DNA from: Cryobacterium sp. CG_9.6
GTDB lineage: Bacteria; Actinomycetota; Actinomycetes; Actinomycetales; Microbacteriaceae
DNA length: 64,000 nt
Direction of reading: 5' to 3'
NCBI RefSeq assembly: GCF_029893365.1
Contig: NZ_JARXUZ010000001.1
Coordinates: 2,418,001-2,482,000 of the forward strand
Each line of letters starts with the position of its first letter. Position 1 is the first letter of the stretch. This document shows positions 1-64,000 of the stretch, piece after piece. The notes under the pieces are model-generated. The model did no database searches and was not told the DNA's origin. It saw only the letters and a program-made list of their open reading frames with translations. Both the position numbers and the translations under genes were made by a program.

Positions 1-539
1 AGCAGACTTGCACGCTTGACGATGTCGTTGGCCGAGCCCTTGCGCACCACGATGGCGCGCAGGCGCAGTCCCTGACCGCCACCCGCGTGCTCGATGAGGA
101 TGCGAGCAAGGAGGCGTCCGATCCGGCCAAAACCGTAGAGCACAACATCGGTACTCGTGCGCTCATCCAGCCCATGCTGATCCACAATGTCGGCCAGCTG
201 AGCTCTCAGGAATTCCTCAAGGGAGCGCTCGTCCGCGTCCTGCCGATAGGCGATTGCGAGGCGGGCAAGGTCGATCGAGGCAGCTCCGAGATTGAGCCGC
301 CGCAGTGTCTGCAAAATGGGCAGGGTCTCTTCAAGGGGTAGTTCGACATCCGCTATGTGGCGGGCGAAGCGGTGCGCCTTGAGCAAACCGATGACCGATT
401 TGTTGTTCAGGCCACGACCAAAGACGCTCGTCACAACGTTGTTGTCGCGGTAAAGACTGCCGATAAGGGGAATCATCGCCTCGGCGAGAGCCTCCCGATC
501 GATCCACATGTGACGTGCGCGATCTGTTGGCTGATTCAC
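1..539 (-). CDS. gapB: Glyceraldehyde-3-phosphate dehydrogenase, GapB-like (3' part outside window)
   Basis: Only the N-terminal ~180 residues are in the window; the gene runs off the left edge. The GTG start at 539 follows an AGGAAAG Shine-Dalgarno and fixes the N-terminus. Residues ~20-60 (including DNNVVTSVFGRGL and LLKAHRFARHIADVELPL) and the NAD-binding motif YGFGRIGRLLARIL near residue 133 resemble the long (~480 aa) GapB-type GAPDH of Corynebacterium, which has an N-terminal extension of roughly 130 residues before the Rossmann motif, unlike the ~335 aa glycolytic enzyme. Known role of the family: interconversion of glyceraldehyde-3-phosphate and 1,3-bisphosphoglycerate, often serving gluconeogenesis. 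The catalytic Cys region lies outside the window, so activity cannot be judged here. Confidence 0.85.
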   Translation of the reverse strand, partial: MNQPTDRARHMWIDREALAEAMIPLIGSLYRDNNVVTSVFGRGLNNKSVIGLLKAHRFARHIADVELPLEETLPILQTLRRLNLGAASIDLARLAIAYRQDADERSLEEFLRAQLADIVDQHGLDERTSTDVVLYGFGRIGRLLARILIEHAGGGQGLRLRAIVVRKGSANDIVKRASL

Positions 540-603
540 AGGCTGCTTTCCTAAACCATCGTTGGTTTCGCCGCGGGTCGCCGCGACGGATTTGAGTACG
601 GTG

Positions 604-927
604 TTATTCGTCGAGCGCCAGTTCCTTCGGCAGCTCGAACTCCTTCGACGCGAGTTCTTCCACGTTGACGTCTTTAAAGGTGAGCACTCGAACGGATTTC
701 ACAAAGCGATCGGAGCGGTAGACGTCCCACACCCACACATCCTTCATGTTCAGCTCGAAGTAGAAATCGTGCTCCGTGTCTTTACGGACCAGATCAACCT
801 CGTTCGCCAGGTAGAAACGCCGTTCGGTCTCGACAACGTACTGGAACTGGCCCACCACGTCTCGATATTCACGGTACAGGGCCAGCTCGACCTCGCGGTC
901 GTAGTCCTCAAATTCGTCTTCTTCCAT
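604..927 (-). CDS. DUF2469 family protein
   Basis: This is a 107-residue acidic protein that starts MEEDEFEDYDREVELALYRE and contains the conserved WVWDVYRSDRFVKSVRVLTF stretch typical of actinobacterial DUF2469. It has no signal peptide or membrane segment. It lies 12 bp downstream of rnhB on the same strand, as is usual for this family, so it is almost certainly the last gene of the rplS-lepB-rnhB transcript. No biochemical function is established. The constant linkage to RNase HII suggests a link to nucleic-acid metabolism, but that is only an inference from neighbourhood. Confidence 0.9.
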   Translation of the reverse strand: MEEDEFEDYDREVELALYREYRDVVGQFQYVVETERRFYLANEVDLVRKDTEHDFYFELNMKDVWVWDVYRSDRFVKSVRVLTFKDVNVEELASKEFELPKELALDE

Positions 928-939
928 GGTGAGCCAATC

Positions 940-1584
940 CTACGCCGAGATCTTCAACCACGATTTGCGGTGCAGCTCCGTGGCGCCGAGCAGCCCGATG
1001 GCGCGCATGTGCTCCGCGCTGCCATAGCCCTTGTTGCCCGACCAGCCGTATCCGGGAGAAATGGCATCCGCTTCGATCATCAGTCGGTCCCGGTGCACCT
1101 TGGCAATCACGGATGCCGCGGCCACCGACCCACAGTCTCGGTCGGCCTTGATGCGGGTCACCACCGTCAGCGGGGTCTTGAGCGCCTTGTTGAGCCAGTC
1201 ATCGCTGCCATCGAGCAGCACGACGCTGCCGGTGATGTCCACGCCGGCAGCGTGCAGTTGAGCCAGCGCACGTTTACCGGCTAGGCCCAGACAGGCAATG
1301 ATGCCGAGCTCGTCGATTTCTTGAGCTGATGCGAGGCCCACCGCGTGGTGCGTCGCCCACGCTGCGGCGAGGGGCGCGAGCAGCTCACGTTTGGGCTCAC
1401 TGAGCATTTTGGAGTCCCGCAGGCCGGCCGGAATGGGGGTGCCACTCGCGTCGATGGCCACGAAGCCGACACCTACCGGGCCGGCCAAAGCGCCCCGGCC
1501 CACTTCGTCACAGCCAATGACGAATCGGGCTCCATCGGCCAAGAGCGCCCGTTCCACCGTGAGATCGGGATCGGAAACCGCCAC
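940..1584 (-). CDS. rnhB: Ribonuclease HII
   Basis: The 214-residue protein is of normal RNase HII length. It removes RNA from RNA-DNA hybrids and incises at single misincorporated ribonucleotides. The metal-binding acidic residues are visible: D26-E27 in CDEVGRGALAGPV, D125 in VLLDGSDDW and D148 in KADRDCGSVAAASVIAK; the family motif GYGWSGNKGYGSAEH follows. The start is GTG at 1584, immediately after the lepB TAG stop (1585-1587) with no spacer, so translation is probably coupled to lepB. Conserved placement downstream of rplS-lepB supports the assignment. Confidence 0.96.
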   Translation of the reverse strand: MAVSDPDLTVERALLADGARFVIGCDEVGRGALAGPVGVGFVAIDASGTPIPAGLRDSKMLSEPKRELLAPLAAAWATHHAVGLASAQEIDELGIIACLGLAGKRALAQLHAAGVDITGSVVLLDGSDDWLNKALKTPLTVVTRIKADRDCGSVAAASVIAKVHRDRLMIEADAISPGYGWSGNKGYGSAEHMRAIGLLGATELHRKSWLKISA

Positions 1585-2352
1585 CTACCGGGCCGCGTCT
1601 TCCACGCCGCGGAACACCTCGGGGTAGTCGTCGAGCCAGGACCAGCGGGCGAGCGGCCAGCTGATCACGATGGCGCGACCCACCACGTTGTCGACGGGGA
1701 CGAACCCTTGTCCGGGTGTCTCACCGTTGTAGCGGGAGTCCTTGGAGTTGTAGCGGTTGTCCCCCATCATCCAGAGCGAATCTGCCGGGATGACCACGTC
1801 AAAGGAGTCTTTGGATACCGCGGTCTCCCCCTCAGGAAGCAGAACGTAGGGCTCGGCGAGGGGCACATCGTTGACGCTCATCTGGCCCAGGGCATTGCAG
1901 CAGACAACGTGGTCTCCGGGCAGGCCGATGACGCGCTTGATCAGGTGGTCATTGCTGTCAGAAGCGGACAGTCCCACGATCGACATGACCCAGTCAATGC
2001 TGGCAACAAGAGGGTTCTGCTCTACCGCCTGCTGAGGCGGGAGCCATCCGCCGGGATCGCGAAAGACAATGACATCGCCGTGTTCAATGGGCATGAAGCG
2101 CGGTTCAAGCTGATTCACGATGATGCGGTCGTACTCCTGCAGCGTGTTTTTCATGGACCCGGACGGAATGTAAAACGATCGAACCAGAAAGGTTTTGATG
2201 AGGAACGAAATGAGGAGTGCAACGATAAAAATGATGATGAGGTCTCGAATAAACAGCAGAACACTCTGCTTTTTTGTTTTCTTCTGACCGGGATGTGCAC
2301 TGGGCCTTGATCCCACGCGAATCCTCCGCATGGGTACCGCTTCTTCTGTCAT
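1585..2352 (-). CDS. lepB: Signal peptidase I
   Basis: The 255-residue type I signal peptidase removes signal peptides from exported proteins at the outer face of the membrane. A basic N-terminal tail is followed by one membrane segment at ~34-56. Box B carries the nucleophile S66 in IPSGSMKNTL and box D carries the general-base lysine K139 in IKRVIGLPGD; box E MGDNRYNSKDSR is intact. It lies between rplS and rnhB. The annotated ATG at 2352 has its Shine-Dalgarno region inside a strong hairpin (2360-2398). An in-frame ATG at 2331 (MRRIRVGS) is an alternative start outside the hairpin. Confidence 0.96.
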   Translation of the reverse strand: MTEEAVPMRRIRVGSRPSAHPGQKKTKKQSVLLFIRDLIIIFIVALLISFLIKTFLVRSFYIPSGSMKNTLQEYDRIIVNQLEPRFMPIEHGDVIVFRDPGGWLPPQQAVEQNPLVASIDWVMSIVGLSASDSNDHLIKRVIGLPGDHVVCCNALGQMSVNDVPLAEPYVLLPEGETAVSKDSFDVVIPADSLWMMGDNRYNSKDSRYNGETPGQGFVPVDNVVGRAIVISWPLARWSWLDDYPEVFRGVEDAAR

Positions 2353-2359
2353 TAAACCG

Positions 2360-2398
2360 CCTGAGCTCCCGACCAGTGTACGTGGTCGGGAGCTCAGG
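2360..2398 (-). promoter_or_regulatory. 16-bp perfect hairpin masking the lepB ribosome-binding region
   Basis: A perfect inverted repeat (CCTGAGCTCCCGACCA, 7-nt loop, TGGTCGGGAGCTCAGG) lies between the rplS stop and the lepB start. On the transcribed strand its 3' arm carries the only good SD-like runs (GGGAG, then AGG), and the ATG follows 7 nt later. A weak GGTTTAAT tail follows, so it could also be an attenuator or partial terminator that separates abundant rplS mRNA from lepB. Which of the two applies is inference. Confidence 0.6.
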
Positions 2399-2433
2399 TA
2401 AGAATCCGGTGAACCGGGACTAATCGGTGATGA

Positions 2434-2775
2434 CTAGCGCTTTTCCTTGATCTTGGCCTTCTTGCCGCGCAGGTCGCGCAGGAAGTACAGCTTCGCGCGA
2501 CGAACATCTCCGCGCGTGACGACCTCGATGTGGTCGATGACCGGGGAGTGCACCGGGAAGGTACGCTCGACGCCGATCTGGAAGCTGACCTTACGCACGC
2601 AGAAGGTCTCGCGGATGCCTTCGCCGGAACGGCCGATGACAATGCCCTGGAAGACCTGGATACGAGAGCGGGTACCTTCAATGATGTTTACGTGAACCTT
2701 GACGGTGTCGCCGGCACGGAACGCGGGGATGTCCTTCCGGAGGGAAGGTGCATCCACGAAGTCGAGAATATGCAT
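2434..2775 (-). CDS. rplS: 50S ribosomal protein L19
   Basis: This 113-residue L19 is recognisable along its whole length ([67 protein letters not shown]). L19 sits at the interface between the 30S and 50S subunits. The ATG at 2775 is preceded by a short AGAGAG purine run. The gene heads the rplS-lepB-rnhB-DUF2469 group; in most relatives trmD lies directly upstream, but here a 187-aa membrane gene and an IS element intervene. The 222 bp upstream contain no other convincing gene; the rplS promoter is presumably there but I could not pin it down. Confidence 0.98.
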
Positions 2776-2997
2776 AATTTATCGCTCTCTGTATCCGCCA
2801 CAGGTCGAACACGGTTTGTGCCGAAACGCGTAGGCGATGTTCGGCAACCGGTATAGGTAGTGTGTGCCGATTCATGACAGCTCCCCTGTGGCAGAGGCTT
2901 GCCGCGGCACAATCGCCTATTCTGTCACATTCCAGGCCGAGCCGCAAAAAACCCGAGCGTGTCTCCTGCCGGCTGCCCACGGTTAGGCGCCCTTGGA

Positions 2998-3561
2998 TCA
3001 GACGGAGTCGTGTGGCTTTTCCCTGATGACAATGACCTCAGGGTCGTTCGTGCGAGTGAACGGAGGGGATGCTGGATTACCTCGTGGCCGTGTGGGCTGG
3101 GGGTCGAGCGGGTTGCGGGGAGCGGCGCGGGGAACGGTACCGGGAATGGTCCCGGCAGCAGTTTGCTCGATGAGGTCAACCATGCTCTGGACGCGCTTAC
3201 GGGCGGCGGTGAAGAGCGCCCAGACGGCGTACCAGAAGGCCCCGATTCCCGCGACCACCACGGCCACGGACAGCCAACCGGAGACATCGGCCGAGAAGCC
3301 GAGCACAATGATCAGCAGATGCCAGAATGCCAGTACGCCCACATCCGCCCACGACAGCGCTCGCGCCTCACGAACCTCGCGTCGGGCAAAAATCAGCAGG
3401 CTTACCAGGAGCATTCCCACGCCGAGCAGCACGGCACCGAAGAAGATTCCCAGCACAGCCCAACCGCCCGTTCCAAAAATGGACGAGCCGATCAGGAGCC
3501 ACAGCGGAAGCACGATGACGGCGGGAAACTGCCAGCGGAAGAAGGTGCGGCGTATAAACAC
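2998..3561 (-). CDS. Small integral membrane protein, function unknown
   Basis: The 187-residue protein has four probable membrane segments (about 12-28, 31-58, 72-88 and 92-116), a positively charged loop FARREVREAR between the second and third, and a proline- and arginine-rich C-terminal tail of about 60 residues (PGTVPRAAPRNPLDPQ) likely in the cytoplasm. I do not recognise the family. It lies between rplS and the IS481 element; without the element it would directly follow trmD. After its stop the transcribed strand carries a TTTTTT run, but no clear hairpin precedes it. Confidence 0.75.
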   Translation of the reverse strand: MFIRRTFFRWQFPAVIVLPLWLLIGSSIFGTGGWAVLGIFFGAVLLGVGMLLVSLLIFARREVREARALSWADVGVLAFWHLLIIVLGFSADVSGWLSVAVVVAGIGAFWYAVWALFTAARKRVQSMVDLIEQTAAGTIPGTVPRAAPRNPLDPQPTRPRGNPASPPFTRTNDPEVIVIREKPHDSV

Positions 3562-3663
3562 GACATCAGACTATCCGCGCACACTGCGCGATACCTAGAC
3601 GTTCGCTGTGGGCTAACGAGACCTTCTTACCCCAGGCGGCCGGCGTGAGTGCTGAGCGCTAGG

Positions 3664-3689
3664 TGTACTGAGTCATGAGGTTGGTGACA
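3664..3689. repeat. Left terminal inverted repeat of the IS481-family element
   Basis: The sequence begins TGTACTGAGTC and ends GGTTGGTGACA. It matches the reverse complement of 4721-4746 at 23 of 26 positions. The 6-bp target duplication GCTAGG abuts it at 3658-3663. Confidence 0.93.
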
Positions 3690-4647
3690 CTCGGCTGAGC
3701 GGTGTCTGTCCGATTCCAGTGTGGATGCGTTCAGTGTTGTAGAAGTTGAGCCAGGGCGCAAGGGCTTGGGCGCGTTCGTGGTTGCTGGTGTATTTGCGGG
3801 CGTAGGCCCATTCGGTGGCGAGGGTGCGGTTCAGTCGTTCGACTTTCCCGTTCGTCCAGGGGCAGTGCGGTTTGATGAAGCGTTGCACGGCCCCGATCTT
3901 CGCGACGGCTTCTTTGAATGCGGTCGAGTTTCGGTAAGCGAAGGCATTGTCAGAGATGACGCGTTCAATCTGGGGGATGCCGTTTGCCGCGAAGAAGGCT
4001 GCGGCACGTTCGAGGACACCAGCAGCGGTGATGCCCTTCTCGTCGGGCTGGATTTCGGCGTAGGCGAGGCGGGAGTGATCGTCGATGACCGCGTGGACGT
4101 AGTCAAATCCCACGCGCCGAGACCCCTTTCGATGATTGCGGGGACTTTGGGTGGGGTCAGCGCGCCACCCGCCACCGTTCGGGATGCAGCCGAGTTTCTT
4201 CACGTCGATGTGTACCAGTTCGCCTGGCCGGTCGCGTTCGTAGCGTTCTGCGGTGGCGCGTGAAGATCGGATGACCGCGCCGGTGACGGGGTCCAGCCAC
4301 GACAGGGGTGGGAGGTCGTAGCGAGTCAGTATTCGCGACACGGTCCGTGCTGGCACTCCCGTCACCGCCGCGATGCGCAGGGGCCCATTCCGCCCCAGGA
4401 GACGGGCAACAACAACTTTCGCTTCTTGCGGAGCACTGGTCTTCGTCGGGCAATGGTGTGGCCGGGACGAGCGGTTCAGGAGCCCCGCGGTGCCCTCAGC
4501 GTGGTGCCGGTTAATCCAGCGGTGAGCGCATTGACGCGAGATGCCGAGCTCTTTAGCGACGTGTGAGACAGGGCGCCCGTCATTGATCACTCTGTCAATC
4601 AGTAAGGCCCTCCCATGAAGGGTCAAACGGGTATTAATGTGGGGCAT
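3673..4647 (-). CDS. IS481 family transposase
   Basis: The 324-residue transposase has an N-terminal helix-turn-helix (DGRPVSHVAKELGISRQCAHR, ~23-43, plus a second helical region to ~110) and an RNase H-fold catalytic core. The DDE triad is visible: D148 in LVHIDVKKLG, D233 in VISDNAFAYRN and E270 in NGKVERLNRTL. The C-terminal YNTERIHTGIGQTPLSR is the usual end motif. No frameshift or premature stop is seen, so it is probably functional. It reads in the same direction as trmD, with its start ~100 bp inside the element. Confidence 0.96.
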   Translation of the reverse strand: MPHINTRLTLHGRALLIDRVINDGRPVSHVAKELGISRQCAHRWINRHHAEGTAGLLNRSSRPHHCPTKTSAPQEAKVVVARLLGRNGPLRIAAVTGVPARTVSRILTRYDLPPLSWLDPVTGAVIRSSRATAERYERDRPGELVHIDVKKLGCIPNGGGWRADPTQSPRNHRKGSRRVGFDYVHAVIDDHSRLAYAEIQPDEKGITAAGVLERAAAFFAANGIPQIERVISDNAFAYRNSTAFKEAVAKIGAVQRFIKPHCPWTNGKVERLNRTLATEWAYARKYTSNHERAQALAPWLNFYNTERIHTGIGQTPLSRVSPTS

Positions 4648-4720
4648 GAGAACCTCCGTTTTCGTGGCGACTTTGACATCACCACTGAAACCGGAGGTTC
4701 TCCTTTTTTCAACCCCGAAC

Positions 4721-4746
4721 TGTCACCAACCTCTCGGCTCAGTACA
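4721..4746. repeat. Right terminal inverted repeat of the IS481-family element
   Basis: This is the partner of 3664-3689. It is followed at once by the duplicated target GCTAGG (4747-4752), whose CTA is the complement of the trmD TAG stop. Confidence 0.93.
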
Positions 4747-4747
4747 G

Positions 4748-5506
4748 CTAGGGAGCCGGGGACTCACGCGCAGCGGCAATCAGGTCCGGGCGCACGAGCC
4801 GCGTGCGTTCAAGCTGCTGCTCACGCCGCCAGGTGGCAATCGCCCCGTGATTTCCGCTGAGCAGCACCGGTGGCACCGCTAACCCCCGCCACTCGGCGGG
4901 CTTCGTGTAACTCGGATACTCCAGCAGCCCGTCCTCGTGCGACTCTTCCACGAGACTCTGCGGGTTGCCGACAACGCCGGGAATCAGGCGACCCACGGCT
5001 TCAATCATGGCCATCACGGCCACCTCGCCCCCGTTGAGCACATAGTCTCCGAGGCTGATGAGGCGCACGCGCCCGCGAGTGGCGTAGTGATCGACAACGC
5101 GCTGATCAATGCCTTCGTAACGCCCGCACCCAAAGATGAGGTGGGATTCCTCGGCCAACTCTCGCGCGGTTGCCTGAGTGAACTGCTCCCCGGCGGGTGA
5201 CGGGAAGATGATGGTGGGACCGCTCCCGGCATCGCCCAGATCGTCGCCGACCGCTTCACCAACCGCGTCGCCGACCTCATCGCCCAGAATTGCATCGAGA
5301 GCGTCTCCCCACGGCTCGGGCTTCATCACCATGCCCGCACCCCCACCGTAGGGAGTGTCGTCCACGGTGCGGTGCCGGTCATGTGTGTGGTCACGCAGAT
5401 TATGCACCCCGAGTTCGATCAAGCCAGACTGGCGCGCCTTACCGAGGAGAGAAAGATCGAGCACATCGAAGAACTCGGGAAAAATGGTGACGATATCAAT
5501 GCGCAT
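4748..5506 (-). CDS. trmD: tRNA (guanine-N1)-methyltransferase
   Basis: The 252-residue TrmD methylates G37 next to the anticodon of several tRNAs, using S-adenosylmethionine bound in a trefoil knot. Recognised motifs: [37 protein letters not shown], and the knot [16 protein letters not shown]. Between ~73 and ~95 there is an acidic quasi-repeat ([19 protein letters not shown]) not expected in the family. The stop codon TAG is part of the IS481 target site and was preserved by the duplication, so the protein is intact. It follows nirD by 30 bp instead of rimM; a good -10 box lies just upstream of its ATG. Confidence 0.96.
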
Positions 5507-5513
5507 AGGTCAA

Positions 5514-5519
5514 ATTCTA
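5514..5519 (-). promoter_or_regulatory. Candidate -10 box for a leaderless trmD transcript
   Basis: The minus strand reads TAGAAT, then 7 nt, then the trmD ATG. A transcript starting at the usual distance from this -10 would begin at or next to the start codon; no Shine-Dalgarno is visible for trmD, which agrees with leaderless translation. No good -35 is present. This is inference from spacing only. Confidence 0.4.
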
Positions 5520-5536
5520 AGCAATCCCCGCGCCCC

Positions 5537-5896
5537 CTACACCGCGACCTCGATGAATCCACCGACGATGCGGGTCTCAAAGGTGCGCAGATACAGCGTC
5601 GGATCGGTGAAGCACTCCCCTGTTCCCAGGTCGTAGACCTGCTTGTGGAGTGGCGAGGCGATGGTGGGGCGATCTCCTTTGGAACCGACGATTCCTCGCG
5701 CCATGACATAGGCATCCGCATGCGGGTCGCGGTGGCAGACGGCGTAGACCTCGCTCGGAGAGAGCAGAAACAGGGCGATCTGCTTCATGCGAATGAGAGC
5801 GGCCTCTCCCCACGAAGGCTCGAGGTCGGATACCGCGCACGCACGTTCCCAGGTGGTGGTGGCGGAGCGGGCGGTGGGGCTGAGTGTCACGGTCAT
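5537..5896 (-). CDS. nirD: Nitrite reductase (NAD(P)H) small subunit
   Basis: The 119-residue NirD has a Rieske-like fold (WERACAVSDLEPSWGEAALI, QIALFLLSP, VMARGIVGSKGDRPTIASPLHKQVYDLGTGECF). The complete CxH/CxxH iron-sulfur ligand set of true Rieske proteins is not seen, as is usual for NirD. It partners NirB in cytoplasmic assimilatory reduction of nitrite to ammonia. A GGGAG ribosome-binding site precedes the ATG. Unusually, it is transcribed away from nirB, across a 225-bp divergent intergenic region, and leads into trmD 30 bp downstream. Confidence 0.94.
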   Translation of the reverse strand: MTVTLSPTARSATTTWERACAVSDLEPSWGEAALIRMKQIALFLLSPSEVYAVCHRDPHADAYVMARGIVGSKGDRPTIASPLHKQVYDLGTGECFTDPTLYLRTFETRIVGGFIEVAV

Positions 5897-6121
5897 GTCG
5901 TGCTCCCGACTGTCGGTGGTCTGTCAAGCAGATGCTGTGCTGTTGCCTCACGCTAGGCGGCATACATTTCCGCGAGCGCCGCGGCGTGTTTCGCGGGCGT
6001 GAAACCCACCTCACACTGACCCAACACCGGTGTGGGGGTTTTGTTGTCTCAGGGATACATGAGCGACACGACGAAGAAACTGCCTGTCCGTACGATCGGT
6101 CTTAGCACTGAAAGGACGCTG
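5897..6121. promoter_or_regulatory. Divergent nirD/nirB control region with two palindromes
   Basis: This 225-bp region must hold promoters for both nir genes. Visible symmetry: GTTTC-8 nt-GAAAC at 5988-6005 and the perfect palindrome ACACCGGTGT at 6024-6033, followed by GGGGGTTTT. The first resembles half-sites of nitrogen-regulator (GlnR-type) boxes but does not match the full consensus. Operator function is a guess. A short in-frame extension of nirB (ATG at 6059) also lies here but lacks a better ribosome-binding site than 6122. Confidence 0.4.
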
Positions 6122-8743
6122 ATGACTCCCTCTTCTCTCCCTGCCACCCCCTCCGCGCCCCGACGCGTGATCGTGATTGGCGGCGGGCCGGCCGCCCACC
6201 GTCTCACGGACGCCCTGCACTCTCGTGACACCGAGCACACGCTCTCCGTGACGGTCCTGGCCGAAGAGCAGCACCGTCCCTATGACCGTGTGGCTCTCAG
6301 CCAGCGTCTGGCCGGAGCCATCGACCTCACCCTCCTACCAACATCCGTGTGGGATTCCGAGCGAATCATGCTCCGCATCGGCGAGCGCGCTCAGTCCATC
6401 GACCGAGTCGCTCAGACCGTGACCACGGCCGCCGGTCACGTGCTGGAATATGACGACCTGGTGCTAGCGACGGGATCGAGTGCCCCCGTTCCCGCGATGC
6501 CGGGTGCACACCACATTCGGGTGTATCGCACCCTCGACGATGTGGATGCTCTCGTTACTGAGCTCGCTTCCCTCACCGCGTCTCTCGGCCGCCCGCCCCG
6601 CGTCGTCGTGGCCGGTGGCGGTCTGCTCGGGCTTGAGGCGGCTGGCGGGCTGCACAAGCTGGGGGCAGAATCGGCCATCGTACACTCGGGTGGATGGCTC
6701 ATGTCGGCCCAGCTCGACGAGGGCGGCGGGCAGGCTCTGGGGCGCCTGATCGTGGCTCAGGGCATCACACTGCACCTCGGGACTCGTGCCCGTACAATCC
6801 TCACCGACGACACCGACTCGCAGGTCACCGGCCTTCAGCTCGGAAACGGCACCACCATTCTGGCCGACATGGTCATCTACGCGATCGGCATCTCGCCCCG
6901 CGACGAACTGGCCCGGGAGGCTGGCCTCGCGATCGGCACCCGCGGTGGCGTCACGATCGGTGACGACTGCCGCACGAGCGACCCGACGATCTGGGCCATC
7001 GGTGAGGTCGCCAGCTGGAGCGATCGCTGCGTGGGACTCGTCGCCCCGGCCAATGCCATGGCCGAGGTGGTGGCCGACCGTCTGCTTGGCGGCGAGGCGC
7101 TGTTCACCAGCGTTGACGACGCCACCAAACTCAAACTGTCCGGCGTCGATGTGGCCAGTTTCGGTGACGCCCTCGGCACCACCGCAGGTGCCCTCGAAAT
7201 CGTCTACGCCGACCCTGCTCGCGGCCTATACCAGAAGCTCGTGGTGACCGACGATGCCAAGACCCTCCTGGGCGGCATATTCGTCGGGGACGCCAGCCCG
7301 TATTCTCTGCTCCGCCCCATGGTGGGCCGTCAGCTCAGCAGCGAACCCGCCGCCTACCTGTCTGCGGCCGGCGCCGAAGCTCCGGCGGGTGATGAGCTTC
7401 CCGACGATGCCCTTGTGTGCTCCTGCAACATGGTGATCGCACAGACAGTCCGAAGTGCTGTGCGCGGGGACATTGCCGAGGGTGGCCACACCGAGGCGTG
7501 CACGGAGCTCGGTGCGCTGAAGACCTGCACGCGCGCCGGCACGCAGTGCGGCTCGTGCGTTCCCCTCGTGAAGAAGCTGCTCGAGGGTGAGCTGATTGCC
7601 TCGGGCCAAACCGTCTCCCATGCGCTCTGTGAGCACTTCGAGTTCAGCCGCCAGGAGCTGTTCGAGTCGGTGCGGGTGTTGGGGCTCACGTCCAGTGAGG
7701 AGATCTTTGCCCGGTTCGGTACCGGCCGCGGCTGTGACGTGTGCAAGCCGGCCGTGGGCTCCATTCTGGCCAGTCAGAACACGGCGTACATCCTCGATGC
7801 CGGGCGCGGGACTCTTCAGGACACGAACGATCGTGCCATGGCCAATATGCAAAAAGATGGCACCTACTCGGTGGTCCCGCGCATCCCGGGGGGCGAGATC
7901 ACCCCCACAAAACTGGCTGTCATCGCCCAGGTTGCGCTCGATTTCGACCTGTACACGAAGATCACCGGTGGTCAGCGCATCGACCTCTTCGGTGCCCGCC
8001 TTGAGCAGCTGCCGGACATCTGGCGAATCCTCGTCGATGCCGGGTTCGAATCTGGTCAGGCCTACGGCAAGGCTCTGCGGAACGTGAAGTCGTGCGTCGG
8101 CTCCACGTGGTGTCGCTTTGGCGTACAGGATGCCGTGGGTCTTGCCATCCGTCTCGAGCTGCGTTACCGAGGCCTTCGGGCACCACACAAGTTCAAGTTT
8201 GGCGTGTCGGGGTGCGCCCGGGAGTGCGCTGAGGCCCGCGCGAAGGACGTGGGAATCATTGCCTCCGACAACGGCTGGAACATGTACGTGGGCGGGAATG
8301 GCGGGTTTCAGCCCGCTCACGGGCAGCTGCTGGCCACCGACCTGGATGAGGCAACACTCATTGCCTATATTGATCGCTACATGATGTATTACATTCGCAC
8401 GGCCGATCGGATGCAGCGCACCGCTCGGTGGATGGAAGACCTCGAGGGCGGACTCGAGCACGTGCGCGATGTGGTCATCAATGATTCGCTCGGCCTCGCC
8501 GCCGAACTCGAGGAGGCCATGGCCGCTCATGTTGACAACTATGAGGACGAGTGGGCGGCGACCCTCGCCGACCCGGAGCGGCTTCGGCGTTTCCGTTCCT
8601 TCGTGAACGCACCGACCACGCCGGACCCGAGCCTGGCCCTGGTCAGCGAACGTGACCAAATACGTCCGGCAACCCCCGCAGAGAGAACCAATTCACCTAC
8701 GGTTATTCTCAGCGGCAGCCGTATCCCGGTTCGAGGAGAGTAG
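6122..8743 (+). CDS. nirB: Nitrite reductase (NAD(P)H) large subunit
   Basis: The 873-residue protein is of normal NirB length. Order of domains: FAD/NAD(P)-binding reductase (VIVIGGGPAAHRL near residue 20; second Rossmann motif VVVAGGGLLGLEAAGGL), BFD-type [2Fe-2S] segment (CSC near 433 and CTRAGTQCGSC near 467-478), then the nitrite/sulfite reductase ferredoxin-like and siroheme domains. The four Cys for the coupled [4Fe-4S]-siroheme centre are seen in SCVGSTWC (~656) and SGCARECAEA (~697). The ATG at 6122 is chosen because of AAAGGA eight bases upstream; an upstream extension to 6032 is open but poorly supported. cobA follows after 2 bp. Confidence 0.95.
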   Translation: MTPSSLPATPSAPRRVIVIGGGPAAHRLTDALHSRDTEHTLSVTVLAEEQHRPYDRVALSQRLAGAIDLTLLPTSVWDSERIMLRIGERAQSIDRVAQTVTTAAGHVLEYDDLVLATGSSAPVPAMPGAHHIRVYRTLDDVDALVTELASLTASLGRPPRVVVAGGGLLGLEAAGGLHKLGAESAIVHSGGWLMSAQLDEGGGQALGRLIVAQGITLHLGTRARTILTDDTDSQVTGLQLGNGTTILADMVIYAIGISPRDELAREAGLAIGTRGGVTIGDDCRTSDPTIWAIGEVASWSDRCVGLVAPANAMAEVVADRLLGGEALFTSVDDATKLKLSGVDVASFGDALGTTAGALEIVYADPARGLYQKLVVTDDAKTLLGGIFVGDASPYSLLRPMVGRQLSSEPAAYLSAAGAEAPAGDELPDDALVCSCNMVIAQTVRSAVRGDIAEGGHTEACTELGALKTCTRAGTQCGSCVPLVKKLLEGELIASGQTVSHALCEHFEFSRQELFESVRVLGLTSSEEIFARFGTGRGCDVCKPAVGSILASQNTAYILDAGRGTLQDTNDRAMANMQKDGTYSVVPRIPGGEITPTKLAVIAQVALDFDLYTKITGGQRIDLFGARLEQLPDIWRILVDAGFESGQAYGKALRNVKSCVGSTWCRFGVQDAVGLAIRLELRYRGLRAPHKFKFGVSGCARECAEARAKDVGIIASDNGWNMYVGGNGGFQPAHGQLLATDLDEATLIAYIDRYMMYYIRTADRMQRTARWMEDLEGGLEHVRDVVINDSLGLAAELEEAMAAHVDNYEDEWAATLADPERLRRFRSFVNAPTTPDPSLALVSERDQIRPATPAERTNSPTVILSGSRIPVRGE

Positions 8744-8745
8744 CG

Positions 8746-9540
8746 ATGACCATTCCGTCCCCCGTAACGCCCGGCCAGGTCACGCTCGTGGGCGGCGGTC
8801 CGGGAACACTCGGCCTACTCACCGTCGCCGGCACAGCCGCGTTGCTCGAGGCCGAGGTTGTGCTCTACGACCGGCTCGGGCCGGCGGCACACCTGGCCGT
8901 ACTCGCGCCCCATGCTCAGCTCGTTGATGTGGGCAAGCGTCCGGGCAATCACGCTCTCTCCCAGAACGACATCAATGATCTCATCGTGGCCCACGCGCTG
9001 CGCGGGTCAACAGTGGTGCGGCTGAAGGGTGGCGATCCCTTCGTCTTCGGTCGCGGCAGCGAAGAAGTGCTCGCCTGCCACGCGCGCGGCATCCCCGTTA
9101 CCGTGATCTCGGGCGTCACGAGCGCAATCTCTGTTCCCGCTGCCGCCGGAATTCCCCTCACGCACAGGGGGCTGAGCCACGCGTTCACGGTGATCTCCGG
9201 GCACGCTCCCCTCACCGAGCGTGAACTCGAAGGTCTCGTGCTGCTCGGCAGCACCATCGTGGTGCTCATGGGTGTCGGTACACTTCCCACGCTGACGCAG
9301 GGATTACTGCGTCACGGAATGACGGGAGACCTTCCAGTCGCCATCATTGAGCGTGGCTTCAGCGACACGCAACGAACCACTATCGCCACCCTGGCAACCG
9401 TCCTGGGCGTCGCTGCCCGGGCCAGCGTGTCGTCCCCGGCCGTACTTGTGCTCGGTGACGTGGTGCGACTCGCCTACACCGGAGACGAGAGTGCCGAAGA
9501 GCTGATCGTGCGGGCAGGCGAGTTTCACGCTAGGTCGTGA
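8746..9540 (+). CDS. cobA: Uroporphyrinogen-III C-methyltransferase (siroheme branch)
   Basis: The 264-residue SUMT methylates uroporphyrinogen III twice (SAM-dependent) to give precorrin-2. Seen motifs: N-terminal glycine loop VTLVGGGPGTLGLLTV (slightly divergent from the usual GAGPGDPxLLT), RLKGGDPFVFGRGSEE, SGVTSAISVPAAAGIPLTHRG and FTVISGHAP. It lacks the CysG/Met8 dehydrogenase-ferrochelatase domain, so the remaining steps need other proteins; a CbiX-type chelatase lies at 18768. It is 2 bp downstream of nirB, preceded by GAGGAGAG overlapping the nirB end, so it is co-transcribed and likely dedicated to siroheme for NirB. Confidence 0.94.
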   Translation: MTIPSPVTPGQVTLVGGGPGTLGLLTVAGTAALLEAEVVLYDRLGPAAHLAVLAPHAQLVDVGKRPGNHALSQNDINDLIVAHALRGSTVVRLKGGDPFVFGRGSEEVLACHARGIPVTVISGVTSAISVPAAAGIPLTHRGLSHAFTVISGHAPLTERELEGLVLLGSTIVVLMGVGTLPTLTQGLLRHGMTGDLPVAIIERGFSDTQRTTIATLATVLGVAARASVSSPAVLVLGDVVRLAYTGDESAEELIVRAGEFHARS

Positions 9541-9599
9541 TGTGTGTGCCACGTATCCTGAGGAACAACGATCCCCACTCCCGCTGATCTGCAAGGACC

Positions 9600-10838
9600 A
9601 TGACCTCCCGTATCCCCGCCCCAACCCCGTCCGAACCCGCACGCATTGGGCCGGCGAACCCTGAGGCCGTCGTCGACCGGCCGAGCCACGCGTTCAAGGC
9701 GGGCCCCGCCGAGCCTGCCGAGCTTCTCAGCCCGGTCTTTCAACCGAACCAGCTCGAGGGCTTTCGAATTGGTGTCACCAGCGACCGGCGGTCAAGTGAT
9801 CTGATCGACGCCTTTGAGCGACGGGGGGCGCGTGTGGTGCACGCACCGACCCTGCGTATGGCGCACTCACAGGAGGATGGCCCGCTCCTGGCTGACACCC
9901 GTGCCATGATCGCGGCCAGGCCAGACGTACTCCTCGCAACGACCGCCTACGGTGTGCGTCGCTGGTTTGAGGTGGCCGAAGCGGATGGTTTGGGCGACGC
10001 CCTCACTGATTCTCTTGCGGAGACAAAAATTCTCGTTCGCGGGCCTAAGGCACGCGGAGGAATTCGGGCGGCTGGGCTGAACGACTCAGGGATGAGCGAC
10101 TCGGAAACCACGGCCTCCCTCGTCACGAAGGTGTTGAGCGAGTACCCCACCGGGCTCACCATTGGGATTCAGGTGCACGGTTTCACCGACGAGGAGCAGC
10201 TCGATCGGCTCCGTGCCGTGCACAAGCAAGTACTTGTCGTTGCTCCGTACCGCTGGATCGCGGTCGACGACACCGATGAACGCGTCTACAAGCTGGTGGA
10301 AGCGATCTGTGCGGGTCAGCTCGATTGCGTCACTTTTACGAGCGCACCGGCCGTTCACGCTCTCTTCGGTGCCGCCGAGGGCATGGGCGTCTACCTGGCC
10401 CTCGTTGCGGCTCTGCAGACTGAGGTCGTGGCCGCTGCCGTGGGTCCCGTCACCGCTGCGCCACTCGAAGCAGCGGGAATCGTTCCGATTCAGCCAACCC
10501 GATTTCGCATGGGCGCTCTCATCCGCCTGGTGTGTGAGCACCTGGAGCAGAACCAGATCGTACGCGTGGCCACGCTGCAGGGCCCCGTGGCTCTGCGCGG
10601 GTGCGTGATTGAGATTGGCGACACGCGTATTCCCCTGCCACCGACGGCACTGGCCATCATGCGCGCACTCGTGCGTGCGCGTGGCGCCGTTGTGTCCCGC
10701 GAGGAGTTGACACTCGCGCTTCCGGGCCTCGTTGACGATCACGCCATGGAGGTATCGCTCAGTCGTCTGCGCCAGACCCTCGCCACGCCGGGCCTCGTCG
10801 CCACCGTAGTGAAGCGCGGCTACCGCCTGAACGTGTAG
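9600..10838 (+). CDS. HemD-like (uroporphyrinogen-III synthase fold) protein fused to an OmpR-type winged helix
   Basis: This 412-residue protein has a HemD-like region at ~50-300 (FRIGVTSDRRSSDLIDAFERRGARV; VDCVTFTSAPAVHALF-type segment near 240) and a C-terminal winged helix (~320-412: PLPPTALAIMRALVRARGAVVSREELTLALPG ... VSLSRLRQTL ... VVKRGYRLNV) like the response-regulator Trans_reg_C domain. Proteins of this layout occur next to nirBD and a CbiX-like gene in mycobacteria and are read as regulators of nitrite/siroheme genes. Here it is 59 bp downstream of cobA on the same strand. Whether the HemD fold senses a tetrapyrrole or still catalyses is unknown. Confidence 0.88.
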   Translation: MTSRIPAPTPSEPARIGPANPEAVVDRPSHAFKAGPAEPAELLSPVFQPNQLEGFRIGVTSDRRSSDLIDAFERRGARVVHAPTLRMAHSQEDGPLLADTRAMIAARPDVLLATTAYGVRRWFEVAEADGLGDALTDSLAETKILVRGPKARGGIRAAGLNDSGMSDSETTASLVTKVLSEYPTGLTIGIQVHGFTDEEQLDRLRAVHKQVLVVAPYRWIAVDDTDERVYKLVEAICAGQLDCVTFTSAPAVHALFGAAEGMGVYLALVAALQTEVVAAAVGPVTAAPLEAAGIVPIQPTRFRMGALIRLVCEHLEQNQIVRVATLQGPVALRGCVIEIGDTRIPLPPTALAIMRALVRARGAVVSREELTLALPGLVDDHAMEVSLSRLRQTLATPGLVATVVKRGYRLNV

Positions 10839-10860
10839 CGTCGCCGCCCGAACGCACAAA

Positions 10861-10887
10861 TCGCCCATCCCAAACCGGGATGGGCGA
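10861..10887. terminator. Bidirectional hairpin between the HemD-like regulator and rimM
   Basis: An 11-bp perfect stem TCGCCCATCCC / GGGATGGGCGA with loop AAACC lies between convergent genes. On the minus strand it is followed by TTTGTG, a weak U-tract. Its location and strength support transcription termination from both sides. Confidence 0.75.
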
Positions 10888-10899
10888 TCAGAACAAGAA

Positions 10900-11553
10900 C
10901 TACGCCTTAGTGGCGTCAGGTGTGTCGGAGACAGCGTCAGGGGCGGATGCCTCGGCATCCGCTTCAGGAGCCGCATCGCCGTCGGACGGTTCGTCGTCGG
11001 GGAGCTCTTCGAGCAGTCCCAGCGGCGGGGTGATGGTGACGGTTCCGGCCTTCACGTCGACGGCAGGAACGATCGCCTTCACGAACGGGATCATCACGTC
11101 GCCGGCGGGAGTCTTCACGATGAGCAGATCCTGAGCGGGCATGTGCTCGAGACGGGAGATCGTACCGATCTTTACGTCGTCGCGCATGACCGCAAGACCG
11201 ATGAGCTGGTGATCATACCAGGCATCTTCCTCGTCAGGCTGTTCGGCCGCGTCGGATTCAATCCAGAGAATCGCCTTGGCGAGGGTCTCCGCGGTGGTGC
11301 GGTCGGGAACGTCCTTGAAGAAGGCGACGGCCTGCTGGTTGTACCAGCGCAGTTCGACGAGTTCGAGGCTTTTCCCGTGCCACGGGGTACCGGTGGGTAC
11401 CTGGAGGGTGAACACGGCACCCGGGACAAAACGTCGTCCCGGGTCGTCCGTGAACAGTTCAAGCTTGACCGCTCCTTTAAGCCCGTGGGCTTTTGTGAGT
11501 CGTCCCACCCGAAGCTGGTTACGTGTTTGTGTGCTGTCGTCGACCGAACTCAT
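10900..11553 (-). CDS. rimM: 16S rRNA processing protein RimM
   Basis: The 217-residue RimM assists maturation of the 30S head and binds S19. The N-terminal RimM barrel is clear (RVGRLTKAHGLKGAVKLELFTDDP), followed by a PRC-barrel (WYDHQLIGLAVMRDDVKIGTI ... DLLIVKTPAGDVMIPFVKAIVPAVD). An acidic, Ala/Asp-rich tail of ~45 residues (DEPSDGDAAPEADAEA) extends beyond the usual end. It is the third gene of rpsP-khpA-rimM; trmD, which normally follows, lies 5.4 kb away beyond the nir-siroheme block. Confidence 0.95.
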   Translation of the reverse strand: MSSVDDSTQTRNQLRVGRLTKAHGLKGAVKLELFTDDPGRRFVPGAVFTLQVPTGTPWHGKSLELVELRWYNQQAVAFFKDVPDRTTAETLAKAILWIESDAAEQPDEEDAWYDHQLIGLAVMRDDVKIGTISRLEHMPAQDLLIVKTPAGDVMIPFVKAIVPAVDVKAGTVTITPPLGLLEELPDDEPSDGDAAPEADAEASAPDAVSDTPDATKA

Positions 11554-11561
11554 GGGAGACC

Positions 11562-11798
11562 CTAGAAATCGGTGTCGACGACGTCAACGCGAACACGTCG
11601 GCCATCGGCCAGTGCAGCCACGAGGGTGCGCAGGGCCTTAGCCGTGCGACCGGCACGGCCAATGACCCGGCCGAGGTCTTCGGGGTTCACACGAACCTCA
11701 AGAACCTCACCACGGGGGGAATTCTTCTCAGCAACGTGCACATCGTCCGGGTGATCTACGATTCCCTTGACGAGGTGCTCAAGTGCGGGAGCGAGCAA
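11562..11798 (-). CDS. khpA: KH-domain RNA-binding protein KhpA
   Basis: The 78-residue single-KH protein contains the GxxG RNA-contact loop in VIGRAGRTAKALRTLV. Homologues (KhpA/YlqC), often partnered by KhpB, bind many small RNAs and influence cell elongation. It sits between rpsP (3 bp upstream) and rimM (8 bp downstream), the canonical place. The TTG or GTG-type start is inferred from position and length. Confidence 0.92.
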   Translation of the reverse strand: MLAPALEHLVKGIVDHPDDVHVAEKNSPRGEVLEVRVNPEDLGRVIGRAGRTAKALRTLVAALADGRRVRVDVVDTDF

Positions 11799-11801
11799 GA
11801 T

Positions 11802-12221
11802 TTACGCCTTGGTCTCGTCGGTTGCCTCTGCGGCAGCCTCGGTGGACTCTTCGGCCTTGACAACAGGCTTCTCGGCCTTGGGACGAAGGACAGGCTTCTT
11901 CTTCTCGTCAGCGATGAAAGCAGCCTTGGGCTCCTTGATCTTGACGGTGTTCTTGGCGTTCTTGTCGCCCTTGAAGATGCCCCAGTCGCCGGTGAGGCGC
12001 AGCAGTGCAGCAACCTGCTCGGTCGGCTGTGCGCCGACGCTCAGCCAGTACTGTGCACGCTCAGACTTGACCTCGATGACCGAGGGCTCCTGCGTGGGGT
12101 GATAGATGCCGATCTCTTCGATGACACGACCGTCGCGCTTGGTGCGCGAGTCGGCAACGACGATGCGGTAGTACGGTGCACGGATCTTGCCCATGCGCTT
12201 CAGACGGATTTTGACAGCCAC
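11802..12221 (-). CDS. rpsP: 30S ribosomal protein S16
   Basis: The 139-residue S16 has its conserved core in the first ~85 residues ([42 protein letters not shown]). Residues ~90-139 form a Lys/Ala/Glu-rich extension ending [12 protein letters not shown], as in other actinobacterial S16 proteins. The GTG start at 12221 is preceded by TGGAGAATT. It heads rpsP-khpA-rimM; the 202 bp upstream must hold its promoter and that of the divergent ligase gene. Confidence 0.97.
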
Positions 12222-12372
12222 AATTCTCCAGTGTTATTTCGATGTTTGGCGAACCTGAGGCCGTGAGCGTGGGGGCACACTCGGCATAAGCTTCTAAGGG
12301 ATCTTCCTACACCGGGATAGAGGGCGGGGCATAGTGATCTCGACTGATCATTCTGCCAGACATTGACCCATT

Positions 12373-12381
12373 TGTGATAAT
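12373..12381 (+). promoter_or_regulatory. Candidate extended -10 promoter for the YbdK-type ligase
   Basis: TTGTGATAAT contains TGn directly before GATAAT, an extended -10 pattern, 43 bp before the GTG start at 12424. No convincing -35 was found at the usual distance. Confidence 0.4.
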
Positions 12382-12423
12382 CGTCGAAGAACAGTTTTTC
12401 TCTAACCGCTTAAGGGAGCATGT

Positions 12424-13560
12424 GTGACATTGGAATTCGCCCGATCGGCCCGCTCCACGGTGGGTATCGAGTGGGAGATCGCACTCGTCGACCGCGCCAC
12501 CGGTGATCTCGTGTCGATCGCTAACGAGGTGCTCAACGACCTCCGCTCCCCCGACGGTTCCGCACACCCCACCATTACGGGCGAGTTGCTCCTGAACACC
12601 GTCGAGGTCGTGTCCGGGGTGCACAACACGGTGGCCGGGGCGGTAGCGGATGTTGCCGGCCAGGTTGCCGAAGTACGTGCGGTTGTCGCACCGCGCGGCG
12701 TTGATCTCATCTGTAGCGGCTCGCATCCGTTTGGACAATGGTTTAACCAGCAGATCACCGACAAGCCCCGCTACGACCGTCTGATTGACCGTACCCAGTG
12801 GTGGGGGCGCAACATGATGATTTGGGGCATTCACGTGCACGTGGGTATCGAGGACAAGGCCAAGGTCATTCCGATCATGAATGGCCTGCTCACGTACATT
12901 CCTCACCTGCAAGCATTGTCGGCCTCGAGCCCCTACTGGGCGGGTGTGGACACCGGATATGCCTCCAACCGCGCACTCATGTTTCAGCAGCTCCCCACGG
13001 CCGGTCTGCCCTGGGGGTTGGCGGACTGGGAGGCCTGGGAGAACTACGTCGACGATATGACCACGACCGGCGTCATCGACGATGTCACCGAGGTGCGCTG
13101 GGACATTCGCCCGGCGCCGCGCTGGGGCACGATTGAGATCCGCGTCTGCGATGGCGTGTCCACCACGCAGGAGCTCGGCGCCATTGCTGCGTTTATTCAG
13201 TGTCTGGTGGAGTGGATGTCTACTCGGCTCGATGCCGGTGAGAACGTGCCCACGATGCAGCCGTGGTTTGTGCGCGAGAACAAGTGGCGCGCTGCTCGGT
13301 ACGGCCTGGAGGCGGAGATCATTCTGGACCAGGCGGGGGCCGAGCGCCTCGTAACCGACGATGTGCGTCGCCTCATCGGCGTGCTCTCCCCCGTGGCCGA
13401 GCGGCTGGGATGTCTGCCGGAGCTTCTGAATCTGCACCACATTATCGACGCGGGCGGGAGCTACCAGCGCCAGCTGCGCGTGGCCGACGCTGCCGATGGC
13501 AGCCTCCCGGCCGTTGTGGCCGCTCTCAGCACAGAGCTGGAGAGCGGCCTCGGAGCGTAG
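12424..13560 (+). CDS. Carboxylate-amine ligase, YbdK / glutamate-cysteine ligase 2 family
   Basis: The 378-residue protein belongs to the GCS2/YbdK group (STVGIEWEIALVD near residue 11; WGIHVHVGIED near 137; RWDIRPAPRWGTIEIRVCDGVST near 223). In actinobacteria such proteins have weak glutamate-cysteine ligase activity or serve ergothioneine/thiol or other ligase roles; the substrate cannot be assigned from sequence. The GTG at 12424 is chosen because of AAGGGAG six bases upstream. The gene is monocistronic, divergent from rpsP and convergent with the LLM gene downstream. Confidence 0.88.
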   Translation: MTLEFARSARSTVGIEWEIALVDRATGDLVSIANEVLNDLRSPDGSAHPTITGELLLNTVEVVSGVHNTVAGAVADVAGQVAEVRAVVAPRGVDLICSGSHPFGQWFNQQITDKPRYDRLIDRTQWWGRNMMIWGIHVHVGIEDKAKVIPIMNGLLTYIPHLQALSASSPYWAGVDTGYASNRALMFQQLPTAGLPWGLADWEAWENYVDDMTTTGVIDDVTEVRWDIRPAPRWGTIEIRVCDGVSTTQELGAIAAFIQCLVEWMSTRLDAGENVPTMQPWFVRENKWRAARYGLEAEIILDQAGAERLVTDDVRRLIGVLSPVAERLGCLPELLNLHHIIDAGGSYQRQLRVADAADGSLPAVVAALSTELESGLGA

Positions 13561-13599
13561 CGCGCAGCGTGACGGTGGGGAGGCCGAGAGGCTACGGAG

Positions 13600-14391
13600 C
13601 TAGCCGGCGTTCTTGGCGTCGCGCCACGCGAGCCAGTCCACGGCCGGAGCGAGGTCGTAGTCCGGGCCCGATACACCCAGCGTGAACAGGCGGGTCCCGA
13701 GGTCGTACAGCTCCTCGGCCTCCGCCACCGTGCGGCCCCGCAGCTCGGTGGAGATCTCGATCTGCGACATGTCGCGACCAACCTTCTCGCACCACTCGCC
13801 GAGAACACCGAGTTTGTGCTCGAGAACGGTGGGGTCGGCAAAGGAATGCCAGATGTCGGCGTGCTGGGCCACAATACGCAGAGTTTTCTTTTCCCCGCCA
13901 CCACCGATCAGCACGGGGATCTTGCGGGTGGGCGGCGGGTTGATCTTGGCCCACCGCGCCTCGATCCGGATGAGGCTGTCGTCGAGCGCGTTCAGTCGGG
14001 TGCCCGGCGTGCCAAATTCGTAGCCGTACTCGTCGTAGTCACGCTCGAACCAACCGGCTCCGGTGCCAAAAATGAATCGGCCGTCGCTGATGTGGTCGAT
14101 GGTGCGAGCCATGTCAGCCTGCAGATCGGCATTCCGATAGCTGTTGCAGTTCACCAGAGCGCCGATCTCGATGCGCGAGGTCTGCTCCGCCCAGGCCGAG
14201 AGGATGGTCCAGGATTCGAAGTGCAGTCCGTCCGGCTCCCCGGTCAGTGGGAAGAAGTGGTCCCAGTTGAAGGCCACGTCCACACCCAGGCCTTCAACCG
14301 TTTCGACCGTCTCGCGAATCTTTGAATAGGCGGCATGCTGCGGAGCAATCTGCACTCCAAGACGCACGTTACGGTCGATTGGCACTGTCAT
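13600..14391 (-). CDS. LLM-class F420-dependent oxidoreductase
   Basis: This 263-residue luciferase-like TIM barrel shows the family signature at ~28-46 (TVETVEGLGVDVAFNWDHF), the conserved GALVNCNSYRNADLQADMARTIDHISDGRFIFGTGAGW at ~77-114 and the phosphate-binding VLIGGGGEKKTLRIVAQHADIWH at ~158-180. Relatives use coenzyme F420 or FMN. The substrate is unknown. The AAGGCGG sequence six bases before the ATG supports the start. It is 9 bp downstream of the META lipoprotein gene and reads the same way. Confidence 0.88.
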   Translation of the reverse strand: MTVPIDRNVRLGVQIAPQHAAYSKIRETVETVEGLGVDVAFNWDHFFPLTGEPDGLHFESWTILSAWAEQTSRIEIGALVNCNSYRNADLQADMARTIDHISDGRFIFGTGAGWFERDYDEYGYEFGTPGTRLNALDDSLIRIEARWAKINPPPTRKIPVLIGGGGEKKTLRIVAQHADIWHSFADPTVLEHKLGVLGEWCEKVGRDMSQIEISTELRGRTVAEAEELYDLGTRLFTLGVSGPDYDLAPAVDWLAWRDAKNAG

Positions 14392-14400
14392 GGTCCGCCT

Positions 14401-14904
14401 TCAGTTTGTGGGTGCTGTGGACGGAGTGGTGATCTGCTTCCGCGGTTCCTGTCCGGCCACGAGAATCACCACCTCACCCGTCTCGTCCTGCAGAACGAGA
14501 GTACCGGCATCCACGGTGGCCGATGTGGCATTCGCAAAGAGCGAGGGCAGCGGCTTGCCCTCGCAAGCAATCAGAGTGCTGGGCCCGGAGGTGGTGGTGA
14601 GGGTACCGTCGGACGCTTGCTCCCAGGTGCCGCGCACCACGTTGCATCCGTCTGATGCCGTCCAGGAGCCGTCACTGGCGATCGTGAGAAACGGGGTGGT
14701 GTCCATGACCTCATCAGGACCGACCAACCAGGTACCCACGATGGTCGTCGCGGACTCGCTCGGCGACCCGGTATCACCGGGCGGAGCCGGCGATGCGCAG
14801 GCGGCAAGGACAGCGAGCAGGCTCAGTCCGAGCAAGACCACGCCGATCACCCCGCGACGGGAGTGCGGTGCAGGGGCGATGGCAGACGAACGGTGTGTGG
14901 GCAT
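14401..14904 (-). CDS. META/HslJ-like domain lipoprotein
   Basis: The 167-residue lipoprotein has a hydrophobic signal segment (~18-33) ending in the lipobox LAAC with lipidation Cys at 36. The mature part begins with a Pro/Ser/Thr-rich linker, then a META-like domain: IVGTWLVGPDEV ... FLTIASDGSWTASDGCNVVRGTWE ... TLIACEG, the last resembling the conserved GCN...G pattern of HslJ-type proteins. Role unknown; some META proteins are stress-related. It is directly upstream of the LLM gene and downstream of ffh. Confidence 0.78.
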   Translation of the reverse strand: MPTHRSSAIAPAPHSRRGVIGVVLLGLSLLAVLAACASPAPPGDTGSPSESATTIVGTWLVGPDEVMDTTPFLTIASDGSWTASDGCNVVRGTWEQASDGTLTTTSGPSTLIACEGKPLPSLFANATSATVDAGTLVLQDETGEVVILVAGQEPRKQITTPSTAPTN

Positions 14905-14946
14905 GTGCTGACCTCCGTTGTGTTCCAGAGCTGGCTGTGCCCGAGC

Positions 14947-16530
14947 TTAGCGCCCCAACATCTTTTGCAGGGCGGCCATTTCTTCTTCGGTGGGACCGCC
15001 CGCTTTGCCCTTGCCGGCCTGGGCGCCGCCGCCGAGTCCGAATCCGGATCCGCCCGCGGTCGATGCCTCGAGGGCGGGCTTTTCGCCGGCGGCCAGGGCA
15101 GCGTTCTCTGCCGCCCGCTTGGCCGGGTTGCCCGACTTCGAGCCCTTCTTCTTCTGCTGAGCCTTGGGCTTGCCGCCGTAACCGGCACCGGGAATCGGAG
15201 CCATTCCGGGAATGTTCGGCATTCCACCCTTGGCCACGGTCTTCATCATCTTGGCCGCCTGCTCGAAGCGCGTGACCAGCTGGTTCACCTCGGTGACGGT
15301 CGTGCCGGAGCCCTTGGCGATGCGCAGGCGACGAGAACCGTTCAGGAGTTTGGGGGTGGTGCGTTCCACCTTGGTCATGGACTGGATGATGGCCTCGGTG
15401 CGCACGATCTCGCGCTCATCGAAGTTTTCGAGCTGCTGCTTCATGGCACCGGCGCCGGGAAGCATGCTCATCATCTTCTTGATCGAGCCCATGTTGCGCA
15501 GCTGCTGCATCTGGCCGAGGAAGTCGTCGAGGGTGAAGGTGTCCGTGGCGAACTTTTCGGCTACCTTGCGAGCCTCGTCCTCGTCGAAGGCACCCTGCGC
15601 CTGCTCGATAAGCGTGAGGATGTCACCCAGATCAAGGATGCGTCCAGCCATGCGGTCGGGGTGGAACGGCTCGAAGTCGTCGAGGCCCTCACCGGTGGAG
15701 GCGAACATGATGGGTCGGCTCGTGAGGGAGGCGACCGACAGTGCGGCACCACCACGGGCGTCTCCGTCGAGCTTGGTGAGCACGACACCGGTGAAGTCCA
15801 CGCCCTCCTGGAAGGCCTTCGCTGTTGCTACGGCGTCCTGGCCGATCATGGCATCAATGACGAAGAGCACCTCGTCGGGGTCGGTCGCCCGGCGGAGGTC
15901 GGCGGCCTGCTTCATCATGTCGGCGTCGACACCCAGGCGTCCGGCGGTGTCAATAATTACCACGTCGTGCTGCTTCTGCTGCGCGAACTTCACGCCGTCG
16001 CGGGCGACCTTGACCGGGTCTCCCACGCCGTTTCCGGGCTGCGGCGCGTAGACGGCAACGCCGGCCTGCTTGGCGACGACTTCGAGCTGCGTGACCGCGT
16101 TGGGGCGCTGGAGGTCGGCGGCCACGAGCACGGGAGTGTGACCGTCTTTGGCAAGCCACTTGGCCAGTTTTCCGGCCAGAGTGGTTTTACCGGCACCCTG
16201 CAGACCGGCCAGCATGATGATGGTCGGGGGCTTCTTCGCGAATTCCAGGCGACGCTGCTGGCCGCCGAGGATTGTGACCAGCTCGTCGTTGACGATCTGC
16301 ACAACCTGCTGGGCGGGGTTCAGTGCCTTGCTGACCTCGTCGCCGAGGGCTCGCTCGCGTACCTTGCTGGTGAAGTCCTTAACGACCTCGAGGGCGACGT
16401 CGGCCTCGAGGAGGGCACGACGAATTTCGCGAACTGTGCCGTCAACATCCGCTGCACTGAGCTTGCCCTTGGTGCGGAGATTCTTGAACGTTTTGGCCAA
16501 GCGATCTGAGAGGGTTCCAAAAGTAGCCAT
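14947..16530 (-). CDS. ffh: Signal recognition particle protein Ffh
   Basis: The 527-residue SRP54 GTPase binds signal sequences and 4.5S RNA for co-translational membrane targeting. The N domain is followed by the G domain with P-loop GLQGAGKTTLAGKLA (~109-123), DTAGRLGVD and TKLDGDARGGAALS. The methionine-rich M domain starts near 330 (LGQMQQLRNMGSIKKMMSMLPG), with the RNA-binding GSGTTVTEVNQLV. A glycine-rich tail (GGSGFGLGGGAQAGKG) is typical of actinobacteria. Its receptor ftsY is 1.3 kb upstream on the same strand. The 4.5S RNA gene is not in this window as far as I can see. Confidence 0.97.
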   Translation of the reverse strand: MATFGTLSDRLAKTFKNLRTKGKLSAADVDGTVREIRRALLEADVALEVVKDFTSKVRERALGDEVSKALNPAQQVVQIVNDELVTILGGQQRRLEFAKKPPTIIMLAGLQGAGKTTLAGKLAKWLAKDGHTPVLVAADLQRPNAVTQLEVVAKQAGVAVYAPQPGNGVGDPVKVARDGVKFAQQKQHDVVIIDTAGRLGVDADMMKQAADLRRATDPDEVLFVIDAMIGQDAVATAKAFQEGVDFTGVVLTKLDGDARGGAALSVASLTSRPIMFASTGEGLDDFEPFHPDRMAGRILDLGDILTLIEQAQGAFDEDEARKVAEKFATDTFTLDDFLGQMQQLRNMGSIKKMMSMLPGAGAMKQQLENFDEREIVRTEAIIQSMTKVERTTPKLLNGSRRLRIAKGSGTTVTEVNQLVTRFEQAAKMMKTVAKGGMPNIPGMAPIPGAGYGGKPKAQQKKKGSKSGNPAKRAAENAALAAGEKPALEASTAGGSGFGLGGGAQAGKGKAGGPTEEEMAALQKMLGR

Positions 16531-16611
16531 GATTGATTCAGTTTACGGGGTTGAGCAGACTCGCGAGTCAGCGTGGCATGCTGTCGGTTCAGACTAAAGT
16601 CAGGAAATTTC

Positions 16612-16923
16612 ATGTCGATTGTCGTTATTGCCACCCTTACTCCGAAGCCCGGCCGCGTGCAGGATGCCCTGGACGCCTTTGCTGGCGCGTCACCTCTGGT
16701 GCACGAGGAGGTCGGCTGCGAGCTGTACGCGCTACACACCGACCAGAGCACTCTGGTGATGGTGGAACGCTGGGCGAGCGCCGACGATCTCGCCGCGCAC
16801 TCCACCGGCGCGGCCATGGCAGAGCTCAACCGACTCATGGGAGATGCGCTCTCCGGCCCACCCGCGGTGGCGATTATGGCCAACGTTCCCCTCGGCGTGC
16901 CGTCCAAGGGAACGCTTCAGTAA
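16612..16923 (+). CDS. Antibiotic biosynthesis monooxygenase (ABM) domain protein
   Basis: The 103-residue ABM-type ferredoxin-like fold protein starts MSIVVIATLTPKPGRVQDAL; the conserved E-G/CxxY-x-LH...W pattern appears as EEVGCELYALHTDQSTLVMVERWAS, and the C-terminal half (AMAELNRLMGDAL) fits. The ATG at 16612 follows AGGAAA with good spacing; an upstream in-frame extension to 16573 has no ribosome-binding site. Members include small cofactor-free monooxygenases and quinol-type enzymes; the substrate is unknown. It lies divergent from ffh; the palindromic repeat cluster begins 15 bp after its stop. Confidence 0.85.
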   Translation: MSIVVIATLTPKPGRVQDALDAFAGASPLVHEEVGCELYALHTDQSTLVMVERWASADDLAAHSTGAAMAELNRLMGDALSGPPAVAIMANVPLGVPSKGTLQ

Positions 16924-16937
16924 GCCCCTCCCCCTCT

Positions 16938-17227
16938 CTGGTCGAGCGCGACCATCCCGCTGGTCGAGCGCGAGCTTGCGAGCAGTCGAGACCCTGTGAG
17001 CCTCACCAGGTCTCGAGACGCCGGCGAAAAGCATGCCAGCTCCTCGACCAGCGAAGTGGGCCTCGCTGGTCGAGCGCGAGCTTGCGAGCAGTCGAGACCC
17101 CGTGAGTTGACTTTCGGGGCCGGCCCACGAGGTCTCGAGACGCCGGCGAAAAACGTGCCGGCTCCTCGACCAGCGAGAGGGGGTCTCGAGACGCCGGCGA
17201 AGAACATGCCGGCTCCTCGACCAGCGA
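16938..17227. repeat. Cluster of Microbacteriaceae-type palindromic intergenic repeats
   Basis: Two 36-bp forward units (16959-16994 and 17065-17100, starting GCTGGTCGAGCGCGAGC and ending GTCGAGACCC) alternate with three 46-bp reverse units (17009-17054, 17131-17176, 17182-17227, starting GGTCTCGAGACGCCGGCGAA and ending CTCCTCGACCAGCGA). A shorter piece lies at 16938-16953. Forward and reverse units share inverted ends (CTGGTCGAG/CTCGACCAG and GTCGAGACC/GGTCTCGA), so pairs can form long hairpins. It fills the 337-bp stretch between the ABM and DUF2004 genes, which contains no gene that I can support. Confidence 0.9.
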
Positions 17228-17260
17228 GGAGGGTCCAGCGGGGGGAGGGGGCGCGCGGGG

Positions 17261-17764
17261 CTAGTTCTCGATCGAGATCTGCACCGTATCGCCGTTGACG
17301 TCGATGGCCACGATGAGAAGCGAGTCAGTGTCATCGGGACTGATCGAGTACTCCAGCAGAGCGAAGTGCTCTTCCGACCCGGTGTGATGCGGGTGGAATC
17401 CCACCCGCTGCAGGCGAAGCGAGCGCAGGAAGTCAATCTGCTGATCACCGGAATCCCAGATGATGGCGTCCGCGAGTGCCTCCGGGTCCATCTCCTCAAC
17501 ATGTTGGTCGATATAGGTGGAGGTGGGCGTGGCCTTGGTCGTAAGCTCAGCCACCAGGGACTCGCGCGCAGCGGAATCCAGGTCCTCGATGTTGTTGATC
17601 ATGGCAGCGGCAAGATCGAGCGCCTCGGCCTGAACATCGTCCTCGTTCGGTGAACTGAGGTCGACCTCAATGTCCTGGTCGCCCAGCTCGGCAGTCTCCG
17701 ACCAGTACACCTCACCGGCGTCGTCGCTACCCAAGATTCCGAAAAAATCATGCTCAATGGTCAT
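17261..17764 (-). CDS. DUF2004 domain protein
   Basis: This 167-residue acidic cytoplasmic protein (MTIEHDFFGILGSDDAGEVYWSE; repeated D/E clusters; LLIVAIDVNGDTVQISIEN at the C-terminus) resembles DUF2004/DUF6985-type proteins that occur sporadically in bacteria, sometimes as immunity-like proteins. No function is established and no toxin partner is seen nearby. It is located between the palindromic repeat cluster and ftsY, 49 bp downstream of ftsY on the same strand. Confidence 0.7.
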   Translation of the reverse strand: MTIEHDFFGILGSDDAGEVYWSETAELGDQDIEVDLSSPNEDDVQAEALDLAAAMINNIEDLDSAARESLVAELTTKATPTSTYIDQHVEEMDPEALADAIIWDSGDQQIDFLRSLRLQRVGFHPHHTGSEEHFALLEYSISPDDTDSLLIVAIDVNGDTVQISIEN

Positions 17765-17813
17765 GTCGTCTGCTTTCTAGAGTGTCGTCGGGGTCTGGGG
17801 CATGCGCATCGTG

Positions 17814-18689
17814 CTAACCGATGAGCTTCTGCGCGAAAACGTGAGGCGTGAAACCGGTGAGGTCGTTGATGCCCTCCCCCTGCCCGACGAGTTTGATCGG
17901 AATCCCGGTGCGTTCCTGAACGGCCAGCACGAAGCCGCCCCGGGCCGAGCCGTCGAGTTTAGTAAGCACGAGTCCGGTCACACCGGCATGTTGAATGAAC
18001 GCCTCGGCCTGCGCCAGCCCATTCTGGCCGGTGGTCGCGTCGAGCACCAGCAAAACCTCGGCAATCGGCGCCTGCTTCTCCACCACACGACGAATCTTGG
18101 TGAGCTCATCCATGAGACCACCCTTGGTGTGCAGTCGACCGGCGGTATCGATGATGACGATCTCGATCCCCTCGTTCTTCGCCTTCTCCACGGTCTGAAA
18201 GGCGACGGATGCCGGATCCTGGCCCACCGATTGCGGCCGCACGATTTGTGCTCCCGCCCGGTCGGCCCAGGTGGCCAGCTGGTCTACGGCGCCGGCACGG
18301 AAGGTGTCGGCCGCTCCGACAACGACGGTGCGGCCATAGGTGTTCAGAAACTTGGCTAACTTGCCGATGGTCGTGGTTTTACCCACACCATTCACACCGA
18401 CAACCAAAATGACGGCGGGTCGTTCGCTGAGTGTGAGCGTGGAGTCCAGCAGGGAGAGACGTTCCTCGATGCCTTCGCGGAGCATCCGCTGCAGGTCTTT
18501 CGGGTCGGTGGTGTTGTATTTGGCCACCTTCGCGCGCAGCTCGGCCACCACCACCTCTGTGACGGTCGGGCCGAAATCGGCCTGGATCAGGGCGTCTTCA
18601 AGGTCGTCCCAGGTCTCGGCATCGATCGTCTTCTTCGTGAACATGCCACGCAGAGCGCCGGAAAGTGACCAAGGGGTGCGTTCTGCCAT
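17814..18689 (-). CDS. ftsY: Signal recognition particle receptor FtsY
   Basis: The 291-residue FtsY consists of the NG domains only; the acidic N-terminal A domain of the E. coli protein is absent, as in many actinobacteria. Motifs: VVGVNGVGKTTTIGKLAKF (~95-113), GAADTFRAGAVDQL, DTAGRLHTKGGLM and TKLDGSARGGFVLAV. It docks SRP-ribosome complexes at the membrane by forming a twin GTPase with Ffh. The smc gene lies upstream on the same strand, but a divergent chelatase gene now separates the two. Confidence 0.97.
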   Translation of the reverse strand: MAERTPWSLSGALRGMFTKKTIDAETWDDLEDALIQADFGPTVTEVVVAELRAKVAKYNTTDPKDLQRMLREGIEERLSLLDSTLTLSERPAVILVVGVNGVGKTTTIGKLAKFLNTYGRTVVVGAADTFRAGAVDQLATWADRAGAQIVRPQSVGQDPASVAFQTVEKAKNEGIEIVIIDTAGRLHTKGGLMDELTKIRRVVEKQAPIAEVLLVLDATTGQNGLAQAEAFIQHAGVTGLVLTKLDGSARGGFVLAVQERTGIPIKLVGQGEGINDLTGFTPHVFAQKLIG

Positions 18690-18767
18690 GTCTCTAGCCT
18701 AGAGCGCGGTGACACCGCGAATGCCGATGACGCGTAAAACGGGCCGGTCAACCACCAGAATGGGTGG

Positions 18768-19493
18768 GTGACCACTTCGAATGCGCCCGTTCTGGCCGGT
18801 TTTGCGCACGGCACGTCGTCGGACGAGGGTCGGGCCGCCACGGTCGAGCTGATGCGGGCCGTCGCCGACGCTCACCCGGCTCTCGACGTTCGTCTAGGCT
18901 ACGTGGACGTGCAGCAGCCCGACGCCCCGGCCGTTCTCGGTGCCGTGGAGCCGGGTCGACCCGTTGTTGTCGTGCCTCTGTTGCTGTCGGCCGGGTATCA
19001 CGTGTATGTGGACCTTACCGAGGCCGTGCAGGCCGAGACAGACCGGCACACGATCCTGACCGGCGCGCTTGGCCCCGATGATCGCCTCACCGATCTCTTG
19101 AAACTCCGACTGCTCGCGGCCGGCCTCACCGACGACGACACCATTGTGCTCGCCGTGGCCGGCTCAAGCGATGACCGCGCCGTGGCCGACTGCCACGTTG
19201 TGGGATCGCAGCTGGCCCAGTTGCTCGGTCGGGAGGTGTCGGTGGGTTTTCTGTCAGCCGCGCATCCGCGGCTGCCGGAAGCCGTCGCCGCTGCTCGTGA
19301 GGCGCACCCGGGCAGCAGAATCATGGTGAGCAGCTATTTGCTGGCGCCGGGCTACTTTCAGTCCCTCGTCGAGGCGGCGGGAGCGGATGCCGTGACCCAG
19401 CCGCTTCTGCTGGCCACCGGTCCGGCGCCTGAGCAGCTCGTCAACGTGGTAGCTAGCCGATACTTCGACGCTTTGGTTGTGCCTGACGCCTAA
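18768..19493 (+). CDS. Sirohydrochlorin chelatase, CbiX/SirB family
   Basis: The 241-residue protein has two CbiX-like halves (LAGFAHGTSSDEGRAATVELM at the N-terminus; LAVAGSSDDRAVADCHVV ... SYLLAPGYFQSLVEAA in the second half). The N-terminal His in FAHGT is a likely metal-site residue. The family inserts Fe2+ (or Co2+) into sirohydrochlorin; with cobA and nirB nearby, siroheme is the most likely product. It starts with GTG at 18768 (GGGTGGGTGACC). It lies alone, divergent to ftsY and convergent with smc, separated from the nir block by 8 kb. Confidence 0.85.
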   Translation: MTTSNAPVLAGFAHGTSSDEGRAATVELMRAVADAHPALDVRLGYVDVQQPDAPAVLGAVEPGRPVVVVPLLLSAGYHVYVDLTEAVQAETDRHTILTGALGPDDRLTDLLKLRLLAAGLTDDDTIVLAVAGSSDDRAVADCHVVGSQLAQLLGREVSVGFLSAAHPRLPEAVAAAREAHPGSRIMVSSYLLAPGYFQSLVEAAGADAVTQPLLLATGPAPEQLVNVVASRYFDALVVPDA

Positions 19494-19516
19494 CTGGACG
19501 TCTGGCGTAACGTGGT

Positions 19517-22500
19517 CTACCCCGCACCCGTGACGGTCACGGGTTCCCGCTCGCGCGACACCCGCTGACCCACAACGGCTGACACGCCGTCCTGACGCAT
19601 CGAGACGCCGTAGAGGGCATCGGCGATCTCCATGGTTCGTTTCTGGTGCGTGATCACGATGAGCTGGCTGCTCTCGCGGAGGTCCTCAAAGATGGTCAGC
19701 AGTCGACCGAGGTTGGCGTCGTCGAGCGCTGCCTCCACCTCGTCCATGATGTAGAACGGGCTGGGCCGAGCCTTGAAAATAGCGATCAACAGCGCCACCG
19801 CGGCAAGCGAACGCTCACCACCGGACAGGAGCGACAGTCGCTCAATCTTCTTGCCAGCGGGCTTCACCGATACTTCGATGCCGGTCGTGAGCAGTGCGTC
19901 CGGGTCGGTCAACCAGATGCTGCCACTTCCGCCGGGAAAGAGCACCGGAAACACCTCGGCAAAGGCCGTACGGGTGTCTTCGAAGGCATCGGCAAAGATG
20001 CGCTGCATCTTTCCGTCGATCTCCGCGATGATCGTGAGCAGGTCGGTGCGGGTGTTGGTGAGGTCAGTGAGCTGCTCGGTGAGAAAACGGTGACGCTGCT
20101 CGAGCGCGGCGAATTCCTCCAGAGCGAGCGGATTGACCCGGCCAAGCTGGCCCAGCTTCTTTTCGGCGGCCGCGAACCTGCGCTGCTGCTCGGCCCGGTC
20201 AAACGGCACGGGTTCGGCGTCGCCACCGGCAGTGTCGCCACCATCAGTGCCGCCGACATCAACCGGAATCAGCTCTGCGGGGCCGTATTCCGCCACGAGC
20301 ACGGATTCCACAAGCCCCAGCTCGCTGCCGGCCCGTTCGAGCAGGCTGGTGAGCTGAAGCTTCTTCTCGTAAATCTGAAGTTCGAGGCCGTGCACGTTCT
20401 CGGTGACGGCCTGCAAACGCGCGCGCAGATCGTTCTCATTCTTCCGCAGGCCGGCCAGTTCCGCGCTCTGGCTGGTGCGCTGGCTCTCCGCTACGGTCAG
20501 GCGCTGCCGGGCCTCGTTCACCGACCGGTCGATGGCTCCCAGAACGGCTGGCAGCTCTGCGGCCACCGCGGATGCGGCATCCACTTGCCTTCGACGAATG
20601 ACGGCGCGCCTCGCTGCGGCCTCGGCGGCTTGCTGGTCAGCGGCAAACTGGCGAGCGAGCGAGGTGGCGCGCGCCTCGCTGGAGCGCACGCGTTCGCGGG
20701 CGGTGTCAACGGTCAGGCGGGCTTCCACCTCGGTTTCTCGCACGGATTCGAGTTCGCGGTAGAGAGCATCACGTGCGGAAACATCCAGCACGGGGCGCGG
20801 CTGTGCCTGCGCGGCAGTGAGCTCCGACGCCGCCTCAGCCGCGGCCGATTCCACGTGGGTGACGGTGCCCGACGCGAGGTCGAGAGCACCCTGCAGGCGG
20901 TCAAGATCCGCCCGAGATGCTTCAACCTGCACCGCGGCCCGGTTTACAGCCTCGGCATGCCGTGACTCCGCTGCCTCCTGCGCACGCAGAGCGGTGCGTT
21001 GGCGGGCAACCTGGTCTTGCAGGTGCGCGAGGAGGGACCGCTGCTCTCCGAGGTCGAAGCGCCTGCTCGGAATGAGCGCTGTCACGTCATCAAGTTTGTG
21101 GGCGGCGGCGTCACGTTCCGACACCAGCTCGAGGGTGCTGTGGCCCGCGCCACTTCCGCCGCGCACAACCCAGGGCGACAGCGCCTCTCCCGCACGGGTG
21201 ATCACCGTGAGATCCCGATCACCGAATTCTCGAGTGGCCGCGCGTGCCGCCTCCAGGGTGTCAGCAATCACGGTTCTGGCCAGCAGGCGAAGCACACCGA
21301 CGGGGGCATCAACAACGGATGCCGCGGGCACCAACCCTGGCCAGCCGCCGGTATCGGCCATGTCATCTGCGGGCACGCTACGAGCAGGGTCACTGTCGGC
21401 ACCGGACACCACCAGTTCTACCCGCCCCAGCTCGCTGGCGGACGCGAGCTCGATAGCCTGATGCGCCACCTCCCGGGTATCGGCGAGGACCGCGTCCGTG
21501 AGCGAGCCGAGCGCCGCGGCAATCGCTGCTTCATAACCGGGTTGCACGCGCACGTGCTCGGCCAGAGCACCACGGATGCCGACAATGCCCGCCTCGAGCA
21601 GAGCCGAGGAGCCGTCTGTCTGATCAAGGGCCAGCGACAAGGCGTCTCGACGAGCCTCGTGGGCATCACGTTCTCGCTCGAGCACGTGTAACTCGTCACG
21701 CAGCCGTTCGACCTCCACGCGAGTGGTCTGCACAGCGGCCTGCGCCAGTTCAAGAGTCTCGGGGCTGGTCTGGGCGCTGGCCTCGGCGCTTCCAGAATCC
21801 GCACCGGTCCGTGCACCCGGTGCCCTCTCCGATGCGCCCTCACGTTCACGGTCATTCTCACGTTGGCTGAGCAGAGACTCCGCCTGCGTGAGACGCTCGC
21901 GCGCGGCGTCGACCGCGTTGCTCTGCCGACGTACCTCCCCGCGCACCGCGGCGAGTCGGGAAGCAGCCGTCTCGCTCCGTCCCGCAAGGCGGGACAGACC
22001 AAGGTCGTGACTGGAGACCAGCAGTGCCGCAGCCGCAATCTCTTCGTCAACAGCGTCCAGCCGGGCGCGGGCGGCGGCGCTGGACGCTTTGGCGCCACGC
22101 CACGCGGCATCCGCTGTCTCAATTCGGGCGCGCAGGCGCACGGTGTCGGCGGTGGCGGCTTCCAGGTCGCGCGTCGTCACGTTCGCACCCGCGCTGCTGG
22201 TCGGCGCCTGCGAACCGAGGAGCGCCAGACGCTGGTTGGCGAGGGTGAACAGGCCGCGAAGTCGTTCCTGGGCAGACTCGAGGGCGAAGCTCGTGCGTCG
22301 TGCAAGATCCACGGCGTCACTCACCTGCTCGGCTTCGAGGCGCTGCACCCGCTGCCCGGTCTGGGCCAGCTGCTCCTGCAACACGATGCGCTCGGAGTGG
22401 CGCTCGCTTTCCGCGCGCCCGTGCTGATCGAGGGCGCTGCGCAGGGTGACAACCTCGTCAGCGAGAAGCCGTGCCCGCGCATCACGCACGATCGCGGCGA

Positions 22501-23161
22501 TGGTTTGCGCCTGGCGGGCGATTTCGGCTTGGCGTCCGAGCGGCTTGAGCTGTCGTCGAATTTCACCGGCGAGGTCGCTCAGCCGAGTGAGGTTGGTCTG
22601 CATTCCGTCGAGCTTCCGCAGCGTCTTTTCCTTGCGCCGACGGTGCTTCAGAATTCCGGCGGCCTCTTCAATGAAGCCACGGCGTTCCTCGGGGCTTGCC
22701 CGAAGCACGGCGTCGAGCTGGCCCTGTCCCACAATGACGTGCATTTCGCGACCCAAGCCGGAGTCGCTCAGCAGTTCCTGCACATCGAGCAGACGACAGT
22801 TGCGGCCATTGATCGCGTATTCGCTCGCCCCGTTGCGAAAGAGCGTGCGCGAGATGGTGACTTCGGAATAGTCGATCGGCAGGGCGCCGTCGGAGTTGTC
22901 GATGGTGAGAATGACGGCGGCGCGACCCAGGGGACCCCGGGTGGACGTGCCCGCGAAGATGACGTCCTCCATTTTTCCGCCGCGCAGTGTTTTTACCCCC
23001 TGCTCCCCCATAACCCAGGCGAGAGCATCAACGACGTTGGACTTACCGGATCCGTTGGGCCCGACAACACAGGTGACACCCGGCTCGAAGGCGAAGGTGG
23101 TGGACTGAGCAAAGGACTTGAAGCCCTTCAGGGTGAGACTTTTCAGATACACCGATCCCAC
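19517..23161 (-). CDS. smc: Chromosome segregation protein SMC
   Basis: The 1214-residue SMC ATPase compacts and segregates the chromosome with ScpA and ScpB. Walker A is GPNGSGKSNVVDALAW at ~34-49; the C-terminal head has the signature LSLLSGGERSLAAVALL (~1100) and Walker B FYIMDEVEAALDDANL. Long Ala/Arg/Glu-rich coiled coils (~170-500 and ~680-1000) flank a hinge around 520-660 (ALAEHVRVQPGYEAAIAAALGS). Two disordered, acidic or glycine-rich inserts (near 440 and 1010) are visible. The start TTG/ATG-type MGSVYLKSLTLKGFKSFA fits the family. It lies 159 bp downstream of mutM; no acyP gene is present between them. Confidence 0.97.
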   Translation of the reverse strand: MGSVYLKSLTLKGFKSFAQSTTFAFEPGVTCVVGPNGSGKSNVVDALAWVMGEQGVKTLRGGKMEDVIFAGTSTRGPLGRAAVILTIDNSDGALPIDYSEVTISRTLFRNGASEYAINGRNCRLLDVQELLSDSGLGREMHVIVGQGQLDAVLRASPEERRGFIEEAAGILKHRRRKEKTLRKLDGMQTNLTRLSDLAGEIRRQLKPLGRQAEIARQAQTIAAIVRDARARLLADEVVTLRSALDQHGRAESERHSERIVLQEQLAQTGQRVQRLEAEQVSDAVDLARRTSFALESAQERLRGLFTLANQRLALLGSQAPTSSAGANVTTRDLEAATADTVRLRARIETADAAWRGAKASSAAARARLDAVDEEIAAAALLVSSHDLGLSRLAGRSETAASRLAAVRGEVRRQSNAVDAARERLTQAESLLSQRENDREREGASERAPGARTGADSGSAEASAQTSPETLELAQAAVQTTRVEVERLRDELHVLERERDAHEARRDALSLALDQTDGSSALLEAGIVGIRGALAEHVRVQPGYEAAIAAALGSLTDAVLADTREVAHQAIELASASELGRVELVVSGADSDPARSVPADDMADTGGWPGLVPAASVVDAPVGVLRLLARTVIADTLEAARAATREFGDRDLTVITRAGEALSPWVVRGGSGAGHSTLELVSERDAAAHKLDDVTALIPSRRFDLGEQRSLLAHLQDQVARQRTALRAQEAAESRHAEAVNRAAVQVEASRADLDRLQGALDLASGTVTHVESAAAEAASELTAAQAQPRPVLDVSARDALYRELESVRETEVEARLTVDTARERVRSSEARATSLARQFAADQQAAEAAARRAVIRRRQVDAASAVAAELPAVLGAIDRSVNEARQRLTVAESQRTSQSAELAGLRKNENDLRARLQAVTENVHGLELQIYEKKLQLTSLLERAGSELGLVESVLVAEYGPAELIPVDVGGTDGGDTAGGDAEPVPFDRAEQQRRFAAAEKKLGQLGRVNPLALEEFAALEQRHRFLTEQLTDLTNTRTDLLTIIAEIDGKMQRIFADAFEDTRTAFAEVFPVLFPGGSGSIWLTDPDALLTTGIEVSVKPAGKKIERLSLLSGGERSLAAVALLIAIFKARPSPFYIMDEVEAALDDANLGRLLTIFEDLRESSQLIVITHQKRTMEIADALYGVSMRQDGVSAVVGQRVSREREPVTVTGAG

Positions 23162-23320
23162 CCTTCTGTTCGCTGTGCCTTAAACGAGCTGCCTGCGCTC
23201 TAGAAACGGTACTCGACACCACAGACACTGGCGGGGAGGCTCGACGGGCACCTCAGGACACGTTGTGCTCACGCAGTAGCAACGACTGTCCAGCGCCTCT
23301 CGAAGAGTAAGGGCTGCGGA

Positions 23321-24277
23321 TCAGGCGAGAACCTGGCACACCGGACACAGGTGCGAACCACGGTTCATGAACGATTCCCGCACGATCGTGGTGCCGCAGC
23401 GCGAGCACGGAGTTCCCTGTCGGCCGTAGACCTCAAGACTGTGCGAAAAGTATCCCGATTGCCCGTTCACATTGACATACTGCGCGTCAAAACTCGTTCC
23501 GCCCTCGCCCAGTGCACGCTGCAGAATGGACCGCAGTGCGGCCAGGAGTTCCGCGCCCTGCGCCGGGGATAACGACGCGGTTGGTGTCTCGTAGTGCAGC
23601 CGGGCGGCAAAGAGCGCTTCATCGGCATAAATGTTCCCGATTCCGCTGATCAGCGTCTGGTCGAGCAACGCCCGCTTGAGACCCGTCTTCTTGCGCGACA
23701 GGCGAGCAAAGAACTCCGACTCGGAAAAAGCAGGATCGATGGGATCCCGGCCAATGTGCGCCACCTGGGAGGGAATCAGCCCGGACCAGGGTCCGAAACC
23801 GCGGCCAGCGAAACCGCCCGGAGCTCCGTCGACGGTTGGCGCCATGGTGTCAATGCCGAGGCTGCCGAACACGCGCTGGTCAACGAAATCGAACCACAGC
23901 TCGCCCGATTCTCCGGCGTTCCGACGCGCAGACGACATCTCGGGCGGCAATACGGTGGGTTCCACGGCTTCCAGCGCGAGACGGATGCGCAGATGGCGGT
24001 CAACCTGCGACCCGGGGGTTCGCAGCAGCACCTGTCCGCTCATTCCCAGGTGAACCACCAGGGCTCGTCCGCTGTCGAGCGGGAGCCAGAGAAACTTGCC
24101 GCGGCGCACGGCGCCGAGAATACGTCGACCGGTGAGCTGTTCGCTGAAGGATCCGGCCCGCGCGTCATGGCGGCGCAGAGAGCGCTCGTCAAAGACCTCG
24201 ACTCCGGCCACGACCGCGCCCGTAACGGCGGGTTCGACTCCGGCCCGCACGACCTCAACTTCGGGAAGTTCGGGCAT
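23321..24277 (-). CDS. mutM: Formamidopyrimidine-DNA glycosylase
   Basis: The 318-residue Fpg removes oxidised purines such as 8-oxoguanine and nicks the abasic site. The catalytic N-terminal Pro is in MPELPEVEVVRAGVEP, the beta-loop Lys in RRGKFLWLPLDSG, and the helix-two-turn-helix region in LISGIGNIYADEALF. The C-terminal zinc finger has the CxxC...CxxC pattern (CSRCGTTIV ... SHLCPVC). It is longer than the usual ~270-290 aa because of inserts near 100-125 and 145-175. It lies between rnc and smc, as is normal in actinobacteria. Confidence 0.96.
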   Translation of the reverse strand: MPELPEVEVVRAGVEPAVTGAVVAGVEVFDERSLRRHDARAGSFSEQLTGRRILGAVRRGKFLWLPLDSGRALVVHLGMSGQVLLRTPGSQVDRHLRIRLALEAVEPTVLPPEMSSARRNAGESGELWFDFVDQRVFGSLGIDTMAPTVDGAPGGFAGRGFGPWSGLIPSQVAHIGRDPIDPAFSESEFFARLSRKKTGLKRALLDQTLISGIGNIYADEALFAARLHYETPTASLSPAQGAELLAALRSILQRALGEGGTSFDAQYVNVNGQSGYFSHSLEVYGRQGTPCSRCGTTIVRESFMNRGSHLCPVCQVLA

Positions 24278-24308
24278 TAGCGTGGCAGCGGGGTAGAAGA
24301 GCGCAGCA

Positions 24309-25001
24309 CTACAGGGCGCTGAGCTGCGCGAAGGCGTCGCGAGCGGCGGCCACTTCGGCGAATTTCTTGCTGGTGCCGTTACCCGCTGCGGAAATCACGT
24401 CGCCCAGGTCGACGCGGGCGATGAATTCCTTTGCGTGATCCGGGCCGCTCTGGGTCACCGTGTACACCGGGGCACTCACTCCACGAGCAGCAGCAAGCTC
24501 TTGCAGACTCGTTTTGGGGTCCATCAAGGTACCAAAGTGGTTGGGGTCCGCGAGCAGCGGCTCCATGAGCCTCAGCACAAATGCCGTCGCAACGTCCCCA
24601 CCGCGGTCGAGGTAGACGGCTCCGATGAGGGCTTCAACCGTGTCAGCCAGAATCGATGACTTGTCGTGTCCCCCGGTGAGAATCTCGCCCTTACCTAACC
24701 GCACGTACTCTCCGAGTCCGAGGCCCCGGGCAATCTCTGCGAGGGCAACGGTCGATACGAGGCTCGCCCGGCGCTTGGCCAGGTGACCCTCATCGAGGTG
24801 CGGGTAGGTACGGTAAAGCATGACGGTGACGGCCTGCCCCAGAATCGAATCGCCGAGAAATTCCAGACGTTCGTTGGTGGGGATGGCACCGTTTTCGTAC
24901 GCAAAAGAGCGGTGCGTGAGCGCGAGCTCAAGGAGATCCGCGGAAACTGCTACACCGAGGGTCGCCACGAGGGACGACCGCTCGGCACCTGGATTCGTCA
25001 T
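24309..25001 (-). CDS. rnc: Ribonuclease III
   Basis: The 230-residue RNase III cleaves double-stranded RNA in rRNA processing and mRNA decay. The catalytic signature NERLEFLGDSILGQAV is at ~43-58, the second acidic cluster is in DTVEALIGAVYLD, and a C-terminal dsRBD spans ~155-228 (DPKTSLQELAAARG ... GTSKKFAEVAAARDAFAQL). It is 27 bp downstream of rpmF and 31 bp upstream of mutM; this yceD-rpmF-rnc-mutM order is standard. Confidence 0.97.
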   Translation of the reverse strand: MTNPGAERSSLVATLGVAVSADLLELALTHRSFAYENGAIPTNERLEFLGDSILGQAVTVMLYRTYPHLDEGHLAKRRASLVSTVALAEIARGLGLGEYVRLGKGEILTGGHDKSSILADTVEALIGAVYLDRGGDVATAFVLRLMEPLLADPNHFGTLMDPKTSLQELAAARGVSAPVYTVTQSGPDHAKEFIARVDLGDVISAAGNGTSKKFAEVAAARDAFAQLSAL

Positions 25002-25028
25002 GGTCTGACGTTGTCCGAGGGAAGAGAT

Positions 25029-25232
25029 CTAAACGTCGGCGACCTTGCGACCCTTGTACTCCATGAACAGCGGGGTACCGGCGGAGTCGGTGACGACCTT
25101 GGCGCGGTGGGGAAGGCTGTAGGTGACCTTGCCGTTTTCCATGGTCTTCACCAGGGTGGGCGCGGTGGCCTTCCACTGTGAACGACGTGAGTGGGTGTTG
25201 GATCGCGACTGCTTGCGCTTCGGAACTGCCAT
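25029..25232 (-). CDS. rpmF: 50S ribosomal protein L32
   Basis: The 67-residue L32 begins [20 protein letters not shown]. It has no cysteines, so it is the zinc-independent form lacking the CxxC...CxxC ribbon. It is separated from yceD by 2 bp and likely translationally coupled to it. The yceD-rpmF pair is conserved across bacteria. Confidence 0.97.
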
Positions 25233-25234
25233 GA

Positions 25235-25816
25235 CTACTTCTCTTCTCTATGCGTTTCAGCCTGAATGTCGTCATCCGTGCTGATGTCTGTGGAAGCTTG
25301 GAATCCCGCAAGCGCAGACCACCGGGGATCACGCGCCTCTATCGGTTCGAGTTCCGGTGGTTCAGTCAGGCGCTCACCGGTCTCAGGATCAAGACCCGCG
25401 CAATCGCGCCGACATAATGGCTGGAACGGCAGTGACATAACCACTGCGTCCCTGACGAGAGATTCAATGTCGATATGGTCGTCGACAATCTCAAACTCAA
25501 AAGCTTCTTCCTGAGGATAACCGAAAAGCTCAGTAAACTCGACTCGGACGCGGAATTCGATCTCTTTCAGGCATCGTCCGCACTCGCCGGACGCCGGAGC
25601 GACCACCGAGATGGTTGCGAGAATGCCCTCGTGCATGGCTTCGAGTCGAAGATCTGCACCGAGACTCGAGCCTTCCTTCACCGAAACAAGGCCAGCGCCG
25701 AGTTCATCGGGTACGACGATGTCGAGGTGGCGCTCGTGCATGGTGCCCGGGCGGTTGATCAGGTCTCGCACATCTACCGTGTACGGCGTTTTTTTGAACT
25801 TGGTCACCAGCCCCAT
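25235..25816 (-). CDS. yceD: YceD/DUF177 family protein
   Basis: The 193-residue DUF177 protein shows the family core [22 protein letters not shown] at ~87-108 and the C-terminal [15 protein letters not shown] at ~145-159; the Cys pairs suggest a metal site. Homologues are linked to 23S rRNA maturation or L32 incorporation (the plant homologue acts in 23S rRNA accumulation). It is immediately upstream of rpmF (2 bp). The transglutaminase gene ends just upstream (25818), so it may be the distal part of a longer transcript from coaD. Confidence 0.92.
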
Positions 25817-25817
25817 T

Positions 25818-28211
25818 CTACGCGTGTCGCGGGGAGCGTCCGTTCAGCCGATCCCACAGGGCGAGAAAGAGTGATCGCGGCAGCAGAACCGCACGCCATC
25901 GTGCCACCCGCCCCACCGACGCCCGAATCTGTGCGCACGCCTCGGCCACGTCGCCACTCAGGTCCGAGGGTTGGATGTCGGGGCCCACTCCGTTCCAGCT
26001 TCCGTCATCGGGTGTGCGGTCATAGCGAGTGCGCTCCACCAGCTCACACAGGCGAGCCAGTATGAGCGATGCGGGCGAGGCCTCCCCCACCAGACGGCGC
26101 AGGCGGTCCGTCACGACGCGAGGTGTGTCCACACCGCTCACGGGAATACCGTGGTCCACCGCGGTGTCGCAGAGTTCGGCCCAGGCCATCGCCACCGCTT
26201 GCTGTGGCGTCAGCATTCCCGAACGGATGCGTCGGCGTCGCGCCCGATGCACCAACCCACGCACACCGGCGGGAACGAGCAGGATCACCAGGAGCCCGAA
26301 CGCGATGCCGGCCAGCTGGCCGAGCAGATTGCTCGCCTGCTGCGTGGCCGTCGCCGACGCTTCCGGCAGCGCGGGGTCAATAGACCCTGGATCAACAGGT
26401 GCACGCGGCGCAACCGTGGGCGCTGCGTCGGCTGGCGCTCCGGTGGGGGTGTCGCTCTCAGCTGCCTGTTCATAGTCCGGCACGGTTCCGCGACCCGGCG
26501 TGGGCTCGAATGGAACCCACCCCACGTCGGTGAAGTACAGTTCAGGCCAGGCATGCAGGTCGTAAGAATCCACGTCGTAACGACCCAGCCCCTGTTCCAG
26601 GTCCTGGGACTTGACGCCCGGCAGGTAACCGAGAGAGATTCGGGACGGGATATCGAGGGTGCGGGCCATGCTCGCCATTGCCGAGGCGAAATGTACGCAG
26701 TACCCACGCTGTCGTTCCAGGAAGACGCCCACCACATCGAGCCCGCCACCGTCGTAATCCTCCTCCACCGGCGATTGCGTGTCGTAGGTAAAATCACTGC
26801 CGTTGAGGTAATCCTGCAGGGCAACCGCCGCATCGTACGTGGAGGTGGTGCCAGCGGTCACCTCCCGCGCAGTTTGTTCGATGATGGCGGGTATCACCGC
26901 GGGCAGGTCGAGGTTACGCGCCAGTGCCCGGGGGTACTCGGTGCTCGCCAGGCGCATCTGCTCGGCCGTCGGAGCCAGCTCGAGCGCCTCAGCGGTGTAC
27001 TTCTGACCGATCGTGCTCGTGTCGCTGCTCGCGACGGCACGGGTACGGGTGTCCCAGTACCAGTCCCCGCGAAGACCCGTGACCTTCACCGTTCGCGCCG
27101 GAACCGGTAGCCAGCGCGTGTTGACGCCATCGATGACAACGGATGTCTCGGCGGGCGTCGTCTCGATCGCCTCGGACAACCCGGGTGGACCGTCAATGCG
27201 CTCCACGCTGTTCTGCAACTGCGCGCCATCGATGCTCGCGGTCCACGTGTCGCCCACCAGAGAGTCCAGCGTGAGGAGTGTGAAGTACGACTGCTGCTCG
27301 GCCGTGCTCGTGTAGTGCAGCACCGGTCCGGGTTCCGGCCGGCGGAGATCTTGACCCAGGTTGATCATGGGGCTCACTCCGCTGCCAAACAGCAGCGCGT
27401 TCGAACCAGACCGCGTGGTGTCACCGAGCCCCGAGGGTAGCGCTGCTCCGAGAACGAGTGCTCCGACGATCGCTATCGCACCCACGGTGAGAGTGCCCCA
27501 CACCGGAACCACTCGGCGCTGGTGTGCGGAGACAAAAACCCGAGCGGCCGGACCACCCGCTGCGGGCAGCGCCGCCGATGCGACTCTGGATCGACGCAGG
27601 TCGACCCGCAGCAGACCGAGGTACACGGCGGAGGTGAGCACGAGGGCCACCACGTTGGGCGGACCCGCCTCGACGGCACCCGGTACGAGCAGCGGCACCA
27701 GCACCGGCAGGCCGGCCAGCGTGGGAGCTCGCAGCGTGACGGCGAGGGTGAACATGAGCATGGCAATCAATCCGGCTCCCGCTGCGAGCAGAAAGAGGAT
27801 GCCCGGTGTCACCTCCGCAGGCACGCTCTGCTGCACGATCGAGTCCGTACCGCTGGTGATGAGGCCACCGAAGATGTCCAGAGTGCCGGTGGTGGGTACT
27901 ATCCAGAGCAGCCCGGTACCCGCGCCGAAGAGCACCGTGAGCGTGAGCAGGAGAACCCCGAGCATGACAAGCGGAACGAAGGATCGCGCCACCCTCAGCC
28001 GAGGCAGGAGAACACTCACCGCAAGCACGACGGTCGCCACGACCGCCATCACCCACCACCACGACGTACCGCGCAGCAGTGGTCCGAGAGCGCCGCACGC
28101 CACCAGAAGCAGTGCGAGCACGGTCAGCACGAGCGGCCAATCGGATGGTGCTGTGTCCGGTCGCCCGGCACGCGAGTGCCGGCGGAACCGGGATCGTTGC
28201 GGGTCAGTCAT
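25818..28211 (-). CDS. Transglutaminase-like membrane protein (TgpA/DUF3488 type)
   Basis: The 797-residue protein has an N-terminal block of six or seven membrane segments (~20-215), a large extracytoplasmic region with a transglutaminase-like core, one further membrane helix (~625-645) and a cytoplasmic DUF4129-like tail. The catalytic triad is visible: Cys in QRGYCVHFASAMASMAR, His and Asp in YDLHAWPELYFTDVGWVPFEPTPG. The ATG at 28211 overlaps the DUF58 stop by 8 nt, which fixes the start; 51 residues of upstream open frame lie inside DUF58 and are excluded. The MoxR-DUF58-TgpA trio is a recurrent envelope module of unknown substrate. Confidence 0.92.
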   Translation of the reverse strand: MTDPQRSRFRRHSRAGRPDTAPSDWPLVLTVLALLLVACGALGPLLRGTSWWWVMAVVATVVLAVSVLLPRLRVARSFVPLVMLGVLLLTLTVLFGAGTGLLWIVPTTGTLDIFGGLITSGTDSIVQQSVPAEVTPGILFLLAAGAGLIAMLMFTLAVTLRAPTLAGLPVLVPLLVPGAVEAGPPNVVALVLTSAVYLGLLRVDLRRSRVASAALPAAGGPAARVFVSAHQRRVVPVWGTLTVGAIAIVGALVLGAALPSGLGDTTRSGSNALLFGSGVSPMINLGQDLRRPEPGPVLHYTSTAEQQSYFTLLTLDSLVGDTWTASIDGAQLQNSVERIDGPPGLSEAIETTPAETSVVIDGVNTRWLPVPARTVKVTGLRGDWYWDTRTRAVASSDTSTIGQKYTAEALELAPTAEQMRLASTEYPRALARNLDLPAVIPAIIEQTAREVTAGTTSTYDAAVALQDYLNGSDFTYDTQSPVEEDYDGGGLDVVGVFLERQRGYCVHFASAMASMARTLDIPSRISLGYLPGVKSQDLEQGLGRYDVDSYDLHAWPELYFTDVGWVPFEPTPGRGTVPDYEQAAESDTPTGAPADAAPTVAPRAPVDPGSIDPALPEASATATQQASNLLGQLAGIAFGLLVILLVPAGVRGLVHRARRRRIRSGMLTPQQAVAMAWAELCDTAVDHGIPVSGVDTPRVVTDRLRRLVGEASPASLILARLCELVERTRYDRTPDDGSWNGVGPDIQPSDLSGDVAEACAQIRASVGRVARWRAVLLPRSLFLALWDRLNGRSPRHA

Positions 28212-29565
28212 TATCGAACCCCAGTGCCTCCCACGCATCAACGCTCCGAGGCTCAGGTTCGCGCCCGCTGAGCGCACTCGTCCACGCCTGGGGAATGTCA
28301 CGGGTGCTGTGCACATCAATGCACCGCCAGCCGGCGTCCCGAAGAATGGACCGCGCAACGGCACTCACCGGTTCCAGCACAAACGCGATTGCCGGCTCGC
28401 ATCCGGCACGGAGCAGAGCGAACAGTGCGGCATCCGCTTCGGACAGGGCGACGATCACGGCAAAAGTCGGCAGCGCGCCACCCGACGAGCCGGGGCTGCC
28501 CCCCGCATCGGTGGGTGCAGCAACGGGCAGGAGGTTTGCGAGCCCTTCGAGGAGTTCGCGATCACCGCCCGGCGCGCTGCATACGAGCGGGGCATCACCT
28601 CCGAGTCCGCCGAGGTTCTGGTCGGAGCCCGGCACCAGCTGGCTCGGACCGGTCTCCACGAGTTGCACCTTGAGACCGGAATCGAGGAGGTAGACACCAA
28701 TCGATGCCACGATTTCGATTGCGAGTTCGAACGCCAGGTCCAGGCGACGAGCGCGTTCGATGGCGCTGTGCGAATTGAGGGTGGTGTCTAAAATGATGCG
28801 TGCCTCGGGGTTGCTGCGTTGCTCCTCCTGACGCACCATGATCTGGCCATGCCGCGCGGTGGCTGGCCAATTGACGCGCCGAAACGGATCACCAGGGCGG
28901 TACTCCCGCGCGATGAGTTCGTCGGACATGGGATTCAACGAGCGCAGCAGGTCACGCACCGAGCCGTCACTGCGCGTGACCGAGACACCCGTGGCTGCCA
29001 GCGGCGTCACCCGTGGGGTCACAACAAGATCGTGCGGCTGGCCCACCGGATGCTCACGGACGGCGAGTCCGAAAGGGTCGGTACGTCCGAGGAGAAGCGG
29101 ACCGAACGCATACACTCCGCGGATGCGTGGAGTCACCGAATACTCCAGCCGCACGCTGTCCGGCAACGTAGCCGGACCCGGCTGATACCGTTCGAGGCCG
29201 GGCAACAACGACGGGGTCGAGGCTGCCAGGCCCGGCACTCCCATTCCCGGCGGTAACGGGTCACTCCAGCTCGCACCGTCCAGGGGCCGGAAGGAGAGGT
29301 TCCGCAGGTGGAGGGAGACCACGGTTTCTTCTCCAGCAGAGACGATGGGTGGCCGAAACGTTCGGGTGAGTTCAACTTGTCCGGGGCGGATCGTGACATA
29401 ACCGAGTGCAACAACGGGGATACTCACCAGCAGGCCGGCGATGAACAGCAGATCGTGCTGACCGCTCGGGATCGCGAACACACCGAAAGCCACGCCCACA
29501 CCCAGAAACATCCACCCGCGGCGGGTGAGCCGGGGAGACCAGGGCGGGAGCGAGAGGCGGCGCAT
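28204..29565 (-). CDS. DUF58 domain membrane protein
   Basis: The 453-residue protein has two N-terminal membrane segments (WMFLGVGVAFGVFAI and LLFIAGLLVSIPVVALGYV) and the DUF58 core (SDELIAREYRPGDPFRRVNWPATARHGQIMVRQEEQ at ~220-255), followed by a vWA-like region. DUF58 proteins are the usual partners of MoxR AAA ATPases, thought to recruit clients for metal insertion or assembly. It lies 8 bp after moxR and overlaps the transglutaminase gene by 8 nt. Confidence 0.9.
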   Translation of the reverse strand: MRRLSLPPWSPRLTRRGWMFLGVGVAFGVFAIPSGQHDLLFIAGLLVSIPVVALGYVTIRPGQVELTRTFRPPIVSAGEETVVSLHLRNLSFRPLDGASWSDPLPPGMGVPGLAASTPSLLPGLERYQPGPATLPDSVRLEYSVTPRIRGVYAFGPLLLGRTDPFGLAVREHPVGQPHDLVVTPRVTPLAATGVSVTRSDGSVRDLLRSLNPMSDELIAREYRPGDPFRRVNWPATARHGQIMVRQEEQRSNPEARIILDTTLNSHSAIERARRLDLAFELAIEIVASIGVYLLDSGLKVQLVETGPSQLVPGSDQNLGGLGGDAPLVCSAPGGDRELLEGLANLLPVAAPTDAGGSPGSSGGALPTFAVIVALSEADAALFALLRAGCEPAIAFVLEPVSAVARSILRDAGWRCIDVHSTRDIPQAWTSALSGREPEPRSVDAWEALGFDND

Positions 29566-29573
29566 GAGACCGA

Positions 29574-30668
29574 TCAGGGGCGCTCTGCAGTGCCGACCGG
29601 AACCACGGTCGCCGCCAGAATGCGGTGCACGACCTCCTCGATGAGGGGCCCACTGTCGTGATGGTGGTGACCAAGAGCACGACTGGTGGGCACGAGGCGG
29701 TGTCCGAGTACAGCCACGGCGAGGGAGTCGATGTCGTCGGGCAGCACGTATCCTCGCCCACGGAGCGCTGCCTGAGCCTTTGCCGCGCGAATGAGCTGCA
29801 GGGTGGCCCGCGGGCTGGCCCCGAGGCGCAGGTCGCGGTCGTCTCTCGTGGCCCGAACAATGCTCACGGCGTATTCCTTCACGGCACCCGACGCGAAGAC
29901 GCCGCGGGCCGCCTCCATCATGCCGCGCAGCTGGGCGCCCGAGACGACGGCACCGATTTGTGCCAGAGGACTGCTGGTGTCGCGGGAATCGAGCATGGCG
30001 AGTTCGGAATCGGTGTCAGGATACCCCATCGAAATTCGGGCCATGAAGCGGTCCCGCTGTGCCTCGGGGAGGGCGTAGGTGCCCTCCATCTCAATGGGGT
30101 TCTGGGTGGCCATGACGGTGAACGGTAATGCTAGTGGGTAGGTCGTGCCGTCCACGGTGACCTGACGTTCCTCCATGCATTCCAGAAGCGCCGACTGGGT
30201 CTTCGGACTGGCCCTGTTGATCTCGTCGCCAATCACAATGTTGGCAAAGACCGGACCCGGCTTGAACTCAAATTGTCGGTCTGCTTGGTTGTAGACGGAG
30301 ACACCCGTCACATCGGACGGCAGCAGGTCGGGCGTGAACTGAATGCGGCTGACCGAACAGTCCACCGAGCGTGCAAGCGCCTTGGCGAGCATGGTCTTGC
30401 CCACACCCGGGACATCCTCGATGAGCAGATGCCCCTCCGCCAGCAGAACGGTCAGGGCGGTGAAAACGGCGGCATGTTTGCCGTCGATGACGCGCTCCAC
30501 GTTCTGCATGATGGCGGAGCCAGCCTTGTGCACGTCGGTCACGGAGACTGCTGGGTGCGTGGGCGTGTCCGCCGCAGTGGATACTGTGTCGTCCTCATGA
30601 CCGTGCTTCACCTCGACGCGCGAACCGGCGACGATGGGGGTGGGCACTTTCGATGAGGACGGACTCAT
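29574..30668 (-). CDS. MoxR-family AAA ATPase
   Basis: The 364-residue ATPase has Walker [19 protein letters not shown], Walker [21 protein letters not shown] and the sensor region [25 protein letters not shown], all typical of MoxR chaperones. The start at 30668 forms an ATGA overlap with the coaD stop, which strongly supports it; a longer open frame upstream lies inside coaD. The N-terminal ~45 residues ([15 protein letters not shown]) are non-conserved. It probably acts on the DUF58/transglutaminase proteins encoded next. Confidence 0.92.
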
Positions 30669-31153
30669 ACGGTGGCTTTCTGCAGATACTCCGCGACAAC
30701 CCGAGGCACGTAGGGCGAGACATCTCCGCCGAGCGCGGCAACCTGCCGCACCAGGGAACTCGACACGTGGCCGTTGGCCGGATTGGGCAGAAGAAAGATG
30801 GTTTCCACCGAGGCCAGGTTGCGATTCACAATCGCCATGGGTGTTTCGTAGGTCACGTCGATCTGAGATCGCACGCCCTTCACCAGTACGCTGGCTCCAA
30901 CGTCCATGCAGTAATCGACGAGAAGGCCCACGCTCCACGAGGACACCACAATGTTCGTGGGTAAGCCGGCTTCCCTAATCGCCTGCTCCAGCAAGGAGAC
31001 GCGCTGGCTGATGGGAAGCAGGGCCGATTTGTCGGGGTTATGCACGACAAGAACGTGAAGTTCATCGAAGAGGCCGGCGGCGCGATCAATCACATCCAGG
31101 TGACCAAGGGTGACGGGGTCAAATGAACCGGGTACGACGGCGATCCTGCGCAT
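30665..31153 (-). CDS. coaD: Phosphopantetheine adenylyltransferase
   Basis: The 162-residue CoaD transfers AMP from ATP to 4'-phosphopantetheine, the penultimate step of coenzyme A synthesis. The nucleotidyltransferase T/HxGH motif is seen in [18 protein letters not shown] (N-terminus), and the second motif is [20 protein letters not shown] near 130-149. It lies downstream of recG, and its stop overlaps the moxR start (ATGA), so the envelope module is translationally coupled to it. Confidence 0.96.
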
Positions 31154-31201
31154 ACCAACACCCTATCCCCCCGCGGTGACCCCGGTAGGCGGAGTCGGCG
31201 T

Positions 31202-31219
31202 CTGAGGCTGGAGCCTCAG
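31202..31219. terminator. Short hairpin at the recG stop codon
   Basis: A 7-bp perfect stem CTGAGGC / GCCTCAG with a 4-nt loop overlaps the recG TGA. In the plus direction it is followed by CTTTTG, but no plus-strand gene precedes it; in the recG direction no U-tract follows. A weak terminator or mRNA-end structure is possible. Confidence 0.35.
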
Positions 31220-33414
31220 CTTTTGCTCAGCCACGTGCGTTCGGACTCGTCAAGACGGCGGTTCACCGCGTCGCGGAGCGCTGGCATGGTGCGCAGCTCC
31301 GGGTCACCGCTCACGAGCGAGAAGGCAGCGGCACGCGCCGATTCGATAATGGCACCGTCCACAGCCACCCGCAGAAACCGCAGTGACGAGTTAGCCCCGG
31401 ACTGTGTATCGCCGAGCACATCGCCCTCTCGACGGAGTCTGAGGTCAAGGTCGGCCAGCTCAAAGCCGTCGAGGGTGCTCTGAACGGCGTCCACGCGTTC
31501 GCGTGCCACGCCGCCGAGTTCCGCATCGGTGACGAGCAGACAGAGACCCGGCACCGACCCGCGACCCACTCGCCCGCGCAACTGGTGTAGTTGCGACACA
31601 CCGAAGCGATCGGCGTCCATCACCACCATGGCCGACGCGTTCGGCACGTCGACACCCACTTCGATGACCGTCGTCGCCACCAGCACATCAATCTCGCCCG
31701 CAGCAAAAGCACGCATGGTCTGATCCTTCTCGTCGCTCGTCATGCGGCCATGCAGGGCCTCCAGTCGGTACCCCTGGAGAAGAGACGTGCTCCGCAGCCC
31801 GGCGAGTGTGGTCTCCACGTTTGTCAGCGCCTTCGGCGTGTCCTCCGGGGGCAGCGGGAGGGCTTCCGCACCGTCTTCCACCTCCTTGGGAGCGATGGCC
31901 GGGCAGACCACGAAGGCCTGACGCCCGAGCGCCAGCTCGTCACGGATGCGCCGCCAAATATTCCAGAACCAGTCGGGATGCTCCGCCAGCGGAACCACGA
32001 CGGTGGTAATGCCCTGCCGCCCACTCGGCAGCATACGAATGGTGCTCACATCGAGGTCGCCGAAAACGGTCATGGCGATGGTTCTCGGAATGGGCGTGGC
32101 GGTGAGCACGAGCACGTGCGGCGGGACGGTGCCCTTGAGCCGGAGAGTCTCCCTCTGGTCGACACCAAAACGGTGCTGCTCATCGATGATGATGAGCCCC
32201 AGGTCGAAGAACGTGACGTTGTCACTCAGCAGCGCGTGGGTACCAATCACGATGCGGGATTGCCCGGAGACGACCCGGAGCAGCGCCTTGCGTTTCTCGG
32301 CAACGGGCAGCTTTCCGGTGAGCAGGGTGGGCATGAGCTCGGCCGCCAGTGCGGGGCCGAGCATTGCGGTAATCGATCGCAGGTGCTGTCCGGCCAGCAC
32401 CTCGGTGGGCGCGAGCAGCGCCGCCTGACCACCGCTTTCCGCCACGGCGAGCATGGCTCGAAGAGCCACAATGGTCTTGCCCGAGCCCACCTCTCCCTGC
32501 AACAGACGGTTCATGGGTGATGTCGCGGAGAGTTCCACAGCAATCTCGGCCGCCGCAATCTCCTGATCCACGGTGAGCACAAAGGGCAGCATGGCGTCGA
32601 AGCGTTCGAGGAATCCGCCCGGCGCAGGCACGCGGGGGGTGGTGTGCTCTTCCCGGGATTTCGTGTGTTTTTGCGCCAGGGCTGCCTGCAACACCCACGC
32701 CTCGGTAAAGCGCAGAGTGTCACGAGCAGCCTGCCACTCCGCGGAAAGCTCCGGGCGGTGGATGAGCTGAAGGGCCTGTTTGTGACCGAGCAGACCACGT
32801 TCGATGCGCAGCGCTTCGGGTACCGGATCGTCGATATCGCCGAGGTGCGGAAGAACGAGGTCGATAGACCGCTCCAGAATGAGGCTGGTCACCGCGGCGG
32901 TGGCGGCGTAAATGGGAATGAGGGGGCGCTGCAGCCACTCGTTGCTCGGGTCCTTCTCCGCCTCGTCACGCTCACCCTGGAAGGTGCGATAGGTGGGGTG
33001 AGCGAGCTGGCGAGCGCCGTTATATTCCGACACTCGACCCGAGAAGATACCCGTGACACCCGGGGCCAGCTCCCGGGTACGCCAGTCCATGCGGGTCTTG
33101 CCGAAGAACGTGAGGGTGAGCATTCCCTGACCGTGGCGAATCTTGACCGCCACGATATAGCCCTTGCGATTCTTCATTTCACTCTGAGTGGACGACACGA
33201 CTTCGGCGGTGATGCTGACGTATTCATTGAGCGGAAGGAGTCCGCTGGTGGGGTCGAGCACACCGCGCATCACGTAACGACGCGGGTAGTGCCCGAGAAG
33301 ATCGGACACGGTGAGCATGCCAAACGCCTTACCCAGCGCGGTTGCTGTGGGCTTGCCCACGGCAAGAACAAGAGGGGTGTCGAGGGTGAAGGTGGAATCA
33401 CTCGAACCGGTCAT
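31216..33414 (-). CDS. recG: ATP-dependent DNA helicase RecG
   Basis: The 732-residue RecG unwinds branched DNA and regresses stalled forks. The N-terminal wedge/OB region (~50-160) is followed by the SF2 motor: motif I LQGEVGSGKTIVALRAML (~305-322), motif II LIIIDEQHRFGVDQRE (~420), motif III LTATPIPRTIAMT, and the helicase C domain with VATTVIEVGVDVPNASAMVV and the QLHQLRGRVGRGS motif. Length and order are normal. It is transcribed toward coaD, 62 bp away. Confidence 0.97.
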   Translation of the reverse strand: MTGSSDSTFTLDTPLVLAVGKPTATALGKAFGMLTVSDLLGHYPRRYVMRGVLDPTSGLLPLNEYVSITAEVVSSTQSEMKNRKGYIVAVKIRHGQGMLTLTFFGKTRMDWRTRELAPGVTGIFSGRVSEYNGARQLAHPTYRTFQGERDEAEKDPSNEWLQRPLIPIYAATAAVTSLILERSIDLVLPHLGDIDDPVPEALRIERGLLGHKQALQLIHRPELSAEWQAARDTLRFTEAWVLQAALAQKHTKSREEHTTPRVPAPGGFLERFDAMLPFVLTVDQEIAAAEIAVELSATSPMNRLLQGEVGSGKTIVALRAMLAVAESGGQAALLAPTEVLAGQHLRSITAMLGPALAAELMPTLLTGKLPVAEKRKALLRVVSGQSRIVIGTHALLSDNVTFFDLGLIIIDEQHRFGVDQRETLRLKGTVPPHVLVLTATPIPRTIAMTVFGDLDVSTIRMLPSGRQGITTVVVPLAEHPDWFWNIWRRIRDELALGRQAFVVCPAIAPKEVEDGAEALPLPPEDTPKALTNVETTLAGLRSTSLLQGYRLEALHGRMTSDEKDQTMRAFAAGEIDVLVATTVIEVGVDVPNASAMVVMDADRFGVSQLHQLRGRVGRGSVPGLCLLVTDAELGGVARERVDAVQSTLDGFELADLDLRLRREGDVLGDTQSGANSSLRFLRVAVDGAIIESARAAAFSLVSGDPELRTMPALRDAVNRRLDESERTWLSKS

Positions 33415-33513
33415 AGTTCAATCGTAGGCGGCGGCACCGACAGCGCCTCCGAAGGCCCGTGCCTCCGAAGCCCAGCGCACCCTAGGCTCAGCGCACCGTA
33501 GGCTTATCGAACC

Positions 33514-34095
33514 ATGACGCGAATCATCTCCGGGTTTGCCGGCTCTCTCACCCTGTCGGTTCCCAGGAGCGGCACTCGTCCCACGAGTGACCGGGTTCGG
33601 GAAGCCATTTTCTCCGCCCTCGACGCTCGGGATGCTGTGACCGGCACTCGGGTCGTGGATCTGTACGCCGGGTCCGGTGCTCTTGGCCTGGAGGCGGCCA
33701 GCCGCGGTGCCCGCGTGGTGACGCTGGTTGAAAACGGTTTCGGTGCCGCACAGTCGTGTCGGAAGAACGCCGACGCCGTGAAGCGCGCGGCACCTCAGGG
33801 GTCCGATCTCACCATCAAGGTGGCGGCTCAGGCCGTGCAGACCTTCCTTGCGGCCACGCCCGACGGCTTTGACGTGGTGTTCATTGATCCGCCCTACGAA
33901 CTGGGTGAAACCGAACTCACGCACAACCTGGCCGCGCTGGTGCCGCTGCTCTCTGACGATGCCCTCGTCATTGTGGAGCGCAGCTCCCGCTCCCCCGAAC
34001 CCACCTGGGGTCAAGGGCTTGAGCGCGAGCGCAGCAAGAACTACGGCGACACGACGGTCTGGTACGCCGGCCCGGTCGCTCCCACCAGCGACTAA
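33514..34095 (+). CDS. rsmD: 16S rRNA (guanine-N2)-methyltransferase RsmD
   Basis: The 193-residue Rossmann methyltransferase modifies G966 of 16S rRNA. The N-terminal MTRIISGFAGSLTLSVP, SAM motif VVDLYAGSGALGLEAASRG (~48-66) and catalytic loop FIDPPYELGE (~128-137, the D/N-PPY motif) are clear. It starts 99 bp from the divergent recG gene. In many bacteria it neighbours coaD; here recG lies between them. Confidence 0.94.
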   Translation: MTRIISGFAGSLTLSVPRSGTRPTSDRVREAIFSALDARDAVTGTRVVDLYAGSGALGLEAASRGARVVTLVENGFGAAQSCRKNADAVKRAAPQGSDLTIKVAAQAVQTFLAATPDGFDVVFIDPPYELGETELTHNLAALVPLLSDDALVIVERSSRSPEPTWGQGLERERSKNYGDTTVWYAGPVAPTSD

Positions 34096-34116
34096 CCGCC
34101 AGCGACTAAGCGGCAC

Positions 34117-35124
34117 CTAACCCGCGAGTCCGTCCCAGCCACGGTAGGGATCCCAGCCGCCCTGCGTGTGGGGCTGACCATCCACACACACTTGCCCAGC
34201 GGCCGCGGTCACAACACCAAGCGCCCGAAAACCGTCCGGCAGTGGGACTCCGGGCGGGAAGGTCGCCAGCAGTCCGTGGTCCTCACCACCTCCGAGTGCA
34301 ACCTCGAGGCGATCGCCGAGGGCGCTGGAGGCGAAATCGATTCCCACCCCGCTGGCCCGCGCGATGCGCCCCGCGTCCAACGCGAGACCATCCGACACGT
34401 CAAGCATCGCCGTGGCACCGGCCACAGCCGCCGCAGGGCCGCAGTCGAGCGGGGGAACCGGTGTGAGCTGGGCCGCAATCTGCCCTGGGTACTGCGCCTT
34501 GGCCTCTGCCGCGCGAGCGGCATCGGGAATCCCGTCATCGTCAACACCGAACCGGAACAGAATCTCGAGCCCCCGTGCGGCCTCCCCCAGCCGACCGGCC
34601 AGTGCCACAACGTCACCCACACGTGCGCCCGACCGTTTTACCGGCTCCCGACCCTCCAGATCTCCGAAGGCTGTGACCGCCAGGGTGAGAGCGTCCGATG
34701 CGGACAGGTCTCCGCCCACCACACCGCACCCGGGTGCCAGTGCTTCACAGCACTCCCGCAGGCCGTCGGCAATCCCTTCCAGCACCCACACGGGCGTCGA
34801 CGACGGTGCTGCGATCGCAACGACCAGTGCTGTGGCCCGTGCACCCATTGCTGCCACATCCGACAGGTTCGTGGCGGCAACCTTCCACCCGAGGTCGTGC
34901 GGTGTCGACCAGGCGAGCCGAAAATCGGGACCCTGAATCATCATGTCCGTCGTCACCACGAACCGGCCATCGGGAGCGGCGACCACGGCCGCGTCATCGC
35001 CGGGGCCCAGAAGCTGACCGGTCGCAACGGGAAGCCGAGGAAAGAGACGCTCCAACACGGCAATCTCACTCACGTCGTTCAGCGTCTCGGGTGAACGTGC
35101 ACTCTCATCGGCAGCAAACATCAT
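34117..35124 (-). CDS. thiL: Thiamine-monophosphate kinase
   Basis: The 335-residue ThiL phosphorylates thiamine monophosphate to the active diphosphate. AIR-synthase-like motifs: GPGDDAAVV at ~41-49, FVVTTDMMIQGPDFRLAWSTPHDLGWKVAATNLSDVAAMGA at ~55-95, VVGGDLSASDALTLAVTAFG at ~135-154, MLDVSDGLALDAGRIARAS near 240. Two adjacent ATGs (35124, 35121) are possible starts. No TPP riboswitch is seen in the 21-bp gap to the divergent gene. It is convergent with rsmD. Confidence 0.95.
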   Translation of the reverse strand: MMFAADESARSPETLNDVSEIAVLERLFPRLPVATGQLLGPGDDAAVVAAPDGRFVVTTDMMIQGPDFRLAWSTPHDLGWKVAATNLSDVAAMGARATALVVAIAAPSSTPVWVLEGIADGLRECCEALAPGCGVVGGDLSASDALTLAVTAFGDLEGREPVKRSGARVGDVVALAGRLGEAARGLEILFRFGVDDDGIPDAARAAEAKAQYPGQIAAQLTPVPPLDCGPAAAVAGATAMLDVSDGLALDAGRIARASGVGIDFASSALGDRLEVALGGGEDHGLLATFPPGVPLPDGFRALGVVTAAAGQVCVDGQPHTQGGWDPYRGWDGLAG

Positions 35125-35145
35125 GGTTCAAACGGTAGCCTGAAT

Positions 35146-35646
35146 GTGATGATTCCCCGATTCACGGCTCTGCGCGTCAGCGCCGCCGCAACAGTCCTCC
35201 TCGGCACTATTTTGCTCACCGGGTGCGCCGCCGCTGTCCCGCTGCAGCCCGCCGCTGATGCCACCAACCCTGCCTGCGCCGACGTGGTGGTGCAACTCCC
35301 CGAGTTGGTGTCCGACGAGCCCATTCGCGAGACGAACGCCCAGGCCACCGGCGCCTGGGGTGACCCGTCGGCGATTCTGCTGCACTGTGGCGTCACCGTT
35401 CCCGGCCCGACGACGCTACCGTGCCTCACCGTCAACGGCATCGACTGGATTGAAGACGATTCGGACGCCCCGCTGTACCGGTACACGACCTACGGCCGCG
35501 ACCCGGCTGTTGAACTCGTCATCGACTCGGGCAAGGTCAGCGGCACGAATACGCTCGTCGACCTGGCCAGCGCCGTCTCGGGCATTCCCGCCACGGCAGC
35601 CTGTGTGGGTGCCGAAGACGTGGAGTTTCCGAGCGACGCTCCCTAA
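35146..35646 (+). CDS. DUF3515 family lipoprotein
   Basis: The 166-residue putative lipoprotein has a signal segment ending in the lipobox LLTGC (Cys near 27). The mature part matches the actinobacterial DUF3515 pattern (NPACADVVVQLPE ... AWGDPSAILLHCGV ... TVNGIDWI ... YRYTTYGRDPAVELVID). Function unknown; DUF3515 genes usually lie beside ddl and thiL, as here. The start is GTG 35146 or ATG 35149; neither has a strong ribosome-binding site. Confidence 0.9.
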   Translation: MMIPRFTALRVSAAATVLLGTILLTGCAAAVPLQPAADATNPACADVVVQLPELVSDEPIRETNAQATGAWGDPSAILLHCGVTVPGPTTLPCLTVNGIDWIEDDSDAPLYRYTTYGRDPAVELVIDSGKVSGTNTLVDLASAVSGIPATAACVGAEDVEFPSDAP

Positions 35647-35655
35647 CCCGCCCGA

Positions 35656-36753
35656 CTAGGAGCCGTGGCGGGCGTGTGCCAGCGCCACGGCAATAAGCTC
35701 ATCAATGAGCTGGGGGTAGGTGTAACCGCTCGCCAGCCAGCAACTCGGGAACATCGAGATGGGTGTGAACCCGGGCATGGTGTTGATCTCGTTGATCACC
35801 CAGCCCGTGGCGGTGAGAAAGAAGTCCACCCGGGCCAGACCGGCTCCGTCAATGGCGTCGAACGCACGAATGGCCATCCGCTGCATCTCGGCGAGGTCGT
35901 CCGGTCCCAGCTCGGCCGGACACAGCAGGTCGATGCCCGCGCCACCGAGGTATTTGGCCTCAAAGTCGTAAAAGTCGCGGCCGGTCACCACCACCTCGCC
36001 AGCCACGGATGCCCGCGTCGGCTCCCCCGGGCGACCCTGCAGCACGGCCACCTCCAGTTCGCGTCCGCTCAGGCCAGCCTCGATGAGTACCTTGCTGTCT
36101 TCGGCGAGGGCAACGGCCATGGCCTGCGCCATATCGTCAGCCGAGGAGACGCGGCTGACGCCCACACTGGACCCTGCTCGGGCCGGCTTCACGAAAACGG
36201 GCGCGCCAAACTCTTCGAGAGCCGCATAGGCCATTCCCGGCGCTTCGGCCCAGTCGTCGGCCGTGATGGTGCGCCACGGAGCCACCGGCAGGGACGCCTG
36301 CTGAAAGACAATCTTCGTGAAGTGCTTGTCCATGCCCAGCGCGGAGGCCAGCACACCAGACCCGACGTAGGGAAGGCCGAGCAGTTCCAGCATTCCCTGA
36401 ATGGTTCCGTCTTCGCCGTACGGGCCGTGCATGATCGGAAAGACCAGGTCGATGGTGCCGAGCGAACGGATGCCGGCGGCATCCGTGACGGTCAGCTCGC
36501 GATTGCTGGTGCTGTCGGGCCACTGCACGCGGGTACCGTTATCGGCCACCTCCGGCAGGGCGGCGGCGTTCAGACCGAACTTGGCCGGGTCGTCGTCTTC
36601 GAGCACGAAGGCACCCTCCCGGGTGATGCCCACCGGGATGACGCGATACCGATCACGGTCAATCGCTGCGAGAACTCCGCCCGCCGTTGCGCAACTGATC
36701 GAATGTTCGCTTGAACGCCCCCCAAAGAGCAGCACTACCGTGAGCTTGTCCAT
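35656..36753 (-). CDS. ddl: D-alanine--D-alanine ligase
   Basis: The 365-residue ATP-grasp ligase makes the D-Ala-D-Ala dipeptide for peptidoglycan. The N-terminus VVLLFGGRSSEHSISCATAGGVL, ATP-grasp region (FVKPARAGSSVGVSRV; KVLIEAGLSGRELEVAVLQG) and C-terminus (ARVDFFLTATGWVINEINTMPGFTPISMFP) are complete. The second of two ATGs (36753; AAAGGA six bases upstream) is preferred to 36756. Its first ~95 bp overlap the end of gpsA in another frame. Confidence 0.95.
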   Translation of the reverse strand: MDKLTVVLLFGGRSSEHSISCATAGGVLAAIDRDRYRVIPVGITREGAFVLEDDDPAKFGLNAAALPEVADNGTRVQWPDSTSNRELTVTDAAGIRSLGTIDLVFPIMHGPYGEDGTIQGMLELLGLPYVGSGVLASALGMDKHFTKIVFQQASLPVAPWRTITADDWAEAPGMAYAALEEFGAPVFVKPARAGSSVGVSRVSSADDMAQAMAVALAEDSKVLIEAGLSGRELEVAVLQGRPGEPTRASVAGEVVVTGRDFYDFEAKYLGGAGIDLLCPAELGPDDLAEMQRMAIRAFDAIDGAGLARVDFFLTATGWVINEINTMPGFTPISMFPSCWLASGYTYPQLIDELIAVALAHARHGS

Positions 36754-37783
36754 CATTTGTCCTTTCGCCCTGCGGTTCGCTGGAATCGGTGGTGAGGTGC
36801 GGGGCAATGTCCCGCGGGTTCAGCGTGCCATCAAGCACCTGGCGAACCTGTTCAACGATGGGCATGGCGACCCCCTTGGCGGCGGCCAGTTCGAGAACGG
36901 GCTTCACGGACGCGAGCCCTTCGGTGGTTTGTTGCATCTGCTTGACCACATCGTGAATGCTGTAGCCCTGCCCGAGGAGGCGTCCGGCCGTATTGTTTCG
37001 CGACAGGGGTGACTGACAGGTGGCAATGAGGTCACCCAGTCCCGCCAGTCCGGAGAGCGTCTCGGGATGCGCGCCGTAGGCCACGGCGAAATCGGTCATC
37101 TCCACAAGGCCACGCGTGATGATGGAGGCCTTGGTGTTCTCGCCAAAACCCACACCGTCCACGATGCCGATCGCCACGGCAATGAGGTTCTTCAAGACAC
37201 CGCCGAACTCGGTTCCGATCACATCGGTGTTCACGTACGACCGAAAATAGTTCGTGGTGGCGAGCTTGGCCACGGCCTGCGCGGTTTCGAGGCTCACCGA
37301 GGACACCACGGCGCCGGTCGGCTGCTCCTTGGCGATTTCGAGGGCCAGGTTGGGTCCCGAAATGACGGCAATACGCTCGGGTGCAATGGGCAGCACCTCT
37401 TCGATCACCGAGCTCATGCGCATACCCGTTGTGCGTTCAACGCCCTTCATGAGGGACACGATCACGGCATTCGGTGCCAGGAACGGTTCGGCAAGAATCA
37501 GGTTTTCCCGCAGCGACTGACTCGGCACCGACACGAACACATACTCGGCTCCGGCCAGAGCCAGATCGAGGCGCGTGGTGGCGCGCAACCCCAGCGGCAG
37601 GTTGATCCCCTGCAGATAATCGCTGTTGCGTCGCGCTTCAGAGATTTCCTTGGCCAGTTCGGGTCGACGGGCCCAGAGCACAACATCGGCTCCACCATCG
37701 ACAAGAATCTTTGCAAAGGTGGTGCCCCAGCTGCCGGCGCCAAGAACAGCAACGCGGGCGCCGGGCAGGATCTTAGGCTTCAA
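36659..37783 (-). CDS. gpsA: Glycerol-3-phosphate dehydrogenase (NAD(P)+)
   Basis: The ~374-residue GpsA supplies sn-glycerol-3-phosphate for phospholipids. The Rossmann motif VAVLGAGSWGTTFAKIL is at the N-terminus; other motifs are ISGPNLALEIAKEQPTG, KNLIAVAIGIVDGVGFGENTKASIITRGL and GLAGLGDLIATCQSPLSRNN. The TTG at 37783 is proposed because it overlaps the plsC stop; no ATG fits the family start. The C-terminal ~45 residues (from about HLTTDSSEPQGE) are non-conserved and run ~95 nt into ddl out of frame, so the authentic stop may have been lost. Confidence 0.92.
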   Translation of the reverse strand: MKPKILPGARVAVLGAGSWGTTFAKILVDGGADVVLWARRPELAKEISEARRNSDYLQGINLPLGLRATTRLDLALAGAEYVFVSVPSQSLRENLILAEPFLAPNAVIVSLMKGVERTTGMRMSSVIEEVLPIAPERIAVISGPNLALEIAKEQPTGAVVSSVSLETAQAVAKLATTNYFRSYVNTDVIGTEFGGVLKNLIAVAIGIVDGVGFGENTKASIITRGLVEMTDFAVAYGAHPETLSGLAGLGDLIATCQSPLSRNNTAGRLLGQGYSIHDVVKQMQQTTEGLASVKPVLELAAAKGVAMPIVEQVRQVLDGTLNPRDIAPHLTTDSSEPQGERTNDGQAHGSAALWGAFKRTFDQLRNGGRSSRSD

Positions 37784-38570
37784 AACGGCCGGTCTCTTTC
37801 TGATTGTGTTCGGCCGGGTTCCAGCGCTTGACTGGGGCCTTCTCATCTCGGAGGTCTTCGAGCAGCCCGGTGATGGCCTGCATCACCACGGCCGTGGCCT
37901 CGTTGAGGGTGGCCGTGTCGAGGCTGCGACCACGGAAGGCGCTCAGGTCCACCGGGTCACCGATCTTCACCGCGATGGTCTTGCGGGGAAAGAACGAGAT
38001 CTTCTTGGAGTAACGCTCCAGAACGTGCTGCGTTCCCCAGTGGGCTGCCGGAACGATCGGGATGCCCTGCTCGAGGGCAATGCGGACCGCGCCGGTCTTG
38101 CCGCGCATGGGCCAGAGATCGGGATCGCGCGTGAGGGTACCCTCCGGGTAAACGACCACCATCTGGCCCCGTGCTGCGAGCCGTTGCGCCGCCTTCACCG
38201 GTTCGCTTCCGCGCACCGATCCGCCACGCTGCACGGGAATCTGCCCCGAGCTGCGCAGGATGAGGCCCACGATGGGAATCTCAAAAACGGATGCCTTCGC
38301 CAGGAACCGAGGCTGACGCCCCAGCTTCCACGACACCACCCCCATCACGATGGGGTCGATCTCGCTGTAGTGATTGGGTGCCAGCACAAACGCTCCGCTG
38401 CGCGGAAATTTGTCACCGTCAACGATTCGAAAACGAGCCGCCGCATTCATGAACGGAAGAAGAAGACCGGCCAGGATCCAGAACGCGGATGGGCGGCTTT
38501 TCTCCGATCGAAATCGGCGGGGTGACGGCAACGCTGTGGCTGCCGCTTCGGCGGAATTATGGTCTGACAC
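37773..38570 (-). CDS. plsC: 1-acyl-sn-glycerol-3-phosphate acyltransferase
   Basis: The ~265-residue acyltransferase shows the HX4D block NHYSEIDP, block II FEIPIVGLILRSSGQIPVQR and block III VVYPEGTLTRDP. A hydrophobic N-terminal stretch (FWILAGLLLPFMN) likely anchors it. It adds the second acyl chain during phosphatidic acid synthesis, next to gpsA, which makes the backbone. The GTG at 38570 lies just after the murA stop. The gene end overlaps the gpsA start by 11 nt. Confidence 0.92.
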   Translation of the reverse strand: MSDHNSAEAAATALPSPRRFRSEKSRPSAFWILAGLLLPFMNAAARFRIVDGDKFPRSGAFVLAPNHYSEIDPIVMGVVSWKLGRQPRFLAKASVFEIPIVGLILRSSGQIPVQRGGSVRGSEPVKAAQRLAARGQMVVVYPEGTLTRDPDLWPMRGKTGAVRIALEQGIPIVPAAHWGTQHVLERYSKKISFFPRKTIAVKIGDPVDLSAFRGRSLDTATLNEATAVVMQAITGLLEDLRDEKAPVKRWNPAEHNQKETGRFEA

Positions 38571-38577
38571 AGCCCCA

Positions 38578-39996
38578 TTATCCTTCGAGATCGAAGTCTG
38601 CTCCCAAAAGCCGCAGCTTGGTGATGAAATTCTCATAGCCGCGGCTAATGATTCCCACGTTGCTCACGGTGGAGGTTCCCTCTGCCGACAGGGCTGCAAT
38701 GAGGTGGCTGAAGCCGCCGCGCAGGTCGGGCACCACGATGTCGGCGCCGTGCAGTTTGCTGGGTCCGGTGATGACGGCCGAGTGCTTGAAGTTGCGCTGA
38801 CCGAACCGGCAGGGGTGTGCGCCGAGGCACTCGCTGTGAATCTGAATGGTGGCACCCATCTCCACCAGGGCGTCCACGAAGCCGAAGCGCTGCTCGTAGA
38901 CGGTTTCGTGCACGATCGACGTGCCGTGCGCCTTGGTGAGCGCGATGACGAGCGGCTGCTGCCAGTCCGTCATGAAGCCGGGGTGGACATCCGTTTCGAT
39001 GATGACGGGCTTGAGGTCGCCACCCGGGTGATAGAAGCGGATGCCGTCATCGTGAATATCGAAGGCGCCACCCACCTTGCGGAACACGTTGAGGAACGTG
39101 AGCATCTCGGGCTGGCGTGCGCCCCCCACAAAAATGTCACCGTCGGTGGCCAAGGCTGCGGCTGCCCAGCTGGCGGCCTCGTTACGGTCGAAGAGGGCGC
39201 GGTGAGAGAAACCGTCGAGACGTTCGACGCCCTCAATGCGAATCACGCGGTCGGTGTCGACGGTAATGATCGCACCCATCTTCTGCAAGATGTTGATGAG
39301 GTCCATGATCTCGGGCTCGATGGCGGCGCCCTTGAGCTCCGTGATCCCCTCGGCGCGAACGGCGGTCAGCAGCACCTGCTCGGTGGCTCCCACGCTCGGG
39401 TAGGGCAGCTCGAGCTTGGCACCCTTGAGACCGTTCGGAGCCGACATGCGGATTCCGTTGGGCTGCTTCTCCACAACGGCTCCGAACTTGCGCAGCACAT
39501 CCAGGTGGAAGTCGATCGGGCGGTCACCAATGCGGCAGCCACCCAGGTCGGGAATGAAGGCCTCGCCCAGTCGGTGCAGCAACGGTCCACAGAACAGAAT
39601 CGGAATGCGCGAGGAGCCCGCGTGCGCGTCGATTGCGGCGAAGTGCGCGCTTTCCACGTTGGCCGGGTCGAGGATGAGGTCACCGGTTTCGGGACCCTCG
39701 GTCACCTTGACGCCGTGCACCTCCAGGAGGCCGCGCACAATGCGCACGTCACTGATGTTAGGTACGTCTTTGAGTAGGCTGGGCGACTCTCCGAGGAGTG
39801 CGGCCACCATGGCCTTGGTGACAAGGTTCTTGGCACCCTTCACTTCGATGCGTCCCACGAGGGGGATGCCACCGCGAATGGTGACCTTGTCCGCGGTGAG
39901 GCCCACGGCCGCGCCATGGTTGGCCGCGCTACCGCGGTTCTGTGCCGAGTCGGCCAGCGTGCCGCCCGGCTGCGCGTCGTTGGTGAGGGTGCTCAA
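38578..39996 (-). CDS. murA: UDP-N-acetylglucosamine 1-carboxyvinyltransferase
   Basis: The 472-residue MurA catalyses the first committed peptidoglycan step (enolpyruvyl transfer to UDP-GlcNAc). The catalytic loop GGCRIGDRP has the usual Cys (C154), so it is of the fosfomycin-binding type rather than the Cys-to-Asp variant. Other motifs: KGAKNLVTKAMVAALL near 53 and RGGFSHLIAALSAEG near the C-terminus. It has an N-terminal extension of ~35 residues. TTG at 39996, with AGG upstream, is the likely start, immediately after leuD. Confidence 0.94.
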   Translation of the reverse strand: MSTLTNDAQPGGTLADSAQNRGSAANHGAAVGLTADKVTIRGGIPLVGRIEVKGAKNLVTKAMVAALLGESPSLLKDVPNISDVRIVRGLLEVHGVKVTEGPETGDLILDPANVESAHFAAIDAHAGSSRIPILFCGPLLHRLGEAFIPDLGGCRIGDRPIDFHLDVLRKFGAVVEKQPNGIRMSAPNGLKGAKLELPYPSVGATEQVLLTAVRAEGITELKGAAIEPEIMDLINILQKMGAIITVDTDRVIRIEGVERLDGFSHRALFDRNEAASWAAAALATDGDIFVGGARQPEMLTFLNVFRKVGGAFDIHDDGIRFYHPGGDLKPVIIETDVHPGFMTDWQQPLVIALTKAHGTSIVHETVYEQRFGFVDALVEMGATIQIHSECLGAHPCRFGQRNFKHSAVITGPSKLHGADIVVPDLRGGFSHLIAALSAEGTSTVSNVGIISRGYENFITKLRLLGADFDLEG

Positions 39997-39999
39997 GAA

Positions 40000-40611
40000 T
40001 TACCTGCCTTGTGGAGAGAGTGCGGGGAGGGTGCGTGGCAACCACGATTCCCGCGTCGATTCGAAATCTGCAATTCGCGCTTCGTCGCGCAGGGTCAGCC
40101 CGATGTCATCAAGACCTTCGAGCAGCCGCCATCTAGTGTAATCATCGATCACAAACGAGACTGTGAGATCACCGACACGCACGGTCTTGGTCACCAGATC
40201 GACCGTGAGTTCCAGTCCGGGATCCGACTCGATCACGCGCCAGAGGGTTTCCGCGTCGGCTTCGGTGATCTGGCCGGCCAGAAGTCCCTGCTTACCGGCA
40301 TTTCCACGAAAGATGTCGCCGAAGCGGGGGCTGAGAACCACGTCAAACCCAAAGTCGCGAAGCGCCCAGACGGCGTGCTCCCGTGAGGACCCTGTTCCAA
40401 AGTCGGCTCCGGCAACGAGCACCCGGCCACCCTGATACGGCTTCTGATTGAGCACAAATTCGGGGTCGCTGCGCCACGCGGCGAACAGAGCGTCCTCAAA
40501 TCCGGTGCGCGTGACGCGCTTGAGATAGACGGCTGGAATAATCTGGTCGGTATCGACATTGGAACGGCGAAGCGGAACGGCAATGCCGGTGACGCTGGTG
40601 AACTTTTCCAT
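40000..40611 (-). CDS. leuD: 3-isopropylmalate dehydratase small subunit
   Basis: The 203-residue LeuD forms the isopropylmalate isomerase with LeuC in leucine synthesis. Motifs: [38 protein letters not shown] and [15 protein letters not shown]. The ATG at 40611 lies 2 bp after the leuC stop, so the pair is translationally coupled. Its stop is 3 bp before the murA start, placing leucine and cell-wall/lipid genes in one probable transcript. Confidence 0.96.
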
Positions 40612-40613
40612 GA

Positions 40614-42113
40614 TTACTTGTCTCCAGTCGCTGTGGCGTGCTCGGTGACCTCTGAGGCTCTGGTGACGCCCTGCGGGAGGTCCCACGGACCCGAGAGCGT
40701 TCCACGGATGGCGGTTGCTGCGGCCACGAGAGGTGACACGAGGTGCGTGCGCCCACCCTTACCCTGACGACCCTCGAAGTTTCGGTTGCTTGTGGACGCA
40801 CAGCGTTCACCCGGAGCCAACTGGTCGGGGTTCATGCCGAGGCACATCGAGCAGCCTGCAAAGCGCCACTCGGCACCAAAATCGAGGAAGATCTTGTCGA
40901 GGCCCTCGGCTTCGGCCTCGATGCGCACGCGTGCAGAGCCCGGCACCACGAGCATGCGCACACCCTCGGCGATGCGCTGACCGCGAATCACCGCGGCGGC
41001 GGCGCGCAGGTCTTCGACCCGGCTGTTGGTGCAGGAACCGAGGAACACGGTGTCGACGTGGATATCTTTCATTGCCGTTCCGGCGGCGAGGTCCATGTAC
41101 TCCAGCGCACGCTCGGCGGCGGAACGCTCGTTGGCGTCACTGATCGTGGCCGGGTCCGGCACGGAGCCGCTGAGCGACACGCCCTGGCCGGGGTTGGTCC
41201 CCCAGGTGACAAACGGCTCAAGCTCGGAGGCATCCACGATGACCTCCGCGTCAAAGGGCGCACCGGCGTCGGTGGCCAGGGTGTCCCAGTACGCCACGGC
41301 GGCGTCCCAGTCGGCGCCCTGCGGAGCGTGTGCTCGACCCTGCAGGTAGTCGTAGGTGATCTGGTCGGGTGCCACCATTCCGGCGCGAGCACCGGCCTCA
41401 ATCGACATGTTGCAGATGGTCATGCGTCCCTCCATAGACAGCGAGCGGATGGCCTCCCCACGGTATTCGAGAACATACCCGGCGCCGCCACCGGTACCGA
41501 TGCGGGCGATGACAGCGAGGATGATGTCTTTGGCCGTCACGCCCTCCCGCAGCTGACCGTTGACCGTGATCGCCATGGTCTTGAACGGGTTGAGCGGCAG
41601 GGTCTGGGTGGCCATCACATGCTCCACCTCACTGGTACCAATGCCCAGGGCCATGGCCCCGAACGCACCGTGGGTGGAGGTGTGCGAGTCGCCGCAGACG
41701 ACGGTGATGCCGGGCTGGGTCAGTCCGAGCTGGGGCCCGACAACGTGAACGATGCCCTGCTCAATATCTCCGAGGGAGTGCAGCCGAACACCGAACTCCT
41801 CACAGTTGCGACGCAGCGTCTCGATCTGGGTGCGGCTCGTCAGATCCACGATCGGCTTGTCGATCGCCAGCGTGGGAGTGTTGTGGTCCTCCGTGGCGAT
41901 GGTGAGGTCCGGGCGGCGCAGAGGGCGACCGGCGAGCCGGAGACCGTCGAAGGCCTGCGGGCTGGTGACCTCATGCAGCAGGTGGAGATCAATGTAAATG
42001 AGGTCCGGTGTGCCGTCTTCGCCCTTGGAGACGAGGTGCTTGTCCCAGACCTTTTGCGCCAGAGTGCGCAGTGGCGCCGGAGAGGCGTTGGTGGTGGTGG
42101 AGTCTTTCATCAT
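40614..42113 (-). CDS. leuC: 3-isopropylmalate dehydratase large subunit
   Basis: The 499-residue LeuC carries the [4Fe-4S] cluster of isopropylmalate isomerase. The three ligand Cys are seen in [13 protein letters not shown] and [11 protein letters not shown]. Other motifs: [31 protein letters not shown] and [28 protein letters not shown] (42123-42130) lies nine bases before the first ATG (42113). The 113-nt region between the leader start and leuC carries a leucine-rich leader peptide and hairpin, so expression is probably leucine-sensitive. Confidence 0.97.
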
Positions 42114-42157
42114 GTCTGTGCGTCTTCCTCACGAATAGGTAGCAGCCGACGCTGAAC

Positions 42158-42198
42158 GCCGCGACGAGAAAGGCCTCAGAGTTGGGTCTCGTCGCGGC
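42158..42198 (-). promoter_or_regulatory. Leader hairpin of the leuCD attenuator
   Basis: This perfect 12-bp stem (GCCGCGACGAGA / TCTCGTCGCGGC) with a 17-nt loop begins at codon 10 of the leader peptide, right after the four Leu codons, and encloses the leader stop codon. No U-run follows, so it is not an ordinary terminator. A ribosome paused on the Leu codons would block its 5' arm. Confidence 0.75.
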
Positions 42199-42226
42199 AC
42201 AGAAGAAGAAGTCGAGCGGCCAGCAT
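42176..42226 (-). CDS. leuL: Leucine leader peptide of leuCD
   Basis: The 16-residue ORF MLAARLLLLCRDETQL includes four consecutive Leu codons (CTT CTT CTT CTG, 42211-42200) and six Leu in all. It lies 62 nt upstream of leuC and overlaps the hairpin at 42158-42198. TAGGA abuts the ATG, and TAGCCT lies 6 nt before the ATG, so the transcript could start at the ATG (leaderless). The Leu-codon sequence UCUUCUUC (42209-42202) can pair with the leuC Shine-Dalgarno GAGGAAGA (eight pairs, one G-U). The ORF, repeats and hairpin are seen; the mechanism is inferred. Confidence 0.8.
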   Translation of the reverse strand: MLAARLLLLCRDETQL

Positions 42227-42286
42227 TCCTAGAGGCTAACACTTCGGCGCGGGAGGCCGCATGCCCACCCGTCATCGTGGCCGGCG

Positions 42287-43087
42287 TCAGAGACCGTAGC
42301 TGGCCTCGAGAACGACAACGCTCACGTTGTCGTGACCGCCGTGTTCGAGGGCTTCTTCCACGAGCACATCCGCGAGACTGCGGGCATCCGTTTCGGTTGT
42401 CACATGCGTCTTCAGCACACGCGCAATGTCAATCGGTGCGAGTTCTTTCGTGAGGCCGTCCGAGCACACGATGAAGGTGTGACGACCGGATGCCGGCAGC
42501 AGCCACACATCGGCATCGACAAATTCATCCGCACCGATGGCGCGGGTGATGACATTGCGTTCCGGGTGTTTTTCGGCCTCCTCCAGCGTGATGAGGCCGG
42601 CGTCGAACATCTCCTGAACAGCGGAGTGGTCCACGCTCAGCTGCGTGAGCACGTCGCCGTTCCACGTGTAAATGCGAGAGTCCCCCACGTTGAAGGCCAT
42701 CCAGTGATAGCCCACATCGTTGCCCGCATCAACGAGTGCGACGCCGGCGAGGGTCGTTCCGGACACGGCAGCGCCGTAGTCGTCGACGGAGCTGAGATCG
42801 CGCACGGCATCGTTCGATGAGTGGATGGCGTCGAGAATTCGCTCCGGCGTGGAGGGCACATCACGTTCAATGTGCTCATCGAACACCCGAACAACGGTTT
42901 GACTGGCCACGTCCCCCTGCGCGTGTCCGCCCATACCGTCGGCCACCAGGAAGATCGGGGACTGCGCCATGACGCTGTCCTCGTTGATCTTTCGAACATG
43001 ACCCACGTCGGTACGCGCACTAAAACGGCAACGTGCGATTCCACCCACGAGGGCGATTTCGCTCACACCGGTCACGGGGAGGTGCAC
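42287..43087 (-). CDS. PP2C-family serine/threonine protein phosphatase
   Basis: The 266-residue metal-dependent phosphatase has the usual motifs: RTDVGHVRKINEDSV, FLVADGMGGHAQGDVAS, FNVGDSRIYTW, FIVCSDGLTKEL and GGHDNVSVVVLEA, with the metal-binding Asp residues all present. No membrane segment is predicted, unlike mycobacterial PstP. It would counteract a PknA/PknB-type kinase; no kinase is in the window. It lies upstream of the leuCD promoter region on the same strand. Confidence 0.93.
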   Translation of the reverse strand: MHLPVTGVSEIALVGGIARCRFSARTDVGHVRKINEDSVMAQSPIFLVADGMGGHAQGDVASQTVVRVFDEHIERDVPSTPERILDAIHSSNDAVRDLSSVDDYGAAVSGTTLAGVALVDAGNDVGYHWMAFNVGDSRIYTWNGDVLTQLSVDHSAVQEMFDAGLITLEEAEKHPERNVITRAIGADEFVDADVWLLPASGRHTFIVCSDGLTKELAPIDIARVLKTHVTTETDARSLADVLVEEALEHGGHDNVSVVVLEASYGL

Positions 43088-43194
43088 CGCAAAATTGCCA
43101 CACTAACTCGCATCCTTCTCGCCGGAGCACCACGACGCCATTTTCGCGTCCTGCTGAAGCACCGGAGCTAACCGTACCAAGGCGGCAACGATTT

Positions 43195-44220
43195 CTAGTG
43201 GTCTACGCTCTCGGAAATCTCTTCCTTGAGGGTGTGTCCTCGCCTGCGAGCGTCGGAGCGAGCCTTGATGAGGCTCGCCACCGTTGCCACGGCCATGGAG
43301 CCGATGATCACTCCGAGCGAGGTCCAGGTGCCGATCTCCGGTGCCCATTCCACGCCGTTTCCGCCATTGATGAACGGCACCTCGTTGGTGTGCAGAGCAT
43401 GTAGGACGAGCTTCACACCGATGAAGGCGAGGATGACCGCGATGCCGTACTTGAGATATTCGAGACGTTCGAGCAGACCACCGAGCAGGAAGTACAGCTG
43501 TCGCAAGCCCATGAGCGCAAAGACGTTCGCGGTGAACACAATAAACGGACTTGTCGTGATGCCGAAGATCGCGGGGATGGAGTCGAGCGCGAAGATCAGA
43601 TCTGTGGTGCCGATCGCCAGAAAGACGATGAGCATCGGCGTGAAGACCTTCTTGCCGTCGATGAGCGTGCGCACCTTGGAACCGTCGTATTCGGAGGAGA
43701 TATTGATTCGGCGACGAAGCAGACGAATGAAGCCGTTTTCCTGGTCTTCGTCCTCGTCTTCCGAGTTTATGGCCTGCCTGATAGCGGTGTAGAGCAGGAA
43801 GGCACCGAAAATGTAGAAGATCCAGCTGAAGTTCTCGATGAGCTGGGCCCCGAGCAAAATGAAGATACCGCGCAGCACGAGGGCAATGATAATGCCCACC
43901 ATCAGCACTTCCTGCTGGTACTTTCGCGGCACTGAGAACCGCGCCATGATGATGACGAACACAAAGAGGTTGTCAATACTGAGGCTGTACTCGGTGAGCC
44001 AGCCCGCCAGGAACTGGCCGGCATGTTCGGCGTCGCCGAGAATCAGCATGAGCAGGGCGAAGACGAGGGCGAGACCCACGTAGAACGCCACCCAGAGAGA
44101 CGCTTCCTTCATAGACGGCACGTGCGGCCGCTTGTACACGATGAGCAGGTCGGCCACGATAATAAGCGTGAGCACGATGATCGATCCGATTTCGAACCAC
44201 AGAGGCAGAGCGAGTTCCAA
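43195..44220 (-). CDS. TerC/Alx-family integral membrane protein (probable Mn2+ exporter)
   Basis: The 341-residue TerC protein has about nine membrane segments. Conserved acidic motifs sit in membrane segments: TEYSLSIDNLFVFVIIM, and TTDLIFALDSIPAIFGI, plus GLRQLYFLLGG. A charged cytoplasmic loop (NSEDEDEDQENG) lies in the middle. Alx/TerC/MeeF proteins are linked to manganese export and to metalation of exported enzymes. The TTG at 44220 has AAAGG seven bases upstream. A yybP-ykoY-type riboswitch lies 45 nt upstream, supporting a manganese role. Confidence 0.92.
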   Translation of the reverse strand: MELALPLWFEIGSIIVLTLIIVADLLIVYKRPHVPSMKEASLWVAFYVGLALVFALLMLILGDAEHAGQFLAGWLTEYSLSIDNLFVFVIIMARFSVPRKYQQEVLMVGIIIALVLRGIFILLGAQLIENFSWIFYIFGAFLLYTAIRQAINSEDEDEDQENGFIRLLRRRINISSEYDGSKVRTLIDGKKVFTPMLIVFLAIGTTDLIFALDSIPAIFGITTSPFIVFTANVFALMGLRQLYFLLGGLLERLEYLKYGIAVILAFIGVKLVLHALHTNEVPFINGGNGVEWAPEIGTWTSLGVIIGSMAVATVASLIKARSDARRRGHTLKEEISESVDH

Positions 44221-44264
44221 CAGAGGGCCTTTCAGTATGACGGGGGGCTGCAGGCAGCATGGAA

Positions 44265-44396
44265 CCCGAAAGTCTCTCCCGCGTTGGTCTCCGGGGAGGC
44301 CAACACCACCGCGACCGGGGCTGCGACTTCGGAGCCCGTGTTGACGACCGCGACGTAGAACTCAGAGAGTCCCTAGGGATACTCCCCTTCGCTCGG
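44265..44396 (-). promoter_or_regulatory. yybP-ykoY-type manganese riboswitch upstream of terC
   Basis: On the minus strand the leader shows the hallmark order CGAAGGGGAGTA ... GGTCGTCAACACGG ... GGGAGAGACTTTCGG. The ends (CGAAGG with CTTTCG) can form P1, the local repeat CCCTAGGG follows GGGGAGTA, and GC-rich arms (GGCCTCCCCGGAGACC) form an inner helix. This class senses Mn2+ and is established upstream of TerC/Alx genes. Identification is by eye; a covariance-model search would settle it. Confidence 0.75.
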
Positions 44397-44489
44397 AAAA
44401 TCATACCAGCGCTGCGCTATTTCGACCGACTCTGTGTTCCGACCGACTCAGTGTTCCGGCCGACGCCGTGCGCCGCCCCACCTCGACGG

Positions 44490-45932
44490 TCAGACACCCA
44501 GGGTTGCCTGAAGTCTGCCGGAGCGCACAGCTGCGGCAAAGTTCTCGTAGTCCGTCTCATTCTGATCGGCATATCGTGAGCAGAAATCAGTCACCGATTC
44601 ATCGAATGTGTCGCCCGTGCCGAGGTACGCAGCCAGAGCAACCGGGTCACCGGACCGCGCGTGAGCCCGCGCCAGCGTCCAGCCGCACACACCCGCGTAC
44701 ATCATCATTCCGGGTGGCTTCATATTTTCGACAACCACCGAGCCCTTCATGTCACGAAGTTGTCGCCAATACATAAACCGATTTTCTTGCTGGCCCGGTG
44801 CCCAGCCCAGAAAAATGTCGCTCGCGGCCTGCATCATGCGTTGTCCCTGAACGACGCGCTCCCCCGGTTGGTCATACCGACTCTTCGGGAGATGATCTTC
44901 CAGAACGGATGCCCGCGCCTCCTTCACCTGCAGGAAGAGCGGGTCCTGCTGATCACGACCCTCCAACAGCACTATGAAAGCTCTCGCGCCCACACTCCCC
45001 ACGCCCACGACCTTGCGGGCCACATCCACCACCCGGAAGCGCTCCAGCAGAACACGTCGGTCGTGCTGCAGGGTTGCCAGGTAGGCACGCCACTGCCCGC
45101 GAATAGATTCCTGTAATTCTTCGGCAGACAGGTTGAAGGCACCGATCAAGTCTCTGGCCGGGATGACGATGGGCGGTTGGCTGCGGATGCGGTATTCCCC
45201 ATCAACGAGCTCTCCGAGTTTCGACAGGGCCTGCAGGCTGTCTCGGGTGCGAGCCTTGCTCACCAGGGCCTGGGCATTCTTCTCTGCAGTGCGCGCCGCC
45301 TTCCGCTCCACCTTGTCGGTGTCTTTGCTGCCCGCCAGGTTCTTGAGGGTGGACATGATCGCGTCCTCGGTGAGGTGCGCGTACCACACGTCCATTGTGC
45401 TCATTGCGGCGAAGGTTGTCATGGCTTCACGATAGGCACGCACTGACGCGGTGGTGACGTCCCGAGCCTCGCTTGTGGTGAATCGGTTGTTGCGTGCGGC
45501 AATGGTAAAACTCGTAGCCAGGCGTTTCACGTCGTATTCGAACGGGCCGGGTAGCGTCTTGTCAAAGTCGTTGAGGTCGAACAGGAGGGTGCGCTCGGGA
45601 GACGCAAAAAGGCCAAAATTCGACAGGTGAGCATCCCCGCACAGCTGCACCGTGAGTCCGGCTCGTGGCGTGTCTTTCAGGTCGGCGGCCATTATTTTGG
45701 CAGCGCCGCGATAAAAGGTGAACGGCGACACGAGCATTCGACCGTGACGAACCGGCACGAGATCGGCATCCCTCGTGAGGTTCTGCTCTTCGAGCAGCGT
45801 CACGGGGTCGGGGCGGTCGACGGCAGGTGACCAGCCCGTGTGGCTGGAACGTGGTGCCGACTCGCGCGCCCGCTGGCCGTTGGCCGTGCGCTCCGGGACA
45901 CTCAGGTGAACCAAGGACTTCTCTTCAGCCAT
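44490..45932 (-). CDS. DUF2252 family protein
   Basis: The ~480-residue protein matches actinobacterial DUF2252: MLVSPFTFYRGAAKIMAADL, LCGDAHLSNFGLFASPERTLLFDLNDFDKTLPGPFEYDVKRLATS (kinase-like H-x-N and D-x-N-D-F-D residues) and VVGVGSVGARAFIVLLEG ... LFLQVKEARASVLE. The fold is thought to resemble aminoglycoside phosphotransferase/lipopolysaccharide kinases, but no substrate is known. ATG at 45932 (AAAGGA eight bases upstream) is preferred to 45941. It is separated from terC by the 270-bp riboswitch region. Confidence 0.9.
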   Translation of the reverse strand: MAEEKSLVHLSVPERTANGQRARESAPRSSHTGWSPAVDRPDPVTLLEEQNLTRDADLVPVRHGRMLVSPFTFYRGAAKIMAADLKDTPRAGLTVQLCGDAHLSNFGLFASPERTLLFDLNDFDKTLPGPFEYDVKRLATSFTIAARNNRFTTSEARDVTTASVRAYREAMTTFAAMSTMDVWYAHLTEDAIMSTLKNLAGSKDTDKVERKAARTAEKNAQALVSKARTRDSLQALSKLGELVDGEYRIRSQPPIVIPARDLIGAFNLSAEELQESIRGQWRAYLATLQHDRRVLLERFRVVDVARKVVGVGSVGARAFIVLLEGRDQQDPLFLQVKEARASVLEDHLPKSRYDQPGERVVQGQRMMQAASDIFLGWAPGQQENRFMYWRQLRDMKGSVVVENMKPPGMMMYAGVCGWTLARAHARSGDPVALAAYLGTGDTFDESVTDFCSRYADQNETDYENFAAAVRSGRLQATLGV

Positions 45933-46125
45933 TCGGGGCATCCTTTTCTCTGTGTGCTGCTACGTTCGCCCCACATCGGCCAGGTGTCAATGGCCAGCTA
46001 TTCCCCGTGAGCAATCGAAACCGTGAATGGGAAACCGGGGCAGAATGGCACCGGTCTCGGTCTCCGCACGGGTCCAACCACCATGGCCTGACCGGTGACC
46101 GGCATCTCAGGGAGGGTTGCGCCAC

Positions 46126-46791
46126 ATGTTGCAGACAGTGGGACAGCTGGTCCCGATTGCGCTCGCGGTGGCACTCAGCTCCGTGCCCATCATGGCCACG
46201 GTCCTCATCCTGCTCTCTCCCAACCGCAACCGCTCATCGGTGCCGTTCCTCATCGGCTGGGTTGTGGGGATCGGAGTCATGGCCGGGGTTTTTGCGGCGA
46301 GCGCGCTCGCCCTTCCCCAGGTCGGTGATGATCGGTTCCCGTGGGCCATCAGTCTGGGTCAGATCGTTGTGGGCTTAGCGCTGGTGGTGCTGGCAATCAT
46401 CGGCTGGAGTCGAACCACCCAGCACCCGACAACGGGGATGCCTCGGTGGTTGCGGGCCGTTGGATCCTTTGGACCGTGGTCCTCGTTCGGACTCGGTATG
46501 GGACTGAACCTGCGGCCCAAGGCCCTGCTGCTCAGCGCCGCCGCCGGGCTGTCGATTCGGCTCGGGTCGCTCACGGTCGAGTCGACCGTCATTCTGCTCG
46601 TCTGCTTTGCTCTTCTCGCCTCGGCGACAGTGTCGGTGCCCATCATCGTGGCGCTGGCTGCTCCCGACCGTGCCAATAAATGGTTGGGCAAAACCGAAGC
46701 ATGGATCAGCCGCTACAACCACCTGGTCACCAACGGCATGATGTTCCTGATCGGCGTCGTCATTCTCGTGAACGGTCTCCTCCTGCTCTGA
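46126..46791 (+). CDS. GAP-family membrane protein
   Basis: The 221-residue protein has six probable membrane segments and matches the GAP/Sap (sulfolipid-1-addressing-like) family of actinobacteria (VPIALAVALSSVPIMATVLILLSPNRNRSSVPFLIGWVVGIG ... GLNLRPKALLLSAAAGLSI). Members are LysE-like proteins tied to glycolipid export in mycobacteria; the substrate here is unknown. ATG 46126 is chosen because GGGAGGG lies nine bases upstream; the in-frame TTG at 46117 abuts that site. It is divergent from DUF2252 across 193 bp and convergent with the MFS gene. Confidence 0.8.
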   Translation: MLQTVGQLVPIALAVALSSVPIMATVLILLSPNRNRSSVPFLIGWVVGIGVMAGVFAASALALPQVGDDRFPWAISLGQIVVGLALVVLAIIGWSRTTQHPTTGMPRWLRAVGSFGPWSSFGLGMGLNLRPKALLLSAAAGLSIRLGSLTVESTVILLVCFALLASATVSVPIIVALAAPDRANKWLGKTEAWISRYNHLVTNGMMFLIGVVILVNGLLLL

Positions 46792-46813
46792 GCATCTCTT
46801 ACTGCTCCGAGCA

Positions 46814-48445
46814 TCACTGCAGGTCGTCGGAGGCGGAGTTCACCGTTTTCTTGCGCCGACTGCCGACCTTCTCCGTGGGGATGTTCTTCGAAAACAGCAG
46901 GGCAATCACCGAGAATATGATGAGGGCAAAGAACGACAGGCGCAGGGAATTAACCTGAGATTCGCCGTAAATCGAGGCCAGTTGAGCGCTCTCGGTGCTC
47001 GAGAGTCCCGCATCCGTTGCGATGCCCTCGATGCTCGACAGTGGCACGATGGCGACGCCGGACTCTGTGGCGGTCGTGACCGCGGATTTCGTGGAGGCTG
47101 AGAGGGAGCTGGCGTTAACGGCTCCCACAAATGATGTCGCGAGGGATGCGATCAGTACCGAGCCGATGAGTGCGGTACCGAGAGAGGATCCCAAGTTCTG
47201 AAACACGCCCTGTAAACCGCCGGCTTCGCTCGTTTCCTTCTCGTCCACGCTGGACATGTTCACGTTGCCGAGTTGAGAGGCCAGAAGCCCGAGGGCAGCG
47301 CCGGCCGTGAACATCCCCACGGCAAAAACTGTGCTTTTCAGATCGACGGACACCGACCCCAACAGGCACACTGCGCTCGCAACGAGAATGAGCTGCCCCA
47401 CCCGCACGATCCGACGAGGTGACCAGATGGCCGACAACCGGGTTCCCACCACGGAGAAAAGGATGAGCGCAATTGAGAGCGGAAAGATCCTGAGGCCCGT
47501 TTCGAGCGCGTTGAACCCGAGGGTCATCTGCAAATAGATCGGAATCATGAAAAAGACGCCGGCCGTAAATGCGTACTGTGCCCCGAGCACCAGCAGTCCC
47601 GCGCGCAGCTGCGGAATGGCGAAGAGATCGGTGCGGAGAAGTGGTGCGCGACCGGCGGAAACGAGCGCGTTTTGCCGAACCATGAACCACCAGATCAGCG
47701 CAGCACCCGACAGGATCAAGTAGGGCACAAGCGACAATCCGAGGGGCTCGATCGGTCGACCATTGATCTCGGGTGACTGATACGGCAGAATCCAGCCCCA
47801 GGTTTTGCTCTGCAGCATCCCCAAGACCACCAGCACCAGCCCAGCGGCTGAGAGCACGACGCTGAACACATCGATGCGAATTTTCTGCGGGGTGCTGGAA
47901 TCACTGATGAGTCTGGCGAGCAGGATCACGACGAGCATAATGACGACCTCACCGGCAAAGACCGGTCGCCAGCTGAGATAGGTTGTGACGTACCCACCGA
48001 TGAGGGGGCCGGCGGCGACAGCCGCACCGGAGATTGCGCCAATGATCGCGTAGGCGATGACTCTGTCCTTTCCCAGATAGTTCTCGGCAACGAGGGCCGC
48101 GATTGCGGGGATGACGAGCACGGCTCCCAGCCCCTCAATCACCGACCAGCCGAGGAACAACGTCGCAAAATTGGGGCTGAACGCGGTGAGCAGCGAGCCA
48201 CACGCGTAGACGATCGCGCCGATCATGAAGGCACGACGCCGACCCCAGACATCGCCGAGTTTGGCACCGAGAAGCATCACGGCCGCCATGGTGAGGGTGT
48301 AAAACGTGATGGCACCCTGCATGGCGGCAACCGTCGTATCAAGGTCACGGACGACCGTCGAGATTGACACATTCATCACGGTGCTATCGAGCACCATCAC
48401 GAACTGGGCGGAGCCGAGGATGGTGACGGCGGTCCATTTCTTCAT
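46814..48445 (-). CDS. MFS transporter, DHA2 (EmrB/QacA) family
   Basis: This ~543-residue drug:H+ antiporter-type protein has 14 probable membrane segments. The motif A region LGAKLGDVWGRRRAFMIGA, motif D1 region MVLDSTVMNVSI near the first segment, and motif C-like GAISGAAVAAGPLIGGYV are present. A Ser/Thr-rich extracellular loop (SSLSASTKSAVTTATESG) lies before the last segment. ATG 48445 (MKKWTAV) is the likely start; upstream open frame lacks the family pattern. The substrate is unknown and no adjacent regulator is seen. Confidence 0.9.
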   Translation of the reverse strand: MKKWTAVTILGSAQFVMVLDSTVMNVSISTVVRDLDTTVAAMQGAITFYTLTMAAVMLLGAKLGDVWGRRRAFMIGAIVYACGSLLTAFSPNFATLFLGWSVIEGLGAVLVIPAIAALVAENYLGKDRVIAYAIIGAISGAAVAAGPLIGGYVTTYLSWRPVFAGEVVIMLVVILLARLISDSSTPQKIRIDVFSVVLSAAGLVLVVLGMLQSKTWGWILPYQSPEINGRPIEPLGLSLVPYLILSGAALIWWFMVRQNALVSAGRAPLLRTDLFAIPQLRAGLLVLGAQYAFTAGVFFMIPIYLQMTLGFNALETGLRIFPLSIALILFSVVGTRLSAIWSPRRIVRVGQLILVASAVCLLGSVSVDLKSTVFAVGMFTAGAALGLLASQLGNVNMSSVDEKETSEAGGLQGVFQNLGSSLGTALIGSVLIASLATSFVGAVNASSLSASTKSAVTTATESGVAIVPLSSIEGIATDAGLSSTESAQLASIYGESQVNSLRLSFFALIIFSVIALLFSKNIPTEKVGSRRKKTVNSASDDLQ

Positions 48446-48572
48446 GACTGCACGCAATCTGGCGCAAACGCCACTCGGTGGCACGTTGATGGGGAGCTAT
48501 GCAAGGCCGCTGTTTGAGGTGAGTATGGCACCGAGATGAATCGGGCGTAAGGGATCAACGAGAGGATCCACC

Positions 48573-49736
48573 ATGACGGCTGCCATACCCGATGACCTCA
48601 GTCCTGCACTGAGACGGTTTCCGCGAGGAACCATCATTCTCGTCAGCCTCGCAGCCGCGACGGTGACAGCCGTCGGAATCAGCGGCATCCGAGGCATTTT
48701 GGCGCCGGTACTTTTCACTCTCGTCTTAGCCATCTGCGCACATCCCGTGCGCACGATGCTCGAAGCGCGCGGTGTCCCCCACGGCCTTGCCACCGGGTCG
48801 GTGATTCTGGTCGTGTTTCTCCTGCTCGCCGGATTCACGTACACGGTGATCATCGCCTTCGCCCAGTTCGCCTCCATGCTGCCGCAGTTTTCGACCCAGC
48901 TCGCCGACATCGGAGCGAACATAGCGGATGCGCTGAGCAAACTCGGAATCGATCAGGCCCAGATTCAGGCACTCACAGCCAGCTTCACACCCGGCAGCAT
49001 CCTCAGTTTCTTCTCGGGAGTGCTCGGCAGCGTGGCCGGCATCACCGGATCCCTGGTGATCGTGCTCACCATGCTCATTCTGATGTCGGCCGACGGCCTT
49101 TACGTGCCCACCATTTTGCGACAACTGGAACCGCGAGTCCCCAACGTTGTGTCCGCGCTGAGTAATTTTGCGCGTCAGGTGCGCCGGTACATGGTGGTCA
49201 CCACCGTGCTCGGCATCGCTCAGGGTGTGCTCAACACGATTGCTCTGCTCATCCTGCAGGTACCGGCTGCGCTACTCTGGGGCCTGCTCGCGTTTCTTTG
49301 CAGCTTCATCCCCAACATCGGCTACTTCTTTGCGATTATTCCACCCGTGGTCTTCGGCTTTCTCGTTGGCGGGTGGCCCACGGCCATTGCCGTGATCGTC
49401 GTCTATAGCGTGATCAATGCGGTCGTCCAGTCCGTTGTTCAGCCCCGAGTGGTCGGGAATACCGTGGCCCTCAGCCAAACGCTCACCTTCTTCTCGGTAC
49501 TGTTCTGGGCCGTCATCATTGGACCCATCGGTGCCATCATCGCCATTCCGCTCACCCTTCTGGCGCGGGCAATTCTGATCGATGCCGATCCGGACACCTG
49601 GTGGTGGCGCCCCGCGCTCGGCGACACATCCGTGACGCGGCAACTGCTCAAGGCCAACGATGCCATCACCAAGCAGACGCGGGTGGACAAGCGTGCCAGC
49701 CAACGGCCGGCGGCGAGGAACACCCCCGACGACTGA
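48573..49736 (+). CDS. AI-2E / PerM family membrane protein
   Basis: The 387-residue AI-2E-family protein has about eight membrane segments, with the long extramembrane helix region at ~95-150 and the conserved block LLWGLLAFLCSFIPNIGYFFAIIPPVVFGFLVGGWPTAI followed by QSVVQPRVVGNTVALSQTLTFFSVLFW. Some members export AI-2, others are Na+/H+ antiporters, so the substrate is open. AGGATCCACC precedes the ATG. It is divergent from the MFS gene by 127 bp. The last ~45 residues are polar and disordered. Confidence 0.9.
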   Translation: MTAAIPDDLSPALRRFPRGTIILVSLAAATVTAVGISGIRGILAPVLFTLVLAICAHPVRTMLEARGVPHGLATGSVILVVFLLLAGFTYTVIIAFAQFASMLPQFSTQLADIGANIADALSKLGIDQAQIQALTASFTPGSILSFFSGVLGSVAGITGSLVIVLTMLILMSADGLYVPTILRQLEPRVPNVVSALSNFARQVRRYMVVTTVLGIAQGVLNTIALLILQVPAALLWGLLAFLCSFIPNIGYFFAIIPPVVFGFLVGGWPTAIAVIVVYSVINAVVQSVVQPRVVGNTVALSQTLTFFSVLFWAVIIGPIGAIIAIPLTLLARAILIDADPDTWWWRPALGDTSVTRQLLKANDAITKQTRVDKRASQRPAARNTPDD

Positions 49737-49795
49737 CTGCACGGGCGGGGCCGAACTGGTACCCCGAGCAGGTGGGATGGCCTAGCGTTTAAGGT

Positions 49796-50977
49796 ATGAC
49801 GAGGCTTTCTTCCCTGCCTGACGCCGACCTCGTAATTATCGGGGCCGGAGCTGCCGGACTTTCCCTTGCGGCTCGACTCGCACGCTCCCACTCACACCTG
49901 CAGGTCGACGTGATTGAGCCGCGTCTGACGTACACCGACGATCGCAGCTGGTGCTTCTGGCGGCCACCGCACCATGATCTGTCCGATCTGGTTGCGCACA
50001 GCTGGGATGGCTGGCGTTTCTCGGGCGAAACCGGTCCGGCGCGCCACCACCGGGTGGCGGGCCTGCGCTACCAGTATGTGCGCGGCATCGATTTCTATAC
50101 CCGTGCGCTTGAGCGCATCGACGGGGCCGACAACATCCGCTTGCACAGCGGTCTTCAGGCCACCGAACTCACCCCACTCGGAACCGGGACCGATGCGCTC
50201 GTGAGCGTGGAGACCGAGCGCGGAACCATTCGGGCTCGACACGTGATTGATACTCGCCCCCGCGCCCTGCCGGCAATGCTGTATCAAAGCTTCACCGGGG
50301 TGGAGATCGAAAGCGCTCGGGCGCTCCCCTTTGACGTGAACGAGGTGGGACTGATGGACTCCATGGCAACGGATGAAGGCGGTATGCACTTTCGCTACAC
50401 GCTTCCGCTCAGCCCCACCCGCGCCCTTGTGGAGTGGACGCGCTTCAGCACCACGCCCGTGCCGGCCGCTATCCTCACCGCCGAACTAGAGGCCGAACTC
50501 AACCGGCTGGGCCTTGGCGATGCTCGGGTGATTCGTCGCGAGGGAGGCATTCTTCCCATGGGTGCGATTGGGGCATTGCCTGTCTCGCCGCCGGGCGTTG
50601 TCTTCGCCGGTAATTCGGGAGGAGCTTTACGACCGGCATCCGGCTATGCCTTCCTCCGAATCCAGGCCTGGGCGCGTGCCTGTGCTGCCGCTCTCGATGA
50701 AGGCGGACCGGCTATCGGCCATCCGACCGAACCCTGGCTGAGGCGGTCGCTTGACCGCATATTTTTGCAAGCGGTGCGAGCGAACCCCGAACGAACTCCG
50801 GAATACTTTCTGGCACTCGCCACCGGGGTTCCGCCCGCCGGTCTCGTGCGCTTTCTGAGCGACGCCGCTCGACTTACCGACTACGCGCGCCTCATTATCA
50901 GCCTGCCGAAAATACCCTTCCTGCGCCAGGTGGTTCCGCAGCCGCCCTCGGTACAGCCCGTTGCGGTGCCGGCATGA
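49796..50977 (+). CDS. crtY: Lycopene cyclase (CrtY/CrtL type)
   Basis: The 393-residue FAD-dependent lycopene beta-cyclase has the dinucleotide motif DLVIIGAGAAGLSLAARLA (~10-28), conserved DDRSWCFWRPP near 43-53, LPFDVNEVGLMDS ... MHFRYTLPLSPTRALVEWTRFS at ~180-215, and GGILPMGAIGALPVSPPGVVFAGNSGGALRPASGYAFLRI at ~241-280. It converts lycopene to beta-carotene. AAGG sits only one base before the ATG, so a leaderless transcript is possible. It overlaps blh by 4 nt; no crtE, crtB or crtI is in the window. Confidence 0.92.
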   Translation: MTRLSSLPDADLVIIGAGAAGLSLAARLARSHSHLQVDVIEPRLTYTDDRSWCFWRPPHHDLSDLVAHSWDGWRFSGETGPARHHRVAGLRYQYVRGIDFYTRALERIDGADNIRLHSGLQATELTPLGTGTDALVSVETERGTIRARHVIDTRPRALPAMLYQSFTGVEIESARALPFDVNEVGLMDSMATDEGGMHFRYTLPLSPTRALVEWTRFSTTPVPAAILTAELEAELNRLGLGDARVIRREGGILPMGAIGALPVSPPGVVFAGNSGGALRPASGYAFLRIQAWARACAAALDEGGPAIGHPTEPWLRRSLDRIFLQAVRANPERTPEYFLALATGVPPAGLVRFLSDAARLTDYARLIISLPKIPFLRQVVPQPPSVQPVAVPA

Positions 50978-51906
50978 GCCGCCTCATCGAGGGCCCGGCC
51001 GTGCGGGTGCGCCCCTCCTTCGAGACGATCCTGTTCTCGGCAGTTGCGATCGTGGCTCTGCTCAGCTTTGCTCTGCAGCTCCCTTCCCCGCCGCTGCCGG
51101 TTCAGGCCGCGGTGCTCGGCGTGCTGGTCGCCACCCTCGGTGTGCCTCACGGCGCGCTGGATCCGCTCATCGCTCGTCGAACCGGGCTGTGGCGCAGTCC
51201 GCTGGGCTTTGCGGGTTTCAACCTCGGTTACATCGGAATTGTTGCCCTCGTGGTGGGCGTCTGGCTCGTCGCGCCGGTCGCGAGCCTGATTGGGTTTCTG
51301 GTAATCTCCGGCATCCACTTCGGTGCCGATTGGAATGTGGGACGCAGCGTCGTGGTGCGCTCTCTCACCGGAATCGGCCTGCTGACACTGCCGGCCTTTT
51401 CGCACTACGACATGGTCGCGGGTATCTATCAAACCCTGGCCGGCGACGGGGGCATTGTCGTGGCCGATGTGCAGGCGTGGCTCGGGCCGATCGCACTGGG
51501 TGCCATGCTGCTCGGCGCACTACTGGCGCTCCGACGCCGACCCACGGATTCCCTTGAGATTGTGCTCGCCGGTGCTCTTGCGCTGGTGGCTCCCCCGCTC
51601 GTATTTTTTGCGCTGTACTTTTGCGCCCTGCACAGTGCGCGGCATCTGCGCCATGGATTCGCCGAGGAACGCGGCAGCGGGAGGATCGCAGTGACCATCA
51701 TGGTGATTTATACCGTGGTCCCGATCATTGCCGTGGCAATTTTGACGGCACTTTTCGCCGGCGATTTTGCGCCAGGAGGGTCACTGTCGAGCGACTGGAT
51801 CATTCGCCTCGTCTTTATCGGACTCGCCGCCCTGACCGTGCCGCATATGAGTGTGATTACCGTTGCTGCGATCCGTGCGCGTCGGGCACGTCCAAAAATT
51901 CTTTAA
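50974..51906 (+). CDS. blh: Beta-carotene 15,15'-dioxygenase, Brp/Blh family
   Basis: The 310-residue integral membrane oxygenase has about eight membrane segments. The iron-binding His positions of the family are seen in GVPHGALDPLI, GIHFGADW, CALHSARHLRHG and TVPHMSVI. It cleaves beta-carotene to two retinal molecules. The ATGA overlap with crtY shows a dedicated carotene-to-retinal unit. No rhodopsin gene is in the window. Retinal is the usual product for microbial rhodopsins, so one is expected elsewhere. Confidence 0.92.
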   Translation: MSRLIEGPAVRVRPSFETILFSAVAIVALLSFALQLPSPPLPVQAAVLGVLVATLGVPHGALDPLIARRTGLWRSPLGFAGFNLGYIGIVALVVGVWLVAPVASLIGFLVISGIHFGADWNVGRSVVVRSLTGIGLLTLPAFSHYDMVAGIYQTLAGDGGIVVADVQAWLGPIALGAMLLGALLALRRRPTDSLEIVLAGALALVAPPLVFFALYFCALHSARHLRHGFAEERGSGRIAVTIMVIYTVVPIIAVAILTALFAGDFAPGGSLSSDWIIRLVFIGLAALTVPHMSVITVAAIRARRARPKIL

Positions 51907-51993
51907 CCAGAGTGTATCCAATCGTGCCTCAGAACGGGAAGGGTAACTACGACTACCTATCGCCCACTGAGGGCCACAAAGAGGAGTTCCACT

Positions 51994-52605
51994 ATGAAGA
52001 AGCAACTCATCGTCTCCCTGCTCGCTGCGGGAGCACTCGTTCTCGCATCCGCAGCCCCGGCATCCGCTAACGGTGCCGGTCAGAACGGTCCAGACTCTCC
52101 CCCCACGGGGTCGATCGTGGATGTGGCCGTCGCCGCTTCAGGCGGTGGCACGCCGGATAACAACCCGGGCGACTACGACATCTTGGTGCAGGCCGTGATC
52201 GCTACGGGATTGGCACCGGTTCTGGCCGACGAGAACAGCGAATTCACCGTCTTCGCACCCACTGATCGGGCCTTCGCGCTTTTGGTGAAGGACCTCACTG
52301 GCGAGGCACCCACGAGCGAGGCCGATGCGCTGAACACCATCACGACCGCTCTCTCGGTGGAGCAGATCACGAACGTGCTTCTGTACCACGTGGTGCCGGA
52401 CAGCGCGCTGAGCTCTCGCTCCGTGCTCCTGTCACGCACACTCACGATGGCCAACGGCGGAATTGTTCAGCCGCGCGGCGTGAACCTCGTCGACGAGAAC
52501 TCTGCATTTGCTAACCCGCGCCTCGTGCCGTCCGCACTCAACATTCCGGCCACCAACGGCATCATCCACACCGTCAACCGGGTTCTGGTGCCCGCCGTTC
52601 TCTAG
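51994..52605 (+). CDS. Secreted fasciclin-domain protein
   Basis: The 203-residue protein has a clear signal peptide (MKKQLIVSLLAAGALVLASA; cleavage near APASA-NG) and one FAS1 domain: NPGDYDILVQAVIATGLAPVLADENSEFTVFAPTDRAF (H1 box), LLYHVVPDSALSSRSVLL and the H2-like ATNGIIHTVNRVLVPAVL. FAS1 proteins act in adhesion or ligand binding at the cell surface. AAGAGGAG precedes the ATG. It lies 87 bp after blh on the same strand and is closed by a strong terminator. Confidence 0.94.
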   Translation: MKKQLIVSLLAAGALVLASAAPASANGAGQNGPDSPPTGSIVDVAVAASGGGTPDNNPGDYDILVQAVIATGLAPVLADENSEFTVFAPTDRAFALLVKDLTGEAPTSEADALNTITTALSVEQITNVLLYHVVPDSALSSRSVLLSRTLTMANGGIVQPRGVNLVDENSAFANPRLVPSALNIPATNGIIHTVNRVLVPAVL

Positions 52606-52622
52606 TCAGGCTGGTTACACAG

Positions 52623-52665
52623 ACAGGTCCGGCCCACCGTATTCGATACGGCGGGCCGGACCTGT
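52623..52665 (+). terminator. Strong hairpin terminator after the fasciclin gene
   Basis: A 19-bp near-perfect stem (ACAGGTCCGGCCC A CCGTA / TACGG C GGGCCGGACCTGT, one A-C mismatch) with loop TTCGA begins 18 bp after the stop. GTGTGTGT rather than a U-run follows, as is common in high-GC actinobacteria. Confidence 0.8.
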
Positions 52666-52749
52666 GTGTGTAAGCTGCGGCACATGTCGGCTTCAACCAC
52701 GACAAAAAAAATGATCCAGGATCCCTGTCGAAACACGGGAGCCGGGCAG

Positions 52750-52825
52750 TGGTGACCCCAGCGGGATTCGAACCCGCGTTACCGCCGTGAGAGGGCGATG
52801 TCCTAGGCCGCTAAACGATGGGGCC
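52750..52825 (-). tRNA. tRNA-Glu (anticodon CUC)
   Basis: The 76-nt tRNA reads GGCCCCATCGTTTAGCGG at the 5' end. The acceptor stem GGCCCCA pairs with TGGGGTC (one G-U). The anticodon stem-loop is CGCC-CTCTCAC-GGCG with CUC; the T arm is GCGGG-TTCGAAT-CCCGC. Discriminator A and the encoded CCA are present (52750-52753). Confidence 0.96.
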
Positions 52826-52956
52826 GTTTTTGCAACTTTATGAGTATGCCACATGAATCGGGCGCAACCAAACCGAGGCCACCCTCGGCTGTCTGCCAAT
52901 GGTCGGTCACGGCGATTCATGTTGCGCACCAACTCGAAGAGGTATTAGCTCGGGGC

Positions 52957-53631
52957 ATGAAACTGACGAAGCTCGAGCACGCCGCCCTGGTGATTGAACT
53001 GGCCGGCCAGAAGCTCTACATCGATCCGGGGTCGTTCACAACGGCCCTCACCGACACGGCGGGGGCTGCCGCTATCGTCATCACTCACGAACACGCCGAT
53101 CACTGGACTCCGGAGCAGCTTCGGCGCGTTGCGGAGATGAACGAGGGCGTGCCGATCTTCGCCCCGGCCGGCGTTGCGGCGGCCGTTGCCGCGGCATCCG
53201 CTCGTGACGCATCGCCCCACGACCCGCTACCCGCCATCACCGAAGTGCATGACGGCGACACGGTTCAGGCCGGCCCCTTCACGCTGAGGTTTTTTGGACA
53301 GACCCATGCCGTGATTCACGAGTCGCTACCGGTCGTTGACAACGTGGGCGTGCTGGTGAATGACGAGCTCTATTACGCGGGCGATTCCTTTACGATTCCG
53401 GTCGGAGTGCAAGTACACACCCTCGCCGTTCCGGCCGCGGCGCCGTGGATGAAAATCAGCGAGGTCATCGATTACGTTCTGGAACTCCGGCCACGCCGGA
53501 GCTTTCCCACTCACGAGATGTTGCTTTCTCGCGCGGGAAAAGACCTCTCCAACGCCCGCATTGCGGCCGCGACCGAGCAGGGCAATGGTGAATTCTTTGC
53601 GCTTGAACCGGGTGATGTGCTGGACCTGTAA
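52957..53631 (+). CDS. Metallo-beta-lactamase-fold hydrolase (UlaG-like)
   Basis: The ~224-residue MBL-fold protein starts MKLTKLEHAALVIELAGQKLYIDPGSF. The metal motif is THEHADHW; the second-site residues appear in FFGQTHAVIHESLP, YYAGDSFTIP and FPTHEMLLS. This layout resembles the UlaG/YfbU-like group without a long C-terminal domain. ATG 52957 is chosen on homology; the open frame continues 39 codons upstream without conserved sequence. The substrate is unknown. It has no obvious operon partner. Confidence 0.82.
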   Translation: MKLTKLEHAALVIELAGQKLYIDPGSFTTALTDTAGAAAIVITHEHADHWTPEQLRRVAEMNEGVPIFAPAGVAAAVAAASARDASPHDPLPAITEVHDGDTVQAGPFTLRFFGQTHAVIHESLPVVDNVGVLVNDELYYAGDSFTIPVGVQVHTLAVPAAAPWMKISEVIDYVLELRPRRSFPTHEMLLSRAGKDLSNARIAAATEQGNGEFFALEPGDVLDL

Positions 53632-53666
53632 ACTCAGCGGCTTTTTCCCCCCTCATCCCAGCGTAT

Positions 53667-53702
53667 TTGCAGCATCTGCAATTTAGAGTGCAGTTACTGT
53701 AA
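53667..53702. promoter_or_regulatory. Candidate operator upstream of the ABC-TetR operon
   Basis: Two palindromes lie 42-77 bp before the ABC gene: TTGCAG-CAT-CTGCAA (53667-53681, perfect) and TTACTGTAA (53694-53702). They are plausible sites for the TetR protein encoded at the end of the operon. No experimental or comparative support is available here. Confidence 0.4.
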
Positions 53703-53743
53703 GTTGCCATTCCACGGCAGCAGTTGATGACGAACGGGGCACC

Positions 53744-54538
53744 ATGCCAGCCGAATGGGTAATCGACGCAACGGATCTGGAGAAATCCTACGGTTCAGGC
53801 TCGAGTCGCTTTGATGCGCTCAAAGGAGTCTCCCTCCAGGTGGCGCCGGGAGAAACGGTTGCCATTGTCGGTAAGAGCGGTTCGGGTAAGTCCACTCTGA
53901 TGCACCTGCTTGCCCTCCTCGACGCACCAGACAAGGGCACGCTCCGGGTGGCCGACCAGGACGCCCGCGGCCTGTCCAAGCGCGCGGTGAATGAGCTTCG
54001 CAACAAGGAGTTCGGTTTCGTTTTTCAGCAGTTCTTTTTGACGCCCAATGTGAGCGTTCTCGACAACGTCACTCTGCCACTGAAGATTGCCGGTATTCGT
54101 TCCAAGGCTCGCCGTCAGCGCGGCCATGAAGTTCTGCAGCAGCTCGAACTCGACGACAAGGCGAGCAAGAAGGCCACCACGCTTTCGGGCGGACAGAAGC
54201 AGCGCGTGGTTATTGGCCGCGCTCTGGTGAACAACCCGCGGGTGATCTTTGCCGACGAGCCCACCGGCAACCTGGACTCCACGACCGGCCGCGTGGTGGA
54301 AGATATTCTCTTCGCACTCAACCGTGACCAGGGCATCACGCTGGTGATTGTCACTCACGACGAGGACCTGGCCGCGCGTTGTGATCGCCAGATTTACATT
54401 CGCGACGGCCTGATCGTGAATGAAACCACGTCGGCAATGCGCTCCGCTCCCGCCCACGCAGGGGCACACGCTGCCACTGCTCCCCCCGTCACTTCTCCCC
54501 CTGTCACTGCTCCCCACACCACAGGAGGTGCGGCATGA
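53744..54538 (+). CDS. ABC transporter ATP-binding protein (MacB/LolD-like)
   Basis: The 264-residue ATPase has Walker [19 protein letters not shown] (~44-61), Q-loop [18 protein letters not shown], signature [19 protein letters not shown] and Walker [14 protein letters not shown] followed by [11 protein letters not shown] His/Pro/Ala-rich tail follows ~235. This type pairs with FtsX/MacB-like permeases for lipoprotein, peptide or drug export. It overlaps the permease gene by ATGA. Upstream palindromes suggest repression by the TetR protein of the same operon. Confidence 0.95.
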
Positions 54539-55833
54539 GAGTCACCGATCTCGTCGCCACCGCGATCTCAAACACGTTCCGCAGCAAGCTCCGCACCACA
54601 CTCACTGTTCTCGCCATCTTCGTGGGCGCCTTCACCCTCACTCTCACCACGGCCGTCGGTGCCGGTGTGTCGGACTACGTCGACACTCAGGTGGGCTCAC
54701 TGGGCGCCGCCGACGTGTTCATCGTGACTCCGAAAGCGGATGCCGCCCCCGCCGACTCCGGGCCGGTGGAATACGACCCGGCCACCTCTGGTGTTGCGGC
54801 GGGTGGTTTTGGCGGTCCTCCCGGTGCGGGCCCCACGACCGCTCTCACCGACACCGACCTCGCCACGATCGCCGGAACGACAGGCATCGAGGCTGTTGAC
54901 CCGATCCGGGCGCTCTCTCCGGACTATGTGGTGAATGGCGACGGCACCAAGTACGAGCTGACCATCAACCCGGCCTCGGCCGTGACCACGTCCGACCTCA
55001 CTACCGGCGCCCAGCTCGACCAGGGTGCCAGCGAACTGCAGATCATTCTCCCCGACAGCTATGTGAGCCCGCTCGGGTTCTCGTCGGACTCCGCTGCCGT
55101 GGGTTCCACCGTGCAGATCGGCATCACCGATGTGCTGGGTGAACGTCAAACCGTGAGCGCCACCGTTGTGGGAGTGTCCCTCGAAAGCATTCTCGCCTCC
55201 GGCGCCGGTGCCAACGCGGCGCTCACCACCGAACTCGCCACCGTGCAGTCGGCAGGCATCGACACTGGTGCCGCCCGCTATGCCGGGGCAACAGCACGTT
55301 TCGACACCGCTCTCTCCGCCGATGCCGTCAGCGCCCTGCAGACAACACTGGCCGACGATGGCTACACGGCCAGCACTATCGCCGACCAGCTCGGAACCGT
55401 ACAGACGGTCATTAACGGCATCGTGGGTGTTCTCAACGCCTTCGCCGTGATCGCGCTCGTCGCCGCTGCCTTCGGCATTATCAACACTCTGCTCATGAGC
55501 GTGCAGGAACGCACCCGGGAAATTGGTCTGATGAAGGCCATGGGAATGGGTGGCGGCAAGGTCTACCTTCTGTTCAGCCTTGAGGCAATTGTGATCGGCT
55601 TCCTCGGCAGTGCCCTGGGCGCCGGTGTGGCCGTCGGGGTGGGGTCAATCCTCAGCAATGTGCTGTCCACGGGTCTGCTCGCCGACCTTCCCGGCCTCAA
55701 TATTCTGCTCTTTGAGCCGATGTCCATTGCGCTCATCATTTTGCTCGTGATGGCGATCGCGTTCCTGTCGGGCACCCTGCCGGCCCAGCGTGCAGCGAAG
55801 GCGAATCCGATCGAGTCGCTCCGCTACGAGTAG
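54535..55833 (+). CDS. ABC transporter permease (MacB/FtsX-like)
   Basis: The 432-residue permease has one N-terminal membrane segment (~18-45), a ~260-residue extracytoplasmic MacB-type domain with Ala/Gly-rich, disordered inserts (DAAPADSGPVEYDPATSG), and three C-terminal membrane segments (VINGIVGVLNAFAVIALVAAAFGIINTLLMSVQERTREIGLMKAMGMG begins the FtsX domain). It is translationally coupled to the ATPase. The substrate is unknown; the TetR neighbour suggests a toxic or signalling compound. Confidence 0.93.
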   Translation: MRVTDLVATAISNTFRSKLRTTLTVLAIFVGAFTLTLTTAVGAGVSDYVDTQVGSLGAADVFIVTPKADAAPADSGPVEYDPATSGVAAGGFGGPPGAGPTTALTDTDLATIAGTTGIEAVDPIRALSPDYVVNGDGTKYELTINPASAVTTSDLTTGAQLDQGASELQIILPDSYVSPLGFSSDSAAVGSTVQIGITDVLGERQTVSATVVGVSLESILASGAGANAALTTELATVQSAGIDTGAARYAGATARFDTALSADAVSALQTTLADDGYTASTIADQLGTVQTVINGIVGVLNAFAVIALVAAAFGIINTLLMSVQERTREIGLMKAMGMGGGKVYLLFSLEAIVIGFLGSALGAGVAVGVGSILSNVLSTGLLADLPGLNILLFEPMSIALIILLVMAIAFLSGTLPAQRAAKANPIESLRYE

Positions 55834-55893
55834 CGTGATCGCTCCCGCCCAGCACACCGAGACATCCACTTGCACACAGGACCAGGCAGGACA

Positions 55894-56505
55894 ATGAAGA
55901 CCACCCTCCGCGAGGACAAACATCAGGCGACCAGTCAGCGGCTGGAACGAAACGCCGTCAGCCTCGTCCTGGAGCACGGCTTCGACGCCGTCACCGTGGA
56001 CATGATTTGCAACGCCAGTGGAATTTCGCAGCGCACCTTCTTCAACTATTTCAAGACCAAGGAAGCTGCGGTCGTGGGTGCAGAACCACCCACCATTGAC
56101 GAGGGCAAGGCTCGGGCATTTATTGCTACGGACGGGCCTGATCTCTTGGCGGAGGCACTGCAACTGGTGGCCGCAAGCTCGATGATGCTGGGCACCGATG
56201 AGAAGCTTCTGACCGATCGTCTGCGCCTGTTTGAAAAGAACCCGCAGCTGCTGCTGCGGCAAATGGACAGAATGAACCGCATCACGGCTGAGATCGCTGA
56301 GTTGGTGTACCTGCGGCGTCGTCGTGAGGCCGGGCTGGGGGCGGATGAGGCGGATTTACGCGAGCAGGCGGATCTGCTCACCCATGCGGTCCTTGGTGTG
56401 TTGCGCTACATGGCAATGCGGTGGATTCGTGACGAGGGTGTGGATCAGGTGCGAACGTTGGCTGCCACGGTGACGCTGCTGGGGCGCACGCTGCGCGTGA
56501 TCTGA
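55894..56505 (+). CDS. TetR-family transcriptional regulator
   Basis: The 203-residue TetR regulator has the N-terminal HTH at ~28-55 (AVTVDMICNASGISQRTFFNYFKTKEA), typical of TetR_N with an FNYF recognition helix. The ligand domain is divergent. CAGGAC precedes the ATG at 55894; the upstream frame to 55870 is not needed. As the third gene of the ABC operon it probably autoregulates the transporter in response to a substrate. Confidence 0.92.
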   Translation: MKTTLREDKHQATSQRLERNAVSLVLEHGFDAVTVDMICNASGISQRTFFNYFKTKEAAVVGAEPPTIDEGKARAFIATDGPDLLAEALQLVAASSMMLGTDEKLLTDRLRLFEKNPQLLLRQMDRMNRITAEIAELVYLRRRREAGLGADEADLREQADLLTHAVLGVLRYMAMRWIRDEGVDQVRTLAATVTLLGRTLRVI

Positions 56506-56542
56506 CCGTGTCCCGCTCCGACCTCCCCCAGGGACCGGCGCC

Positions 56543-57742
56543 TCAGGTCAGAAGTTGCGGCAGTCGTTCCTCCCACTGCGTGATCCAGCCGATCAGGTCC
56601 TCCGCCGGCATCGGGCGAGCAATGAAGTAGCCCTGGGCAACATCGCAGTGAGTCCGGCGCAGCAGGTCCCAGTCCTCGAGGTCCTCCACCCCTTCCGCAA
56701 CGACTTCCATGCCAAGCTCGCGGCCGAGGTTCAGGCTTGCGCTATACATGGCCAGCGCCGTGCTGTCATGGGTGGCGCCGTGCACGAAGCTCCGGTCAAT
56801 CTTCAGTTCATCGAACGGAATCTTGAGGAGCTGGGTGAGTGACGAGTTGCCCGTACCAAAGTCGTCGATGGAGAGCCGAAAGTGCTTGAGACGAAGTCGG
56901 GTGAGGATCTCAAGTGGTGCCCGCTGGTCCAGCATCAGGCGGCTCTCCGTCACTTCGAGGACAACATCTTCGGGTTCCACCCCCTCGAGTGCAATGACGT
57001 CGGTCACAAAATCTGCGAATGTCACCGAGGAGCAGCTACTCATGGACAGGTTGACGGCCACCTTCAACCGCAGGCCTGCGTCATTCCATTCGCGGGTCTG
57101 CTTCATCGCTGAGCTCAACACCACTCGGGTGAGATCGTCAATCAGTCCGGTTTCCTCGGCGAGGGAAATGAAGCGGTCGGGGAACACCAACCCATCTTCC
57201 TGATGCTGCCAGCGAACGAGAGTCTCCACTCCCGACACGGCCCCCGTAGCCACGTTCACCTTGGGCTGGTAGTAGTTCACGAGCTCGCCGTTGTCGATGG
57301 CCCACCGCACGTCATGGGCGGTATACGACGTGGCCTCTCGTTCCGCCTCATCAGCCGGACGCCAGCGACCGGTCATCTCCTCCAGGTCAGCGATGGATAC
57401 CGGCTTGCGCAGGTGTCCGAGCACGGTGATGTGATGGGCTTGCACAAGGTAGACGGCGGTTTGCAGCACGCGCTCTTCTGCCCCACTGACCAGAATCACG
57501 CTTCCGGTATACCCGTGATCCACCAGCTTTCGCACAAGTTCAATTCCGTCCATGTCGGGCATGTTGAGGGCGAGAAGGATCAGCTCCGGTGGCTTCGGGC
57601 CATCAACGATATCCAGAACCAATGCGCCGCTCTCGCAGGCGCTGACCGCGGTGTAGCCAAGCTTGACCAGCATGTGAGCAAGCAGTTTGTGCATGAACGT
57701 CTCGTCATCCACAACGAGGATTCGAATCCCGGAATTACTCAT
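56543..57742 (-). CDS. Degenerate receiver-EAL domain protein (c-di-GMP phosphodiesterase)
   Basis: The ~399-residue protein has an N-terminal receiver (~5-120: ILVVDDETFMHKLL; K in HLRKPVS) and a C-terminal EAL domain. The phosphoacceptor position reads LLALNMPDMDG, i.e. Ala (GCC) instead of Asp (one base from GAC), so phosphorylation is not expected. EAL catalytic motifs are intact: YYQPKVN, GVETLVRW, VNLSMSS, LEVTES, DDFGTGNSSL, LKIDRSF, EGVED, QGYFIARPMP. It overlaps the receiver-HPt gene by 8 nt and is probably the output that lowers c-di-GMP, with input through protein contact. Confidence 0.92.
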   Translation of the reverse strand: MSNSGIRILVVDDETFMHKLLAHMLVKLGYTAVSACESGALVLDIVDGPKPPELILLALNMPDMDGIELVRKLVDHGYTGSVILVSGAEERVLQTAVYLVQAHHITVLGHLRKPVSIADLEEMTGRWRPADEAEREATSYTAHDVRWAIDNGELVNYYQPKVNVATGAVSGVETLVRWQHQEDGLVFPDRFISLAEETGLIDDLTRVVLSSAMKQTREWNDAGLRLKVAVNLSMSSCSSVTFADFVTDVIALEGVEPEDVVLEVTESRLMLDQRAPLEILTRLRLKHFRLSIDDFGTGNSSLTQLLKIPFDELKIDRSFVHGATHDSTALAMYSASLNLGRELGMEVVAEGVEDLEDWDLLRRTHCDVAQGYFIARPMPAEDLIGWITQWEERLPQLLT

Positions 57743-58607
57743 TCGTGCCCACAAACCGGGAGCGACCACCCATGGGTGCGTGCCCCACCCTGCCGAGCGA
57801 TGGCCCCCACGAGTCCTGTATCGCCAGGATGGCCGCGTTCACCGCATCAATCTCCCTCTCAAAACGTGGGATGAACGCGATGACCCGGTCAATGTGATTC
57901 GCACGTCCTGCTGCTTCCATCAGCGAACAGAGTGCACCGAGGCCGATGGCTCCAACTGCGCGCGCAGAGGACATGAGCTTGTGAGCCTGTGCACCAGCCC
58001 TCGCGGCGTCCCTCTCGTCACACGCACAGGTGAGCGCGAGTGCAATGGCGGCAGTACTGGTCTGAAAAATATCCAGGAAATCCAGAATGACGTACGGGTC
58101 CAGTCCAACCGCGTTCTGCAAGACACGGATGTCGAGGGCGGCCGGTGCAGGCGCTGACAGCCCCCCTGCAGGAACTCTCCTCCCCGCGGCCAACTCAGGA
58201 TCACGAGCGGCCACAAACTCTGCTGAGGAAAGACCTGCATCTCCCCGGCTGAGGAGCGCATCAATCGTGGCGTACAGCTCCTGATATCGCAGTGGTTTCG
58301 TGATGTACCCGTCACAGCCAGCTAACCGTGACTTTTCTTCGTCCGATTTCATGGCCATTGCCGTCAGGGCGATGACAGGAATAGCGCTGGTCGCGGGGCT
58401 CGCTTTCAGAACCGACGTGGCCGTGAGTCCGTCCATGCCGGGTAGCTGGATATCCATCAAAATGAGGTCAGGTGTCTCGGCAGCGGCCACGGCCAGTCCC
58501 GCTTCGGCATCTACCGCCGGGAGGACGATGTGGCCGGCACGGCCAAGAAGCAGTGTTGCGAGCTTCAGGTTTGCGGGGTTGTCCTCAACGATCAAAATGC
58601 GAGCCAT
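57735..58607 (-). CDS. Response regulator with C-terminal HPt domain
   Basis: The 290-residue protein has an N-terminal receiver (ILIVEDNPANLKLA; phosphoacceptor Asp in LILMDIQLPGMDG; TAMAM; KPL) and a C-terminal HPt domain with the phosphorylatable His in AHKLMSSARAVGAIGLG (~210-226). It can accept phosphate from the hybrid kinase and pass it on through the HPt His. It lies 33 bp downstream of the kinase gene and overlaps the EAL gene by 8 nt. Confidence 0.93.
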   Translation of the reverse strand: MARILIVEDNPANLKLATLLLGRAGHIVLPAVDAEAGLAVAAAETPDLILMDIQLPGMDGLTATSVLKASPATSAIPVIALTAMAMKSDEEKSRLAGCDGYITKPLRYQELYATIDALLSRGDAGLSSAEFVAARDPELAAGRRVPAGGLSAPAPAALDIRVLQNAVGLDPYVILDFLDIFQTSTAAIALALTCACDERDAARAGAQAHKLMSSARAVGAIGLGALCSLMEAAGRANHIDRVIAFIPRFEREIDAVNAAILAIQDSWGPSLGRVGHAPMGGRSRFVGTNE

Positions 58608-58640
58608 GAACGACTCCCGCCCCCGAGGAGAAACACAGCC

Positions 58641-61607
58641 TTACGCGAGCGCATTCTGAACCTCCTCGATCAGGGTCACCTGGTTGAAGCCGGTCTTGTC
58701 GATGACCCGAATAGGCTGCGCACGTTCTCCGGTGAGAATGAGGTGTTCCGCTCGGGTGAGGTCGCGCGCGGTGATGACCACAATCGGAATCGACGCGGTC
58801 CCGGGGGTGCGTGCGAGTTCCTCCACGACGTCGGTTCCACTCAGGTCGGGCATCACAAGATCGAGCAGAATGAGATCGGGTCGCACCCGTTGGGCCAGAG
58901 CGATTCCCTCACGGCCACCATACGCACGAACTACGACATAGTCCGTCGTGGGAAGGTAGGTCGAAATCAGATCGACAGCACGCGGATCGTCGTCAACGAT
59001 GAGAACAGTGGGCTTCTGTTTCTCGTGGGTCTGGAGTCCCAGAACGTTCAGGGTGTTCCTGAACTCGCTGCGGCTGAGTGGCTTTTCGAGCACCGAGGCG
59101 ATGCCTCGGGTGAGGGCGATCTGAGCATCCGCGAGTCCGGCAATCACAATAACGGGCACGTCCGCGACCAAAGGATCGTCTCGGAGGCGTTGCAGGCCGG
59201 CCCAGCCGTCTATTCCCGGTAGCCCGATGTCGAGGGTGATGAGACTCAGACGTTGTTGCGGCGCCAGCAAAATGGCCTCTTCGGCGCTCCGTGCATTGCG
59301 GACCGTGAACCCTTCCGCTTCGAGCAGGAGTCGCACGAGGCTGGCGGACTGCTCGTCGTCTTCGATGACGAGTGCCGTGCGCTGCCTACTCTCCGGTGTG
59401 GTTATCGATCGCGTAGCGAGGGCGGACCGCACCTGCGGGTCAGCGCTCTGCCGATCGGATCCGACAAACGATTCACGAAGGGGAATCCACACGGCGAAGA
59501 GCGCTCCCTGCCCCTCAGCGCTCGACACCGCAACCGTGCCTCCAAAAAGTTCGGCGAGTTTCTTCACCATGGCCAGGCCCAGACCCGTACCCTCAAATTT
59601 TCGCGCCAACCCGCTGTCAATCTGGCTGAAGGCTTGGAAAAGTTTGCTCATATCTGCTTCGGAGATACCGATTCCGGTGTCTTCAACGCAGATCTCGAGA
59701 AAATGATGGAAGTTGTGTTGGCCGAGGGGAAAACCATGCACCGGCCAGTTTCCCGCCAGCGTTCCCACTGCGCCTCGGGTCACCCGACGGGCGCGAAGCA
59801 TGACACGCGATCCGGGCGAACTGAACTTGACCGCGTTCGACAGCAGGTTGTACACGATCTGCTTGGTCTTGCGCGCATCAAGGTTGGGCATTCCCAGGTC
59901 GTCCCCGACCTCGATGTCGAGCTGAATACGGTGTGCGGCAGCTTTTTCCCGCACGATCGACAGGCTGTTCATCAGCAGACTCTTCACGTCCACAGGTTCA
60001 AGGTCGAGTCGCATCATTCCCGCCTCCACCTTCGACAGGTCAAGAATGTCGTTGATCAGGGCCAGGAGGTGCTGCCCACTGGTAAAAATATCGCCGATGT
60101 ACTCGTGCTGCGCTTCGGTCATGTCACCCAGGAGTCCGTCGCTGAGCGCTTCCGAGAAACCGATGATGGCATTCAGTGGTGTGCGCAGCTCGTGCGACAT
60201 GGTGGCGAGGAACTCAGACTTCATTCGGCTGGCATGTTCGAGTTCGATATTTTGTCCCTGCAGTGCGCGCTCGAATCGTTTACGTTCCGTAATGTCCCGG
60301 GCGGCGGCAATGATGCCCTGTAGTTTGCGATCTCGATCATGAAAAGTGGCAGCGTTATACGACACGACCGTCTCGTCACCATTGAGTGAACGCACGGTTA
60401 GTTCATAGTCGCTCACCTTATTTTCGGCGAGCACTTGTCGAATTCCGAGGTCAACTCGAGTCGGATCGGTGAAGAAGTTGCGGCACGGTGCGCCAATGAG
60501 CTCGTCCCGGGTTCGACCGGTGAGCGACACCATCTGCTGGTTGACGTCGGAGATGATCCCCTGCGGGTCGAGGGCCATCAGGGCATCCACATTGGATTCA
60601 ATCAGTGATCGAGTATAGAACTGTTGGTCCCGCAGTCGCTGATCCAGGAGAGCCTGCCTCTCTTCCACGTGACTACGGGCCGTGTTGTCTGTGCCAATAA
60701 GCAGGTAGCCGATGATGCGCCCGCCTGGGGCACGGAGCGCGGTAACCGAGACGATAGCCGGAAACCGACTCCCGTCCTGGCGCACGTACGTGAGTTCATA
60801 GATGTTCTCAATCCCGCGTGACGCCTTGAACACAAGGGCTTCAAAACCAGGTGTGATCTGAGTGCCCAGCTCGCGGCTCAACTCAAATGCACGCATGATG
60901 AGCTCTTGCGGGTCTGAAATGTCGGCCGGAGTGATGCCGTTGACGACATCCGAAGCTGAGTATCCCAGCATCCGCTCTGCACCCACGTTGAAGATCTGGA
61001 TCACGCCCTGATCATCCGTCGCAATGATCGAGAAATTTGCACTGTTAAAGATTGCGTTCTGCAGTGCCGCGGCGGTGAGAAGTTCTTGTTCGGCCAACTT
61101 GCGCGCGGTGTCGTCGGTGCCGATGAGAAGATACCCGATGATCGCCCCATCTTCTTCGCGCAGAGCTGTGACCGACACGATGGCAGGAAAGCGCGTGCCA
61201 TCTTTGCGCACGTAGGTCAGTTCATAGATGTCTTCAATACCTCGAATGGCTTTGAAGACGAGCGCCTCGAAGCCAGGTGTGATCCGCGTGTCGAGTTCAG
61301 CGCTGAGTTCGCCGGCGCGCTTGATGAGTTCTTTCGGGTCCGATATATCCGCGGGCGTAATCTTATTCAGTACCTCGTCGGCGCTATAGCCGAGCATACG
61401 TTCGGCCCCCACATTGAAGATCTGGATCACACCACGCTCATCCGTGGCAATGCTTGAAAAGTTTTCGCTATTGAATATTGCATTCTGTAATGCGCCAACC
61501 TGAATGACATCCCTCGACTGGCGTTTGGTAACCGGGGACGCCGCACCCCTCAGTGCGACACTCAACGGATCACGCTGGGTTGAGTTCGATGTTGAATGAG
61601 CATTCAT
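58641..61607 (-). CDS. PAS-containing hybrid sensor histidine kinase with two C-terminal receivers
   Basis: The ~988-residue protein has no membrane segment, so sensing is cytoplasmic. Order: PAS1 (~39-169), PAS2 (~181-311, ~82% identical to PAS1 by eye), PAS3 (~330-440), HisKA with H-box SHELRTPLNAIIGFSEAL, HATPase (N box LLSNAVKFSSPG, DTGIGI, GTGLGLAMVKKL), receiver 1 (Asp in TLDIGLPGIDG) and receiver 2 (Asp in LLDLVMPDLSG). ATG 61607 has AGAAGG eight bases upstream. It heads a three-gene phosphorelay with receiver-HPt and receiver-EAL proteins. Confidence 0.95.
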   Translation of the reverse strand: MNAHSTSNSTQRDPLSVALRGAASPVTKRQSRDVIQVGALQNAIFNSENFSSIATDERGVIQIFNVGAERMLGYSADEVLNKITPADISDPKELIKRAGELSAELDTRITPGFEALVFKAIRGIEDIYELTYVRKDGTRFPAIVSVTALREEDGAIIGYLLIGTDDTARKLAEQELLTAAALQNAIFNSANFSIIATDDQGVIQIFNVGAERMLGYSASDVVNGITPADISDPQELIMRAFELSRELGTQITPGFEALVFKASRGIENIYELTYVRQDGSRFPAIVSVTALRAPGGRIIGYLLIGTDNTARSHVEERQALLDQRLRDQQFYTRSLIESNVDALMALDPQGIISDVNQQMVSLTGRTRDELIGAPCRNFFTDPTRVDLGIRQVLAENKVSDYELTVRSLNGDETVVSYNAATFHDRDRKLQGIIAAARDITERKRFERALQGQNIELEHASRMKSEFLATMSHELRTPLNAIIGFSEALSDGLLGDMTEAQHEYIGDIFTSGQHLLALINDILDLSKVEAGMMRLDLEPVDVKSLLMNSLSIVREKAAAHRIQLDIEVGDDLGMPNLDARKTKQIVYNLLSNAVKFSSPGSRVMLRARRVTRGAVGTLAGNWPVHGFPLGQHNFHHFLEICVEDTGIGISEADMSKLFQAFSQIDSGLARKFEGTGLGLAMVKKLAELFGGTVAVSSAEGQGALFAVWIPLRESFVGSDRQSADPQVRSALATRSITTPESRQRTALVIEDDEQSASLVRLLLEAEGFTVRNARSAEEAILLAPQQRLSLITLDIGLPGIDGWAGLQRLRDDPLVADVPVIVIAGLADAQIALTRGIASVLEKPLSRSEFRNTLNVLGLQTHEKQKPTVLIVDDDPRAVDLISTYLPTTDYVVVRAYGGREGIALAQRVRPDLILLDLVMPDLSGTDVVEELARTPGTASIPIVVITARDLTRAEHLILTGERAQPIRVIDKTGFNQVTLIEEVQNALA

Positions 61608-61732
61608 CGGTTCGACCTTCTCTGCCCAGTAGACAGATCCAGACCTCCGCCTGAGAACGGAACGTGTCACAGTCTGAACCCGGCTCGTGGACTACCGAGC
61701 CGTAGGAGCGTGGGCTGAGTCTCCTGCTATTT

Positions 61733-62596
61733 TTATAGCACGATTTGGCTCAGAATGCCCCCTGCTTTGGGGGCAGAATTATCCGTCTTCGCGGCTAAGC
61801 GCCAGTCGGTGGCGTCGACCTGAATGGCCACAACATAGAGGTGCTGTCCCTGCTCGATCTTCTCGACTTCATAGACACGAATCGGCGTGGTGCTTGTGGC
61901 AGTGTCGGGGCGGCCAATACCGATCCCGTAGGTGACGTACCCCTCAAAATCTCCGGCTGGAGAGTACCGGGTGATCGCGGGAAAGCCGAGTGCCAGGGGC
62001 GGGGCGGAGACAATACTCGTGGGACCGGCCTCGGTGTGGGCCTGAGCCGAGTAAAAGGTGACTCGCAGAATGCCGGCGGTTCCCGTCATTGCAATGGGTA
62101 GCCCGCTGGGATCGCCCACCAGTTCCGAAAGGGTTTGCAGGTCGTAACTGGGAAACCCACCCTGAAAGCGAAAGCTGAGTTGGTTGTAGGGCGGCGACAT
62201 TGCCGGATGCCGACCAGCACCAATCGTGTAAAGGGAGGGCAGCGGGGCGGCCGGCGGTGGTGCAATCGGGATCGCGTTGTCGTGCGTGATGGTGACCGGT
62301 GCTCCCGCACCGATCGCAGCCCAGTTCTGGGTGAGTCGCACTGCGATGACCTTATCGCCATCCAGCGGGGCGGCTGTCTGATCATCCGGCGGTTCGGTGC
62401 TGGGAGTGGTGGCCGTTGGCGTGCTGGAGGAGCCCGGTGTGGGGGTGGCTGTGGGGGTGGAAGCATTGGGTGACGGAGTGCACCCGACTAGTGAATAGAG
62501 CACCGCGGCAGCCACAATTGTGCCCGCCGTGAACCGGAGCGCGTGTCGTCGGCGTTGCGGGTCAGTATGGTGTGATTCGGTACGGTGGATAGCCAT
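61733..62596 (-). CDS. Lipoprotein with AMIN-like domain
   Basis: The 287-residue lipoprotein has a signal segment FTAGTIVAAAVLYSLVGC with lipobox Cys39. A Pro/Thr/Ser-rich linker to ~75 follows, then a globular domain (VIAVRLTQNWAAIGAGAPVTITHD ... FRVTFYSAQAH-like and GIGIGRPDTATSTTPIRVYEV) that resembles the actinobacterial AMIN-like domain. No enzymatic motif is seen. It is probably cell-wall associated. GGAG precedes the ATG. It is divergent from the secreted protein at 62739. Confidence 0.72.
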   Translation of the reverse strand: MAIHRTESHHTDPQRRRHALRFTAGTIVAAAVLYSLVGCTPSPNASTPTATPTPGSSSTPTATTPSTEPPDDQTAAPLDGDKVIAVRLTQNWAAIGAGAPVTITHDNAIPIAPPPAAPLPSLYTIGAGRHPAMSPPYNQLSFRFQGGFPSYDLQTLSELVGDPSGLPIAMTGTAGILRVTFYSAQAHTEAGPTSIVSAPPLALGFPAITRYSPAGDFEGYVTYGIGIGRPDTATSTTPIRVYEVEKIEQGQHLYVVAIQVDATDWRLAAKTDNSAPKAGGILSQIVL

Positions 62597-62738
62597 CAGG
62601 AGCTCCCTTACACCTGCACGGTGACTGCTTTGTAGCGTTGTACTCCACCTAAAGCAGTGGCGCTAGGCCCGTTGTGGAGCCAACGCGAAGCCCGAGAACT
62701 GGCCTATTGCTGTTCTCTGTTCCGGGTTAGCATGCAGC

Positions 62739-63671
62739 ATGCGTGCGCTGAGCTCACGGATCATCCCCCTCACTCTGACGGTTGTGGCGGCGGTGCTCTG
62801 TGGCAATTCGTGTGTCACGTGGAACGGTGTCGCGTCCCCCACGGGTGGTGCCACGAGTCCGGATCTGCAACGGGCGACCCTGCTCGTATTGCCGGACAGT
62901 GCCGAACACTTCGCAACCTACGCGGGGCTCTACGGCACCGTTCAGACCGCTCCCGCCTCGCCGTATGGGGATGCCTCAGACCAGACGTGTTTCGGTCGCG
63001 GGCCTGAGTCGAGCTGTTCGGGAAACATTCTGGTTGGCAACATTTGGATCAGCTACAACCTGGAGGGTATCGATGTCGACAGCTCGCTCAGCAATGCTGA
63101 CGTTGCCGCACACGTGTCGCCGCTGCTCGAGTCGATCGTTGCAACGGTAGCGGATGCCCCGTCCCCCGCTCCGCTGTGGATCCCGCCAGCCGATACCGCG
63201 GCACTCCCTGCCGAGTGCACCGGGTATGTGACCGCGGACGATGTGGCCACGGCTCTCGGACGCACCGAGAACATCACCGTAGGACCGGTCGAGGGCGGCG
63301 GGTGGGGCTTGGAGGGAGCCGATTACGTGGATACCGGGCTTGACCGGTGCATGGCCAGCTTCCCCGGCGAGGACGGACCCATCATCGTGACGCTGGTCTA
63401 CGCTCTTCCCGGTGGCGCTTGGGCGTACGACGAGTCCAGCGCGCTCATGGTGGGTACTGGTGACGCGGAAACCGTGACGACGCCTCTCACCGGGATTAAC
63501 CGTGCCACGTTCGGCTGCCAGGTGGAATTCGGAATGTGCACGCTTGACACCGTCATCGGCGAAAACTGGGTGCAGTTCTCGGCTCCGCAGCAGGATTCGG
63601 TCACGCCCAGTGAGCTGCGCGACGAGCTCATCCGGCTCGCCACAAACGCCGCCAGCAACATTCTGGTCTGA
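62739..63671 (+). CDS. Secreted protein of unknown function
   Basis: The 310-residue protein starts MRALSSRIIPLTLTVVAAVLCGNSC, a probable signal peptide or lipoprotein-like N-terminus with Cys near 25. The mature part contains paired cysteines (TCFGRGPESSCSGN ~86-99; FGCQVEFGMC ~257-266) and no recognisable enzyme motif. I do not recognise the family. It starts 142 bp from the divergent AMIN-like lipoprotein, so the two may share a control region, and ends at a bidirectional terminator. Confidence 0.7.
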   Translation: MRALSSRIIPLTLTVVAAVLCGNSCVTWNGVASPTGGATSPDLQRATLLVLPDSAEHFATYAGLYGTVQTAPASPYGDASDQTCFGRGPESSCSGNILVGNIWISYNLEGIDVDSSLSNADVAAHVSPLLESIVATVADAPSPAPLWIPPADTAALPAECTGYVTADDVATALGRTENITVGPVEGGGWGLEGADYVDTGLDRCMASFPGEDGPIIVTLVYALPGGAWAYDESSALMVGTGDAETVTTPLTGINRATFGCQVEFGMCTLDTVIGENWVQFSAPQQDSVTPSELRDELIRLATNAASNILV

Positions 63672-63690
63672 GCGCATTCCCCGATAGTGG

Positions 63691-63727
63691 GCAAAGAAAA
63701 AGCCCGTTTGACCGGGCTGTTCTTTGC
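63691..63727. terminator. Bidirectional hairpin terminator
   Basis: The stem GCAAAGAA-AA-AGCCCG / CGGGCT-G-TTCTTTGC with loop TTTGAC lies 20 bp after the secreted-protein gene. A-rich and T-rich arms give U-runs on both strands, so it can end transcription from both sides. Confidence 0.8.
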
Positions 63728-63752
63728 TTGCTATCTTCACATCAGCGATAAA

Positions 63753-63825
63753 GCTGGGGTACCTGGACTCGAACCAAGAACAAATGAACCGAACCGGGAT
63801 GCCTGATTCAGCAGCGCCATCCCCA
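63753..63825 (-). pseudogene. tRNA-Gln-like 3' fragment, possible attachment site
   Basis: On the minus strand the 38 nt at 63790-63753 match the 3' half of a typical actinobacterial tRNA-Gln: GGTTCA (end of the anticodon loop), CTTGG-TTCGAGT-CCAGG T arm, and acceptor strand TACCCCA followed by G. The 5' side (63825-63791) begins TGGGG but cannot form a proper anticodon stem. It is either a decayed tRNA-Gln or the att remnant left by an element integrated to the right. The 329 bp from 63672 to 64000 contain no gene that I can support. Confidence 0.6.
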
Positions 63826-63900
63826 AGTTCCGTGTGACTGCGCGGAAGTTGATAAACGTAGCTCAACTTTCTACGGGGAGAAACGGGTTATTGCCGACTA

Positions 63901-63969
63901 TTTCTGGCACTTTTGGAGGTTTCTGGCACCCAAAGTGGCGGTTGTCGAAATTCGCCAGCCGCCACTTTG
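63901..63969. repeat. Direct and inverted repeats at the right edge
   Basis: TTTCTGGCAC occurs at 63901-63910 and 63920-63929. The perfect 11-bp inverted repeat CAAAGTGGCGG (63931-63941) / CCGCCACTTTG (63959-63969) with a 17-nt spacer follows. This could be a binding-site cluster or an intergenic repeat near the presumed integration site. Confidence 0.7.
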
Positions 63970-64000
63970 CTACCTGAATCTGAAGTCGGCTTCGCCGCGC

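Follow-up and report, generated by a model that had tools for sequence, protein, structure and literature searches.

A copy of the actinobacterial LEU element before leuC in Microbacteriaceae, probably a leucine-responsive translational attenuator

Upstream of the leuCD genes of Cryobacterium sp. CG_9.6 there is a short leader region that, judged by sequence comparison, is a second copy of the LEU element, a structure described before actinobacterial leuA by Seliverstov et al. in 2005 (PMC1262725). What is new is the placement: in Microbacteriaceae the element stands before leuC, while the element itself was known before leuA. Comparison with relatives supports, at the level of sequence, a leader ORF whose start and frame are constant, a run of leucine codons, pairing of this run with the downstream Shine-Dalgarno (SD), a hairpin and a pseudoknot as its parts. 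We consider it likely that the element before leuCD works as a leaderless, leucine-responsive translational attenuator, a degree of confidence that comes from the permutation and swap tests presented below. The LEU element was published without an agreed mechanism and against mutant data unlike attenuation (PMC1262725), and the covariation between Leu codons and SD, together with codon choice across the family, leads to a specific hypothesis for it.

The stretch of DNA analyzed (henceforth the window) comprises 64,000 nucleotides of contig NZ_JARXUZ010000001.1 (positions 2,418,001 to 2,482,000). On its minus strand, a gap of 173 bp separates the end of a gene for a PP2C-type phosphatase (42287; assigned by an NCBIfam match under the curated cut-off) from the ATG of leuC (42113). 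The features of the region are, in window coordinates:

40000..40614, minus strand: leuD, 3-isopropylmalate dehydratase small subunit, directly downstream of leuC (NCBIfam TIGR00171)
40614..42113, minus strand: leuC, 3-isopropylmalate dehydratase large subunit (NCBIfam TIGR00170), the presumed regulated gene
42123..42130, minus strand: leuC SD GAGGAAGA, forming the 3' side of the base stem (sequence, folding, covariation)
42144..42147, minus strand: GGCT, putative 3' strand of the pseudoknot (best of 12 windows by permutation)
42158..42169, minus strand: 3' arm of hairpin P2, TCTCGTCGCGGC (sequence, and both-side changes among 180 elements)
42172..42175, minus strand: loop GGCC right after the leader stop codon, putative 5' strand of the pseudoknot (pairing and permutation support)
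42176..42226, minus strand: leader ORF MLAARLLLLCRDETQL, 16 codons, ATG at 42226, TGA at 42178-42176, probably leaderless, its start 6 nt past the -10 hexamer
42187..42198, minus strand: 5' arm of hairpin P2, GCCGCGACGAGA (sequence, and both-side changes among 180 elements)
42200..42211, minus strand: Leu run CTT CTT CTT CTG, putative sensor, also the 5' side of the base stem
42202..42209, minus strand: anti-SD stretch UCUUCUUC, pairing with 42130-42123 (covariation in 125 elements)
42233..42241, minus strand: extended -10, TG-T-TAGCCT (TG at 42241-42240, TAGCCT at 42238-42233), a putative promoter judged from sequence

This layout bears out what the original prediction had read from the letters: a 16-codon ORF in which four Leu codons follow one another (42211-42200), then a hairpin of 12 bp with zero mismatches (42198-42187 with 42169-42158) and no U-tract; the count of terminator-like sites in 42050-42330 is zero. 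The leader stop codon sits in the hairpin loop, and 62 nt separate it from the leuC start. No TTGACA-type promoter site was found, and the Rfam 15 covariance models (T-box included) gave no match at E up to 1 between 40000 and 45000, nor any match at 10 loci carrying the LEU element.

The leader ORF and its spacing were compared in a set of 130 elements, a chosen part of all matches (129 from Microbacteriaceae, 12 of them from the same genus, and L068 from another family). An extended -10 of the form TG, at most one base, TANNNT is in place in 129 of the 130, and just as many have an in-frame ATG, GTG or TTG 5-7 nt past the hexamer (exactly 6 nt in 114), a spacing from which we conclude that the leader is probably leaderless. 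Among the 125 elements that could be parsed (L112, L137, L063, L064 and L151 were left unparsed), the start codon lies 29, 26, 32 or 35 nt from the hairpin, distances that keep a single frame, in all except two, for which the parser chose an overlapping GTG; these mis-framed elements, L027 and L122, were excluded from constrained folding and from the synonymous-codon tests, which leaves 123. In these 123 leaders the longest Leu run is four codons in 75, three in 43 and two in 5. In 121 of them CTT stands two codons ahead of the hairpin, although in codons 1-130 of the downstream genes CTT accounts for only 37 of 1376 Leu codons; each of the next two codons upstream is nearly always CTT or CTC, and the codon before those is mostly CTG in leuA leaders. 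In each of the 125 parsed elements, 13 nt or more lie between the beginning of the 5' arm and the leader stop codon, and at that distance a ribosome on the stop codon would, given its footprint, just have cleared the Leu run.

At this locus, the complementarity that had been noted between the Leu run and the leuC SD (42209-42202 with 42130-42123) was recovered as a duplex of UCUUCUUC with GAGGAAGA, with seven Watson-Crick pairs and one G-U pair (-10.2 kcal/mol). Taken alone, this pairing is modest evidence. A shuffled Leu run pairs equally well in 150 of 2000 trials, and only 0.6% of the 1296 synonymous versions of the four Leu codons do so with a 12-nt SD; in a 16-nt window 2% of the synonymous versions are as good, or 4.5% when weighted by codon usage. 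For the leuA copy of the same genome the figure is an unremarkable 28% (unweighted).

Across Microbacteriaceae, the pairing of the Leu run with the SD, and with it the part that the Leu codons play as anti-SD strand, is well supported by covariation. Using distinct pairs only (46 for leuC, 73 for leuA), both sets have stronger duplexes in cognate than in permuted combination (-9.91 vs -8.77 kcal/mol for leuC, -9.88 vs -8.99 kcal/mol for leuA), and in neither did any of 5000 permutations reach the cognate strength. When the downstream window was slid along the leader, the cognate effect appeared only where the window overlaps the SD (z between -1.6 and +1.3 elsewhere), a pattern that one would not expect from kinship alone. 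Exchange of SDs between the leuA and leuC copies of one genome made the duplex weaker in 18 of 27 genomes, stronger in 7 and tied in 2 (Wilcoxon P 0.0055), and these two controls account for kinship among the sequences in part. Codon choice points the same way. The median share of synonymous runs that pair equally well is 8% for leuC (n 48) and 12% for leuA (n 75), compared with 63-67% in four decoy windows, while weighting by codon usage gives a median of 4.5% for leuC and 31% for leuA, which is then no longer unusual. Synonymous codon choice in the Leu run thus favors pairing with the SD, and after weighting this holds for leuC only. The idea in the original prediction that the Leu codons double as an anti-SD is upheld by this conservation of ORF, run, hairpin and pairing, together with the covariation. 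Chance, either of the ORF or of the pairing, can be rejected given two copies in one genome, conservation throughout the family, and covariation.

The hairpin was compared in 180 elements, of which two rows look shifted by the parser and were not relied upon, and at least one place is represented twice (L140 and L178). Changes on both sides occur at pairs 3, 5, 6 and 9 of the 10-bp core, as in the five elements with CCGCAGCGAG facing CTCGCTGCGG, and in 130 of the 180 the core is identical (CCGCGACGAG with CTCGTCGCGG). Within the genus, 27 very similar sequences showed none of 21 pairs changed on both sides, and the structure did not outdo shuffles in them. For the putative pseudoknot, loop GGCC with downstream GGCU was the best of 12 windows in permutation tests (0 of 2000 permutations as good for leuA, 28 of 2000 for leuC), which makes its covariation strong in the leuA set and modest in the leuC set by this sequence measure; in L128 and L142 the two strands are replaced by AGGC with GCCU. 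Pairing between the sides of the hairpin loop was also considered and discarded, as its covariation was inconsistent (z +2.1 for leuC, -1.5 for leuA).

The second copy in the Cryobacterium genome lies directly before leuA, with 77% identity over 85 nt and the leader MLFGLLLLSCRDES. All 30 same-genus leuC loci examined carry the element (this one included; the genus set has 57 genomes). Of the 27 elements from which a first covariance model was made, 26 stand before leuC and one before leuA; the model matched 144 of 150 Microbacteriaceae genomes (92 with two matches, one with three, 51 with one, six with none), and the gene downstream of the 130 elements chosen from the matches is leuA in 80 cases and leuC in 50. 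Phylum-wide this model matched 7 of 396 genomes, too narrow a reach, and a second model (R2) was therefore used. R2 matched 121 of 198 genomes in the order and 199 of 296 in the class; in the order-wide search, 14 Microbacteriaceae genomes had two or three matches and the other 107 genomes had one, except G761 with two. The gene downstream of the 37 classified elements outside Microbacteriaceae is in every case leuA or a second paralogue of it, and of a further 34 loci 29 precede leuA and five leuB, so that leuC follows the element at none of these 71 loci. Among named leuC loci (the best 80 of 597, biased to close relatives), the element is present at 19 of 27 in Microbacteriaceae vs none of 53 in other actinobacteria; three of the genera were looked up, and most of the others we take to belong to the families given. 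Six weak matches at non-Microbacteriaceae leuC loci (E 0.4-0.8) were rejected, as they fall on the opposite strand of the hairpin.

The original prediction had named relatives of the family as the place to look, and the absence of the ORF or its Leu codons there as evidence against it. The ORF is there at the 30 same-genus loci, some of them with a shorter Leu run (e.g. L024, MVLSRRLLCRDESPS), and Leu run, hairpin and SD pairing are conserved and covary in the family; 8 of the 27 Microbacteriaceae leuC loci (among the best 80 of 597) gave no model match.

The same 80 leuC loci differ in their neighborhood. A gene for an NdgR/LtbR-like regulator of the IclR type was detected in the leuC flank (tblastn, E up to 1e-10, with a query from L298) at 51 of 53 loci from outside Microbacteriaceae and at none of the 27 within the family, among which the eight without a match to the element thus have neither. 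The NdgR/LtbR label of the query comes from position and type, and its NCBIfam matches are sub-threshold ones to the IclR family. In 40 Microbacteriaceae genomes no close relative of this protein was seen: 15 have some relative at E up to 1e-10, the best with 41% identity, in comparison with 74-78% for the best five non-Microbacteriaceae matches listed. In Streptomyces, NdgR orthologs adjoin leuCD and regulate it, according to the relevant passages of PMC4340878. The two distributions suggest that at Microbacteriaceae leuC the RNA element may have replaced an NdgR-like protein; a leuC copy with no adjacent NdgR-like gene looks like an RNA device where relatives use a transcription factor.

In the mechanism that we propose, the transcript start, the stalling, the response to leucine and the direction of regulation are deduced from the arrangement of these parts. 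Transcription would start at the leader ATG, as the -10 spacing indicates, so that ribosomes would enter at the leader itself. When Leu-tRNA is plentiful, a ribosome would translate as far as the stop codon, which lies in the hairpin loop, and depart; once it is gone, the hairpin and the loop pseudoknot would form and bring the Leu run beside the leuC SD, which the run would then cover. With scarce leucine, a ribosome stalled on the Leu codons would mask the anti-SD strand as well as the hairpin's 5' arm, leaving the SD free and leuC translated. The leucine codons would in this way be both read and, when unread, used to hide a start signal; the stem that they form is drawn in PMC1262725, where the passages on the element do not present it as the working part of a leucine-sensing switch. 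A mutation of the Leu codons would change sensor and effector together, and this could explain why the reported Streptomyces leuA-leader mutants do not fit classical attenuation.

Folding models agree with this mechanism in part. In the minimum free energy fold of the RNA from the leader ATG, the 8-bp stem of Leu run and SD and the hairpin are both present, and the overall stability is ordinary (z -1.3, 19 of 200 shuffles equally stable); the stem is absent from the fold once upstream DNA is included. In constrained folding of the 123 elements, mean openness of the SD was 0.27 free, 0.48 with a stalled ribosome and 0.36 with one at the stop codon for leuC, and 0.22, 0.46 and 0.25, respectively, for leuA, the SD being more open when stalled than when free in 36 of 48 leuC and 62 of 75 leuA elements. 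The Cryobacterium leuC locus shows no clear opening in this nested-fold model (0.39 free, 0.43 stalled and 0.48 at stop; in a second calculation 0.35, 0.30-0.46 and 0.40), nor does its leuA copy (0.52 both free and stalled). For the free RNA of this leuC locus the prediction favors 42148-42141 (up to 0.7) over the Leu run (0.23) as partner of the SD, in a model that cannot accommodate the pseudoknot, which would itself take up part of 42148-42141. Constrained folding therefore agrees with translational attenuation on average and not for the Cryobacterium leuC or leuA sequence. For the original suggestion that a stalled ribosome frees the SD, this means that the mean of 123 modeled folds is on its side and that the very sequence for which it was made gives it no clear backing.

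Other explanations have to be weighed against a leaderless translational attenuator. The view favored in PMC1262725 is a protein-bound element, with orthologs of ML1624 (carrying a DEAD-box helicase domain) named in that connection, and its passages on the element judge attenuation unlikely on the basis of Streptomyces mutants. The mutants, in the leuA leader, are reported there second-hand and in two differing accounts, and do not fit classical attenuation. The hairpin adds weight to this view, as its sequence is kept far beyond what base pairing needs (arms identical in 130 of 180 elements) and translational attenuation gives no reason for it, leaving room for a protein. A pure protein site, however, needs none of the conserved start codon, frame, -10 spacing and Leu run, and we regard a protein-bound element with an incidental or secondary leader ORF as unlikely.

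Transcription attenuation, in which transcription would be halted at high leucine by the hairpin or by Rho on RNA that is not being translated, draws on the strong hairpin just past the Leu run and on the consideration that occlusion of the SD could expose RNA to Rho; it has to contend with a locus that lacks a U-tract or terminator-like site and with a Leu run that covaries with the SD, and seems improbable to us. That leuC translation depends on coupling or reinitiation from the leader, rather than on release of the SD, we hold to be very improbable: leader and leuC would share one putative transcript with the 62-nt spacing given above, but leuC has an SD of its own, and the selected pairing hides it.

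The translational attenuator that we prefer can be extended into a broader reading, in which sensor codons and effector strand are the same, the RNA took over control of leuC from NdgR, and the whole is a modular device whose specificity is set by the codons in the anti-SD strand. We put this forward tentatively, as a possibility somewhat short of even. If true, the same scaffold would be in use with Val/Ile/Leu codons before leuB in at least one other family.

As to known systems, the LEU element in the passages of PMC1262725 shares with the present copy a Leu run within a leader ORF, a base stem in which Leu codons pair with the SD and, by the textual description given there, a pseudoknot. 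It differs in being described before leuA, the present copy being before leuC; we treat the location before leuA as part of the original description and not of the identity of the RNA. As a whole word, "leuC" occurs nowhere in the main text of that paper, and in the literature searched (mostly by listing) we recognized no report of a LEU element at leuC and saw no later test of the element. The leuA leader of Streptomyces lividans, LeuL1 (MRFGLLLLSCRGEGL), is reported to be likewise leaderless and without a typical terminator, and has FGLLLLSCR in common with the Cryobacterium leuA leader; it stands before leuA and is called an attenuator, with no SD-based mechanism in the relevant passages (PMC8079986). 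Mycobacterial polycysteine short ORFs (Canestrari et al. 2020, as described in passages of PMC9031893) are also leaderless, with contiguous codons for one amino acid and ribosome speed controlling the downstream gene, but they sense cysteine. The leaders of actinobacterial leuS and ilvB have in common a peptide rich in the regulated amino acids, whereas terminators followed by U-tracts are described for them (in passages of PMC1262725) and none is present at this leuC. The original prediction mentions none of the earlier leuA description, the leaderless layout, the pseudoknot, the leuA copy of the same genome or the lack of an NdgR-like neighbor.

Some variants of the arrangement were found on the way. 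Three genomes have a second leuA paralogue (L182, L183, L184; 53-55% identity to the Cryobacterium leuA) with a LEU element of its own, and one of the three, G151, also carries a divergent leuC element (L181). At L218 the element (leader MDGLLLLRRRDRA) precedes a leuA only 28% identical to that of Cryobacterium. This leuA passes the NCBIfam threshold of a different leuA type, which looks like a gene replacement that spared the element.

A LEU-like element also precedes leuB in another actinobacterial family (f8, and one locus in f97). The loci of this type are L220, L222, L223, L226 and L232, with a short ORF between element and leuB, and L320, L323, L324, L329, L330, L333, L335, L337, L338, L340, L342, L347 and L348, the gene at L323 passing the NCBIfam cut-off for 3-isopropylmalate dehydrogenase. 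Where read, their leaders have mixed Val/Ile/Leu codons (e.g. MRKQVVILGCRGEAS, MRHFVVILTRRGGAS) on a CCGCGGC-type hairpin, and at some loci a purine stretch further downstream could pair with the run of codons; in 16 rows, of which L324 and L329 are on the wrong strand, 90 of 5000 permutations paired as well, a result that is suggestive only.
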